From: Ananas comosus
Lineage: Eukaryota; Streptophyta; Magnoliopsida; Poales; Bromeliaceae
Direction of reading: 5' to 3'
Assembly: GCF_001540865.1 (NCBI RefSeq)
Contig: NC_033627.1
Location: forward strand, 13,939,544 to 14,003,543
Length of the DNA: 64,000 bases
Positions 1 to 64,000 of this stretch are shown here, in pieces (positions within the stretch are counted from its first letter, which is position 1; each line of letters begins with the position of its first letter). The notes beneath the pieces were generated by a model, which saw only the letters and a list, made by a program, of their open reading frames with translations, was not told the origin of the DNA and did not search any database. The translations under genes were made by a program, and so were the position numbers.

Positions 1-18
1 CAAAGAGTTTGTGCCAAA

Positions 19-392
19 GGGGAGTTTGGTTCACGTAAAACAAATCAAAAATTATTTTCGGTATGAAAAATACTTGCCCCTTTATTTAGTTCAGCGTGAA
101 AACATTTTTTCATAAAAAAATTTTTACGGATTTGAAAAAAGTTGATATTTTTGTTTGTTACTATTTTTTTGACGGAAAAAAAAATTCAAACTGCATAAAA
201 TTTTTTTTATTCATTTTTTTTCACCATGAACCAAATAAATGTGAATTTTTTTCTTTCAACCAAATAAATATTGATGAAAAAAAAAAATTTCTACAAACCA
301 AACAATAAAAGGCGTAAAAAAAAAAATTCCATCAAAAATTTTTTTCACGAAAAATTATTTTTTACGATTTTACATTGAACCAAAATGACTCT
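19..392. mobile_element. Possible MITE with degenerate terminal inverted repeats
   Basis: An AT-rich block with many poly-A and poly-T runs starts with GTTTGGTTCACGTAAAA and ends with a related inverted sequence containing GGTTCAATGTAAAA. This looks like a small non-autonomous DNA transposon of the GTTTGGTT-terminus kind. No clear target-site duplication was found and the ends are approximate. It could instead be chance AT-rich similarity. Confidence 0.35.
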
Positions 393-1366
393 TAAGTCAT
401 TTGAATTAAGATATCCTTGCCAGGACGCTTCGAGCATACAGAACGAAAAAATAAAAATAAAAAATGAAAAAAAATCCCCAAAGTATATATGACACAAATA
501 GAAACTATTTTATGCACTCACCAACCACGTGTAATTTATTTTTATTGAAATATCCCAAAGGCGTGTGGTAGCCACGCGCCTCGTCAATATTTAATTAATT
601 CATAGATTTATGGGCGCCCTTTTGAAACGTAAGTTTCTATTTTACACTGTGAGTCAAAAGTTACAACCTACATAGCTACATCACTGTAAAAGTACACCTC
701 ACTTTGTTTCTACCTCTATAAAAAAAAACTTAATATAAAAATATTTTTTAGATGATGCTTAAAAAAAGCATTTCCAAGTATTTTTATAATATAGTAAATA
801 TAAATGCGTATTAAATAAAAGATGGGAAGTGCGATCAAATCTTAATGTTGCTGGTGTACTCAGTCTCGTTCTTCAGGCCTAGCTGGGCTGAGCCTTTTAA
901 GTCGAAAGGCCAAATTAGTTGATCCGATCTAACCCAAACACGCCTGTTATAGGGCCAGGGCCGAACCATGCATGGCCTGGCCCAAAACTGGACTAGCCAG
1001 AGTTTTGCTCAGGTTTGGTTGCACCATTTTCATATTGATATAAGATTCCATAGAAGTGGACAAACCAAGTACAACAAATATATATACAGTAGCAGGTTAA
1101 CCAAAACACTTTTTAAGTTCACTTAAATGCCTTATCATGACATTCATTAGCGTGCTCAGGAAAAGAATTAAACAAACAACGCAACCATTATCCCAAAAGC
1201 ATCCATTTTGAGTTCAAAACTAAGTATAAAGCTCAACTGTTTCTACCCTCTTTCACTTGTCTTACACACAACTAGCCATGTGACCTAAACATATATCTTA
1301 AGTTGCATGCTTTTAACTAGTAACTTATTTAAATGTGATCATGTCGATACCTAATCTTTTGAGGCC
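393..1366. other. Intergenic DNA upstream of the first peroxidase
   Basis: AT-rich DNA with no coding frame I can support. A short GC-richer part at about 870-1010, with repeated GGCC and CTGGCCC words, resembles remnants of the hAT-like repeats seen elsewhere in the window, but no element boundaries are visible. Confidence 0.5.
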
Positions 1367-1373
1367 TATAAAG
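1367..1373 (+). promoter_or_regulatory. Probable TATA box of the first peroxidase gene
   Basis: TATAAAG lies 84 bases before the chosen ATG at 1451, a suitable distance for a plant core promoter. Placement only; no transcript start can be seen. Confidence 0.5.
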
Positions 1374-1450
1374 TGACTTCAAACAGTGTTCTATGGAGCG
1401 CAAATTGCGTAGCGTAATTGGCGCGGTTCATGGTAACGAAAGAAACAAGT

Positions 1451-2727
1451 ATGAAGTGTCTTTCACTATGCCTTCTTTTAAGCTTGCTGAGCTTCTCAGG
1501 GGCCGATCTCGAGTTGGGCTTTTACGAAATAACTTGCCCTAATGCGGAAAAGATCATATTCGAGTATGTCAAGGAACACATATCGAAAACGCCATCGTTG
1601 GCCGCCCCACTCCTTAGGATGCACTTCCATGACTGTTTTGTTAGGGTACTTCTTTCTCGCATCTCTCTGCGCAACTGTTATTAGCAGTAAGTTATTGTTA
1701 AAGAATGTTTTCGAATCCTACAGGGTTGTGATGCTTCGGTTTTGATCGATTCCACGAGCAAAAATAAAGCGGAGAAAGCGGCATTTCCAAATCAAAGCCT
1801 TCGAGGTTTCGACTTCGTCGACCGAGTGAAGAGTTTGCTCGAAAAGGAATGCCCTGGTGTTGTTTCCTGCGCTGATATAATCGCCTTAATTGCGAGAGAT
1901 TCTGTTTTAGTCACAGTTAAGTATACAAATCTTATTAATGTATGTTAACTATAAGTTATACTTTAAACAATAATAGGATACTTAGAAACTTATAATTCTC
2001 TTTAGTACCTATTGTGCTTAAGTTTCTTTCTATTAACTCTATAAGTTTCTCAGGGAGGACCCTTCTGGAATGTTCCGACCGGACGAAGAGACGGGCTGAT
2101 ATCGAATTCCACGGAGGCCTCGAACAACCTTCCGGCCCCGACATTCAATTTCACTTCCCTCCAAAGATCTTTTGCTAGCAAAGGGCTAAATCTAAAAGAC
2201 TTGGTAGTGTTATCTGGTAAGTTTAATTTCTTGTACTAAATTTGTTCACTGTGTTAACATAAGTTCCTAATTTAGTATTTGTAATTGCCACACACTATCT
2301 CTTATCTCTAGGTGCTCACACAATTGGAGTCTCGCATTGCACATCGTTCGACAAGCGCCTTTACAATTTTACAGGGAAAGGCGATCAAGACCCTTCGTTG
2401 GATAAGTTTTACGCTTGGAATTTGAAGAAGAACAAGTGTAAATTCCTCAACGACACGAAAACTATCGTCGAAATGGACCCAGGTAGTCACAGGACCTTTG
2501 ATCTTGGATACTACAAGCACTTAATGCAAAGAAGGGGCCTATTCCGATCGGACGAAGCTCTTATGACAAACCCTGTGACTAAGTCCTACATAACTCAAAT
2601 TCTCAGTAGTCCTCTTGAAGAGTTCTTTAAAGAATTCGCGTTATCTATGGAGAAGATGGGGAGAATTGAGGTTAAGACAGGATCATTTGGCGAAATAAGA
2701 ACAAATTGCGCGGTTCGAAATAGCTAA
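1451..2727 (+). CDS. Class III secretory peroxidase, four exons
   Basis: Exons 1451-1645, 1724-1915, 2054-2216 and 2312-2727 join in frame at GT-AG borders into a 321-residue protein, the usual family length. A signal peptide (about residues 1-18) precedes the mature start near [10 protein letters not shown]. Distal heme-site residues Arg56 and His60 lie in the [17 protein letters not shown] region; the proximal histidine is His186 in SGAHTIG. All eight conserved disulfide cysteines are present. Class III peroxidases use hydrogen peroxide to oxidise phenolics in the wall or vacuole (lignification, suberin, defence, reactive oxygen control). The four-exon structure with introns after FVR, after VLVT and inside SGAH is the classic one. 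An upstream in-frame ATG at 1418 would add 11 residues before a clean signal peptide, so 1451 is preferred. The natural substrate cannot be told from sequence. The neighbouring peroxidase lies tail to tail. Confidence 0.95.
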
Positions 2728-3068
2728 ATTTGTTCAAATCATTGGTTTAAGCAATTTGAATTTGTCGCTTTAGTGTAAAAGTTGAAAACTAGCTTGTTTC
2801 CAGGAAGGTTGGATCAAAAGCTTGTCCATAAATGTTTGATTTTTAATGCATGTGTCACGCCGATCGACTCATTAATAACGTTCTAGATTATATTCTTTCG
2901 TACATGAATCATTATTCTTCCATGAATTCGACTTCGATCTAAAACTCACAGCGAGGAATTTGACAATAAGCGCATCTTAGTATATAAATACATATATCTT
3001 GTGCGTACTCGATCAGTAACAAAATACATTTCTTAGATGCTGTGACCACGTACTTAAAAAGTACAAGA

Positions 3069-4920
3069 TCAATTCTCGGGGCCAAAATTTGCAGTCGAAC
3101 TATTCGACGTCGCATTATTTACCACCCGACAATTCAATCTGATCTCTCCCTCTTGACCTGTTAGCACCCCGATGCTACCGAGCTTGATCATGGACTTTGC
3201 GAACTGATTCAAGAATGTCCCTGGATTGTTCGCGTATTGTGCCGCCAATTTACTCGTGACGTCGGTGAAGGCCAACTCCTGGTCTATCTGAAGAACAGCT
3301 TTTTCGTTAAGCGAAGCATGGTACAGCGAATTGTCGAAATGAAATGGTGTGGAGGAGACTTGATTCATGAACACAATTGAGTCCTCAGTGATGTTATCAA
3401 TTGTTACAAGGTGGGGTGGGCACTTTTGTTGAAGCGTGTTGAGCACATTGGGCTCCATTGTTGGATCAGGTGATCCACTTCCTTTGTAGTCATAGAGCCT
3501 ATCAATGAAGAATCCACAGTGGCAGAGTCCCATACTATGTGCACCTGTAATTATATTTTCAATATATATATATATATAGGACCTTATAAATGTTTAAACA
3601 GGAAATGCAAGTACACCAAGGGCAATATCACAGAATCAAAAAAGCTTCATTAATTATATGATAATGCATATGACATAATACCTTATTAATTATTTTATCA
3701 CCATACAATGCCCAGGCTTAATGAGATGGCACATGGATACACATGCCATAAGTTAAACCAAGGCATAAATAAAGTTTGTTATTGTGATACCATATGATAT
3801 CACATTGGTGTGACACTTGTTTTCATGCCTAATTAAACAAGGTGCATTCTCCAACATACATAATGATGTTAACTTATCGAAATCGTCGAAATCGATTCTT
3901 AATACAGCTTGAAGTGAGTTGTATCATATCACATAACTAGAAAATAAGTATATATGTATAATTTTTTATTTTCTCATCCTCAAGTGAGAAACTGTAGAAT
4001 CTAACTCACGCATATAGGAGGCAAGTAAGAAGATCTAATAACATACTATCAAACTCACCAAGTAATGTAGTGAGATCCACTAAGTCAAGATTGACACTTT
4101 GGAATGCAGCTAGGGCTTGATCGACGGAGAACGACGGGCTTGGTAGATGAGCATCAGCCAGAGTTGAGACCGTGCCGTCCCGCCTCCCTGTCGGAAGAGC
4201 ATATGCAGGGCCTCCTGCTAATGCCACTCCATCTCTCGCGGCCAAAGCTAACATATCTGCACAAGAAACTACTCCACTACACTCCTTCTCGAGCTCCGTA
4301 TTTATTTCATCAATCACGTCATACGTTCTCAACGTCAGGTTCGGGGGAGCTTCTTTCTCTGCTATGTTATCATCTGTGCTATCGATAAGAACCGAACCGT
4401 CGCAGCCCTACAGTAGAAAAAAGGTGAATATATACTTTTAGGTGGCTCCTTGGCTTAGGTACTGAGTTTGTTAGAGACCACTAACAAAATTATCAACTTG
4501 AACATTTGACTCTACTATAGCTAGAAAAATGTTGGAAAACTTAGAACCGAAAAACTAGTGCTGGTTTTTTGAGTAGTTCTTTTCAAACAGCATTTCTGTC
4601 GAGAACTCCAACCGCGCCTATCAGGTTGTAAAGAACCATGGAAGTTAAAGTAGTATTTAGCTTCTTAGAAGAATGAGATCAAAGTGAAGTTGGTATCGTA
4701 CCCTAACAAAACAATCGTGGAAATGGAGTCGAAGAAGGCCGGCGGGGACTGACGGGTCTTGCTGAAAATGCCTTTGGACTACTTGTTGAACTATGATCTC
4801 AACTCTAGGGCATGATTCACTGTAGAAATGGACCTGCAGAGAGAGTGCAGTAGTAGCACTATGAGCTAGAAGAAGTGTAATTAACAGGTAGAGAGTTGCC
4901 ATGGAGAGAAGCTTCCACAT
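3069..4920 (-). CDS. Class III secretory peroxidase, three exons, tail-to-tail with the first
   Basis: On the minus strand, exons 4920-4702, 4407-4059 and 3544-3069 give 347 residues. A second in-frame ATG at 4902 (MATLYLLIT) would give 341 and a more typical signal peptide. Catalytic Arg64 and His68 ([17 protein letters not shown]) and proximal His192 (GAHSMG) are present, with all eight conserved cysteines. The intron found after the conserved ARDSV/GGP region in the first gene is absent here, so the two genes are not a recent duplicate pair despite being neighbours. The C-terminus carries an Asn- and Ser-rich extension after NCRVVNN. Some class III peroxidases have C-terminal extensions linked to vacuolar sorting, but I cannot say this is one. 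Secreted heme peroxidase acting on phenolics with hydrogen peroxide. The start choice is the main uncertainty. Confidence 0.94.
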
Positions 4921-4958
4921 ATGCTACCTGTTCTGATGAAAAAAGCTTCAGAAGCTGA

Positions 4959-4965
4959 TATATAC
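4959..4965 (-). promoter_or_regulatory. Possible TATA box of the second peroxidase
   Basis: On the minus strand GTATATA lies about 40 bases before the ATG at 4920 and about 60 before the ATG at 4902. The short leader this implies slightly favours the downstream start. Confidence 0.3.
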
Positions 4966-5577
4966 TATAATGTAAGCGTTTTTGAGTGCTTTCCTGGGGC
5001 TTAGAGAAGCTTCATTAATTCCCACTGGATTCTTCTGCAGCTATATGTGGTGGATTTTACTTGTTCTTTTAATTGTGTTTCTTGGGATGCTAGAGCCAGT
5101 TAATTGATTGCTGTAGGATGGCATTGCACATGGATTATATACACATCTATGCATAGTTTATAGTTATATTAAGTACCTACTCATTCTGGGCTACTCAAAC
5201 AGTACAAAGTGAAGATTAAAATAAAAACACCGATCAACTAAATCGATGATTACCTTTATTTTGATCCGACGAGGACCTATCAGTCTCCCAAACAAAGTTA
5301 ATTTCAACAAAGCCTTCAGGGTTTGATTTCTGAATACTTATTTGTATAAATTGGATGAAAAGCAGAGTGCATTTAGAAACAGAGTAATGTAAACAAAGGA
5401 TGCTTATCAGCTTACATCACTGCATAAAAGCAAAGTATCAATTGTTCTAGGAAAAAAGTAAAAATAACAAGTAGAGGCAATGCATCAGAAGACTCTATAC
5501 AGTAGCGCCTCCGAGCAGAGTTCCAAGGGGAAAAAAAAAATTAAAAAAATTTAAAAAAAGGTGACATTTTACAACTC
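4966..5577. other. Intergenic stretch between peroxidase and GPAT9
   Basis: No gene or recognisable repeat is seen. The right part (about 5270-5577) should hold the 3' untranslated region of GPAT9, which reads leftwards from the stop at 5578-5580. Confidence 0.5.
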
Positions 5578-8500
5578 TCATTTTTCCTCCAGCCGCCGCA
5601 GTACAGAGTCTGCAAATATCTTTTGCCTGTAAGAAAAAATATATCTCAAACAGATTACAAACATTACTTGAAATCCTTTTATCTCTATATTGTGCAAGAA
5701 ATTAACAGATAGATTGCATCAAAAAAGAAATATATAGATGTTACTTAAGGGTTAAATGCACAAATAGTCCCTGATCATGGTTTTGCTAATAACGCCATGT
5801 GATTTTCATATGAGCCAATTAATCCTTAATCTTACCTAATGAAAGTTAGGTAACATCAAGATCTTTTAGTGACAAATTCTGGAACAAGTAGCCATGAGTA
5901 GTAAAAAGTCGAGGCACCACTCATGCACTTATCACTTTGCATAATGGAGTAAAAGTTGAGTTTCGACATACTTCTGCTCTGTTAGTTTGGGGCTCGGACG
6001 AAAGTACTTGAGATATCCATCCCAAGGAACCTTTTTTAGACCAGCTCGGACGGAAATCATGTCTCTAACCCTGCATCATGTAAGTTCTACGAAATATTAG
6101 TACACAGCTAATTAGCTAGTCCCCCGCCTTTGCAGATGATATTATACATATCAAAACAGTTAAAATTGCAGAACCCCCTCAATTACAAGAAGTTAAAACT
6201 ATAAGACTTCCGTGACTTCGCCTGTTCCGTGGTGTTCCGTTAGGCAATATCTATCACTTTGGTCATAGGGCAGAATATGAAATATCAGGGGTTATATTGA
6301 AATTGGAGTAATTCTAGGGGAGTTTTCCCACATACTAGCCAGCAATTAAAGCTGTGATGTATATTACCTTTCAGCAAATTCAATAGGTGTTTCTCCTGGC
6401 TTTAGGTACTGAGGCTCCAAGAACCAAACGTCGCAGACAACAGCCCATGATGTCATAAGACGGAACAAATGCATCGAAAAAGATTGCCTAACACAGATCA
6501 GAGAATTAGAACCCAATAGATATTAGTAATTTAAATCACATATTGTTTAGAAACTAATATAGAATTAGATGCATGTTACATATCCTTGCCTTCGAAGTAT
6601 TAAGAAGAAACCATGGTTTGCGAACATTGCAAATGCCAAAGTCAGTTATAAGGAAAATTATATTTAATGCTTTTTCCTGTTTGAAAAATAAGACGGATTC
6701 GCAGTATGCTAATTTGATAAAGCAAAACAATGAATGCATTGAACTTTCAGGTATGACAAGTTGAAAAAATCCATGCCATATGCTAAAAATATTAAAATTT
6801 CTTACTTCTTACTGTTCCAGAAGGCATCCACAAAAATCTTGTTATATTTTATTGCAACTGGGCAAACAGCACAACCAAGTTCAAAAGCACCCTGGGCACA
6901 ACAGAGGAAAGAGCAGACTTCAGTTTCAACCAAGAAAATATATGTTTTATTTGAGAATCTTTCATTATTTCCTATAATTTTTTACATTCAAATTTCAAAA
7001 TTGTTTGACAAAAAATTAAGGACTTGACGATAAAGAATTCATCAGATCTCTTCTGCACTCATAAAAACTATAGCGACTTTCAAGGGCTGTAAATCACGAC
7101 TGATGTGGTGGTGCAGATCCAGACAACAATTTCTATACATAATACCGTCTAATGGAGAGAGAGATAATGATAAGATGTAAACCTTCTTGAACATGACTGT
7201 GTACTGGTTATTTACGCAGGTTCCTTCTGGGAATATCAGAAGAGGGTTGTTGTCAGGTCCCTGAACATGTTCCCTTAACCTGGGGGGAAAACAATGCTCG
7301 GTATTTGATAGCCATGAACATTCGATAAGATTAAGCCGCTTGCATTAGAAATAAGGAAAAAGAAGTGTTCTTACTTTCTTGCGACCACTTCACGATCCTT
7401 AGACTCTGTACGATTGAACCATATCGAACCCAAGCTTTCCAAAATTGCTGTCTGAATAAACCCTATGTCACATGATCACATAAAAAAATAGTGAATAGGA
7501 AAATATAAACTATGAGAAGCTATACTGGTAAAATGTATCATTTTAAGTGTAAGAAAAAAAAAAAAAACTTACCAACCCAGCCAGGATGCTTTTGCATGAT
7601 AACAGCAAATGCTGTCGTCTGTTCTAAAATGATGAAATCAATCATGGAAGTGTGGTTGGCAACAAACACCTGCTCAATTTAAGTCAACATTTGTCACAGC
7701 TAAGTATACAGCATGTGTAGCTACACTTCATCTCGCACGGCTAAATATGCCACACTCCTTTGGTACATGCCTAAATCCCCCTATTCTTTCAAACGTTTAA
7801 GTATTTTACAAACCTTAATAGTCTAACAATTTACATATAATCTTGGGCAAGATATAGTTTTAAGGCAAAACATTAAAGAAAAAAAGGAAAAAAAAAACTT
7901 GCAAGGTTATGCTAGTTGGGTATAGAAGCACGAAGACAGCACAAATAGCATGCTGCAGCAAGTACTGTGCCGTTGGGTGAACAGCAAGGCACTATATCGC
8001 AATACTTCAAAAACTCTTGGCTCTTCTATTTTTCTAAAAGTTTTTTAAGTTGTAAAACAAAACATCGTTTTATCCAATTAGTACTCCTAATCCAGACAAG
8101 GGTTAGTATGATTATAGATCTATTCACAACGTTTCTATAATATGTTTTAACAGCTACCTGATGAGGTCGCATGCTTGGTTGAGGTCCATGGTACTTGATC
8201 ACCCCTGTCCATGAAGCGACAAACACACTGCACATCATCTCAACCAATATTCTCTGCAAAATTCAAAAGCAAATGGAAATATCATCAGAAGATCTTTCTA
8301 ATAAAACTATATCAACAATCCACCCATTTGACTATCCACTTCCAGAATTTTCATTAGAGAGCACTTTAAAATTTAATCGAAAAAAAATGAGGAATCGTGA
8401 TGTAATCTATTATCTTGTCCGAACTGAAAGGCTTAATGTGAAAAATCTATTCACATCCTTAGAAATGAACAAATCTTACCTCCATTTTATGCCTCCACTT

Positions 8501-9827
8501 ATTACTGCTTGGCAACAGGAAGTGTACTGGAAAAAAGGTTAAAAAGAATACTATCCACCCTGCAATAAAGACTGCAAGCCTATACAACAACATACAAGAA
8601 ATAAGTGGAAGAAAGAATATAAGAGTAAAATCATAAACAAGCTGAAAATATGATAAAGAAAGAGTCGTTACTAAATAACTATCAGATTCCCTTTAAGGAA
8701 GGAAGCTTCTCCAATGTAGCATTGAAGACAAATAAAGGAAAAGGTGACTTCTTAGAGGAGGGCCAATTGGTTTTTACCTCAAAGGAAAATAGATCAAAGA
8801 AAAGCACATCAATCCACAGAAGAATAGGGAAACAAAACCTACTTATAATCTATATCGCCAAAATGTTAGCACAGCTAACATCAAATTTTCAGCAACGTAA
8901 GCGCTTCTATGTTAAAATGCAAAGCAATAAGAGTTTTGTGATATTTTAGGGGCGAAAGCCTATATAAGAAAAAAAAGCTTAGCACCGCAAGCAGCTTCAC
9001 AAGAATGTGATTAAGGTGATGAAATTAACCTCTTGACTTATCAGGCTCTTTTTCCTATCTGGCTTCTGACATAACTAGAAAGGAGCAGAATGGCATTGGA
9101 AATATATTTGCAGTTCAAATTTCTATTCAAAACTCCTACAGTAGTATCTTGTTATATTCATTTCTCTTACAATCTAAAAATTAGAACCTTGTTAATCTGT
9201 AGAAGTATCCATGTATATCTGGACATAACAGATAAAAATCACGACAAGGCATCTAGGTTGCGGTAGAGAACACTAGATAGTTCAACACAAGATAAGAATA
9301 AGCCGAGAAAACATCATTCACTAATGGAAACATGAAAGGATTTTCCAAATAATCCAATTTAGTTCACAGTCAAAACATGCGTAAGTATCCATCGATGCGA
9401 ATTTCTCTAAGAGAAATAGATATGGAAATGAAGACGTCTGAGCATTTATCGCAAAACCAAAATTACAAGTTATTATACCTTAACGGAAAAAGAATCCCAT
9501 ATCTAACGACAACTCCTAAACACCATAAAGGAAACAAATACACATTCCAGTTCCATGGCTCCGGGGGATTCGACTTGAAGCAACGAGTGAAGGAATCCTG
9601 AAAGAAACAACGTAAAAAGCAAAGTCATGCTAACAATTTTAGATCAATCCATCCCGTCTAAATTCTTCAGAAAAGGGCAGCTCAAAAAGGGTCCTGCATT
9701 CAGATATACCAAAATGTATATTGGCTAATTTCCTGCTAAAAGTGTTCAACAATGAGTGTCGGTAATTTTTTTCTTGTAAAAAAATGTTCAACAATGTCGC
9801 ATGCCACAAAACATGAATATCTCAAAG

Positions 9828-9899
<72 letters not shown>

Positions 9900-10971
9900 A
9901 GAATAATAAGAAGAGTATTTTCATGAAACAATCGATCCCGCTAATAATAAAAATATATCCTGATTTACATTTTCTTTTCCCCGTAGAATTTTTCGGTTAG
10001 AAGAACCTAAACATGGCCTCCTCCATTTTTAAGAAACAATGTAACTTTTGTTTCTTCCATTTGACTAGAGACTATGCAACAAACTAATTACTAAAATATA
10101 TTTCTTATCGGCTCGCAAACGAAAACCATCATCCAAGAGTTTGCACATAAAACCAACTCTAATAAGAACACTAAATATGCTTCCAACCTCAAAGAACTCG
10201 AGGAAAATTCAATAAAAATCAAACCTTTAACAATGCCAAACACTAAGTAAATCATCTAACGCACACGGATCGCTTATTGCAACCCTTTCATGTGCATTTT
10301 ATTAAATTGCAATCTTAAACATAAGCATAAAATTCCGTTCTTGTACTAATTTTCATCTGAATTCATCGCCACTATCGCATGTAGAGGTTTTATATATAGC
10401 AAATTCACAATAATACTCATTTGCAGTGATAAAAATTGCTTTTTCGTCCCATGGAACAATATGATTTATTATAAAATCAATAAATGGAATCCGACCCCCT
10501 CAACAATAGGCCACTTTAAAGTATTTAACGTTTTTGTCATTTGAATTGGGTATTGGCTAATTAATTAATTATTAATTTTGTCAAATTTTCTTGTTCAAAC
10601 TACTTTTAACCTCAAAAGGTGTAACTTTTTAATTAATAATAAGCAAGCAATAGCTAACGTAGCTATAATTTTTTTAAAAAAATTCCCAATAAAAAAGGGG
10701 AAAAAAAAACTCACATCGATGATGGCGCCCGCGGCCTCGGTTAAAGTAGGGGATATATCAAGTAATTCCCTCCTAATCAAACAAAATTAGGGTTTCGCAT
10801 CGCAATGATTCGGAATTAAAAAATAATAAAGGGGAAAAGAGAAATTAATAAATAATACAGGTGAAGGGTTTGGGGGATGCGTTGGATGGAATCGGTGGAG
10901 ATGTAATCCTCGAGAATCGGACGGTCCAGATCCATCTCCGAGCTCGACGAGCTTAGCCCCGCCATGGCCAT
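5578..10971 (-). CDS. GPAT9: Glycerol-3-phosphate acyltransferase GPAT9, twelve exons
   Basis: Twelve minus-strand exons join in frame at GT-AG borders: 10971-10859, 10772-10715, 9597-9479, 8579-8480, 8253-8158, 7669-7573, 7462-7375, 7279-7183, 6891-6806, 6487-6368, 6070-5972 and 5626-5578. They encode 373 residues, close to the roughly 376 I recall for Arabidopsis GPAT9. The acyltransferase H-X4-D motif is NHTSMID (His168, Asp173) and the substrate-binding block is FPEGT (240-244). Hydrophobic segments near residues 75-130 fit an endoplasmic reticulum membrane protein. The family transfers acyl groups from acyl-CoA to sn-1 of glycerol-3-phosphate, making lysophosphatidic acid for membrane lipids and storage oil. 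The protein ends LRRLEEK. A second ATG at 10965 is possible. Introns are long and AT-rich; intron 2 holds a long TA repeat. Every exon is intact, so this looks like a working gene. Confidence 0.96.
9829..9894. repeat. (TA)33 microsatellite in GPAT9 intron 2
   Basis: An uninterrupted run of 33 TA dinucleotides between GPAT9 exons 2 and 3. Such tracts are highly length-variable and can form cruciforms. Confidence 0.97.
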
Positions 10972-11554
10972 GGCTACTCACACGAGGACGACGAGGACGA
11001 CGAAGATAATGCACTTTTTTAAAAAAAATTGGAGTGTTTTTAGTTTTTTATTTATTTTTTGAATATATATAAATTATTAAAATCATGATAAAAACAAAAT
11101 GTATGGAGGCCCCTCAACTGCAATATTTTTTATTAAAGGCCTTTTAACTTTTAATAATTTCTATTTTGATCTTTTATAGTTAATTAAAAGTTAAAAATTT
11201 TTAGGAAAAGATGTACAGAGGCCTCAACTGTAATAAATATTGAAATGAACTTTTTTTTTTTTTTTTTTTGATTGAGACACCCTCAATCATGGGTGATTTT
11301 ATAGTTAATTTGAAATTTTACAACATTCATGGGTAAAGATTTTACTAAATTTAATAATTTCAATTATTTTAATAAATAAGATTCGGGCAATCAGCAATTA
11401 ATAACGAATAGAGCTATTAAATTTTGAAATACTTTTAACCTACTTAAGTACAATAATTTTAATAATAAAATTGGAAGTAGCTTTTAGAGAGGGTCTTCGT
11501 ACATTTTCACCAATACTTTTGAGCCATCCTACATCAGCCTACACATACGAATAT
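10972..11554. other. GPAT9 upstream region, AT-rich
   Basis: Contains the 5' untranslated region and presumably the promoter of GPAT9, which reads leftwards, then AT-rich DNA with a poly-T run near 11250. No gene or clear TATA box was identified. Confidence 0.45.
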
Positions 11555-12015
11555 TAGGGCTGGAAAATGGGCCGGGCGGCACGTGGGCCGCCGGCCCGGC
11601 CCGGCTATGGGCCGCGCTGTAGCACGGCAAGACTGCTGTAGCAGCCGGGCCGGTGCGGCCCGGCACGAGATTTTGGAAATTATAATGATTTATATTTTTT
11701 AAAAAAAATTAAAAATTTACTATTTTATAGTTATCTTTATAAATTTGAAAATGTTTAATCAAAAGACTAATTTAAATAGAAAGAATTTATTATTGTTATT
11801 TTAAAATTTTACATATTTTTAAAAATTTTAAAAAATTAAAGGGCCAGCCCAGAGCACGCGCCGTGACATCTGGGTCGGGGGGCCGTGCTGGGCCGGGAGC
11901 TGGTTAGCTCTGGCCCGGCACGGCCCGACCTGAATTTGACGACTGGCCGGGACGGGCAGCCCCGTGGCCCGTTTCCGCCCGACTAATGTGGGGCACGGCC
12001 CACATTACACCCCTA
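11555..12015. mobile_element. hAT-like non-autonomous DNA transposon with GC-rich ends
   Basis: The left end TAGGGCTGGAAAATGGGCC and the inverted right end TTAGGGGTGTAATGTGGGCC are diverged inverted repeats of the GGGGTGTAAA-GGGCCGG kind, typical of widespread plant hAT-derived elements. GC-rich arms full of GGCCCGGC words flank an AT-rich core. No 8-bp target duplication is preserved, so it is old or the ends are a few bases off. A relative lies at 26243-26886. Confidence 0.6.
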
Positions 12016-12267
12016 ACTACACACCGCACCTTATTTTTTATTTTTGATAAAAAATAGTTTAGAATTAAAATATAACGTACCTTGTAGGTTTGATGCATAA
12101 TAATAAAAAAATTTATATACAAAAGATTACATTCTTTAGATATTAAATAATTCATTGAATATTGAGGTCCAAAATTTTTAATATTTCCTTTTATATAAGA
12201 AACTTTAAATTTTATAGTGCACAATTACTAAATTAGATTGATTAATTTTAAAATATGTATTGCAAGG

Positions 12268-12735
12268 TTTTTTTTTTTTTAAGAAAAGATAACACGCTAT
12301 CTGTTTCGTTCATTAAAAATATGAATTAAGCAATATGAGTGAGGTAAAATAAAGCCTCGGTGGAAGCTAAAAGAAAAGAGGTTAAGATAGTTGGATTTTA
12401 GAGTAGAGAATATTCTCCTACTGGGTTGCCAATCGTTTGATTTTTAGCGACCGTCATCAAAAAGTCTGCGTTAAGTATCTCTAAAAATACCACTATTCTG
12501 TGTATCCAAAATGACCCACTAGTAAGCTATCAGACTAGTCAATCTTGTTCGAATCAGCTATGATCTGTTCCTTAACATCAACCTATCCCACATACGTACA
12601 TCTCACATCGTCCCCTAAATTTCTAAATTAAACCCCCTCTAGGGTCATCACAATCAGAAATTTACTAAAAACACACTGTATGAATAGATGGTCGACTGTC
12701 TCCTTCTCGATCCCAAGGTTTTAGTTGCATGCGCT
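12268..12735 (-). mobile_element. Decayed LINE 3' fragment
   Basis: It begins with a poly-T run and the family tail (GATAACACGCTATCTG... TTCATTAA), then matches other LINE copies at weaker identity. For example GAATAGATGGTCGACTGTC corresponds to AACAGATGGTCTACTGTT in the copy at 36645. No open frame remains. Right boundary approximate. Confidence 0.6.
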
Positions 12736-13070
12736 GTACATATATGATATGTACTTAGACACCCAATGCAGGTAATAATTTTAATGGGTAATAAAGGTTA
12801 AATTGTAAAAAATAATTAGGCTAAATATTGCGAACTTAGAAATATTGCTAACAAAGCCCATACGACGCCCACTTTTCTCGACGAAAATAGGCAAGTCTTA
12901 CTCTCTGTTTATTCGTTCAAACAGGAATGATGCCTCTTTGCTGTCAGTTTTAATTAGTAAAATTTAGAATAGAAATTTGAGCTGGGGTGAAATTTTTCTA
13001 CATCCCTGACACAAAGCTCTGAACAAGGGAGTGGAATATCTTTTCCTTCACTTGGGCACATCTCTTGAGA
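12736..13070. other. Upstream flank of the LINE insertion
   Basis: No gene. The stretch at about 13020-13070 (with GGGAGTGGAATATCTTT) is similar to 25890-25925, upstream of the second ankyrin-PGG gene. It therefore belongs to the duplicated ankyrin-PGG unit and has been split from it by the LINE. Confidence 0.55.
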
Positions 13071-13088
13071 CTTGGAATATATAAAGCT
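13071..13088. repeat. Target-site duplication of the LINE, left copy
   Basis: CTTGGAATATATAAAGCT, 18 bases, is repeated without mismatch at 20155-20172 on the other side of the LINE. Such a duplication is the footprint of target-primed reverse transcription. Confidence 0.95.
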
Positions 13089-13303
13089 TTTTTTTTTTTT
13101 TGAGAAAGAGGTAGCAAGCTACCTGCTTCATTCATTAAGCGAAATGAATTTAGCGTACATAATGGAGACAACTAAGGCCCCCTACCGAAACCGGAAAACA
13201 ACAAAATAATAAAAGCAGTATAGATAAGTAAACAACAACAAAAGAACAATAAAAGCAGTATAGATAAGTAAACGAAAGCCCGACTCGAGATATTAAAGAG
13301 CGG

Positions 13304-16300
13304 TTACGGGACAATTGCCTCGGTCCAAGTCTTCGTTAGCGCGACTATCCGCCCAATTGCACGGTTAGCATCCGGAGTGTCCTCATTGAAGACGATCTTG
13401 TTGCGCTCCGTCCAAACTACCCACCAGATTGCCGCCAACCGTGTGAGCCTTAACGATCTCTGTTCAGCACTATAGGAGTCCGCAGTGTCGGTCCAAAGTT
13501 GCTTAACGTCCCCTGTTCTTAAATCGCTGACCCCCGATCCATCCACGCTAATTTGGAGGTATCTAACAAAAACGCAGTCCTTGAAAAGGTGATCGCAGTT
13601 CTCAGGTGAGAATGAACAGAAAATGCAGTACTCATTCACCGGGCACCCTCTGCGTATCAGTCTATCAGCAGTAAGTAATCTCTTGCGTAGAAGGATCCAT
13701 AAGAATATTTTGATTTTGGTTGGGAGTTTTAAACTCCACAGCTTGTCGTTGGATGGTTGTCTCTGGCCAGCGTCAGTAATAAATTCGTAGAGGGATTTGA
13801 TTGTGAATATTCGGTTAGACGTCCATCGCCACCTTAATATATCCGGTGAGTCCGTCAGGCTATATCGCTGCAAGAGGCTTTTGAAAGACATGATCTGTTG
13901 TCTAGACACACTGTCGACGTTCATAGTATTGCCTCTGAGTATGAACCGCCATCTCCACCCTATTCCATTCCAGCATTGTGAGACCGTAGCCCCATTGTTA
14001 AGCACCTTGGAGTAAATTCGTGGAAACCGAGTGCACAGGGAGGTTTCTTCGATCCAAATGTCAGTCCATAGCCTACAAAAATTTCCATTGCCGAGTGTGT
14101 ACGATACGCTGCACCGAAATATTTGTCGACATGTCATTACGCTTCTCCACCACTGAGAGTGAGGTCTGAACCCTCTTCCCTCCAGTAACGGCCTTCTTCT
14201 GGTGTAATATAGCGCTCTTACCAACCTTCCCCATTGCAGCTGTGGATCTTTGAAGAAACGCCACCACCATTTAGTTAATAAAGCTATATTCATAGCTTCC
14301 ATATCTAGGATCCCCAGTCCCCCTTCTTTTTTGCTTTTACAAATTGATTTCCAGGCAATAAGGCATGACCCCCCTGAAATCTTGGCGCACCCTTTCCAAA
14401 AGAAAGCTCTTCTCAGGGCCTCTATCCGGTTCAGGACCCACTGCGGTGCTTTGAAGATAGCGAAGAAGAAAAAAGGTATATTCGAGAGCACCGAGTTGAC
14501 CAAGGTGAGTCTACCCCCGTGTGAGAGGAGTTTAGCCTTCCACCCCTCAATGCGCGCCTCAATACGATTAACGATCAGCGTCCAATCTAGTCTTCGGAGG
14601 GGTTTGATGTGTAGCGGCAATCCCAAGTAACGGAATGGCAGAATGCCAACTTTACAACCCAAAATATCTGCTAGTCCACAAGCCCTGCTAGCATTATGAC
14701 CTAGATAGTATAGTTCTGTCTTAATCATATTTATCTTAAGGCCTGATGCCCACTCGAACATTTTCCAAATAAAAAGCAGACTCCGCATAGCGGCCTTTTT
14801 AGGTTCAGCAAAAAATAAAGTGTCATCCGCGTATTGGAGGATTACAGTTTGACAATCCATTGTAGGACCAATTCCTTGGAACATGTTGTTGTTCCTCGCT
14901 GTCTCCGTGATCCTGGCCAGGCAGTCAGCCACCAAGATGAATAGGTAGGGGGATAGCGGGTCTCCTTGTCTAAGCCCCTTCCTAGTTTTCAGCCAAGCTG
15001 TCGGTGAGTCATTTACAAGAACTGCGATTTTAGCGTTGCATATACATTGCTCTATCCAGTACCACCATTTATCGCTGAATCCAATCCATCGTAGTACACT
15101 TTTCAGGAAGGTCCAACTGACATTGTCGTAAGCCTTCTCGAAATCCACCTTAATGCAAACGCACTCATTCTCAGATTTTGCGCACCAATTTAGGAGTTCA
15201 CTCGCCGTAACAAACGAGTCCGCTAGGAGTCGATCCTTCAAAAAAGCTGATTGTGCAGATGATATGATCGACGGTAAAATGAGCGAGAGTCTGTTTGCCA
15301 ATACTTTAGAGATAATCTTCTGTATTCCATTCATAAGGCATATCGGTCGGAAATCATTCACCTTACTAGCTCCTTCCTTTTTAGGGATGAGACACACATA
15401 TGAGTAGTCCGTCGGGGCCGTAAAAAGATTGTTTTCCTGGAGATCTCTGAATACATCGAAAATGTTATCCTTAACTGTATCCCAGAAATGTTGATAGAAG
15501 ATAAGAGAAAAATCGTCCGGTCCAGGTGCCTTCTCACCACCTAGTTGAAATGTAGCTTTCTTAATTTCTTCCATAGTAAAAGGGCTAGTAAGGGAGTCCG
15601 GGTCATTTAGAGAGTTCTCCCGGTACAGATCACTCCAATCTCCGCCAGTTGAAGGACCTGTTTCCTCTTGCCCGAAAAGGCGTGAGAAGGCATGGAAGAA
15701 ATAGTTTCTTTTTTGGACGTCGTTGTGGATGGGTCTGCCAGATTCATCTTCGATAAACTCTATCGCATTGCTTCGTTTCCGACCATTGGCCATCGCGTGA
15801 AAAAATTTAGTGTTCTTGTCCCCCTCCTTAAGCCAATGCTGTTTCGCTCGCGTTCTCCATAGAATTTCCTCTTCCTGAAGTATGAGATGAAGCTGAGCCT
15901 TAAGCTTTACCCTTTTATCCCGAAGCTCCTGTGACAGGGGGGACTGTTCCTCAGTCAAATCGATGCTACGGATATCGTCTTGGATGCACTTTATAGCGTT
16001 GGAAATGCTATAGAATTCCGTCTTACACCACTCTTTCATTCTGACCCTGCAGTGTCTGAGTTTTGCCGTAAGAGTGAGGATAGCCGACCTCTTGCTGGTG
16101 ATTTCATTCCACCAGACCGGTACCCTAACAGAGAAATCCTCTTTAGTGAGCCAGACCTTCTCGAACCGAAATCTCCCCGGCTTTGGGTTGGCCCCAGTAG
16201 TCAGCAGTATCGGGGTATGATCCGAGGTAATCCTCGGCAGTGCTGAGACCCTGCCGTGTGGGAAAGCTTGGTCCCATTCAGTCGACACTAGAAATCTGTC

Positions 16301-16897
16301 CAGCTTGGCCAGGGAAGGTGCGCATTGCATGTTAGACCAGGTGAAACATTGGTTGGATATGGGTTGATCAATGACCTCGAGGTTTGAAATGAGATCTGAG
16401 AATAAGGACATCGCTCTAGAACTCCAGGGACTTCCAATGCGTTCTGCTTGACTCCTTGTGAGATTAAAATCCCCACAAATGACCCAGTTGTTATTGGAGC
16501 AAAAGTCTCTCACTGAAATAAGATCAGAACAGAACTCTTCCTTCCCGTCCCAAGTTGGTGGCCCGTAGACGTTTGAGAGGAAAAAAATCTTTCCGCTGGC
16601 AACGTGCTTCAAATTAAGGGTGAGTGAGCGCTCACGCACCAAAACCTCCGAACATAAAAAAGATTTAGAATTCCACGCAGTGATTAAACCACCCGACGCC
16701 CCACAAGCAGGAATAAAATGACATCTATCGAAGTTTGAGCCACAGAAAGAGCGGAGAAACGATCTAGATACCGAATCTACTTTTGTTTCTTGAAAACAAA
16801 CTACGGGACAAAAGTGCTTAGACACGACAGTCTTTACCGCACGACGCTTGACCGGGTCGTTCAGACCCCGAACATTCCAAGAGATAATATTAAACAT
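13304..16897 (-). CDS. LINE ORF2: endonuclease and reverse transcriptase
   Basis: 1197 residues without interruption. The N-terminus (about 1-220) is an AP-like endonuclease that nicks the target: it opens with NIISWNVRGLND and has the QETKVDS, GDFNLTRS and SDHTPIL motifs. The reverse transcriptase (about 480-740) shows KVDFEKAYDNVSW (motif A), GLRQGDPLSPYLF (motif B) and YADD at 689-692 (motif C, catalytic aspartates). The C-terminus carries the plant zf-RVT region (about 1040-1120) with Cys-x-x-Cys and His/Cys residues, then the WWVVWTERNKIVF block that recurs in truncated copies across the window. No RNase H domain is seen, as in many L1 elements. The protein would bind its own RNA and copy it at the nick. 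All catalytic motifs look intact, so activity is plausible but unproven. Confidence 0.96.
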   Translation of the reverse strand: MFNIISWNVRGLNDPVKRRAVKTVVSKHFCPVVCFQETKVDSVSRSFLRSFCGSNFDRCHFIPACGASGGLITAWNSKSFLCSEVLVRERSLTLNLKHVASGKIFFLSNVYGPPTWDGKEEFCSDLISVRDFCSNNNWVICGDFNLTRSQAERIGSPWSSRAMSLFSDLISNLEVIDQPISNQCFTWSNMQCAPSLAKLDRFLVSTEWDQAFPHGRVSALPRITSDHTPILLTTGANPKPGRFRFEKVWLTKEDFSVRVPVWWNEITSKRSAILTLTAKLRHCRVRMKEWCKTEFYSISNAIKCIQDDIRSIDLTEEQSPLSQELRDKRVKLKAQLHLILQEEEILWRTRAKQHWLKEGDKNTKFFHAMANGRKRSNAIEFIEDESGRPIHNDVQKRNYFFHAFSRLFGQEETGPSTGGDWSDLYRENSLNDPDSLTSPFTMEEIKKATFQLGGEKAPGPDDFSLIFYQHFWDTVKDNIFDVFRDLQENNLFTAPTDYSYVCLIPKKEGASKVNDFRPICLMNGIQKIISKVLANRLSLILPSIISSAQSAFLKDRLLADSFVTASELLNWCAKSENECVCIKVDFEKAYDNVSWTFLKSVLRWIGFSDKWWYWIEQCICNAKIAVLVNDSPTAWLKTRKGLRQGDPLSPYLFILVADCLARITETARNNNMFQGIGPTMDCQTVILQYADDTLFFAEPKKAAMRSLLFIWKMFEWASGLKINMIKTELYYLGHNASRACGLADILGCKVGILPFRYLGLPLHIKPLRRLDWTLIVNRIEARIEGWKAKLLSHGGRLTLVNSVLSNIPFFFFAIFKAPQWVLNRIEALRRAFFWKGCAKISGGSCLIAWKSICKSKKEGGLGILDMEAMNIALLTKWWWRFFKDPQLQWGRLVRALYYTRRRPLLEGRGFRPHSQWWRSVMTCRQIFRCSVSYTLGNGNFCRLWTDIWIEETSLCTRFPRIYSKVLNNGATVSQCWNGIGWRWRFILRGNTMNVDSVSRQQIMSFKSLLQRYSLTDSPDILRWRWTSNRIFTIKSLYEFITDAGQRQPSNDKLWSLKLPTKIKIFLWILLRKRLLTADRLIRRGCPVNEYCIFCSFSPENCDHLFKDCVFVRYLQISVDGSGVSDLRTGDVKQLWTDTADSYSAEQRSLRLTRLAAIWWVVWTERNKIVFNEDTPDANRAIGRIVALTKTWTEAIVP

Positions 16898-16953
16898 CAG
16901 AAACTGCTACCCCCCAAAATATAAAACCACACCGAAACCCGCCCCTCAGCAAA

Positions 16954-19900
16954 TTATCCGCTCAACATAAACTTGTGGAGCTCCTCCGCGTCAACCTCCG
17001 AGAGCTTCACTCCGCAGCGGGCCCCCTTCGACAGCACCTTTTTTGAGCTCCATTTGCGAGCTAGTTTCGCCGAGCTAGAGCTGGCACCTTCCAGCAGGAT
17101 CGCTTTCCTACGCTTCGCCCGTTCAAGAGCCGAAATGATGGCTGGATCCCGCGCGCGAGGACTAGACCTAGTCGGTCCTATCCTGACGCTCGGGAGATAC
17201 CCGGCCCCTCCGGCCTCCTCCCCGTCACCTCCTTTCGGCGGGTTCGGGGCGGAAAGAGCTTCCGCCAGATCACGGGAACGTCCCGTGCGAAGAAGGAGGC
17301 CCATCTCGAGGGAAGCTCCGGTGCAAGAACCCATCGCAGCAGCAGCACCAGGAGAGCCGCGAGTGGCGTCGAGATCGGGGAGGCCCGTCCCGAGGGGAGC
17401 TCCGACGCAAGATCCCATTGCAGCAGTAGCACCCAGAGAACCGCGAGTGGCGTGGAGATCGGGGTTCCAAGCGGGAAGACCTCGACCGTCTCCCTCGAGT
17501 GACGTGGAGATCGGGGTTCCAAACGGGAAGACCTCGACCATCCCGAGGGGAGCTTCAGCGCAAGATCCCATTGCAGCAGCAGCACCAGGAGATCCGTTGA
17601 GGCCGCGAGTGGCGTGGAGATCGGGGTTCCAAACGGGAAGACCTCGACCGTCTCCCACACCAAGCAAGACCGGCTCAAAAGAGACCCCCGTGGGGAGCGG
17701 GCGAGAAGAGTTACCCGTACCATGGGGGGTTCCGACTTGAGCAAAGCTGAGCTCTGGGCTGTCCCTAAGAAAAAGAGGGTCTCCGAAACCGAGGAAACCG
17801 AGGAAGAAGAACCGTTGGGCCTCGTCTTGGGCCTCGTCTGCAACTGGCAGCAGTCGGTGGCCTCTACCCCAGTTGGGCCCCAAACCAAATGCTCCTACAA
17901 ATTGGCCCAAAACGCTGAGACCAACATCGAGGCCCGGTGAAAAAAAAGTTCGAGGAGGGCCCGCAAGTAACTGCAAGAATGGGTGACTGGGCCCCCACTG
18001 TGCACCCAATCCAACTCCGGGACCAGAAAATGAAACGACCAGCATTTCTGGCCCTAGCCCCAAGAAAAGTAGCTTCGTGTGTAATAAAGAAAGGGGCTGC
18101 AGCATCACAGACCAAATCCCCGGCCCCAGGCTCGAGAAGGATATTCCAATCTTAGAATAACAGGTGCCTTGATCCTCCCAGTTCTTGAAATAAATGTTAA
18201 CTCGAAAGCTAGCCTTTTCCTTAAGGTACGGTATCCAAGGCTTCCGAGACTCACACTCAGGTGTGATACATGGGGGGCGGTATGTCAACGGCCCTATGCC
18301 GAGACTGGGAGCGCCGCCTGGCAGCAGGACTTTTCGAACTCCTCCCTCGACAAGCTTCACCAGAAAGGACCCGTTGTCAGGGGGGGCGAGAGAATGAACC
18401 GTTGAGGCCACGTCAGCATCGGAACATTTTGAAACCAAACTCGTCTGTCCGCAGTTACCGGCGATCTCCGGCGGGCTCGAACTCTCCACGATCGTCGGCG
18501 GACTCAAGCGCTCCACACTCACCGGCGGACTTGAGTGCTCTTCCTCCACGAATCGCCGGAGAGGGGCGACCGGAGCATCCAGAGTCAACCCGTCCGGCAC
18601 GTACGCTGCCCACCTTCTATCCCTTATTTCCGAGGAGTTCCAGGAAGCATCGGAACTCGAAGAACCACCGGCCGAAGACCGTCTCCCCCGGATAGACCCC
18701 TCAGAGCGACGAGGTGCAACCGGGGGTCTCTGCAGCGGGTCGTGCTGATCCGTCTGATCATTGGGAGGATTGCCAGGAGCAGCTGCATCGCGTCGACCCC
18801 ACCGCTCGAGTTGGATGAGCACCGACAGCGATGAGTCCCCCACTGTTATTTCCAGGTTCTCCGGGATGTCGGAAAGATAATCCACAGAGACGAGGCAGCG
18901 ATAACCAGTGAGATCAACCATGCGAACCGAGAAGTCGTCCGCACGGATGAACCGACCGAAGCCGCCCACCAGCGCCGCTACCGTGCGTGAAGACCAGCAC
19001 TCGTACGGTAAGCTAACAAGCCGGATCCAAACATTATACGTCAGTTGAGCCCTCCGAGCACGGTCGTACGGGTTCCAAGGATAACATCTCAGACGGAGAT
19101 TGTCCAGCGAGAGTAACTCTCTGCGGATGAGTTGGTCGCTCGGCACCCACTCCGGGAGAAAGATCACGAAGTCCCTTTCGCTATACCGGGCCACGTGGAA
19201 ATCAGAGGGCAAACCACCGAAGCGGCTCGCCATTTTGTTGGCTATCGTCTCCTGGGGGAAGTGGCCGAGGGTTCGGGGTGGGAGGACATCAACGAGCATG
19301 GCATTACGTCTCCGATTTTGTCGGGCGAAAAAATCTTCCGACAGTGGGACAAAGGCACTAAGATAGGAGGGCCGGGCCCTCATCGCACGGTAGACGCTCA
19401 TCGGCAGACGATCCATGCAAGCACGTGCAATGTGCCCCGTCTTACGACACCTCAAGCACCTAATAGGAGCCTTACAGAAGGCCGCCCTGTGATCAGTATC
19501 CAAACACCTATAGCACCTCCCTTTGAAGGAGACGCTGCCAGGGGAGGTAGGCAAATGAGAAGTGTTGAAGATAGGCTTTCGACGGTTTAGGCGAGATGGC
19601 GTGACCGAGCAAGGTGTAAGGAGAGCCTCCTTGTAGCTTTTAATAAAACCAGATGAAAAGGAGGTTGGGGGCTTCTCGAGTAAGGTGTCGGATCTCCTCC
19701 AGATACGAGTCGAAGGCGTGAGGCGTGTATTGGAGGCAGGGTCAGAGTCCTCAGCTTGAGGTATAGCCTCCCGAGTTAATGCGAGTCCCGCTGCGTCCGC
19801 CCACTTCACCTTCTTGGGGAGCGATCTGCCATCAATGGTAATCTTCCCGGGGTAGGTGACCTCATTTACTCGAGCCTTCTTCAACGGAGTAGAGCTCTGG

Positions 19901-20127
19901 GTCCTCCTTTGTAGGTTAAAACCCGCTTCGCCAGCTTTCGAGATGTACTTGGATGTGGATGCTACAGAGATCCCTCGTAATGGTTCTTGCTCCTTCCTTT
20001 GAATATGGCAAAACGGTTTCCCAGTCACCTTCTTTGTCTTCACCTCCTCCGAAGCTAACTCCAGAGCCTTCTCCTTTCCCTTCTTCCTTCCATCCCCTGA
20101 CTCCAGAGCCTTCTCCTTTCCCTTCAT
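16954..20127 (-). CDS. LINE ORF1: RNA-binding protein with two zinc knuckles
   Basis: 1057 residues, long for a plant LINE ORF1. The N-terminus is basic and contains a repeated KGKEKALE block made by tandem DNA repeats at the element's 5' end. Two CCHC zinc knuckles, each C-x2-C-x4-H-x4-C, lie near residues 205-240. They are followed (about 280-470) by a DUF4283-like region with FVIFLPEWVPSD and ending near LIQLERWGRR. The C-terminal half is rich in Pro, Gly, Ser and Ala and contains imperfect repeats of about 20-35 residues around MGSC and WNPDLHATRG (DNA about 17300-17650). ORF1 proteins coat LINE RNA and act as nucleic-acid chaperones. The true start may lie beyond the element's 5' end, since the frame is open to 20154. 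The domain order (knuckles before the DUF4283-like part) deserves checking. Confidence 0.88.
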   Translation of the reverse strand: MKGKEKALESGDGRKKGKEKALELASEEVKTKKVTGKPFCHIQRKEQEPLRGISVASTSKYISKAGEAGFNLQRRTQSSTPLKKARVNEVTYPGKITIDGRSLPKKVKWADAAGLALTREAIPQAEDSDPASNTRLTPSTRIWRRSDTLLEKPPTSFSSGFIKSYKEALLTPCSVTPSRLNRRKPIFNTSHLPTSPGSVSFKGRCYRCLDTDHRAAFCKAPIRCLRCRKTGHIARACMDRLPMSVYRAMRARPSYLSAFVPLSEDFFARQNRRRNAMLVDVLPPRTLGHFPQETIANKMASRFGGLPSDFHVARYSERDFVIFLPEWVPSDQLIRRELLSLDNLRLRCYPWNPYDRARRAQLTYNVWIRLVSLPYECWSSRTVAALVGGFGRFIRADDFSVRMVDLTGYRCLVSVDYLSDIPENLEITVGDSSLSVLIQLERWGRRDAAAPGNPPNDQTDQHDPLQRPPVAPRRSEGSIRGRRSSAGGSSSSDASWNSSEIRDRRWAAYVPDGLTLDAPVAPLRRFVEEEHSSPPVSVERLSPPTIVESSSPPEIAGNCGQTSLVSKCSDADVASTVHSLAPPDNGSFLVKLVEGGVRKVLLPGGAPSLGIGPLTYRPPCITPECESRKPWIPYLKEKASFRVNIYFKNWEDQGTCYSKIGISFSSLGPGIWSVMLQPLSLLHTKLLFLGLGPEMLVVSFSGPGVGLGAQWGPSHPFLQLLAGPPRTFFSPGLDVGLSVLGQFVGAFGLGPNWGRGHRLLPVADEAQDEAQRFFFLGFLGFGDPLFLRDSPELSFAQVGTPHGTGNSSRPLPTGVSFEPVLLGVGDGRGLPVWNPDLHATRGLNGSPGAAAAMGSCAEAPLGMVEVFPFGTPISTSLEGDGRGLPAWNPDLHATRGSLGATAAMGSCVGAPLGTGLPDLDATRGSPGAAAAMGSCTGASLEMGLLLRTGRSRDLAEALSAPNPPKGGDGEEAGGAGYLPSVRIGPTRSSPRARDPAIISALERAKRRKAILLEGASSSSAKLARKWSSKKVLSKGARCGVKLSEVDAEELHKFMLSG

Positions 20128-20157
20128 TCCTTCCCCTGACTCCAGAGCCTTCTCCTT
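20058..20157. repeat. Tandem reiteration at the LINE 5' end
   Basis: Three head-to-tail units start with ACTCCAGAGCCTTCTCCTT: 20058-20099 (42 bp), 20100-20138 (39 bp) and a partial unit 20139-20157. The last unit's final CTT overlaps the first three bases of the target-site duplication, a 3-base microhomology at the 5' junction. The units encode the repeated KEKALE block of ORF1. Confidence 0.9.
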
Positions 20158-20172
20158 GGAATATATAAAGCT
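20155..20172. repeat. Target-site duplication of the LINE, right copy
   Basis: Identical to 13071-13088; it marks the 5' junction of the LINE. Confidence 0.95.
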
Positions 20173-20316
20173 AATGCTTTATTTCGTTCAGTTGGAGTTA
20201 AGCTTTATGTTCCACATGAAAGAAGCAATCAAAAAAGCAAGCCAAACTGCATGGTTTATTACCTGGAACATCATAGGTCTCATGCTCCCTGGAAATTAAT
20301 AGTTTGGCAAATATAC

Positions 20317-20474
20317 TGACCGTTCCTAGAGTAAGTGACAAAGAATTTGGTGGTCGGTATCCGAGATCCCAAGTTCGAATCTTAGTTGATTTATATTTTC
20401 AGCTAAGTTTATTTCTAAATGAAATAAACGAAACGGGTATCGTGCTACCTATCTCTCAAAAAAAAAAAAGAAAA
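20317..20474 (+). mobile_element. tRNA-like SINE with LINE-type 3' tail
   Basis: A 158-bp element between 11-bp direct repeats GGCAAATATAC (20306-20316 and 20475-20485). The head has an A-box-like stretch (AGTAAGTGACAAAG) and a B-box-like stretch (AAGTTCGAATCTTA), the internal polymerase III promoter of tRNA-derived SINEs. The 3' part ends GTGCTACCTATCTCTC plus poly(A), very like the end of the LINE at 13089-20154. The copy at 60662-60814 aligns along its whole length. The element is absent from the matching position upstream of the second ankyrin-PGG gene. Confidence 0.85.
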
Positions 20475-20485
20475 GGCAAATATAC

Positions 20486-21899
20486 CTCTGGGCACTCCTT
20501 GTGCGCCCTCTAATGAGTTGCTCTTGCACCTATATCATGACTCAAAGCACACATCAATCAGCATGCACTGTTCCACCCAACCAAATTGACTTAGCTCATC
20601 TGATCTCAATTCTTTTATTTTCGCTTCCAAATAAGGTCAGAATCAGCATTGAGGGGATATAAAAAGCCTCAAATTTGACTCGGTCTAGTTCAGTTGTTTC
20701 GGTCCAAGTTTTCACTTGAAATATGTATTAGCCTTTCCTGCCACACTACTATGCTAGGCTGATATGTATAATTTGGTCTATATATATTGATATATAACTT
20801 AAGCAAAATTTTATTTAGATTTTATTATTAATACATCAACAAATTTTTAAGGTACTTTCATACGGGGACAAATTTACTAGTCAATATATCATCTCGTTAT
20901 GTATAGTAGCAGTTGGCTAAAAATTTGATAGTCGGTATTTGAGATCTCAAGTTTGAAATCTAATTATTTTATATTTTTACTTGAGTTTATATATCTTCAA
21001 AAAACATAAACAAAGTAGATAACTTGTTATTTTTCTCTTTAAAAAATTTTAAAAAATAAAAACTTGTTCCCTATTAAAGCAAGGTAGCACAAGTAATACA
21101 AGCAAAGAACACTGACATTCCATTCTTTACCTTTCCAAAAATGCTATATTATAAGCCCACCCGATTCAATCCAAGACACAATTAATTCATCTGATTGCCT
21201 GAAACAAGGTAAGCATTTTAATTCCCTGATTCGTCCCTAAAAAATCAACTATCTTAATCTTTTTTATTAATTTCTCATTTTTTATTATCCAATATATTTT
21301 GATCTACTGATCATACTTTAGCGTGAGCCTTAAAATGAATGAGACTTAGGTCTGACTTTTTATATCATGTTATTTCAAAATTTGTATTTTCAAGATTAAT
21401 CTTATCAATATCATCTTTATTTTTCGACCTATTAAGTTGTCGGTCGCGCATGCATATTTTTCAATTAACCATATGTAAAATGTATTGAGACCCCTTCAAG
21501 TATAGATTTTTCTTTTTCTTTTTTTGAAATAGGTTATTCAGCTTAATTTACAGTTAGTTATCGTTATAATGAAATTAGAAGTTTTGTTAGATTTAGTAAT
21601 TCTATCAGTTATTTGCTGCTAATTATCATTTTCTTTTATTAAAAATTAATTAAAATTACCGAGTTTAACAAATGCACTATTAATTAATTTACTAAAATTA
21701 TCCATTTGAAGAAAACAATTTAAATAGAACTGATAATAAATTTAATTAAAAATGTGCTATGTAGTCGGGGGAGCGCGATCTCCATGCATTTTACATTTAA
21801 AAATGTTTTTTTTGTTTTTGTCTTTACAACTAATTAACCTTACTTGTTAATTTCAACCTTCGATCACAACAAAGAAGTAGCAGCAGCAGCAGTTATTTA
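20486..21899. other. Upstream region of the first ankyrin-PGG gene
   Basis: No gene. Parts (about 20485-20640 and 20705-20860) are similar to 27130-27290 and 28205-28365 upstream of the second ankyrin-PGG gene. About 20905-21065 looks like a decayed SINE in plus orientation (GATAGTCGGTATTTGAGATC, then a poly-A-rich end). Confidence 0.55.
20905..21065 (+). mobile_element. Decayed SINE copy
   Basis: It follows the SINE consensus loosely: AAAAATTTGATAGTCGGTAT, a degenerate B box (AAGTTTGAAATC), then GTAGATAACTTGTTATTTTTC and an A-rich end. No clear target duplication. An older member of the same family as 20317-20474. Confidence 0.5.
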
Positions 21900-24647
21900 A
21901 TGGCCAGCAGATCCGATCAGCGTATGAATATCAAATTGCAGCAGGTGGCAAGCTGTGGCAACGTCAAGAGCCTGCGGTCGCTGATTCGCGACGACCCGAA
22001 TATGCTGCACTCGAAGACGGTGCAGGGTAACACCGTGCTGCACATCGCCGCGCTGCTTGGCCACCGCGCCTTCGTCAAGGAGATATTGAAGCACGAGGAC
22101 TTGCTGCTGCTGCAGCAGCTGCAGAATGCTGACGGCGACACCCCGCTGCACATCGCCCTGCGGTCGGGCCATAAGGAGCTCGCCGCTTCGCTTGCAAACC
22201 ATGCAGTGGTGTGGCCAAAAGTAGAAGATGATAACAAGAGCCCGCTGCAGGCGGCGAACGCGCAGGGAAACACGGTGCTGCACGAGGCAGTGATCTGCCA
22301 GAACGCGCCGATTGCGCAGAAGCTGCTGGACGCTGACCCCAGCATGGGACACGTGAAGAACAAGAGGGGAGAGACGCCGCTGGACATCGCGGCATGCAAT
22401 GGGCTGGCAAAGGTGGTGGAGAAGATTCTGGAGCATACCTCGGCCGAGAAGCACAAGGAGGTCGAGCAGGCGGTGTTCCACCGGGCCTTGCTCGGCGGGC
22501 ATATTGGCAAGTGCTTATTAATTTGGTTTTTCTTTCGGATATGTATATTGTCAAATATAAGATAATATCTATTATATATGTTTAGAGCACACATATTAGT
22601 TACTCTGACAACAATAAATACTACTCCAGCAATATCAGTTTTTTTACTTTTTAGCTGCACTAATCTCGGCTAAAATACTTCACAAATTTAGATTACGGAG
22701 CTTTGAATGCAGCATGAATTAGGTTTAGAGTCTGAGCTTCGGAAATGAGAATGTTCTATTTACACGCTGCTACTTTTTGCGGTAGAGATTGAGATGAAGT
22801 AGAAGTTTTTGGTGCTGAATTAAGGCTCATTTCAGCTTCCTTTGGAGCGAAAATTATAGAGGTTTAATTCATAAGCACTTTAACTATTGAGAAATGATTC
22901 GGTACTTAATGTTATAAGCCTTAATTAACGATTGCCTTTTATATTCTGCTGAAAGCGTGCTAAGCGTTCATTAATTTATATTCTGCTGTTTTGTTGTCAA
23001 TGCAAATTACTAAACGAATGCAAATGGAATTAAGGTAGCATTTTACAGCTAGCTTTACATGATTGTTTAGATTAATCGTGCAACATTACACATTGACCTC
23101 ATATATCTTCATGTTTGCAATATTCTCTCACTTAATTAGTCCCTACATTTCTTATACGTTTGCTCTTGTTCTTCGCAATCCGATAGAGATCGTGAAGATG
23201 CTGCTGGAGAGGAGAAGTGATCTCCTCAAAGTTGTCGACGAGCATGGCAATAACGCCCTTCACTATGCGGTGCGGGAAGACAAGAAGGAGATGGTCGAGA
23301 TGCTCCTCGAGGACACTTCCCTCGCTTACCAGAACAACGAGGAAGGCCAATCTCCGCTGCACGTAGCCGCCTTTTACGGCTCCAGCTCTGCCGTCAAAGA
23401 GATCCTAAACAACTGCCCCGACACCGCAGAACAAGTTGACTCCAGCGGAAAGAATGCCATCCACATCGCAGCCCAAAAAGGAAAGGTCCCGACACTGAAG
23501 TGCTTGTTGAAACACATCGAACCGAAAGAGATCATCAACAAGGCCGACGAGGATGGGAATACTCCTCTCCATCTTGCGGCGATGCAAGCACGGATTCATT
23601 CGACGGTGACACTGTTGAAGGACAAGAGGATCGATCCGTGCCTCCAGAATAATAAAGGCCAAACAGCTCGAAGCATCTACGAGGAACACTCAGAAATTAC
23701 TACAAACGGCGTAAGTTACTCAAAGCATTTTCTGAGAAATTCAAGAATTACTAGAAATTTCTATAGCGTGATTAATAATTACATGTTGTCTCTCTCTTTT
23801 TTCTTTTTCTATGGAACTTTTTTCTGCCTAATTCATTTCCTATATGAATGAAGCAGGTTGAGGACTTCATGTCTCTTCCTTCCTCTCATAAAAAAGAAAA
23901 ACCTACAAAATGATAAAAATGAGCTAATCCTTGTTAGAATTAGCAAATTGAAGTTTACCAGGATAAATTCTTACGGTGCTTTGAAATACATAGCACAAAG
24001 TTTGTACTTTAGATTTACTATTGAGTTGGTAGAGCTAGCACCCGTAAGAATCATTTGGAATATTTGGTAAAGTAACAGAAACTTGTCACCAAATACAGAT
24101 GATAGTGTGGGACAAGCTGAAGAACAAGGAAGCCAAGAAATGCAAGAGCAAGCAGCTACCCCCGGCCGCAACATTGCGATCGTTCAATAAGAAAATGGCC
24201 TCGAGCGACCAGTACTTCGCGCTGAGCGTCAACATATACACTCTGATTGCGGTGCTCATCGCGACCGTCACATTCGCAGCCAACTTCACCATGCCGGGCG
24301 GCTTCAACCAGGATCACGGAACGGCCATCCTGGAGAAACGCCTGGCTTTCAAGGTCTTTGTGATCGCGAACGCGATCGCCATGTGCAGCTCCCTCGTGGT
24401 CGTCTTCTGCTTCATCTGGGCGTGGAAGGACCCGATCGAGTTCAAGCTCAAGCAGCTCATATGGGGCCATCGGCTCACGGTGCTCGCGTGCCTCGCGATG
24501 CTCATCACTTTGATGACCGCCGTGCACTTGGTCCTTACTCCTAAGTCCTGGTGGCTGTCAATTGCCGTGATTCTGATCGGGTGCAGCACTCCGGCTGTTG
24601 CCTGGCTTATACTTGGCCGCGAGGTCTTGTTCATTCCGCTGAGGTGA
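21900..24647 (+). CDS. Ankyrin repeat protein with PGG domain (ACD6/ITN1-like), copy A
   Basis: Exons 21900-22506, 23187-23710 and 24099-24647 give 559 residues. About nine ankyrin repeats run from the N-terminus (for example QGNTVLHIAALLGH, DGNTPLHLAAMQAR) to about residue 370. A basic linker and the PGG domain with FAANFTMPGGF follow, then four predicted membrane helices. This family (ACD6, ITN1) sits in membranes and is tied to salicylate-dependent defence, cell death and salt or ABA responses in Arabidopsis; the role here is inferred. Intron 1 most likely uses a GC donor (22507-22508, GCAAGT): the paralogue at 28744 has GTAAGT at the same place, and the nearest GT donor (22511) would break the frame. 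The acceptor is inside CCGATAG (exon 2 at 23187), as in the paralogue. Exons are GC-rich while introns are AT-rich. Confidence 0.9.
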
Positions 24648-25407
24648 TGATGTTGTTTTCTTCTTCTTCTTTTTCTTTTCTTTTTTGGCGAAAATGTTCG
24701 ACAAGTACAGTAAATTGAGTGCGCGATATGTATTAACCATGTAAAAAAGAAGTTACAGACACAAATAAAATGTTCATGCCTGGATTGAATTCAAAAAGAT
24801 TTCTTATAACTCGATCTGGATTACAAAGTTTAATTCAGAAAGATTTCTTCTATTGTACTGTCAAAATATATATGGTCTCATTTCCGATTCATGGTATTTC
24901 TCATTTTTCTCTCGGTAAACTCTGGATTACAGAGTTTAATTTGAAGAGATTTTGGTGCAAATTACCATATTTGATTGGTAAAACTGAAAGTAGCCAAAAT
25001 CACATGGACCTTAGTAAATTGAAAACGGCCATACACTAGTGTTGATGATCGCTCATTATTTGTTACCAGGCAAAAAATTTGATGTTGCGCCACCATAAAT
25101 CATCATTGTTGTGGAATTTATTTTAGACAATGTGTTATATTGTTTTTCTTTAAAAAATGGCAACAACCAACGTTTTGACCCAAATCAGCTTGATGTTATG
25201 TACAATCTGATCCGCTAGCGATTATAATTTATTGGATCTAAACTATCGACCCAAAATATTTAACTCTAGTTGTTATTACTAATCCGATCACAACTTTGTA
25301 CCTATCCGATGTGAAACTATTTGGGTGTCACATACTCCTTCTATTTAGGCCTTAAATGTCCTCATCAGCCAAATCATAGACACAGCTCCGATTCACTAGC
25401 CAGAAGT
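24648..25407. other. 3' flank of ankyrin-PGG copy A
   Basis: AT-rich, presumably the 3' untranslated region plus spacer. The part at about 24770-24990 resembles 31940-32170 behind copy B (for example GATTTTGGT and TAAACTCTGG), so the duplicated unit extends past the gene. No other gene seen. Confidence 0.55.
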
Positions 25408-25505
25408 GTGTTAGGGCTGTTGCCTCATTAATATTGTAGTCTAATTCATAGTATTATTGAATGAATCAAACAACAAATTACCTTTTTCTCAAAAAAAAAA
25501 AGAAG
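25408..25505 (+). mobile_element. Short LINE 3' end, plus orientation
   Basis: It ends in ATTACCTTTTTCTC plus poly(A), preceded by ATTGAATGAATCAAAC and TAGGGCTGTTGCCTC, a diverged match to the LINE family 3' end. No confident target duplication. Left boundary approximate. Confidence 0.5.
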
Positions 25506-25952
25506 AAGCATTTATTTGACTTGGAAATGGCAACAACATGTAACAAATCTGGTAATTATAATATATACAAGGGGATAAAATCTGGATTGTGGGAAGAGTG
25601 TTACCAATTGATATCCCTTCTGAGGGAAGATAATAGAAAGACTATTATAGGGTTCGCTACAAACGGTACTGATTGTGCATTAGACCCTAAAAAGAGTCCA
25701 TGTACACAATTAAAATATTCTTTTTTGTATAGGGATTTAAAATATTATAGCGTGTAATTACTGAATTAGATTGATTTTAAAACCTGCAGTATAGGAAGGT
25801 TTTAGTAGTGCGGTGTATAAGATGTACTTGTATCCGCTTTATATTTAATTTCAGTGATAGTTTCGAGCTTAAAAATAGTTTAGCTAAAGCTCAAGGGAGT
25901 GGAATATCTTTAACTTCAAACAGTAGTTTGAACATATATTTACAAGGAGTCC
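25506..25952. other. Spacer between the duplicated ankyrin-PGG units
   Basis: AT-rich, no gene supported. About 25860-25930 is similar to the DNA left of the LINE at 13089, marking the start of duplicated unit B. Confidence 0.45.
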
Positions 25953-26170
25953 GGCTGGAATACTATCGATAGCACGAAGCATTTAGTACTATCAAGTTTT
26001 CTGCCGTTAGATTTACTTCTTTTATTATTTTCATCCGTTCAATTATACTATTCAACCAACCACCTACTCAACCCTAGGAGGCCCACATTATTCTAACCAT
26101 ACATCTTTTAATTCAAGGGCGGAAAACTTAATAGCACCAAGTTATTGGTGCTATTAATAGTATTTCAACC
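25953..26170. mobile_element. MITE with about 50-bp diverged inverted ends
   Basis: The left end GGCTGGAATACTATCGATAG and the inverted right end GGTTGAAATACTATTAATAG stay similar inwards for about 50 bases (both reach a TATCAAG/TATTAAG-TTTTC-GCC stretch), giving a 218-bp fold-back element. No clear target duplication, so the superfamily is not assigned. A single related end with a hairpin may lie near 37770. Confidence 0.65.
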
Positions 26171-26242
26171 TACTTCTATTTAGTAATTAATTTATATACT
26201 AGTTTATACTAATAGGCTTTACACTGGAGCTTCACTCATGGG

Positions 26243-26886
26243 TAGAGATGTAAAACGGACAGGGTAGCCGGCACGATCATGGGCCGGGCTACAACACAAC
26301 ATGGGTGTTATAGCACCTGTGCTGGCCTGACCCGGCCTGGACCTTTGGGCCGTGCTGTGCCTAAATCTTGCGGCCCGACGGCTCGGCACAGCACGGCACA
26401 ACCAGAAGGAGGCTTGGGCAATGCCGGGCGGTGGAGGGGCGGGTGGCCTGGCACGGCCCGACCCGTTTGGGCCGTGCCAGGCTGCCAGCTAGGCTAGCAC
26501 GGCCCGGCACCCCAAGGGCCCTAGGGGTCAGAGCTTCTGGGGAGGAGGGGAGGAAGCCCTCCTCCCAAGGTCTAGAGGAATGGGTTTGGTCCAATGGACC
26601 AAACAGTTTTGGTCCATTGGACCAAAAATTCATCTTATTTTATTTTCAAAAAATAACATAAATTTATTTTTTAAATTTTTTAAAATATTTTTTATTTTAT
26701 AATTTTAAAATTTTAGATTTTATATAATTTTTTAAAAAAAGTTTTAAAAAATTAATATTTTAAGGGGCCGGCCCGAAGTATGGCCCGTGCCTTCTGGACT
26801 GAAGGGCCGTACCGGACTTGAGGCTAGATAGCTTAGGCCCAGCACGACCCGGCCCGAATTTGAAACCGAGCCGGGTTACACCCCTA
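26243..26886. mobile_element. hAT-like non-autonomous element, second copy of the family at 11555
   Basis: Ends TAGAGATGTAAAACGG and (inverted) TAGGGGTGTAACCCGG, with GC-rich arms of GGCCCGGC words around an AT-rich core, as at 11555-12015. It contains an internal direct repeat around TTTGGTCCAATGGACCAAA. No 8-bp duplication recognised. Open frames inside are by-products of GC content. Confidence 0.6.
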
Positions 26887-27408
26887 GTGGTCAGTCACGG
26901 GACAACTTGAGACCCACGGCCACGCAGAGTACTGTGATTGGAATATATTTTTGCTATATATATATATATATATAAAATTAACTAAGCCTTTATTCTTTTG
27001 ATGTGTAATTAAGCTTTACGATTCTCATGGTGGAAGCAATCAATAAAATAAGCCAACATGTTAATTATTATCTGGTACATCATGGTCCCACACTCCCTGG
27101 GAATTAAAGTATAAACTTCGCTGGCGCGTAACGGGTAGAACTTTGGGCACTCCTCCTGCGTCCTCTAATGGGTCGCTCCTGTAGTGACGATGACTTGGAG
27201 CTACACAATGATTAGTGTGCTCCATTCGATCCGACCAAACAGACTTGGCTCATCCGAAGCAGATTCTTCTTTTGTTTTTCGCTTTCAAATACGACCAGAT
27301 TCTATCCAGTTCATCGGATGGATAATATTAGATATGCTTCGAAATTTAATTGCCAAGTTTGATTTTGTGCGTCAACTTGTCGGAAGCTTCGCAGAAAAAA
27401 ATGATTTA

Positions 27409-27462
27409 TGTGAAACAACTGTTGTACTCTAAAAACTTTTAGAGTACAACGGTTGTTTCACA
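27409..27462. repeat. 54-bp near-perfect palindrome at the TRIM left edge
   Basis: Two 26-base arms (27409-27434 and 27437-27462) match with one mismatch around a 2-base spacer. The right arm is the 3' end of the TRIM LTR, so the left arm is an inverted copy of that LTR end. Confidence 0.85.
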
Positions 27463-27856
27463 TGATATCAGAGTAGGAGGTTCTGAGTTCGAGTCACGCC
27501 AGACTCCTAGCATATTAATTTCCTCCCATTTAATTTAAGCCTACGTCATGAACCGATTAAAAAGTTTCGAGCCCAGACGTGAAAGGGAGTGTTAAATATA
27601 AAAATGTTTAAACACCATTCTCTAACAGCTTAAGCTTTTAGAGTACAACGGTTGTTTCACATGATATCAGAGCAGGAGGTCCTGAGTTCGAGTCACGCCA
27701 GGCTCCTAATATATTAATTTCCTTCCATTTAATTCAAACCCATGTCATGGACCGATTAAAAAATCTCGAGCTCAGACGTGAGGGGGAGTGTTAAATATAA
27801 AAATGTTTAAACACCGTTCTTTAACAGCTTAAGCTTTTAGCAACGGTTGTTTCACA
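27435..27856 (+). mobile_element. Tandem TRIM retrotransposon (LTR-internal-LTR-internal-LTR)
   Basis: A 72-bp LTR starting TGTTAAATAT and ending TTTCACA occurs complete at 27590-27661, nearly complete at 27789-27856 and as its 3' part at 27435-27462. The two internal regions (27463-27589 and 27662-27788) are 127 bp each. Each begins two bases after the LTR with TATCAGAGC, the usual plant primer-binding site for initiator tRNA-Met, and ends in a purine tract (AAAGGGAG, AGGGGGAG) next to the following LTR. There is no coding capacity, so it must be moved in trans. The shared middle LTR suggests recombination between copies. Confidence 0.85.
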
Positions 27857-28743
27857 ATTTATAAACTAAAAGGAGAATGTCTGTTGATCCGACATGGACT
27901 CCACAGAACGCATTGTATCAGATTTTGAAGAAACCTGTTATGAACAAACAGATCATTTCTTTCCTTTTGCCCTAGAGACGCAAATGCGCATTGTATTCTC
28001 TACAACATTATGCTCTCTTTTTGGTACAGTAAAGTTACCTCTTTTTTGACCTGTGATTTTTTCTTGCAAAAAGTTTTTATTTTAGTTTTTGTGTTCTTTC
28101 TTCTTCCACTCTTTTATGGTTTGTTTATTTTACGATTATCATTTTTGTTTCCGTTTATGCACTCTCGTACAAGATAGAGACTTAAATTGTGATTCACTCA
28201 TTTTCGTTCAACCTCACACTAGAAATATGTGTTAGCATTTCAAGCCACACTAGGTGTAGACCAGCCAAAATTAATTTGGTCCGCATATTAAAGTCTAACT
28301 TAAGCTAATTTTTTTTTAGATTGAATTATTAGTACATTGGCGAATTTTGAGGGCATTTTAAGAATACATGTACCGTCACAATCCTGTTCCCTTCAGCAAA
28401 ATACCAAAAGTACACAAGTAATGCAAGCAAAGTACATATTGTCTTGCGGTCCCCTTTTTCACTTTCTCAAAATATATAACACACTTTACACTTTACAGTG
28501 AGGAGAAGGCCCCTGTGTTAATAAATTAAGCCTATATATCCTACCTTGCTATACAATGCTTCATTGCAAGACAAATTTCATCTAATTGACTAAAGCAAGG
28601 TATTCATTCTAATTCCCTAATTAGCTCTCCATTTAATTATTTTGCCTTAAAAATTTATTTAATTTATGTCTTAACACGTAGGAGAAAGAAGAAGAAGCAG
28701 AAGCAGCAGTAGCAGCGGCGGTGGCATTAGCAGCACTGACGTA
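27857..28743. other. Upstream region of ankyrin-PGG copy B
   Basis: No gene. About 28205-28365 aligns with 20705-20860 upstream of copy A. The last 60 bases before the ATG are purine-rich (GAAGAAGAAGCAG repeats), probably 5' untranslated region; copy A has a similar AGCAGCAGCAG stretch just before its ATG. Confidence 0.5.
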
Positions 28744-31700
28744 ATGGCCAGCAGCTACCATCAGCATATGAGTACCGAATTGCAGCTGGCGGCGAGGAAC
28801 GGCAACGTCGAGAGCCTGCGGTCGATGATTCGCGAGAACCCGAAAATCCTACTGTCGACGACGGTGCAGGGTCAGACCGCGCTGCACATCGCCGCGCGGC
28901 TCGGTCACCGCGCCTTTGTGGAGGAGATATTCAAGCAGGACGAGTCGCTGCTGCGGCTGCGGAACGCCGACGACGACACCCCGCTGCACGTCGCGGCACG
29001 GTCGGGCCATGCGGAGCTCACCGACTTCCTGGTGAACTATGCGTTGACGTGGCTGGAAGTCGAAGACGATAACGAGAGCCCGCTGCGGGCGGTGAACGCG
29101 CGGGGCGACACGGCGCTGCACGAGGCGGTGATCGGCCGGAACGAGCAGATCGCGGTGAGGCTGCTCAACGCCGACCCCAGCATGGGGCACGTGATGAACA
29201 AGAGGAAGGAGACGCCGCTGCACATCGCGTCGCGCGAGGGGCTGGAGAAGGTGGTGGAGAAGATCGTGGCGCATCCCTGGGTCGCGGAGCAGCAGGAGGC
29301 TGAGCCGGCGGTGCTCGGGACCGGATCGCCCCTCCACCAGGCTGTGCTCGGCGGACACATCAGTAAGTCTCTGTTTGGTTTTGCTTTTACTTTTTATTTC
29401 CGCTTTTCAGCTGCACAGATCTCTATTAAAACATTCCACTTTGAATTCAGCGTGAATTAGTTTTGCTTAAATTCAGATGAGATAGATTTTAGACTGATCT
29501 TTGGGTACTAAGAGGCTCATTCAATTTCCCTTCTAATACAAATCATCCGTCCCTTCCCTTTCGTTGGAGCGGGTCAAACGTTTGATCAGCGCGTGGAACG
29601 ATCTCTCTGGTGTTCACTGATTCTTTTCCTCCGGTTACTTAGCATTATGTTTCCCTACCCGCTACCCGCCTCTCTTTTTTTTCCTTTGGTTTTTTCTTTT
29701 CTTTTTCAGGAAGTTTTGGTTAATTGCTCCTATCATGTGCGCATAGTTTATTTTAACCATTGAATGAAGTAGATAACTTGCTATTTTTTTCTCAAAATTT
29801 TTTTTTCCTTCTAATAAAAATAATATAATTTTAATCCCAAAATAAGAAGTTACTTTAGAAGTCATGACTAACAAGCAATATTAAAAAAAAAAAAGCAATA
29901 TTCCTACCATTCTTTGCTTCATGAATTAAGAAAAAATTATATATGATTTCTTGTCTACTAAGTGTTAATAATGCATATATATTCTACGGTTTTGTTGTCC
30001 GAATTATAAGGTGTCGGGAATTAACCATTTTATGTCGGATAGTTGGCGCTAACTATTAATTTAGAAAATTCGAACGATTAGACACAAATAATTTGCTTAA
30101 AACATACAAACACAATGCCCAAAGATCTCGATTGTGAGTTGGCCCAACCAATCTCATGCCACTTCGAATATAACTCGGCCTAATTCAATCTCACACTATT
30201 TTGAACGTGACTTGACTCAATTCGACCTTTCGTCAAAGAATAAGATGCCGGTCCCTTTAACCCAACATTTTAGAGCTCTTTGTGATTGTTTAGATTGCGT
30301 AGCAGTTCAATCTTAGCAAATTTATGCGAAACGATATTACACATTGATCCCCGTATCTTCATGTATGCATTTTTCGCATACTTGCTACCTGGTCAATATA
30401 TTGTAGGAAACAAGGCTTGCAGGTCCCTACTCTTGTACAGCTTTAAACTATGTACATTTCTTACGCATTTGCTTTTCTTTTTTATTCACAATCCGATAGA
30501 AATCATGGAGATGTTGTTAGATAAGAGAACTGATTTCCTCAAAGCCGTCGACGAGTCCGGCAACAACGCCCTTCACTACGCGGCCCAGAAAGACAGCAAG
30601 ATGATGGTCGAAATGCTACTCAAGAAGGACAATTCCCAGCTCGCCTACCTGTGCAACAACAAAGGCTACTTTCCACTGCACGAAGCCGCCTTTTACGGCT
30701 CCAGCTCTGCCGTCAAAGAGATCCTGAAGTACTGCCCCGACACCGCAGAACAAGTCGACTTCACAGGAAAGAACGCTATCCACATCGCAGTCCAAAGCGG
30801 AAAGGTCGGGACGCTGCAGTGCTTGTTGAGACACATCGAGCCGAAAGAGATCATCAACAAGGCCGACGAAGATGGAAACACTCCTCTCCATCTCGCGGCA
30901 ATGCAGGGCCGGATTCAATCGACGCTTATACTGTCGAAGGACAACAGGATCGATCCATGCCTCCTGAATAAGGAAGGCCAAACGGCTCGAAGCGTCTACG
31001 AGCGCCTCGAAGAAATGAGTATATATGGGGTAAGTTGTTCAAAAGTTTTCTAAAAAACTCAAAACTTAACTAGAAGAATCTTCGACAAAAAGAAGATCAC
31101 CTCAAGACAATTGATAGCATATATACCTTAGTGCAGAAACTTTTGGTTCAGTTGACTCATTCTATAGCTAAATTTACCTTCCAATTGAATGAAACGTTAG
31201 TATACTATCTTTTCCTGCCGAAAAAATAGAAATGTTCATAGAGCAATAAATAGTATTAGTAGCATAAACATTGTTACCATTTATCAGATGATAGTGTGGA
31301 AGAAGCTAAAGAAGAAGGAAGCCGAGAAATGCAAGAACAAGCAGCTACCGCCGGTGGCGACGTCGCAATCGTTCCAGAAGAAAATGGCCGCGAGCGACCA
31401 ATACTTCGAGCTGAGCGTGAACACGTACACGCTGGTCGCGGCGCTCATCGCGACGGTCACCTTCGCGGCCAACTTCACCATGCCAGGCGGCTTCGACCAG
31501 CAATACGGCATGGCCATCCTGCAGAATCGGCCGGCTTTCAAGGTCTTTGTGATCTCGAACACGATCGCCATGTGCAGCTCCCTCGTGGTCGTCTTCTGCT
31601 TCATCTGGGCGTGGAGGGACCCGGTCAAGTTCAAGCTCAACCAGCTCCAATGGGGCCACAGGCTCACGGTGCTCGCGTGCCTCGCGATGCTCGTCACTTT

Positions 31701-31836
31701 GATGACCGCCGTGCACCTGGTCCTTACTCATAAGTCATGGTGGTTGTCATTGGTGGTGATTCTGATCGGGTGCAGCACTCCGGTGGTAGTCGGGCTTATA
31801 CTTGGCCGCGAGGTCTGGTTCATTCCGCTCAAGTGA
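28744..31836 (+). CDS. Ankyrin repeat protein with PGG domain (ACD6/ITN1-like), copy B
   Basis: Exons 28744-29362, 30500-31029 and 31288-31836 give 565 residues, a close paralogue of copy A with the same intron phases (1 and 0). Intron 1 here has a normal donor, GTAAGT at 29363. About nine ankyrin repeats (for example QGQTALHIAARLGH, DDDTPLHVAARSGH, DGNTPLHLAAMQGR) are followed by the PGG domain with FAANFTMPGGF and four membrane helices; the C-terminus is REVWFIPLK. By family it should be a membrane protein of defence or stress signalling. The final exons of A and B are both exactly 549 bp and very similar, while the N-terminal repeats differ more. Intron 1 carries a LINE-type tail and a copy of a dispersed repeat. 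Reading frames are intact. Confidence 0.92.
29745..29812 (+). mobile_element. LINE/SINE 3' tail in intron 1 of copy B
   Basis: ATTGAATGAAGTAGATAACT continues into TTGCTATTTTTTTCTC and an A/T-rich run, matching the common LINE/SINE tail in plus orientation. Only the tail is recognisable. Confidence 0.5.
30035..30275 (+). repeat. Dispersed repeat, copy 1, in intron 1 of ankyrin-PGG copy B
   Basis: Starts near CGGATAGTTGGCGCTAAC and contains about 45-bp internal units with CACTTCGAATATAACTCGGC and related words. Related copies lie at 45571-45778 (plus) and 61250-61473 (minus). It has no coding capacity and I do not recognise the family. The corresponding intron of copy A lacks it. Confidence 0.65.
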
Positions 31837-32443
31837 CCCATGCTGTTCGTCTAAATTAACTTTGCTTAAATGTTTGATGAGTACAATAATTAAACTGCGT
31901 GTGTGGCACCAGCAACGTGAAACTTAAGAACGTGATATATAAATAAGATGTTTATGAATAGATTGAATTAAATTAGATTTGCTATAAAACTAAACCTTCT
32001 TACCCTGTTTATCTTCTATTGAACTCTCAAATATATGTTCTCATTTCCCAATTGGGCGTGATATTTCTCTTCTTTTCCCTGAGTAAACTCTGGGTTACAA
32101 TATTTAATTTGAAGAGATTTTGGTACGAGCTACCATATTTCGTAAGTCAAATTGAAGCCAAAATCACATTGATCATACTAGATTGAAAGAAGCCAGCTAT
32201 TAATTGGAGGATTAATTATACTAAGTATTGATGATTGCTCATTATTTGTTACGAGCTAGGGATTGGTCAACTATGTGGCAAGTATATATTAAAAGATGCC
32301 AACGTAAATCAATGCATGTATGCTAGGGAATTTTAGACTTTGTTTTAGAATATTTGAATACGATCTTTTACTATGGACGGATCAAATTTAGTAAATCTAA
32401 GTAAATAATTAATTACCAAGCTTGATAATTGATTTACTAATTC
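31837..32443. other. 3' flank of ankyrin-PGG copy B
   Basis: AT-rich 3' untranslated and intergenic DNA, partly similar to the 3' flank of copy A. No gene. Confidence 0.5.
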
Positions 32444-32454
32444 ATATCAAAATT

Positions 32455-32848
32455 TTTTTTTGAGAAAGAGATAGCAAACTATCTGTTACATTCATTAAGC
32501 AAAATGAACTAAGCATACAGTGTGGAAGCAGCTAGGACCTCCTGGGTAAGCCAGAAAAAAGACAAAAACAAAACAAAAACAAAAACAAAGCCGAGTTATT
32601 TATTGTCACTCGGCTTGGAGTGTGAAGGCGTGAAGGTGAAGGCGTTTTTTTTCCTGAGCTGTCAAGCTTTGTTGATGCTTCTAATTGTGTCTATCTGTAT
32701 CTAATCGCTTGTCGACTCTCATCGCGACTTTGTCGCATCTGTAAATCCTTTCGATCCTTAATCTAAAACAAATAGGGTATATCCCTGTTTACTCAAAAAA
32801 AAAAAAACAAAAAAGCCGAGTTGAGATGAAAAGTACAGGAGAGAATTG
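32455..32848 (-). mobile_element. 5'-truncated LINE fragment, carries a nested insertion
   Basis: Flanked by ATATCAAAATT at 32444-32454 and 32849-32859. The left edge is the poly-T and family tail (GAGAAAGAGATAGCAAACTA), so it is in minus orientation. It is interrupted at 32598-32811 by a second LINE end; without that, only about 180 bases of the 3' end were inserted. Confidence 0.85.
32598..32811 (+). mobile_element. LINE 3' end of a different family, nested inside the fragment at 32455
   Basis: It ends GGGTATATCCCTGTTTACTC followed by poly(A), a different 3' end from the main LINE family. It is flanked by AAAGCCGAGTT at 32587-32597 and 32812-32822. Plus orientation, opposite to its host fragment. 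Confidence 0.8.
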
Positions 32849-32859
32849 ATATCAAAATT

Positions 32860-33295
32860 AAATATGTTAATTAATAGCATCACCTTATCCAGAACCCAAC
32901 TACAAATTCTATGTGATTCAATCCCATGTACAAAGCTCGACCAATTCAATCGATCATTTTGTTTTATTAATTAGGAGGATACATTAATTAATATCATTAA
33001 TCAATCGAGTAAGATTTTAAAAATGTCAAGTCAACATTGGGCCAATCATGCCGATCGAGCACTTAACAATTTTGTTATATTAGCAGGATCCATTAATTAA
33101 TATCATTTTGTTTTCATTCCTTGTTACTTCTTTTCGATCCCTCATTTCATTAAATTGTAACAACATTTCTCCTTTTATTTGGTATTCAAACATTTTTTGC
33201 ACATATAAGAAAGAACCATACATAATATACTTACAAGAGTATCATCATGTTAAACATAATTTGAAATGAGTTGCAGGCCAGTTAAGAACTAAACT
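32860..33295. other. 3' flank of the broken protease gene
   Basis: AT-rich DNA without recognised features. The right part is presumably former 3' untranslated region. Confidence 0.4.
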
Positions 33296-34567
33296 TTAGA
33301 GCATATCGCACTGAGTCGGTTGGAACGATAGCACGCCGTTAGCCAGATCGTAGAGTATGTGCATATTTTGCTGCTGGTAATTTCCGAATATCGATATTCC
33401 CTTAGTGCTACCCATCACTAAACACAACAACCCCCTTTGGCGATCGAGAAAGATGTAGTTCTCTAAAGGCAAGGGTAAATCGGCGCGATCGAAGTGGAAT
33501 ATCAGCTTCGGGACCGAAATAGCCCGGACAGAAGGCGGCACCAAGAAGCATAAATCCATCGGCCCGTCGAGCACCATGGGCAAGTTCACTTGCGAGACGA
33601 ACGCCCTCTTCACAGCTTGATATGCTACATCTATTAGTGAGGTTAAAGTGCTACCAGAGTCAATGATCATTCCGCCGGTCCCGTCGGGTTGCAGTTGAAA
33701 TGCCGTCTTAAGAATTGACAGGAGGGTTCCGCCGACGGTTATTCCTTGCAAAGGGAGGTAATAGAAGGTGGAGAAAGGAATGGTACTAGGGTTCTTCACG
33801 AACGTCACGTTCTGAATTCCGCTACCGGTCAGGTGTGCAGAAGATCCCAAGAGAAGCGGAGTCGGCGTAAACTTACCGTAAGAAGTGAAGCAGTACGAGA
33901 ACTTTTCCAAACCCAACTGAGTTAATAGTCATAGGGGACCGCGGCTGAGCCCGATGATGCCCGAAGCATTATCCACCGGGCCGATGTTCACAACGCCGCA
34001 CCCGAAACCGATGCTCGGGAGCGACACCGGGTTAGTAGGCCCGAAGCCGAAGGTCTCGGTGGCGAGGAAGCCTTGTGTCGAACCGCCGTCTCCGTAAGTG
34101 TATGAGTACTTGCAGTCCGGAGAGCACGAAAAATTTGGTAGGGCCCGACATAGAGTGCCGTTGCATGAAAGTTTCGCGAAGGTTGAGGACTTAGAGGGGT
34201 CGTAAAGCGGAGTCGACTGCGGGACGCACTCGGTGCACGATACGCATTGGGTCCAGATGAGGTCACTGCCGGTATCGACGAACAAAGTTGTAGGAAGGGG
34301 TGGGGTGCCGATCGTGAGAGTTATGTAGTACGACACGCTTGCGAACGTTACCGGGGCGGTGATGTCGGTCGACGAGAGCTTCTCTACAAGGCTGCGACGG
34401 CGGAGTTGGTCTTGGCCCGCCGCGCGCTGGAGGAGCTCCGACTTGGTGAGGCCGCCCTTATCGGAATCGACGTGCGTGAGCTCGAGTCGGACGCCGGTGA
34501 AAGTAGAGGAGGTAAGGGTTGCAAACAACAGTATGAGGTGCACTTTAAGCAGCACAATTTGCGCCAT
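33296..34567 (-). pseudogene. Nepenthesin-like aspartic protease with one in-frame TGA
   Basis: An intronless minus-strand frame of 423 codons is open throughout except for a TGA at 33931-33929 (codon 213). Family members have Ser there: the intact paralogue reads GRGNLSLISQLG where this gene reads GRGPL-stop-LLTQLG. A single C-to-G change in a TCA codon would explain it. Otherwise all parts remain: a signal peptide, the first catalytic motif DTGS (Asp98, FVDTGSDLIWTQC), the cysteine-rich nepenthesin insert, the second motif DSGS (about Asp303, IIDSGSTLTSL) and the C-terminus ending FQPTQCDML. A protein stopped at 212 residues lacks the second catalytic Asp and cannot be an active protease. 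Nepenthesin-type enzymes are secreted or vacuolar acid proteases. The rest is so well kept that the stop is recent, a polymorphism or an assembly error. Confidence 0.88.
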
Positions 34568-34915
34568 TAGCTAGTTTGAGTCTCAATTGATTGGTGGGCA
34601 AAAGAAAAGATTAATACATACAGGCGATTATGCATACATGAACTGCATATATACATAATATAAACATGAAGATAACCCAGTTGTATTAATAATTAATTCT
34701 AACCTTTCCACACATTAAAAAAAAAAGGAAAAAAAAATTGAAGATGATGCGGTTATGAACAAAGAATAGGTCCAAAGACGTGTTAGTTGGTGTCATAAGA
34801 GGTAGTTGAAAATATAATTGATACTTGGACAGCATGTATTTGTCCATCGACATAAAAATAAATGTTTATCAAGTTGTACATTTGCTCTATGTTTGGGGTT
34901 AAGTTGAGTCCATTT
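34568..34915. other. Upstream of the broken protease gene
   Basis: AT-rich, presumed promoter side of the minus-strand protease gene. No clear elements identified. Confidence 0.4.
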
Positions 34916-34929
34916 TATTATGCAAAATT

Positions 34930-35179
34930 TTTTTTAGAAAAGGTAGCATGCTATCGCTTTACTTAATAAGGATATGAACTGTGCTACAAAGTGAGGCAGC
35001 TAGGTCTCGGCAAAAAAAAAAAAAAGAAAAAAGAAGGCAAGAGCCCATGTATCTCTTAGAGAGCGGGATTCAAAAGCTAGAACATTCACAGCGCGTCTGA
35101 TATTCTCAAAAATTCTCTTGTTCCGGTCGTTTCAGCTAGACAGTCCACCACGTTCTAGCTAGACAGTCCACCACGTAGA
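34930..35179 (-). mobile_element. 250-bp LINE fragment with 14-bp target duplication
   Basis: Flanked by TATTATGCAAAATT at 34916-34929 and 35180-35193. It begins with poly-T and the tail GGTAGCATGCTATC. Its 5' (right) end carries two tandem copies of a 22-base unit (about 35135-35178, CTAGACAGTCCACCACGT each). Confidence 0.88.
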
Positions 35180-35483
35180 TATTATGCAAAATTATTTTTT
35201 TAGTAACCTACCAGTTTTATTTATTTTTTCAGAAATAAATTATATAAAATTATGAAGCATTTAGGCTTTGAAATTAAAACTTCGTCTATCAACATTAATC
35301 CTTTAGCCAGCTTAGGTACATACGATTTGTATTATTATGCAAATTTTTAATTTTGGTTTTTGGATAGTTTTTGACACTCTCAGGGTCTCCTAAGGTTGTG
35401 GTTAATTAATAAATAGTTTGGCCTAGCATGGATGTAAAATTGAATCAAATGCATTGGCTAGTGTTAAACATCAATTTGTTAGG

Positions 35484-35994
35484 TTTTTTTTTGAGAAATA
35501 GGTAGCAAGCTACCTGCTTCATTCATTAAATAAAATGAACTAGGCATATATGATGGAAGCAACTAGGGCCTCCTAACCAAGCCGACAAAATAGAAAAGCA
35601 AGAAAAAAGGCGAAAAACAGGTCCGTAAAACGGGAAGCGTAAAACCTAACAAAACAGAGGAAAACAAGGAAAACATGGGTAAAAGGGCGTAGTGAATGAG
35701 ACTGAAGTTATATCTCAGATTCAGATAACGCATGTCCAGTTTTTGATCAGAGCGCCGACTCGTTCCAGAGCCCGGGAGGCGTTGGGAGACCCATTGCAGA
35801 AGATGATCCTGTTTCGCTCCGTCCAAACGACCCACCAGATTGCCGCTAGCTGGGTTAGACTGTTCGATCTGTCCAAATGACCCACCAGATTGCCGCTAGC
35901 TCTATCCAAACGACCCACCAGATTGCCGCTAGCTCCATCCAAACGACCCACCAGATTGCCGCTAGCTGGGTTAGCTGGGTTAGACTGTTCGATC
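35484..35994 (-). mobile_element. 511-bp LINE fragment with target duplication and reiterated 5' end
   Basis: Flanked by TCAATTTGTTAGG (35471-35483 and 35995-36007). Minus orientation. It encodes the last part of ORF2 (AAIWWVVWTERNRIIFCNG, about 35721-35870). Its 5' end has four tandem copies of a roughly 31-50-bp unit containing ACCCACCAGATTGCCGCTAG (35820-35990). Not functional. Confidence 0.92.
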
Positions 35995-36010
35995 TCAATT
36001 TGTTAGGTTT

Positions 36011-36522
36011 CACTACAACAGAATTAGGTTATAGGGACACATGTTTGGGACACTTTTGAGTAAGTGTCCCATTTATACTAAAACTTAAAAAAATATCTAC
36101 TTATACCTAAATATAAAGCCCAATCCAACCAAAAATAAAAGATTACTCTACTCAACCCATCACACCCAGTCCATTTGACCCGATTACAAACAGAAAAGAA
36201 AAAAAAAGAAAAATCAATTACCATCTTTTCTTCTCTCTTCACTCAATTCACAGAAATTCTAGACGAAGGTCTTTCCTGTCGTCCTCCTCCGTCACCGTAG
36301 CCAATGAGATAGAGTTTCAGCGGTTGCTAAATACTTAAATAAGTGTTGGTAAATTAGCAGCACTCTTTTAGGCTATAGCGACACTCTTTAACTGTCACTA
36401 TATACCTAGCGACTCCACATATAGCAACACTTTTTAAAAGTGTCGGTAATTTTAGCTAGCAGCACTTTTTTGACATGTACCTACATTTAAAAGTATCGCT
36501 ATAGACCGTTTTTGTTGTAGTG
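36011..36522. mobile_element. Non-autonomous CACTA (En/Spm-like) element
   Basis: Left end CACTACAACAGAATTAGG, inverted right end CACTACAACAAAAACGG, 3-bp flanks TTT on both sides (36008-36010 and 36523-36525). Subterminal repeats of the GCGACACTTT/AAAGTGTCG kind occur many times inside, as expected for binding sites of a CACTA transposase. 512 bp without coding capacity. Confidence 0.92.
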
Positions 36523-36595
36523 TTTAAATCAACTTTACGAGCATTTACCACATTTGCATTTGGATTGTTAGATTTTATGCAGATCATAAAAGCTC

Positions 36596-36599
<4 letters not shown>

Positions 36600-36631
<32 letters not shown>
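36600..36631. repeat. (TA)n microsatellite
   Basis: About 32 bases of alternating TA immediately before the next LINE fragment. Confidence 0.9.
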
Positions 36632-36634
<3 letters not shown>

Positions 36635-36644
36635 TTTGAACGGT

Positions 36645-37207
36645 TGGATTTTTTTTTTTAGAAAAAGGTAGCACGCTACCCGCTTCATTCATTGAAAAAA
36701 TCAACTAGGCTACAAGAGTGGGGCATCTAGGGCCCCGATAAAAAAAAAAAAGAAAAAAAAAGGTTCAAGTAGGTAGAACTGAATCCCACTCCTTCAGTAA
36801 CTGCCGGAGAGTGATGACAACCCTCTCAGGGTTCGGATGGATTTCTCTAAAGATCATGTCGTTTCTGGCCTTCTAAATACACCACCAGCAACCGACTAAA
36901 TGTGTAAGGCAGTCTCTTTTCTTTCTTCGGCTCTTCCTAATCCTTCACCTATCCCAAGCGCGGTTAACCTCATCCTCCATGTCTAGAGTCTGAACTCCAT
37001 CTACACCCGACACTAAGATGAACTTGCTAAAAAAACACCTCTAGTGAACAGATGGTCTACTGTTTCCTCGGCCGACCCGCATAGTACGCAGGTTGAGTCT
37101 TGAACCCAACCTCTTTTAACTAATCTATCGGTCGTAGGGATTCTCTTATTAAGAACCAGCCAGCAAAACACTTTAACCTTAAAAGGGATTTTGACTCTCC
37201 ACATTGA
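36645..37207 (-). mobile_element. LINE fragment with zf-RVT coding remnant
   Basis: Poly-T and tail (AAAAAGGTAGCACGCTACCC) at the left, minus orientation. At 37013-37204 it encodes a zf-RVT piece (PFKVKVFCWLVLNKRIPTTD and CVLCGSAEETVDHLF) similar to, but clearly diverged from, the ORF2 C-terminus of the LINE at 13304. It therefore comes from a different lineage or an older copy. No target duplication recognised. Confidence 0.82.
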
Positions 37208-37700
37208 GCTCCAGTAACTATGTTACATCTTAATTTTATCTCTCGAACATTCACTACAAATCCAATATGTAACTAAACTCATATCAACAAGGTACGTACA
37301 TGCATATCAAGTTGACTTTCGGAATGAAAACTAAATCCAAACATCAATTGATCTAAATATTTCTTAATATACTAATCTGAAAAATAACAAAAGTATAGTT
37401 GCGAATAAATATCATTAAATTGCTTTGACATTCGTTCATTTGTCGCCTTATTTAACAAAATGATGACTTCGAAATGGCCCAGCATGAATCCGGCCATTTA
37501 AGACCATAAAAGGGATTTTTCCCCCTTTTTTAACCACTCAATAGTCAATCCAACAAAATAGTAATTAATGTAGGAGTTGCTTCCGTTGAAAGTTTCCCAA
37601 TCATTACTAATAATTAAAGTGATAAATTATTAAAAATTTTGCCGTGACTGTTATTTTATTAAGTAGATAATGTACCGGCCCTAATTGAAATAAATTAGGA

Positions 37701-37760
37701 ATATACATATACATATACATATATATATACATATACATATACATATATAGTGAACATATA
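37701..37760. repeat. Tandem TACATA-type repeat
   Basis: Head-to-tail ATACAT/ATATAT hexamers, with a TATATAGTGA unit duplicated near the right edge. Confidence 0.85.
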
Positions 37761-37787
37761 CATATATAGTGAGGCTACTATGCTATC

Positions 37788-37813
37788 GGAAGCACGGAGC
37801 CTTCCGTGCTTCC
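37788..37813. repeat. 11-bp-stem hairpin
   Basis: GGAAGCACGGA, four loop bases, then TCCGTGCTTCC. It may be the end of a MITE related to 25953-26170 (both have CTATCG-AAGCACG-type words just inside the end). Only one end is visible. Confidence 0.6.
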
Positions 37814-38359
37814 AGCTCGTTTTCGATGTTGCCACTTTCGAAGAAAAAAAAAGGTGATTAAGTTAAGCACGTAAGAAAATTTAGTTCTTTAATAAATAAT
37901 TTTAAAGAATATCTTAGCCTGATTATATCCGTTCAAATTAAATGTCGTGGACTTATTTTGTCTAGTAAGAAACGGCTGAAAATATATAGCATGTCTTAGA
38001 CATCTTCTCTTTCATGTTTAGCTTGAAATATGTGGACTGATGAGAGAGTAAAGAGAGAAAAAATATGAAATTTAATTAGATAATAGATGTCGAAAATTTA
38101 ACTTTCAAATTTTAAAACTGAGTAGACTTAGAACGGCTCTGAAACCATATTAATAAGCATCAATCTATCTAATAAGATAGAAAATAGTCTTTAAACCAAA
38201 CGGAGGTACTCTGATGACCTTTGATGAAAGCGAGACGCATTAATTTTTACAACAAAATGAATTAGAATTTTTTGTTTCTCTAAAAAGATAATGGTGTGAC
38301 TTGTTACAACTTACACCAAAGAGTTATATTTCCTTGTTTAGGGATTAAGTCAATTTGCA

Positions 38360-38360
<1 letters not shown>

Positions 38361-38400
<40 letters not shown>
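38361..38400. repeat. Run of 40 A
   Basis: An uninterrupted poly(A) tract. It could be the tail of an old retroposon, but no recognisable gene or element lies directly upstream. Confidence 0.9.
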
Positions 38401-38401
<1 letters not shown>

Positions 38402-39087
38402 ATATATAACTATATAACTATCTAGATAGGGAGTTCTATTACTTAATTAAGTTTGCTTTAGTGATTTCAAAATTAATATTAAAAATGCATCAATATTCTT
38501 TAACTACTACAAGCGTATACACCATCTACAAAGACTTGTAAATTCCTTTGTTAATTACCAAATATAAAATTTTCCTATTACACATGTATAAGGCCATAAA
38601 AATATCTCATATTATTGCCATCATAATGGTAAGATTTTCCTTTGTTACTTGTTTTTTTTTTCTCTCTCTTCTATTATATATTTTTTTGAAACATATAAAA
38701 CAAATGCACGATGAGTACGAGGGATATAGTGTGGCATAACATTTAGTGGTTGTTTAGTCCCGGCATGTATTTGCAACTCTATTCTAATTGTAACTATATG
38801 CAAATTTAAATTCAGCGTATGTTTTAATACATTTGAATTCAACTAATATATTTATAACTGCACAAAAAGATTCAACTACAGTAGTCACTTGAAGGGAGCA
38901 AGTTTAAACAAAAGTAAGCTTACCTTTCTAATAATTTTTATTTTTATTTTTTTCATTTCCTGCACAGAGGCCAGGTAATCTCATTATTATTATTATTATT
39001 ATTATTAGATCTATATAATGATAGAAAATAGTAAATCCATCTTTCAGCTACATGCGACCAAATAAATTATTTATAATTAAAACGCTT

Positions 39088-39515
39088 TGTTAGAACTAAA
39101 ACCGAGAAGATCTAGTTCGTCGGATGCGAAAATACCAAAAGAGATCCGAGAAAGAGAGAAGAAACATAAAGCACACAATATTTACGTGGTTCGGCCAACG
39201 GCCTACGTCCACGGGCGAAGACGGAGCGAAAATCTTCATTAGAATCAAAGTGGTGTACAAAATATGCCTCTCTCACAAAACCCTAATCCTAAAAAATACA
39301 CCCATATTTCCTCTTTCATCTTCCGCACTAAACTAAAGGAATAAAGAGTATATTTATAATAGTGGTTAAATCCTAATACAATTAGGAATACAAATCCACT
39401 AAGATTAGGAATATCTCGATAAATTAGGCATAATTTAAACTTAACTTAATTGGATAATCAAAATAGAATAGGGATAGAAAATCTTGCGGTACTAGAATTC
39501 GAGACATATCTAACA
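39088..39515. mobile_element. Solo LTR, 428 bp
   Basis: Starts TGTTAGA and ends TCTAACA (TG...CA with a 7-base inverted repeat) between identical 5-bp flanks CGCTT (39083-39087 and 39516-39520). Inside is a TTTACGTGGTTCGGCCAA ... CCTACGTCCACGG segment that I recall as common in plant retroelement LTRs, and an AT-rich TATA-like stretch near 39350. No internal domain or second LTR, so it is a solo LTR left by unequal recombination. Confidence 0.88.
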
Positions 39516-39726
39516 CGCTTTTTATTATATAGAACCAAATAAAATGCATATAATTAAAATTACTGTATTTTTAATTGCATACATTATTAGCTATACTGTA
39601 TTTATAATTTTACCGAGCCAAAGAGGCCTTAGGTTTATTAGCCTTTGTTTTGACACCACAATTATACATACTACGTACGTACGACACAAGATAAATGGCG
39701 AACCAAACCATGATAGACTAGCAAGC

Positions 39727-41025
39727 TCAAAGTGTGTTGCATTGAGCCGGCAGGAAAGATAGCACCTCATTGTCCAAATCGTAGAGTATGTGCATATTCT
39801 GCTGCATGAAGTTGCCGAACACCGATACGTCGGACGAGCTCGCCATTGCGAGGCACCACAAATCTAGATCAGGGATCGGGCGCATGTAGTTCTCCGCCGG
39901 CAAATCCATGTCGGCGCCATCGAAGTGAAACGTCATCGACGGCATTTGCGGAGGAGACGAACCGGCTTCCAACGTGTAACATAGATCGTACCCTATATCG
40001 GAACCGTCGTCGATCGGAAGGTTCACTACTGATTCGATTGCCTGCGTCACGGGTTGATACGCTTCGTCGACCAAAAGAGTAAGTGTGGTGCCGGAGTCGA
40101 TGATCAAACCGCCGCTTCCGTCCGGCTTCAAGGCGAAAGCCGTCGACGGGATCGAAACCAAGGTAGAACCTAGTGATATACCTTTCAAAGATAGGTAATA
40201 GTAGGTGTTGTTAGGGTTTGGGTTTGAGACAAACGGAGTGGATAGTGTTGCACTGCTATTGAGACTAGCCAGTGATCCGAGAAAAAGTGGACTAGCACTC
40301 GTAGTATCGACAAAAGAAGTGAGACAGTAGGAGAACTTTCCGACACCCAACTGAGATATCAACGACAAGTTCCCCCTCCCGAGCCCGACTATGCCGGAGG
40401 AGTTGAAGAAGTACATAGTGCTTGCGTTGCCGCAGCCCAAACCGATGTTGGGTACCGCGACCGGGTCGGAGGATTGGAATGTGAAGGTCTCAGTTGCGAG
40501 AACTCCCGTGGCGGATGTGTATGTTTGTGTGTAAATATCACCGTAACCGAAATCGTAATGGCAATTTCCCAGATAACATGAGGCTTGGGAGTTTTCGACA
40601 AAGAGGTTTTCGCATAGGGGACTATCGCACGGCGGCACCGTGAAGGTGGAGGATTCGGAGGAATTGTAGGTAGGAGTGAGAAAATCGGAACATAGATCGC
40701 AGGGCTGGCACATGAGCCAGACGAGGTCGCTGCCAGTATCGGCAATCCCGGTGTAGGTCACCGGAGGGGTACCGATCGATAGGTCGATGAGGTACTCCCC
40801 GACAGCCCCGTGGACGGGAACGGGAACTCTGACGTTGGCAGCGGCATTGGCGCTGAAGCAGGCCAACCGAATCCTGTCCCGTTGGAGCTCGCGGCGGACG
40901 AGCTCGGCCCCCGTGACCTCGCCCTTGGAGCCAATGCGATAGATTTCGACTCGGGCACCATCGAAGGGAGAACAGAAGGGGGAAAAAGTGGAGAAAAGGA
41001 TGAGAATGAGGAGCATTTGGGTCAT
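39727..41025 (-). CDS. Nepenthesin-like aspartic protease, intact, intronless
   Basis: 432 residues. Signal peptide (about 1-20), short propeptide, then a pepsin-like fold with catalytic motifs DTGS (Asp96) and DSGT (Asp310). The cysteine-rich insert after the first catalytic site (CQPCDLCSDF and later cysteines) is typical of nepenthesin-type (A1B) plant aspartic proteases. The last lines FGNFMQQNMHILYDL and LSFLPAQC match the family C-terminus. These enzymes are secreted or apoplastic/vacuolar; relatives such as CDR1 act in disease resistance, but the substrate here is unknown. It is a diverged paralogue of the broken gene at 33296, same strand, 5 kb away, now separated by LINEs, a CACTA element and a solo LTR. 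No intron is needed to explain the frame. Confidence 0.95.
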   Translation of the reverse strand: MTQMLLILILFSTFSPFCSPFDGARVEIYRIGSKGEVTGAELVRRELQRDRIRLACFSANAAANVRVPVPVHGAVGEYLIDLSIGTPPVTYTGIADTGSDLVWLMCQPCDLCSDFLTPTYNSSESSTFTVPPCDSPLCENLFVENSQASCYLGNCHYDFGYGDIYTQTYTSATGVLATETFTFQSSDPVAVPNIGLGCGNASTMYFFNSSGIVGLGRGNLSLISQLGVGKFSYCLTSFVDTTSASPLFLGSLASLNSSATLSTPFVSNPNPNNTYYYLSLKGISLGSTLVSIPSTAFALKPDGSGGLIIDSGTTLTLLVDEAYQPVTQAIESVVNLPIDDGSDIGYDLCYTLEAGSSPPQMPSMTFHFDGADMDLPAENYMRPIPDLDLWCLAMASSSDVSVFGNFMQQNMHILYDLDNEVLSFLPAQCNTL

Positions 41026-41365
41026 CTTCGTGGGATTATATTCTATATGATTAACAACTTACTTAATATATTGATTAAGGCGATGGTATATGGTAGAAGA
41101 AAAATGTTAGTTACCAAATTGTATCTGTTGCCATGCACAATGCATGCATGAATCCTAATTCGCGCGAAAAACTCAATGGCGGGTACAGGTGGAACAGGAG
41201 TTAACTCCGGAGCTCTCAATCGCGCCTTCGACTTCTCCGATTTTACGGCGAAATTGAATCTTACATCGTTGCGCACGAAAATGACATGTCCACAACCACA
41301 TTATATAATTCTTCAGAAAAAAGAAAGAAAAAAAGAAAGAAATTAAGAAAGAAAGAAAATATAGT

Positions 41366-41385
41366 CATGCATGCATGCATGCATG
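41366..41385. promoter_or_regulatory. Tandem CATGCATG (RY-like) motif
   Basis: Five CATG units in a row about 340 bases upstream of the protease ATG at 41025. CATGCA is the RY element bound by plant B3 factors, but a simple tetranucleotide repeat is an equally good reading. Confidence 0.3.
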
Positions 41386-42097
41386 AAGTGGCGAGTCTAC
41401 AATTAACCTCCAAAAGAATGTGGAGTGCTCGCTTATATATGGGAATCATAGGAGATTAAACTATATATATATATATATATATAGAAGAACATGCATCAAG
41501 TGGTAACTAAAATATACATAGTAGACTCCAATTAATGAAAGGTATGAGCATACAAAATAAGCAAATCTAAGTGGACTTTAACGGGAATATTGTATTTTAA
41601 GTCATGATTGGGAATCTTAATTATTTGCCACCAACTACTGTTCACTTAAATAATTTCCAACCATGTTAATAAATCTAAAGTCAATGATGGACTCTATATG
41701 ACCGTTTACTATGAGGAGAGTGTCCACAAAAAGTTTCTGCTCAAGTAATATATATATAGTTCCCACCCAAAAATAAAAATTAAAAAACAACTATCTAAAT
41801 TTTGAACACAGGATTTTGTACTCTATTAGTATGTGAAATAATCAATCACTCTAAGAACTTAATCCGCCAAAAATTAGCATACTCTTTATTTTATATTCAA
41901 CAATATATATGGTATTTCTTCTTGTAAAAGCTCCTCCGAAATTTTAAAGCATTACATATTTGTTATTGTTAGTTAACTTTCTTCAATTAATGACTATTTT
42001 TCACTGTTATGATTGACAAGCTCTTGTAAAAAAAAAAAAACACAAAATAATTTTTTAAGGATTTAAAATTTAGGTTCATGTAGAATATTCAAAATAA

Positions 42098-42225
42098 GGT
42101 TTTTTTATTTTAGATGAAGATAGCAAACTATTTCATTTTTAAAAAAAAAAAAAAAACTTAGCTAAAAATATGAATTAATTAGGATCTGGAATACCAACCA
42201 CCTAGTTTACATAAGCTAGAATAAA
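42098..42225 (-). mobile_element. Decayed SINE copy
   Basis: Minus orientation. A T-rich end and AGATAGCAAACTATTTCATT are followed by CTTAGCTAAAAATATGAATT and ATACCAACCACC, the inverse of the SINE body seen at 60662-60814. No clear duplication. Confidence 0.5.
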
Positions 42226-42256
42226 GATATTATAGGAATTGATAAAAATATCTTAA

Positions 42257-43248
42257 GGCTCCGTTTGATTGGCGGTATAAGCGGGGATAACGGAAGTTAT
42301 CCCCGCTATTCCGCCAAACAAAATAATTTTTGGCCGGAATATTTTATCCCAGTCAAACTTTGCTATTTCTGACTATTCCGGAATAGATTGGGATTTGCTG
42401 TTCCACCATTTTGATGGAATAGTGCTATTCCAATATTTAATTTCAAACTTAATTAAAATTATGAATTGAATTAAAACTAAATTATATAAATATAATATGT
42501 TATATATTATAACACATTTTTTTGTTATAAAATTATTAATTGTACTATATTAATAATATTATTTATTATTTAAATATTATAATAAATTTTATAATAAATT
42601 ATATTTAAATATTATAATAAATTATTTTTATTAAATTTAAGTTTAAGTAGAAATTTTAAAAAAATTATAAATTTATTAATAATAAAAAATTTATAAATTT
42701 ATTAAAATATTTATTTTTATCAAATTTATAATTTTATTATAATAAATTATTTTTATTAATTGTTCCAACCCTATTCTTATTTAAAAAATTTAAAATATAA
42801 ATATTTAAATTTAAAATTTAAAATTTTAAAATTTAAAATTTGTAATCTCAAAATTAAAGTTATTCTAAATTCCAAATTTTAAATTTTAAATTTAAATTTT
42901 GATATTTTAAATTTTTAAAATTTAAAATTTTATATTTTATATTTTCAAATTTAAATTTGATCTTAAATTTAAGTTTGAAATTTAAAATTAAAATTTTGAT
43001 AAAATTTGAGATTTTAAATTTTAAATTTAATTTTAAAATTTTGAAATTTAAAATTAAATTTTAAATTAAAAATATAATTTAAAAATTTAAAAATTTAAAT
43101 ATAAAGATTTAAATTTTAAAATTGAAACTTTACAGGAATAACCCAATTTTCATCCAAACGCAAAATTGATTTAATCCCCGCTTATAACTCAATTTATACC
43201 TATCCTTAGAATAACAACTTTTTGCTTATCTCCGAACCAAACGATACC
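42257..43248. mobile_element. PIF/Harbinger-like non-autonomous element, 992 bp
   Basis: Left end GGCTCCGTTTGATTGGCGG, inverted right end GGTATCGTTTGGTTCGGAG, with TAA on both sides (42254-42256 and 43249-43251), the TWA duplication typical of Harbinger elements. ATAAGCGGGGAT recurs inverted just inside both ends. The core (about 42430-43130) is almost pure A/T, built from AAATTTTAAATTT-type words. No transposase coding. Confidence 0.8.
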
Positions 43249-43251
43249 TAA

Positions 43252-43636
43252 AAGACATATCTTTTGTTAAAAATTAGTCTGATTGGATCATACGAGTCTA
43301 ATTAGAGTCAAGTAAAAGGTCAAATAGTGCGAGAAAGCTTTTTCGTAGTTCCTCACTCGATCGTAAGCGAGAGAAGTGTGTACGAGGATCATAACTTGGC
43401 GAATTTTGCCAAGTTAGAGATGAATGATCTCTAATCTCTCTCTTTTTCTCTGTTGTGAAACTTTCATTGTAATTAAGGTCGATGTTTTCATCCTTAGGGA
43501 TAGCATGATCTAGCAAGAAAATGTCAAATTTAGTCTATCAGCGAGAAAATTTAATTAATATGCACAGTCGTTTTTGCAGGATTTCACAACTAAATTCATT
43601 CATTGGAGCATTTCACCGAACACTTGGCGAGCGCGC
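43252..43636. other. 3' flank of the small GC-rich gene
   Basis: Spacer between the Harbinger-like element and the stop codon at 43637, probably holding the 3' untranslated region. Nothing else recognised. Confidence 0.4.
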
Positions 43637-44092
43637 TCACAGGGAGAGTGCGACGAGAATGGCTTGGCGACACCGCGCCCGCGCGGTCTCGATCCGGTCC
43701 CTGATGGTGTCTTCCTTGGCCGCGGCCCTCACCATCTCCACGTCCATCTCGATGAGCTTGAGCACGCGGCGGAGCTCCGTGACCCTGCGCTCCTCCACCT
43801 CGCCGCGCGCGGCCATGGCCTCGGCCTCCTCCCGCGCCCGCTCCGCCACCACCTCCGCCACCTTCGCCAGCAGCGCCGCCGAGCCGTACCGCCCCCGCCC
43901 CATCAGCCCCTCCAGCTTCTCCAAGAAGTCCGCGATCGCCCACCCCTTCGGCCTCGCCTTCGCGATCTCCTTCGTCCGCTTCCACCCGATCTCGAAGTTC
44001 GGGGGCTCCGGGGGCCGCTCGATCGCCGATCCGGGGCCGCGCGCCGGGTCGCGCACGATCGCGGAGGGCACGCGCCTCTCGACGGCGAAGGA

Positions 44093-44123
<31 letters not shown>

Positions 44124-44278
44124 AAGGGAGTCTCAACAAAAGCATCGGACGAGGGGTCAGGATTAGGGTTAGGGTTAGGGTTAGGGTTTGGGGACGAGGA
44201 GGAGCAGCGAGGGACGGAGATGGAATTTTGGCGGGAAGAGGGCGGTGGCGGGAGGAGGAAGCGGAGAGCGGAGGCCAT
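43637..44278 (-). CDS. Unrecognised small protein, likely organelle-targeted, helical C-terminus
   Basis: One exon, 213 residues from MASALRFLLPPPPSSRQN. An in-frame ATG upstream (44386) would add a run of Leu-Ser residues encoded by a CT microsatellite and is rejected as untranslated leader. The first 30 residues are rich in Ser, Arg and hydroxylated residues, like a plastid or mitochondrial transit peptide. A low-complexity NP repeat follows (residues about 33-43), then an Ala tract. The body (about 95-213) starts PNFEIGWKRTKEIAKARPKG and continues as Ala-, Glu- and Arg-rich predicted helix or coiled coil to the end (RQAILVALSL). I do not recognise the family. Site II promoter motifs upstream fit a housekeeping organelle protein. 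Strong GC bias and a clean frame make it a real gene. Confidence 0.75.
44158..44190. repeat. Telomere-like repeat inside a coding region
   Basis: Four GGGTTA-type units followed by GGGTTTGGGG on the plus strand. The minus strand encodes the NPNPNP tract of the small protein. It contains one AAACCCTA telo-box word. Confidence 0.9.
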
Positions 44279-44287
44279 GGATTGGTT

Positions 44288-44290
<3 letters not shown>

Positions 44291-44331
<41 letters not shown>
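44291..44331. repeat. (GA)n microsatellite in the 5' leader
   Basis: About 20 GA units on the plus strand, that is (CT)n in the sense of the minus-strand gene, just before its ATG. CT-rich leaders are common in plant genes. Confidence 0.92.
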
Positions 44332-44334
<3 letters not shown>

Positions 44335-44378
44335 ATAAGGTGTGTTGTTTGAGGTGAGCGAGCGTTAAAATGGATAAA

Positions 44379-44427
44379 TGGGCCAAAATGGGCTTTTTAT
44401 GAAGCCCATGATATCAATAAATGGGCC
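44379..44427. promoter_or_regulatory. Cluster of four site II (TGGGCY) elements
   Basis: TGGGCC at 44379-44384, TGGGCT at 44389-44394, AGCCCA at 44403-44408 and TGGGCC at 44422-44427, 100-150 bases upstream of the small gene's ATG. Site II motifs bind TCP factors and mark promoters of ribosomal and organelle-related housekeeping genes in plants. Confidence 0.65.
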
Positions 44428-46454
44428 TTTCTGACAAGAGCATTACACTGAACATAGCTGTTTCCTCTGTTTTGTTTTGTTTTGTTTTGTTTTGTTCCAC
44501 GTTCAGAAGCCTACTAAAGAGGAAGAAGGACGGAGGTAAGTGGTTGGATTGCAAACTTTGCAAATATCGAAGCAAGTTAAATGTGTTCCGACAGATCGCA
44601 CCCGCCTCCTCTCGTTGGGTAGTTCGGCCGAGGAAATGCGCGACACTACTGAGATAAGACGGAGGTCTCTAGCTATTTGTGCTGCTCATCTCTCAGTGTT
44701 TGTTTAGCCTCACTTTTAATTTTCCTCCACTACTTCGAGTTAAATGCAATCTAACAACTTCAGAACGGCAGTAATCGATGCTAGAGTACAGGGCAAAGAA
44801 GAAACTGGATAACTTCAATAGCACTTTGCCTTACGACAAGTCCGATCAATCCCTAAATTAAAGTTGAACAAACATAAACCTAATTTTGTTGACTAAGTTC
44901 CCTGCTAATCATGTGGCCCAGTATAACATGGCCCAACTATAACTTAAAACAAAATAAATAAATAAATAAATAACAAAAGGAAAGGGTGATAAATGCCACT
45001 CACAATTTTCCTTTTTGACCTCCAATTAGGGATTTCTTTGTCATATATAAAGTTTTACATAGACTTTTTTTGCCCTAACAAATAGGTTGGGTCCTAGACC
45101 TTACCCTGAACCAGCCCAAGAAGATGGTTTCTAAGCATTATAAAGTCTTAATAATGTTGTGCTTATTTTATACAAAATTGATGTGGACATCGGGATGTTA
45201 TTTAAAAGTTGGGATTTTATCCAAACCAATAAAATAGCCCTAACTCTTTTCTTCTTTTGAGTTTTCACCATTTGATAGGTCAAGCTAAGCATCATATGCT
45301 TAAGAATAGTATATTCCAGTTCAAATTCAACTGTTCTTAATATTAAAAGCTTTATTATATTAACACTTTGGTTATCAATGTGTGCAGAGCCATTAATCAA
45401 ATCTTAAGTATTGCAATTATGCGCGGGGTCCATTATTATTTAATATATTATCAGATTCATATATTGTTCGCAGGCTCTCTATCTGGACCACTTATATTAT
45501 TATACTCAGATTTTTTTTTGTCATGTTTCTAAAATAGCTTTTCCGTACCAAAAAATAATAAGCTAATAATTAGATCGTTGGCGCTAACCGTTAATTTCAA
45601 AAACTTGAGCAGTTAGAAATACGCAATCAATTCACATAAAGTATGTGACACAGTCGAATCAGCCTCACGCCACTTCAAAGATGACTCGTCCAATCCAACT
45701 TCATGCTATTTCAAATATGACTTGATCTAATATGATCTTTTGCCGCAGGGCAGAATGCTGATTCTTTTAAACTAATACAAATTTGTCGATACAGCTTATG
45801 GCTAAAAATATTATTTTGACCATAATTGTAATTTGAAGCTTCTATTTTTGTTTTAGAGAGAAATTATAAAATAATTATTGATATGTCATCACTGTGATAT
45901 AGTTATCCTCTAGCCACACTGTTTAAATTTGGCCCAATCCACTTTGAACCACTTGTTATATTTATTTTAGTGAATCACAGCAACTGTGCATGACAAAAGC
46001 ATGCCTTGGAATCAGGGTGCACAGTGTAAAATGTGAAGTAAATAATTAAAGGCAAAAGGCACAGCCAAAACCTTATATAAAGATAAAAACCTTTTTCCAA
46101 AAGCTTCTATTTGCACAACTTTTACCTTAAATGCTATGATGCTTGAAAATGACTTTAATGAGAGAGAGAGAGGATTTGAACTCATCTCCTCTGCCCAAAA
46201 TAAAGTTGGCCACAAACAATTGGGAAAGTTCATGCATGTATTCACATGCAACTTAAGAGGCCCTTGTTGTCCAAATACTAAATGCAGCAATCCAACAGCA
46301 TATATAGCATGTTGTTTTAATTCTTTGTAGCTTTGGATTGCAGTATAGATTTGTTTGTCTTGTTGTAATATATAGTATTGTCAACAAGTGTCTTGTAAAA
46401 GTTTTTTTGTTACTTAAAAATGAATCATAATGCTTAAAAATGTTTCATACTACA
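44428..46454. other. Gene-free intergenic stretch
   Basis: Contains (TTTTG)n at about 44470-44496, an (AAAT)n run near 44950 and the dispersed repeat at 45571-45778. No coding frame supported. Confidence 0.55.
45571..45778 (+). repeat. Dispersed repeat, copy 2
   Basis: TAGATCGTTGGCGCTAACCG ... CACGCCACTTCAAAGATGAC ... GCAGAATGCTGATTC matches copies at 30035 and (inverted) 61250. Family unassigned. Confidence 0.65.
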
Positions 46455-46463
46455 AATATTTTA

Positions 46464-46820
46464 GGAAAAACTTCAAAAACCCCCCCTGTGGTTTCGTGCA
46501 TTCTCACTTTGCTACCCTGTGGTTTAAAACGTATCAATTTACCCCCCTGTGGTTTCATTTTTATCTTTTCGGAAGCTTTTTCGTTAATATTTCGTTAAAT
46601 TATATACAAAAAACTTCAGATAACCATCTATATTTATCGAATAGTCACTTTAGTATCCTTTAATTTTAACTTTGTCACTGATTTTTAAAAAAAATAATAA
46701 TAAAATTGATAACAAAAAGATAAAAACGAAACCACAGGGGGGCAAATTGATACGTTTTAAACCACAGGGTAGCAAAGTGAGAATGCACGAAACCACAGGG
46801 GGGGTTTTTGAAGTTTTCCC
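46464..46820. mobile_element. MULE-type MITE, 357 bp, with long inverted repeats
   Basis: About 110-base terminal inverted repeats: the left arm reads ACTTCAAAAACCCCCCCTGT and on past CTGTGGTTTAAAACGTATCA, and the right arm is its near-perfect reverse complement. A perfect 9-bp duplication AATATTTTA flanks it (46455-46463 and 46821-46829), the hallmark of Mutator-like elements. No coding capacity. Transcribed, it would fold into a long hairpin. Confidence 0.93.
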
Positions 46821-47007
46821 AATATTTTATTATTGAACTCGTTTTGGAAGTGAGTTAATTAATAAAAAAAACAAAAGCAAAAGTACGTAGAACTGATAGA
46901 TTTGTAATGAAAGGCATCAGTACCGGTCAGATAGACCCAAATGGCACCCCCAGTTTGAGGAAAAGATTATGACATTAAGTCATAGTTGAAAAATTTTTAC
47001 AGTAAAT

Positions 47008-47095
47008 AGTTTCTTTTTTGAGAGAAGGGTAGTATGCTACTTTATTCATTAAGTAGGTGAATTATATAAAGTGAGACAATCATGGCCTCGAGGGG
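47008..47095 (-). mobile_element. 88-bp LINE 3' end with target duplication
   Basis: Flanked by TACAGTAAAT at 46998-47007 and 47096-47105. Poly-T-rich left end and GGTAGTATGCTACTTTATTC show the family tail in minus orientation. One of the shortest LINE insertions that can be delimited here. Confidence 0.85.
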
Positions 47096-47105
47096 TACAG
47101 TAAAT

Positions 47106-50100
47106 GCTTTTATTGCATGTTTTTTTACATCATATGATAGAGATATTTACCACTATAATGATTGGTTTTAAACACAGCATTCAAGTTATGTCATATGACA
47201 GTGAATTCTCCTATCAAATCTAATTATTTGTTGATTTTGAATATAAAATAAAATTTGTCATTCTATATATGCAGATTACTAATGCAATAGATAAAAGACA
47301 TTAAGTATCCTTTGCAGATGACCTCAAGTTTTGAATATTGTTTTTGGTTTTTTCCTTTGATATTTGTAGTTGTAGGCTTGTAGCCTTGTGGCCCAAAACC
47401 TCTCTCAGGAACATTGTTTTGTGACCATTGCAAAGTCCTAATAGCCCCCAAAAAAAAATTAAAAAAAAAAACAAAAGAGGAAAATTAGGAGTGGTTGCTT
47501 TCCATTGCTGTCACTTGCATTGGATTGTGGTCCTCTTGTTGGATTGCAACCCACTTTTACCCTCATGTAACCACCTCTTTAAATCAGTGCACTCACGTGC
47601 TCCATTCCCCAAGAGGTAAAAGGTGAAAAAAAAAAAAAAAGGAAAAAAAAAAAAAAAAAACTAACACTAGGTGCTTAGGATCCTCCTTTCCCCATAGAAA
47701 GGAAATTCCTTGAAGAAGCACATGTACTGGAATGGACCCATGAAAGTGATGCATAAACCTCCTCTCTCTAGAGTCTTAATTAGACACATCAACCTTAAAC
47801 CTCAATGTCTTAGATCTAAGTTAAGAGCACTTTCTTTGGCCCACTCTTTATTCTATTTTCAACCTATTTGATTTTATTATAGAAAGCAAATTTATTCAAA
47901 AGTATTTCTATATATATATATATAGTATTATTAGAAATAATACTATTCAAATAATATTTTACCAAGTAACTTTACTTCATGTAGCAGCGCCAAACAAGTC
48001 CTTAGTAAGAAAATAAAGCTCGCATTGTTTCTAATAGTGCAAGCTTATTTATTGCTCATTAATGAACTACGACCTAATGTACTTTTGCTAGCAAATCCCA
48101 AAACTTGTGGCAAATGCTGTTCCTAAAGGAGAAAGCCAATCTTCTGAGAGGTTGCTAATATTGCTGCAATGTGGAAAAGAATCTTTGGTTTGATATTTGA
48201 GCCTAGTTCATGATCGAGTTTCTTATGTTCAGCAAATGTGGTCCTAGGGTTCTATTGTTGTAGGCCTTAGAATGGTTCCTCTTTTTTGAATCATTTCTCA
48301 TTCCACTTGTTTTTTTGCAATATATATGGACCAATGCACAACCATTCAAAGTTATTCCAAAATTGTGCCACATTTATTTAAGAACTAAGGTTTTTTAGGT
48401 GCCCTAAGGGCATTTTCTATGATGACAATAAAATCATTGTTTTGTCATAGGTGAATACATACATAAATCAGGGATGTTAATAAACCTAGCTAGATAAACA
48501 TGTTAACATACCTAAATTTGCAGAGAAATTTTAGTTTGCTTCATAAAAATTATGGCTCAAAAGCTTACCGAAGTAAGAATTTGATATAGTTTCTGGAAAA
48601 ATGTAGCTTATTAATTAGCTACAACCGCATCAACTATATATCGAAGGCTTGGGTTAATTAAATTATTACTCAAAATATCGATCTAGCTAAGCTTTAAACC
48701 TGCTCTAACGTCATATAGTTAACCAAAAATCCGATCTAATAGAAATGTACTCAATTCAAAAAGTTTCTTGGATTCAATCGTTACTTATTGATTGAAACAC
48801 ACATATATATGCATAAGCCTTGTATGCGAAAATTATATCTTTTCTGCTTTTTGCAACCAAAATTTTTATTCGCTTTTCTTAGCTCATTTTGCTTTGTATA
48901 CAATGTATATAGGTTATCTAAATCAACATGCACGTGACATGCACATGGAAGAAGCATGTTACTTCATAATTCAAACATGGTTGATACGCATGTTCGACAA
49001 ATTTCTAGGTTGTCCTCGTGGGTTGTGGTTCATGTGGGTGTTACGTATAACACATGCACATCCATCTAATTACTCCATTGTTTAACATTTAAGTGTTTTG
49101 TTTTATTACGCTTTTTTAAACTTTGATAAAAAAAATTGTTAGGAATCCACTTATAAGAATATTCTCACTTTTTTGGTATTTGTAACCTAAATTAATAACA
49201 ACTACTGAAACTTTGAATAAAATTAAGTTACAAAAAAGTATTATATATCTTAATACAGTAATTTTTTTTTTAGAGAAAGATACTATCCGTTTCTTTTATT
49301 TTTTTTTAGAAATAAATTTATCTGGAGATGTGAATCGACTAGATAACTTGTACAACTTATATATGCCAAAGCATTCACATGCATAGAAAATGTCCAGCAT
49401 GCGTAACTAACGAAACTATGTGCTCATTTTGTCCCTGGAATAAGACCACATGCTTTCACAAGCATGTTATTATATCCACACATTTGAGTACACCCAATAC
49501 AAACCGTGTAGCACCATGCTACTAACCATTTCTCTTCCTCAAAAAGCATGGTTCTCAACATCATCAACCGTAAAAACTTGATCCGACGACAAAGATTGTT
49601 TGATTACTTTTCTAATAGCTTTCTTCGAAAGAAAGGCGAAAGCAACCAATTTTAGGATTAGATTAGATAGAATAAGAAGAAATAGTGCGGGGAATACAAT
49701 GCAGAAATCCAAATAACTAAATCTGAAGATATGAAATCATCGATCAAACCCCGAAAAAAGATTAAGATTTCTCCAATAGGATTGGATCCTAAAAATATAA
49801 TCACATTTTTCTAGACCGGTGAAATCACGCCACGCTGTATCTGAATCTAGTGAAAGAAATATGAAATCAATACTACATAAACTTGTCTAACTCAAAAATA
49901 ACATAATACAACACAAATATCATAATTTTTTTTTTTTAGTTTTGAATAATGATAAGTTATAGATATATTCACACAAAATTTTTAATTAAGCTGATCCAGC
50001 TTATTCGATTCTCGAATAAGATTCACTACCCTCATGCATTATTTTATTTTATCGTGAGAACATTCAAAATATTTAAAATTAAATAATTAATTATTAACAA

Positions 50101-52760
50101 ATCAACTCTTATAATAATCTTATATCTTATATTCTTGTTAGAAGCGAAGTTGTGCGTTCAGAGTGTGTGGGTTTACACGACACGTACGCCGAGTGCTTCG
50201 TTGGATATGAACTTAGAAATACGATATACGTACACTCGTACGTACACCCCTCTAATGCCTTTAACTTCATCTCAGTATCTCACCACCCAAAATTTCCATT
50301 TCATCATCAGGGTGTTGGCATAGAAATCTCTACGCGAGATATTAAGAATATTATTTTGGTCATTTTTGAATGCGTAAAATATTATTTGGTAGACGAAGAG
50401 TATATGTGATTGAATATCGACTTTTTAAGTTAATTTTTTGGAACTAAATTTTTGAGCTTGCACATATATTCCTTATAAAAGAAATCATTATATAATTAGC
50501 CTTTTTATTTTTAAGATAATTTGTTAATTTCAATTTACTAAATTTTATGGCTATGTCATGGACTATCAATATATCTAAACTTTTTATTTATTTTTGGAAT
50601 AACCATATATTATTCTTTGGGCGTGGTTGTTTTTTTATTTTATTTTATTTTATTTTTTGCTTATCATTATGATCTCAATCTCTTATTAAAGGACCATCCC
50701 CATCCTTCCAACATTCACCGGCCAATGCATTAACTTGTTCCTTTCACCATTAAATTTTTTTTTAGCCTTTATGAGAGAATAATTATTTCTTCTATATAAA
50801 TTTATTTAGTACCATATATACCATTTTGACACACACACACAAAAAAAGATGGGAGCTGTCCCCAACATGAGACTGTTTTATTTGTCGCTCATCCAATTTT
50901 AAAATTTGTGTTGTATACAAAAAAAACGACAGATGAGACAATCTCACATTACTGTCACTACAGATATTGTTTTTAATTATAATGATCACTTTAAATTGAA
51001 TAATGAGAGAATAACTCCACAATAACTTCACAATTAATTAATTATCAAACTATGAATAGAGAATACCTCATTAAATTCAATGAAGGTTAATTAATACATG
51101 ATTGCATGGATGCTACTATGTTGTAACCAAAATTTCCTCATTTGCCTTATTATTGCCAAATATATATATTTTTCCCAAAACTTCAATATCAATTAATTAT
51201 CATTGTAAAAATAATTGGAATTAATGCAAAGATGTAGTTAAAATGGAGTCATTTTTACCTTGATATTTGGTGATTCTCTTATATGTAAACATATTTATTA
51301 ATGGAAACATACTTTTTTTTATAGTTGATAGGGGGTCAAATTAAGAGCCTTAATTGGTTACTTGAAACCCAAGACAAGAACACTCCTACGCGTGCCTTTG
51401 GAGCCCTAATCACTCTTTCACCCACCCAATAGGACAACCCAATTAATTAGCTATTGTCAAATTCTAATTAAAAGGATTAGCAATTTAATACAAGATAATA
51501 AAATGGATCAAACACAAAACTAAATGAAATCACCATACTTTGTAGCGTAGAATTTTACAATCCTTTTGCTTTTGATGAACACGTCAAGCATTAGTGCATC
51601 ACTAACTAGATCAGTTAGATGGTATCCTCGCTTGCAAAGTATAGATCTTTAGTTTAAATAACTTTTGCGTTGGTGTGTATCTATGATCTATGAGCATGTT
51701 TGAGGAAGAAGGAGAAACAAATGTAATTCAGGTAAAAATAGTGATTGAGTCGAGCGCGAGATCAAATATGAGAAAAAGGTTTCGTTTCGTTTATAACTAG
51801 AATGTAGGCGTTATTTCTTTGATCCTCCTAACTACATTTTGAGGTTTAAAACTCTTATTTACACCAAACAAAATTCAGATTATCTTTTTCAACTATGCGT
51901 ACCCAACTATAGAATATAAGTTGTTCTTAATATAATAAGCGTAATGAATCTGGTCAAATTTTACAACTCAATGTATCTGATAAATAAATAATAAATAGAT
52001 TCAATGTATCTAATAGATCGATAAAAACTTACAGTCTCTCACACAGTGCCGAATGTTAAGATCGCCATAAATGCGTTAAATTTTTCAAAAACTAACTTGT
52101 AATCACATGGCATATTCTCCAACACCATCACAAAAAAATTCCCTTTTTAACTCTATATAAATAAATAATTTCGAACTAGTCAAAAGTCAAAAATCCTCTT
52201 GACTTGGGGAAAAAAAAAAGAAAAAAAAAAAGAAAAGAGAAACATAGAGAGACGTAAACGGCGAGTCATCTTTTCATTATCCGATCACAAGCGATCCTCT
52301 CTCCCTCTCTCTCTAATAATAAAAATAAAAAAAAGCTCTCTCTTTTCCCCCAATCCACCTAATTTTTCGGCGACCAAAGACCCTCCCTCCTCGCCTCTTC
52401 GATCGAATTCGCGAAAACCCACAAAAAAGTTTCGATTTTTAGTGCTGCCCACTTCGATTTTCCCGTGTTTTTGCGTAATTGTGCGTAAAGATTCGATTTT
52501 GGAGCGGAAAAATCCGATTTGAATTTGATTTTTGCGGTGCTTCGCGGTGTTTTCGTGGAGCGGACGATGTCGGCGACCTAGGATTTGGTTTGGGCTGTTT
52601 CTTCTTGGGGGAAAGACGAAAGAAACAGCCTAGGGTTATGATCCGATCCGAAGCGAATTGATTGGAAGCAGGGAAGAAGAAATCTAGGGTTTACTTTTTT
52701 TTGTTCAATTTTTTTGGGGGATTTAAGAATAATTGTTAAGGAATTTGGAGGGATTAAGAG
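47106..52760. other. Gene-free intergenic stretch before ATG18
   Basis: 5.6 kb of AT-rich DNA with A runs near 47625-47660 and a decayed SINE at about 49262-49360. Scattered short frames (for example around 48792-49085) have no recognisable product. The right end (about 52250-52760) has CT-rich stretches and probably holds the ATG18 promoter and 5' leader. Confidence 0.55.
49262..49360 (-). mobile_element. Decayed SINE fragment
   Basis: T-rich end, AGAGAAAGATACTATCCGTT, a second T run and AGAAATAAATTTATCTGGAG resemble the 3' half of the SINE in minus orientation. Confidence 0.45.
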
Positions 52761-55700
52761 ATGAAGAGGCTCTCGAGTTATATGCGGATTATGTCGTCGG
52801 GGGCGTCTACGGCGGCGTCGACGCTGCGCTCCGCGGGGGCTTCGCTCGTCTCCTCCATCGCCAACCATGAGGAAGATGCGAGCCGTGATCAGGTATTATT
52901 ATTGTGATCAATTTAATTTCTGTGATTTTGGTTTTTTTTTCCCCCCTCCTTTTCTTTTAATGTGGTTAGTTATTTTGGTGCCAATTGTATGGATCCTCGT
53001 GAAAAGAAACAATTTTTCATGCTTCAATACATCTAATGATGTTTTTCTTAGGATCTCAATTTGTGTTTTAAGGATTAAAAGAGGACTTTTATGCAAAAGA
53101 AGTTTTGAAATTGAGCTGGTTTTTTATTTGATGAACTATGACTTTTTTGATATTTTAGGGTTATTTTTCTGTTTATTTTATTTAATGTGGTTAGATATTT
53201 TGGCACCAATTATATGTATTACTGATGGAAAGAAACTATTTTGCGTGTGTAAGCTGTATGCATGTTTTAGCATATTTAATGCAGCTTTTATAAGAGGATT
53301 AATGTGTGTATATATATGAGGAATTAATGGTGGAGTTTTATGCATCAGAACTCTTGTAATTGGGCTGGATTTTATTTGGGAATTTGGGATTTATTTTCGT
53401 TGTGATTTTCTTTCCAAATGTGGTTTGAATTACTCTTTTTGGCGCGAATTGTAAGAATTTGTGATTTTATGCAATGAAAAATTGTTTAATATTTGGATCA
53501 CGAGCTCAAAACTCATGTTGTTAGAAATAACTATTAGTTCTTGTGGTGAAAGTGAACCTTAATTTCGGAATATTGCGGGACATGGCAATCGAAAGATTTT
53601 GTACTTGCTTCTGTATTTGCACTTTTAAATCCGGATCTTTTGTTTCCTTTTAGTTGCTTGTTGTGCTTAGCGGGTTTGTCTTTGTGTACAAGTAACATAA
53701 CTAATACATTATTGAGATATTTGCACATAAGCGTGTCTATTGAATGCAATTGACTGTTTATGAGGTTATCAGAGAGCATTACAAATTGATATTTTTTACC
53801 ATGTGGAGCGACTAAACTGAGTTCTCTGATGAAATATGTAGACCCTTGGAATTGCATGATAATGCCCTAGTTATTCCCATAGTTATTCCGAAGCCAACTG
53901 CGCACTAACGATATATGCGACCCCTTTGAAAAATCGAGATCTTGACTAATAATTAGAGAATCGTGTATCACGTCTTGCATTGGCTGTTATCTACTTGGTT
54001 TATAAGAAGCAATTGTTGTTTGACTTAGGCAAGCCTGCCTCGTGAGAAAAATCATTTTGAAATGCCCACGTTTTATCGCTGATCAGTTGTTGTTGTTTAA
54101 TTTGTTACAATTCAACTTGTTTTATATGAAAGTTTTTCTTTCCCAATCTAAGCAACTATAACAAGGTTACCAGTGGACGAAACCTAACTGCTTGTTGCAT
54201 GATATGCCATTACCTGCATGAAATTCAAGTTCTTAGTAGGAAAAGCTCACCGCTAGTTGATTCACATTTTGACTATATAGTTCTGGTGTTGGTTAAAAGG
54301 TGCATTGGGCTGGGTTTGACAAAATAGAATGTGAGGGCGAAGTGCTTCTCCGGGAAGTTTTGCTTCTGGCTTATCGGTCCGGCTTCCAGGTCTGGGATGT
54401 CGAGCAGGCTGATGATGTAAGACAGCTGGCATCCCGACATGACTGTCCCGTCTCCTTCATGCAAGTGCAAAAGAAACCAATCACATCGAAGAGCTCTGAA
54501 GACCGATTCGCTGACGTCCGGCCGTTGCTTATTGTTGCCTGCGAGGGTTCTCCTACTGGAAGTGGAAACAGTGGTGAAATGTTTGGCTCTCCTTCCAATG
54601 GAACTCTCAATGGTTGCCACAATGTTGGAAGTGAACACTTGCCTACTTTTGTTTGCTTTTATTCTTTAAGAGTCCACGATTATGTCCACATATTGAAGTT
54701 GAGGTCTGCTGTTTACTCAATACGGTGCAGCTCTCGGGTTGTTGCAATTTCCCAGGCATCACAGGTATGCCTTAAATATACATATTAAATATACATATTT
54801 ACAAGAAAATTCTGTAAACTTCATGTAGTTTAGGCGGTTTCTGCCTTATTCTTGCTTCTCTGGTTTAACGGAAGGATCTGTAAAGCTACATTCTTAAAAT
54901 GCTTTCAATAAAGTGAGCATGTGACAATCAAGTGAATCATTAGAACACCATTACGGATTTAATTTCTTAATTTTATTAACACCATTTTGTGAGCCATGTG
55001 GTTGTCACGTAACTAGTTTTAAGCAACATCTTCCCGTTAGGTTCTTTCGAGAAACAACAACAATCATGAGGTCGGAAAGTTTTACAATTGACGTTTCCCC
55101 TGTTTATATATATATTGGCATTTTAAAATTTATAGAAGTAGTAAAATATGTTGTTGCAGATTCATTGCTTTGATGCTGCGACACTGGAGAGAGAATATAC
55201 AGTTCTCACTAATCCTATTGTTTCGGCGATTCCTGGTTCCGGGAGTATAGGCTATGGGCCTCTAGCGGTGGGTCCAAGGTGGTTGGCCTATAGCGGAAGT
55301 CCCGTTGCAGTTTCTAATACAGGTCGTGTAAGCCCTCAACTGTTAAGCCCTTTTCAAGATATGTCCCTACCCCCTCCGAATGGAAGTCTTGTTGCGCACT
55401 ATGCAATGGAATCGAGCAAAAAAATAGCTGGTGGTATAGTGACACTTGGTGATATGGGGTATAAGAAGCTGTCCAACTATTACCATGACTTTCTGCCTAA
55501 TAACAATGGCTCGGTGAAGCTCGGTAACTCTGGTGTGAGAGTTAATGGCACTATGAATGGGCATATTCCTGAGAATGAGAATGTTGGAATGGTATGGAAG
55601 TTACTCTATTTCTTTAATTCTTTTATTTTGCTTTTTTTTTTACTCCACGGTTTTCGCAAATATGCATGTTTGTCTTTGTTTACGCTTTTTTCTTAGTTTT

Positions 55701-58698
55701 GTTTTCCTTGGACATTATATGGTTGAAGACACCTATGGATAAGTTTATTTAGTTCTCCTATAGCAGCTTACTTTCAAGTTCATTTTCGTAAGTTAAAAGA
55801 CACAAAAAGTTACTACTACATCTTTTTTCTTTGTTTACCAAGAAAAGAAAAGAAAAACTTAATTACCTGTAAGAATGTATGAATTGGAAAAAAAAAAAAA
55901 AGCATAAACAAGAAAACATAAACAATGCCTAATGAGCGCTAAGTTTAAATTATTGACTCCATTATTCTGCTTGAGCTACTTGTCATACTAGATTTTGAAT
56001 GCTTTTTCTTAACCATAGTAATGTTTGGCTATTTCTGTTCGCACATTCAGGTCATTGTTCGAGATATTGTTTCTAAGTTGGTCGTTGTTCAGTTTAGGGC
56101 TCATCCAAGCCCAATTTCTGCATTGTGCTTTGATCCCAGTGGGACTTTATTAGTTACAGCTTCTATTCATGGTCGGAACATCAACATATTCCATATTATG
56201 CCTTCTACAAATGGTAGTTCAGGATCGGATGCAAATGGAATGTATATTCATCTGTACAGGTTGCAACGTGGCATTACCAATGCGGTACTTATTAGTACAC
56301 ATTAAATACCTTTTATTTCATTAAAACTAACTATGATTTTTCTTAATTATCAAGTATTTTTTTGATGTATATCAGGTCATCAAAGATATCAGTTTTAGCG
56401 ATGATAGTCAATGGATAATGATTAGTTCCTCAAGGGGGACTAGTCACTTATTCTCGATTTCTCCTCATGGAGGGGGCTCTTCTGCAAACTTCCACTATAG
56501 TGAGAACAGCTTTGTAAATAACAATTTTGTCGTGGACCCGACTGCTAAAACGGCCATTCGTCGGCCCCAGACAACATCCTCTTTTAAGCTCAGTGATGAG
56601 AAGAGCATTTTCTTTTCTGCCCCCCCAGTCACATTGTCCGTAGTAAGTAGAATTAGGAGTGGGAACAATGGGTTGAAAGGTGCTGTTCGAGGAGCTGCGG
56701 CTTTTGCTACAGGCTTTGTCAGCCCAATTCCTGGCGCCATTGCTTCGGCTTTCCACAACTGCAAAGGCTTTAATTCTTTATCTGATGCTAACTCAGCATG
56801 GACAAAGTACTATTTACTCGTATTCTCCCCTTCTGGTTGCATTGTACAGTATGTGCTACATCAAAATACAGAGTTTAGCGACTTTTCTGGGTTAAGTGCC
56901 GTTTCTAATGGATCTTCAAAAGAAACCGACACTAAGTTTGTTGTGGAAGCACTTCAGAAGTGGGATGTTTGCCACAAGAGAAGCAGAAGAGATCGTGTCG
57001 AGAGTGTCGATATATACGGTGATCATGGGAACGGAGAAAGCACGAAGCTCTTCCAAAAGGGTGTTAAAAAAGGGACAAGTGTCTACCCCTCCGATAGTGC
57101 TTTTGATGCGAAAGCCAAGCCTAGTGCTGAAGAGAATCACCATTCTTATATATCGGAGATTGAATTGCAGATGCATGCTGTGCGGATCCCACTGTGGTCG
57201 AGATCTGGGGTACTTTCATATTCTGTATTGATTGGAAAACTAGCTCTTGTATGCCTGTTTGATTATTTAGCTTGGCTTCTAGATCAACTTTTCTACTCTG
57301 AAAAGCATTTGACACTCAAGAAGCTTTGAGCTTTTCTTGTAGCGGGAGGTTGTAATGAACTTCTGAACACTAAAAATTAGAAGCTCGAATTCGAAGCTTC
57401 TACTTCTGCTACAATATCAGCTGTTGGAGAAGATGTGGACAAAAAAGCTATTGCTGCTTTTTTGAACAGCTTTATTCAACAGCATTTTTGTAGAAGCTTC
57501 AGCTAAACCAAATAGGCTAGCTTTTGTTCATTATACTTTATGCGGTCTTATTAAGTGAATTATTTGGCAGATGTGCTTTCAAGTAATGATGGATGAGACT
57601 ATTGGAGGTGATAATTTTAGCGTAGATTGTGGGGAAATCGAGATAGAAAGGATCCCGACTCGTTCTATTGAAGCAAGGTCAAAGGATCTCATACCGGTTT
57701 TCGACTATCTTCAGGCAGCCAGATTTCAACAAGCAAGGTGCAACTAGTACCTCATATCATATTTCCGATTTAACCCGGTTTTCTTTTTTGGTATACAATT
57801 TTGATCAGGCTCCAAAATATCACAAAATAAATCAGGTGAAGCCAAAAGACATTATGACTATAAACATACACAAGAACTGAAAGAAACTGAAAGAATTGTA
57901 ATACGAAAAAAGTGTCTCCAGAATGGTACAAAATACCTTAGTTCGCTTCATGCCTCGCTTCTCTCATTTCTCCATAATAAATGAGCTGTGAAATTAGTTT
58001 AAGTTTTTGATTTCCTTGTGATTGGAAAGTTATAGGTAAGATCCTGGTGAAATTGGTCATTGCTGTACTCTCTCTTTCATGTGATCAGAAAAGGGCTTAG
58101 TTGAGAGAGACTAGTGATCTGATTGATTGTCTCCCCAATCTTTAATCCTTTTTCAGATTATCATCGGTACAGGAATAAACTCTTAACCATCTTTCCGTCG
58201 CATTGTTGAGCACTTCAACAATCTTGAATTATAATTTGCGCACTTTGGTTAACTTTTATCATCTTGGACAACAAATCATTCTTAAATTTGTTTACTTGGG
58301 GGTTCTCTTGTGAGGTGCTATTGGGTGGTTCTTCTGCTTCAATTTTCTATTTTGTGTTCTTTTACAGGGCAAATACTCTGGATATGTACAGAAACGGCCC
58401 ATTGATGCGCCAAAAGTCCGGATTGTCCGAAGACGGGAGAGTTTCATGCAGAAGCAGTTGTAGTTCTCTCGACTGCATGTCCGAAAGTGTCGTTGCATCC
58501 GCTGATCTATCCAGCGGCACCTACCATACAGAAGCTGATGAAAGAAGCACTGTAAATAACTGTACAGGTTCCCCAAACCCTACAAGCCAACTCGAGTTTG
58601 TAAATACTAGTGAGGCCCTGAAAACTGAGGCCCGGCTCGGGTGTGTAAATAACATCATAGAGAGCTTGGAAGATGGAGACCTACTTTGTGGCTTCTGA
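52761..58698 (+). CDS. ATG18: Autophagy-related protein 18, BCAS3-domain type (ATG18f/g/h-like)
   Basis: Seven exons, 52761-52892, 54300-54764, 55160-55591, 56051-56284, 56376-57209, 57571-57737 and 58368-58698, join in frame at GT-AG borders into 864 residues. The N-terminus has a Ser/Ala-rich SYMRIMSSGASTAASTLRSA stretch typical of the plant f/g/h group. WD-type propeller blades follow (AYRSGFQVWDVE; FYSLRVHDYVHILKLRS; HPSPISALCFDPSGTLLVTAS). The PI3P-binding loop, FRRG in yeast Atg18, reads LQRG here (about residues 413-418, LYRLQRGIT). The second half is the BCAS3 domain (about 480-690), then a Ser-rich tail. ATG18 proteins bind PI3P on forming autophagosomes and help recruit lipid and ATG9 cycling. 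I favour the f/h-like subgroup but cannot fix it. No break in any exon. Confidence 0.94.
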
Positions 58699-60647
58699 CG
58701 GCGGCTTCCATTGAGGTAAATATACTCAAAACTACTTAACTCGCTAATCGACCCACTTGGATAAAAAAACATGTTCATTTGTGGGCTTTTTATGTGATTA
58801 ACAGATCGCGGATAAAATTTGAGAAACTTCGTGGATCAATTGGTTAGATCTTCCTCAGGTGTGTAGCAACTTATTCTTTAATTGTCCTTTAAGGTATTGA
58901 CCCGTATTTTCGTACCGATACGAGAGCGGTGCTAAAACTGTAATCGAGATAAAGAGAAGTGTGCGAGAGGGGGTTAAATTGTTAAGCGGGAAGCTTTAAA
59001 TATCGTGAAGTTGGGGATTCCATCTTGCAAGTATTTGTAAATAACAAGATTCTTGGATTACATTTCGCAATAATCGTCTATAATGTGTAAATAGTAGAAA
59101 AAAAAGGAAAAGAAAAAAAAAAGTGGATTGAAGTTCTTATTCCAAGTATATTTTCACCTTGGTATATAAGGAGCTGGTTTCTTTCCAATTTAATCTTTTG
59201 TTGCTCGAGTTGGTTGATGTTCGAGTACAATATAATTAATTATGTTTGGATTATCTTTTAGTCCTTAATATATTCGTTATCTGTGGCCGCGTTATTCACA
59301 TATGGGAAGGAAATTTGTATAATGCTTGTCAATGTAATTAATTGGTTGCTGCTGTTTGTTTAAGTGTGTGCATTAAACATATTTTATTATTATGTGGCTT
59401 CACCCTGTTAGATATATACGCACAGAGCAAAGTATTGTTGTTAGGATCTTCTTTTAACAACAGTTGCAATACTATCTAGTGAATTCAACGTCTCTATCAG
59501 ATGTCTCTCCGCTAAAAAGGAAGAAAAAAAAGGGTTGCCCTGCTAATTTAATTTAAGTTGAGAGGTATTAAGAAAAGCTCAAATAAAATATATATTTTTA
59601 ATATAATAAGCAAAATAATTTTAATCTTATTTTTCTTAACCTTAACTGTTAGAAAGTTATGCCGTGTTGGACCCAAAAAAAAAAAAAAGGTTAAAAACTA
59701 TTATGCCATTATTTTGATTTTTTGGATAAAAACTATTAATGAGTTTACAGTTCAAGTCCTAAGCTCAAAAACTCACTTAAGTTTCTTCAAATTTAATTCA
59801 AACTCACTCTCACTTTTTCTGTATTTTGTTTTGAGTTTTAATATTGCTGTCATCGCGCTCTATGATTATTTTGCATGGCATCCACAGAAGATCCTAAACG
59901 CTTAAAAAAAAAAAAAAATTAAATTGCAGAAAATTTTTTTGTCAATATTCGCTTTATCACTTTCTTCTTCTGATTTTTAAAAATCTATATTTTGCCTTTT
60001 AAAAATTAAAAAATATTTACATCGTCCCTACCATTATTGTTTAATTAGGGTTCTATTTATATCCTACTATTATATTTTTTTTTATACCCAAAATATTCTT
60101 GAAACTTTTATCTTAGATACGCCTTTTACTTCCTCACGAACGTCCTTGATAGCGCCGCCTCGCCCTCCTCTGCCGCCTCACCCTCGTCCACCCCTCTGTC
60201 CGTGCCTACACCCACGCCCTCACCCTCACCCTCACCCCTCTGTTCGCCGCCTCGCCGTCACCCTCGCCCTCGCCCTCGCCCACCTTTCTGTCCATGTTCA
60301 CTTCGATCTCCACCCTATAGTTGCCAAAATGGAGGATTGGTGTGGGTGTTGGAGAAGCGGGGGAGCAGTGGAGAAAATGGAGTCAGAGTTGAGGTCGAGG
60401 GAGGCACGAAGGACAGAGAAGGAGATGTTGCGGATGAGCAGGATTGGGAGGAGACAAAGATGATAAGAAGTAATTTGGTTAGTTGGTCATCAGAATTAAT
60501 ACTGTACTCTTTGTGAACATTTTTTCTTTTTTATAGAGACAAAATGTGGAATTTTGAATGACAGGAGGAAAAAGTGAAAAATCAGATTTTGACGGAAAAT
60601 TTTTTGTAATTTAGCCAAAAAAAAAAACATTAGTACAAGTCCTCCCT
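58699..60647. other. 3' flank of ATG18 and low-complexity DNA
   Basis: Presumed ATG18 3' untranslated region, AT-rich DNA, then a C-rich stretch at 60150-60300 built from CACCCTC and CGCCCTC words that opens long spurious frames. No gene supported. Confidence 0.5.
60150..60300. repeat. C-rich imperfect CACCCTCGCC repeat
   Basis: Irregular repeats of 6-10 bases, nearly free of G on the plus strand in parts. Open frames across it read as Pro/His/Arg runs and are not taken as coding. Confidence 0.6.
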
Positions 60648-60661
60648 TGCGTTTATATTTT

Positions 60662-60814
60662 TTTTTTGAGAGATAAGTAGCACGCTATCTGCTTCATTTA
60701 TTTCATTTATAAATAAACTTAGCTGAAAATGTGAATCAATTAGGATTCGAATTTGGGTTCTCGGGTACCAACCACCAAATTCTTTGCCACTTGCTATAGG
60801 AATGGTCGGTCCCC
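60662..60814 (-). mobile_element. tRNA-like SINE with LINE-type 3' tail, best copy
   Basis: Flanked by a 14-bp duplication TGCGTTTATATTTT (60648-60661 and 60815-60828). In minus orientation it reads ATTCCTATAGCAAGTGGC (A-box-like), AATTCGAATCCTA (B-box-like), then AATGAAGCAGATAGCGTGCT and ATCTCTC plus poly(A). The last 45 bases closely follow the LINE 3' end at 13089-13140. Same family as 20317-20474. Confidence 0.9.
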
Positions 60815-60828
60815 TGCGTTTATATTTT

Positions 60829-61249
60829 GAATTGGGATATTAACAACATTCGAGACAATGGTAACTTTTTTTCCTTAACCTTTCAGTTAAACCTAAAGGA
60901 AAATTCGACAAATTAAACTTTGTCAAAAGATGCCCGCCATCCCCTAAAAAATAAAATAAAACAAAGTCCACGACGAAGCTTGACTAATTCTTAGATGGTC
61001 GACCTGGGCCGGGAAGCATCACCCATTTAAAAGGAGTTTGGTAATTAACAGCATTAATTAGTAACACGTATGATTCGAAGACCCAATTACTCCATTGACT
61101 CAGAGGGGAAAAAAAAAGGAAAATTTCAAAGAGATGATAAAGAACTCGACACATCAACACATCTATAATAGAGTAATTCCCTTCCCAAAGAACACTCATC
61201 CCTTTTAGAAATCTTCCTTAGCTTTTCCTCTTTAGCTTCTGTTGGCTTA
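60829..61249. other. Spacer
   Basis: AT-rich, nothing recognised. Confidence 0.4.
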
Positions 61250-61473
61250 AATGGGCCAGCATCCTGCCTTGTGGCGGGAGGTCATGTAGGCCGAGTCATG
61301 TTCGAAATGGCGTGAGGCTGGGTTGGGCCGAGTCATGTTCGAAGTGGCGTGAGGCCCGGGCCGAGTCACAATCGAGACCCATGGGCGCTGTTTCTGTACA
61401 CTTTAAGTGAATTGGTTGCGTATTTCTAACAGCTCGGACTTATGGGATTAATGGTTAGCGCCAACGATCCGAC
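61250..61473 (-). repeat. Dispersed repeat, copy 3, GC-rich
   Basis: It has three tandem units with GGCCGAGTCATGTTCGAA and GTGGCGTGAGGC words and ends at GGTTAGCGCCAACGATCC, the inverse of the start of copies 1 and 2. This copy keeps more CG sites, so it is probably the youngest of the three. Confidence 0.7.
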
Positions 61474-62340
61474 AGCTTCTTCCAAGTTGCATACAATTAT
61501 TTCGCAAAAAACAGCATGGCCAAAATCCTCCCAGTGGCTCCCTTAACTTTCGTGGACATTAGATATCTATTCAGTGTTGTCGAGCCGTGCCCCGCTTGCC
61601 CAAATTAAATATCATTAGTGCTCTTTTAAGTTGCTATCATTGTTGCTCTCTTTAATTTATATGTGTATACGGTGACATGATCTTGTTTTTCATTTCAATG
61701 GTGTGATTTGTAGTCTTCTATAATAGAAATCGTCAAATATATACTAAATATGAGGGGAGTACGTGATTAATACAATCACAAGAAATAAGGTACAACAAGT
61801 AACAAAGAACATCATAAATATTAATATAATCCTTCAAGTAATGGCTGGCCTTTTTCAATCTAGTAATGTTAATGGAATTTTGATTTCAATTTTAGCGCCA
61901 ATTGAATGTGGTAATTTGTATCAAAATCTCTTAAAATTAAATATTGCATTCTTAAGTTTATTCAGGGAAACAAGAGAAGTATACCAATTCAAAGGCAAGA
62001 CAATAGATTTGAGTGTTTTTTTTGAGATAAAGATTAATTACTAGCTATTGCTTCATTCTTTTTTTCTTTTCTTTTTTTTTTTCTAGAAATAAACTTGTCC
62101 GACCACCTACGCTAGTGGACAGTTGGTGATCATATATTTGAGCATTGAAAAGAATAAATAAGGTCTGATTTAATTTAGAGTATTCCAATAGAATTCGATA
62201 TAACTGTGAACATCATTACGATAAAACGTTTAGAATGGAATAACATATTTTATTATATATATATATTTAGTTAATTATTTAGAATAAGATAAATCACCCG
62301 ATAAATGAAATAATATATTATCTTGTCAATTATAGACGAC
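61474..62340. other. Spacer with a LINE/SINE tail remnant
   Basis: AT-rich. At about 62018-62140 a T run, GAGATAAAGATTAATTACTA and GCTTCATTC, then AGAAATAAACTTGTCCGACC suggest a decayed SINE in minus orientation. No gene. Confidence 0.4.
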
Positions 62341-62351
62341 TAAACTTTTCT

Positions 62352-62860
62352 TCTTTTTTTTTGAGAAAAAGATAGCGAGCTATCTGCTTCATTCATTGGG
62401 GGAAATGAACTAGGCTTACATGGTTGAAGCAGCCAGGGCTTCCAAGAGCCGAAAAAAGCTAAGCAAATAGAAAAGAAAGTAAGGAGAAAGTGAAAAAGAA
62501 AAGAAGAAAAAAGTAAAGTAGTGAGCGAGTTTAAGGCATATAGCAGTATGGCTGAGGGGTTGTGGGGAAAGTCTCAGTGAGCGCCAGAAAGCTCGTTCCA
62601 CGCAGTGATCAGACGATTAACCCGTTCCAGTGAGCGGGAAGGGTCGGGTGATATGTCGTTGAATATAAAATTATTTTGGTCCGTCCAGGCCACCCACCAC
62701 GTAGCAGCCAAAAAGGTTGTGCGTTTAGTGCTCTTCCCATCCTCACCAAGATTGTTCGCCCACTTCCAAAGACCGGTGACATTCTCCGTGGGCTCTGCGA
62801 AGCTCGCTCCTTCCGCATGTTGGTCTACCGTCAAGCAGCGAAATCAAACATTTTGCCCGA
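62352..62860 (-). mobile_element. LINE fragment with ORF2 C-terminal remnant
   Basis: Poly-T and tail GAAAAAGATAGCGAGCTATC at the left. At 62574-62834 an open stretch encodes AATWWVAWTDQNNFIFND and LERVNRLITAWNE, matching the C-terminus of ORF2 of the full LINE but clearly diverged. 5' truncated. Right end approximate; no target duplication found. Confidence 0.8.
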
Positions 62861-63015
62861 ACCACACAGAAAAAATTTTATACTGAAAAAATTATTCCAG
62901 GATAACTTAATTATTACAACATCCAAACATCACAGCCTTTTACATGATTTTGGTAGCGCCCCCAATTTGTTGTACTCGCCAAGCATTCAAACAAAACATA
63001 GAAGAATTAAAGGGA

Positions 63016-63561
63016 TCACTTGATCATCGTTGCAACCAAGAGCTTGAGGCCGAGTATAAGCCCGACAACCACAGGAGTGCTACATCCTATCAGAATCACA
63101 ACAATCGACAACCATCGGCATCTGTGGGTGAGGATCAGGTGCACGGCGGTCATCGAAGTGATGAGCATCGTGAGAAATGCGAGCAACATGAGCCGTTGGC
63201 CCCATCGAAGCTGGTTGAAAGTGAACTGCGCCGGTTCCATCCATGCCCACATGAAGCAGAAGAGCACAGCGAGGGAGCTACACATAGCGATCGTGTTTGA
63301 GATCACGAAGACCTTGAAAGCCAGATGTTTCTCGAGGATGGCCGTGCCATAATCCTGGTTGAAGCCGCCCGGCACGGTGAAGTTTGCCGCAAAGGTGACG
63401 GTCGCGATGAGTGCAGCGATCAGACTGCATGTGTTAATGCATTGCTCGAAGTATCGCAAGGTCACTTCCTGTTGGAATGTTTCCGAGGCTGCAGCTGGGG
63501 GCATGTGCTGCTTGTTACGTTTCTCATTTTCTTTCTTCTTTAGCTCTTTCCGCGCTCTAAT
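63016..63561 (-). CDS. Ankyrin-PGG protein, last exon only (third member, copy C)
   Basis: The exon starts after a minus-strand AG at 63562 with IRARKELKKKENEKRNKQH and runs to a TGA at 63016. It encodes the PGG domain (FAANFTVPGGF) and four membrane helices, homologous to the last exons of the genes at 21900 and 28744. Its length (546 bp) is nearly the same as theirs (549 bp). The ankyrin-repeat exons lie beyond the right edge of the window. By family, a membrane protein of defence or stress signalling. The C-terminus (LGLKLLVATMIK) differs from A and B. The coding frame in this exon is intact. It is on the opposite strand from A and B and 31 kb from B. Confidence 0.9.
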   Translation of the reverse strand: MRARKELKKKENEKRNKQHMPPAAASETFQQEVTLRYFEQCINTCSLIAALIATVTFAANFTVPGGFNQDYGTAILEKHLAFKVFVISNTIAMCSSLAVLFCFMWAWMEPAQFTFNQLRWGQRLMLLAFLTMLITSMTAVHLILTHRCRWLSIVVILIGCSTPVVVGLILGLKLLVATMIK

Positions 63562-64000
63562 CTGGTATATATATACATATATGCAAACAAGTTAGGGATG
63601 TTCAGTTAATTTCGAAAAATTTTATAAATATTTTGAGATTTAGGTAATAAATTCAAACCTCTTGTAGTTTCAGACATCTTATCCAAAGCATTGTTAGTAC
63701 TTATAAAGTTTACATGCCTATTTCAAAATGTGCTACATATATATAATTAAGTTCCATTAATTTTTAAAATATTATCAATAGCAGAGTAACAGTATTTGCC
63801 ACCTACTTTTTATTCTTTGGATCCCTAATTGGATTTAACGGAGATAGGTGAAATTGTATTTGATCAAGAAGCTAGACAGTAGGTAGTAAACATTATTAAT
63901 CTACCATCCATATTAAACACTATGCCAAGAATTGAATTAGAATACATTTTAGAATACATGAATACTATTTGCTACCAACTCTCTAATATTTGGATGGCCA
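63562..64000. other. Intron of ankyrin-PGG copy C, cut by the window edge
   Basis: AT-rich DNA upstream of the last exon on the minus strand. No ankyrin coding is visible before the end of the window. Confidence 0.6.

Follow-up and report, generated by a model that had tools for sequence, protein, structure and literature searches.

Tandem repeats at the 5' junctions of three pineapple LINE copies: two probable products of insertion and one mostly inherited array

Within a 64,000-nucleotide stretch of the pineapple assembly (C7:13939544-14003543; hereafter the window), three LINE copies carry tandem repeats where their 5' ends meet the target. Were these repeats made as each copy inserted, or were they already present in the elements from which the copies came? 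The sequence-only reading had placed all three arrays at 5' junctions and ascribed them to a reverse transcriptase that slips or re-primes at the end of synthesis. The placement is confirmed: the arrays lie 0-3 bp from junctions marked by target duplications of 14-18 bp. The origin turned out to differ between copies. Labels such as C20, C13, C5 and the L-numbers below refer to places elsewhere in the assembly.

The longest of the three is a full LINE on the minus strand (13089-20154; 7,066 bp between target duplications), with its 3' poly(A) end at 13089 and its 5' end at 20154. It is a plant L1-type element: ORF2 (P0001; 13304-16897, minus strand; 1197 aa) encodes an APE-type endonuclease, a reverse transcriptase and a zinc-binding domain, recognized in Pfam as Exo_endo_phos (PF03372), RVT_1 (PF00078) and zf-RVT (PF13966), and ORF1 (16954-20127, minus strand; 1057 aa) contains DUF4283. 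An identical pair of 18 bp, CTTGGAATATATAAAGCT, flanks it at 13071-13088 (3' end) and 20155-20172 (5' end). The other two copies, both also on the minus strand, are a 5'-truncated LINE that we call the 511-bp copy (35487-35994), flanked by the 16-bp duplication TCAATTTGTTAGGTTT (35471-35486 and 35995-36010), and a 250-bp copy of another subfamily (34930-35179), flanked by the 14-bp duplication TATTATGCAAAATT (34916-34929 and 35180-35193). Duplications of 18, 16 and 14 bp are in the L1 range, and a T run on the plus strand, corresponding to the poly(A) tail, adjoins them. The full LINE also holds interior tandem arrays at 17295-17656, 18462-18531 and 13197-13273; C20 has a shorter version of the 84-bp array region of ORF1, and arrays resembling the 40-bp and 27-bp ones occur in the full LINE and C20 alike.

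The reiterated 5' end of the 511-bp copy occupies 35816-35994 (minus strand) and ends 0 bp from the junction. Four units had been described and four are present, starting at 35822, 35872, 35905 and 35938; the spacing of the starts is 50, 33 and 33 bp, a further 9-bp slip lies within the last unit, and the distance between the duplications is 508 bp rather than 511. In total, about 125 bp is extra. Tandem Repeats Finder (TRF) reported a 33-bp array at 35868-35967. The four 33-bp cores differ at two CpG sites only, which suggests that the units were identical at birth, and the first and last pass of the array end at the same GATC. In the 250-bp copy the two reported units were found by direct scan, the repeat being absent from the TRF output. 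They are 23 bp long, not 22, bounded by CGT and 21/23 identical (35131-35153 and 35154-35176, minus strand), and they end 3 bp short of the target duplication.

A repeat made at insertion would appear as extra sequence between the truncated element and its target duplication, missing from relatives that extend further 5'. Both short copies show this pattern. For the 511-bp copy we had 44 matches, with 40 of 1606 candidates scored. Among the matches listed, 25 places reach query position 386-387, where the first pass ends (window ~35867-35870). Two of these 25, L055 and L056, look like one insertion counted twice. Of the 25 places among the matches listed, 22 continue 5' over the next 120 bp in LINE sequence common to other relatives, and 21 of those 22 contain no second unit within 300 bp. 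The exception, L052, repeats the unit region at a distance of 157 bp, over 87 bp and at 86% identity, in the interior of the element. The terminal units of the 511-bp copy thus look private, amounting to ~125 bp without the same arrangement in the relatives examined. For the 250-bp copy, seven inspected relatives (L015-L019, L023 and L024; 71-78% identity) align with it as far as the end of the first unit and then run into other sequence; the outer unit was found in none of these 7 relatives that run past its point, and it too looks private. The remaining matches stop earlier and are uninformative on the outer unit.

We also looked at the joints between successive passes, scoring each with the first pass as template; letters restored at CpG sites are inferred. 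In the 511-bp copy, microhomology where pass 1 meets pass 2 amounts to 0 bp as read and to 2 bp (TC) with CpG restored. At the 33-bp joints it is 3 bp (GCT), again after CpG restoration, and at the 9-bp slip it is 3 bp (TAG) with the letters as they stand. The joint of the 250-bp copy has 3 bp (CGT) when first-unit letters are used, two bases differing as read. Only one of the four joint types, the 9-bp slip, therefore has microhomology as read; the rest need CpG restoration or first-unit letters. Among ordinary truncated copies, 9 of 22 have at least 2 bp of junction microhomology, where chance predicts 15.6% (P=0.004); the native sequence was taken from 1 to 9 relatives per copy. Microhomology is above chance at ordinary 5' junctions, as in annealing-type 5' joining.

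The reading we favor is that the 511-bp and 250-bp arrays probably arose in the course of insertion, the end of the element being copied again after priming by microhomology. First-strand synthesis, begun at the nicked target, would halt early, leaving a 5' truncation. Before joining the target, the last 2-3 bases of the loose cDNA end would pair a few dozen bases back on the LINE template, and the stretch thus paired would be copied once more, in a cycle that may repeat. Finally, the cDNA end would pair with the free strand of the target and the gap would be sealed. The copying enzyme may be the LINE reverse transcriptase or a Pol theta-like host polymerase, and that the growing end is cDNA is likewise part of the model. 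For these two copies the slip or re-priming proposed by the sequence-only reading thus fits: longer relatives lack the units, the arrays stop 0 and 3 bp from the junction, and the joints are compatible with 2-3 bp of microhomology, mostly with reconstructed letters. The junction positions, the target duplications and the terminal units missing from relatives are read directly; the short-homology joints are so only in part. Points against this reading include the origin of both cases in the very window that drew attention to them, and the dependence of most of the joint microhomology on restored or first-unit letters.

A variant that overlaps with this explanation, and to which we give a real though smaller chance, is that a host Pol theta-like polymerase, not the LINE reverse transcriptase, re-copied the end during end joining, as in templated insertion. 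Published work gives it some weight. Templated insertions are reported as frequent in plants, up to ~35% in Arabidopsis, and plants are without HELQ, the loss of which in worms gives more iterative insertions (PMC12426944); at T-DNA junctions, filler sequences can be traced to each of the two partners (PMC10923293). One truncated copy elsewhere, L042, mixes target and LINE pieces. Its junction filler of 33-36 nt runs from the LINE into 24 nt matching the start of its own right flank, then ~10 nt from further right, then ~9-11 nt of LINE, and then the target duplication, the last two pieces being assigned by eye. This order shows that, in this genome, copying at a 5' junction can pass from a LINE template to the target and back. 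Filler pieces from both partners occur in L042 only; the 511-bp and 250-bp arrays consist of LINE-derived pieces only.

Other evidence sits less well with the host polymerase. Templated insertions are reported to be generally shorter than 25 bp (PMC12426944), against ~125 bp gained by the 511-bp copy, and human ORF2p is itself described as jumping templates and copying DNA (PMC10830420). The return of L042 to LINE sequence after target DNA is easily read as a cDNA end that resumes on LINE RNA. The remaining three of the 25 places (L048, L059 and L061, the last two with their own target duplications) end within ~8 bp of the first-pass stop of the 511-bp copy, as expected from a stalling reverse transcriptase or broken RNA. 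Because these three are truncated at nearly the same point, the stop, at a CGATC, seems to be a recurrent halt point of synthesis, possibly a stall or RNA-cleavage site. The return in L042, like the stop point common to four copies, is consistent with cDNA being extended on LINE RNA; a host polymerase acting on DNA strands could yield the same products.

A second alternative is that the arrays were inherited, the repeats being already present in the source elements. For the full LINE this is largely true. Its array was correctly described as units of 42, 39 and a partial 19 bp at 20058-20157, where TRF reported an array with a 39-bp period: unit A (20058-20099), unit B (20100-20138) and a partial unit at the 5' end of the element (20139-20157), the last 3 bp of which overlap the target duplication (all minus strand). 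The first ATG of ORF1 lies within the array, which is translated in frame (KGKEKALE twice). A search with the 5' 395 bp of the element found three places: the element itself, C20 (93%) and C13 (67%). C20, the closest full copy, has its own 14-bp target duplication, GCCAACAATTTTTC, and extends 24-27 bp further 5' than the window copy. At 24-27 bp inside its own 5' end it carries unit A beside a partial unit of 16-17 bp, and both form the start of its ORF1. The extra sequence of the full LINE therefore does have a counterpart in a longer relative, and most of the array is there. Unit B is absent from C20. Two substitutions and a 3-bp indel (counted by eye) separate it from unit A. Because this divergence is found in an element with an identical 18-bp target duplication and two open ORFs, unit B is probably old.

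Repetition is also found more widely at this end of the protein. C13 has its own short repeats of a GKEK-like motif close to its ORF1 start, and the motif occurs at least twice in the first 130 residues of 6 of 25 ORF1 relatives. P0003, which may be the same insertion in another variety, has two motifs, as in the window ORF1, and P0004 has one. Of the ORF1 relatives with a species name, most belong to Ananas comosus. To judge from these comparisons, the array of the full LINE is mostly an inherited trait of the ORF1 start, separate from the 511-bp and 250-bp arrays. A single cause for all three arrays was therefore rejected, and re-priming at insertion is largely refuted for the full LINE, its longer relative already holding most of the array. 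A far-fetched extension of the preferred reading is that end re-copying renews the repeated ORF1 start. The ORF of C20 starts ~30 nt or less from the 5' end of the element, so an in-frame end reiteration in a full-length insert would add a KGKEK-like unit to the protein each time, and retrotransposition would in itself change the number of units; the window copy exceeds its sister C20 by one in-frame unit.

For the two short copies, inheritance appears unlikely. The sequence-only reading had named repeats in longer copies as the mark of an inherited array; such repeats are largely what C20 shows for the full LINE, and they are not what the relatives of the other two show. Only one unit is present in 21 of 22 relatives of the 511-bp copy (among the matches listed) and 7 of 7 relatives of the 250-bp copy that pass the relevant point, and the full LINE has a single counterpart of the 511-bp unit, at 13399-13435 (minus strand). 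L052, with a doubled unit region inside a longer copy, speaks for inheritance; its repeat has another period (157 bp), is older and is arranged differently from the terminal array, and it indicates that re-copying is not necessarily confined to the terminus. Among the matches listed, the relative closest to the 511-bp copy is 88% identical, which strictly leaves room for an array-bearing source outside the sample.

How general is re-copying at the 5' end? Searches with LINE 3' ends gave 95 + 41 = 136 overlapping hits, SINEs and multi-locus places included, which we reduced by hand to 30 copies bounded by target duplications: the three in the window, C20 and 26 truncated copies elsewhere. This is a small, hand-picked sample, and its choice was not blind, some 5' ends having already been seen. 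We dropped hits lacking a target duplication that passed the score cut, SINE copies, and L014 and L044, which are duplicate loci of window copies. Also dropped were copies with low-complexity, A+T-rich or T-rich duplications (L018, L023, L025 minus, L028, L065, L070, L080, L106, L111 and those at window 12271, 32453 and 34199) and copies with doubtful boundaries (L040 and L041 at 1501). For the copy at window 32453 a better duplication, ATATCAAAATT, exists, yet an insertion is nested inside it, and it was left out.

Among the 26 truncated copies outside the window, 22 are plain joins with homology to relatives up to the junction. For the other four, relatives do not extend to the junction: L042, which has the filler, L055, with its telomere-like end, and L083 and L110, which are uninformative through low complexity or too small a number of relatives. 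None of the 26 shows a convincing terminal tandem array, and they do not support reiteration as a general habit of the family. Overall, we count two probable insertion-made reiterations and one mostly inherited repeat, an outcome that is probably rare rather than typical. The finding is post hoc, the window arrays having been noticed for their repeats.

DNA slippage or unequal crossing-over after insertion, a third alternative, is improbable, though 33-bp units with the same breakpoints could be a later expansion and other arrays do lie inside elements: in the interior of full copies, in L052 (imperfect, 157 bp apart) and, as A-rich arrays, in L073 and L088. The edges of the two terminal arrays are 0 and 3 bp from the insertion boundary, and slippage need not respect a junction. 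We scanned 28 truncated copies bounded by target duplications (13,238 bp) for exact, non-A-rich direct repeats of at least 15 bp and found them in the 511-bp copy, the 250-bp copy and an ACT microsatellite in L082, and nowhere else; the scan is blind to imperfect repeats such as that of L052 (87 bp, 86%). TRF reported A-rich arrays in L073, L083 and L088, of which that in L083 lies near the end and was judged not convincing. Genomic flanks were useless as a control, giving 338 hits in 72,000 bases because microsatellites were counted at many periods. Chance as the source of the two arrays was rejected, the scan of 28 copies having given only these and the ACT microsatellite.

The best reading is thus annealing-type 5' joining with re-copying, known in outline from vertebrate LINEs and plant break repair. 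In vertebrate cells, truncated inserts of some LINEs are reported to join mostly by microhomology or extra nucleotides, about half of truncated human L1 inserts in DT40 join directly (PMC4245944), and a large fraction of the 5' extra nucleotides derives from flanking sequence (PMC4245944; PMC4760211). The 5' EX products of this annealing pathway (ZfL2, Nimb-2, and human L1 in DT40 and HeLa; PMC4245944, PMC4760211) are like those described here in that extra bases from flanking LINE or genomic sequence lie between the truncated end and the target, and their microhomology joins resemble those of our other truncated copies. Unlike them, the present cases are tandem repeats of the LINE end, in one case of ~125 bp, in a plant, and are read from copies fixed in a genome, not from assayed insertions. 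Templated insertions and fillers occur in plants (PMC12426944, PMC10923293), and those attributed to Pol theta share short-homology priming, iterative copying and, as in L042, pieces from two partners; in contrast, the 511-bp copy has a longer insertion than is usual for them, and ours are read from sequence alone. Template jumping by non-LTR reverse transcriptases (R2, and human ORF2p; PMC10830420, PMC7617806) is similar in that cDNA synthesis continues on a further template. As described there, R2 and ORF2p jumps join copies of whole templates, whereas in the present arrays synthesis would return by a few dozen bases, in a way compatible with short homology. R1/R2 and L1 junctions are treated in PMC2718515, PMC2912911 and PMC11331408. 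Among titles and the beginnings of abstracts, in a coverage that mostly omits subscription journals, we found no paper on tandem 5' ends of plant LINEs.

Much of the data considered here on how LINE 5' ends join the target was obtained in animal cell lines. In plants, fixed copies whose 5' ends are private and templated make this joining readable from genomes, in a host rich in templated fillers, and existing mutants allow a direct test. Terminal LINE repeats need comparison with longer relatives before they are called insertion products.

A SINE family with a LINE 3' tail is also present in the window, at 20311-20473 (plus strand; bounds by eye) and 60655-60802 (minus strand). Ten SINE copies of this kind bounded by target duplications (140-200 bp; nine elsewhere and one in the window) share the place of their 5' end within ~3 bp; they were picked by that length, so SINEs with long arrays would be missed and the control is weak. 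L055 (C5:866717) and L056 (C5:905902), 39 kb apart with the same flank, are apparently one insertion present twice, by local duplication or as an assembly duplicate. The 5' end of L055 before its target duplication is telomere-like, CCCTAAACCCTAAAC; its relatives except the duplicate L056 stop 12 bp before the junction, and it also contains one 11-bp repeat of element sequence. Finally, a plus-strand insertion at 32598-32811, left out of the evidence above, is nested in the LINE fragment at 32453, with flanks AAAGCCGAGTT at 32587-32597 and 32812-32822; its 5' end, an inverted part-copy of the duplication (ACTCGGCTT) together with a GTGAAGGC repeat, looked like a complex 5' end.
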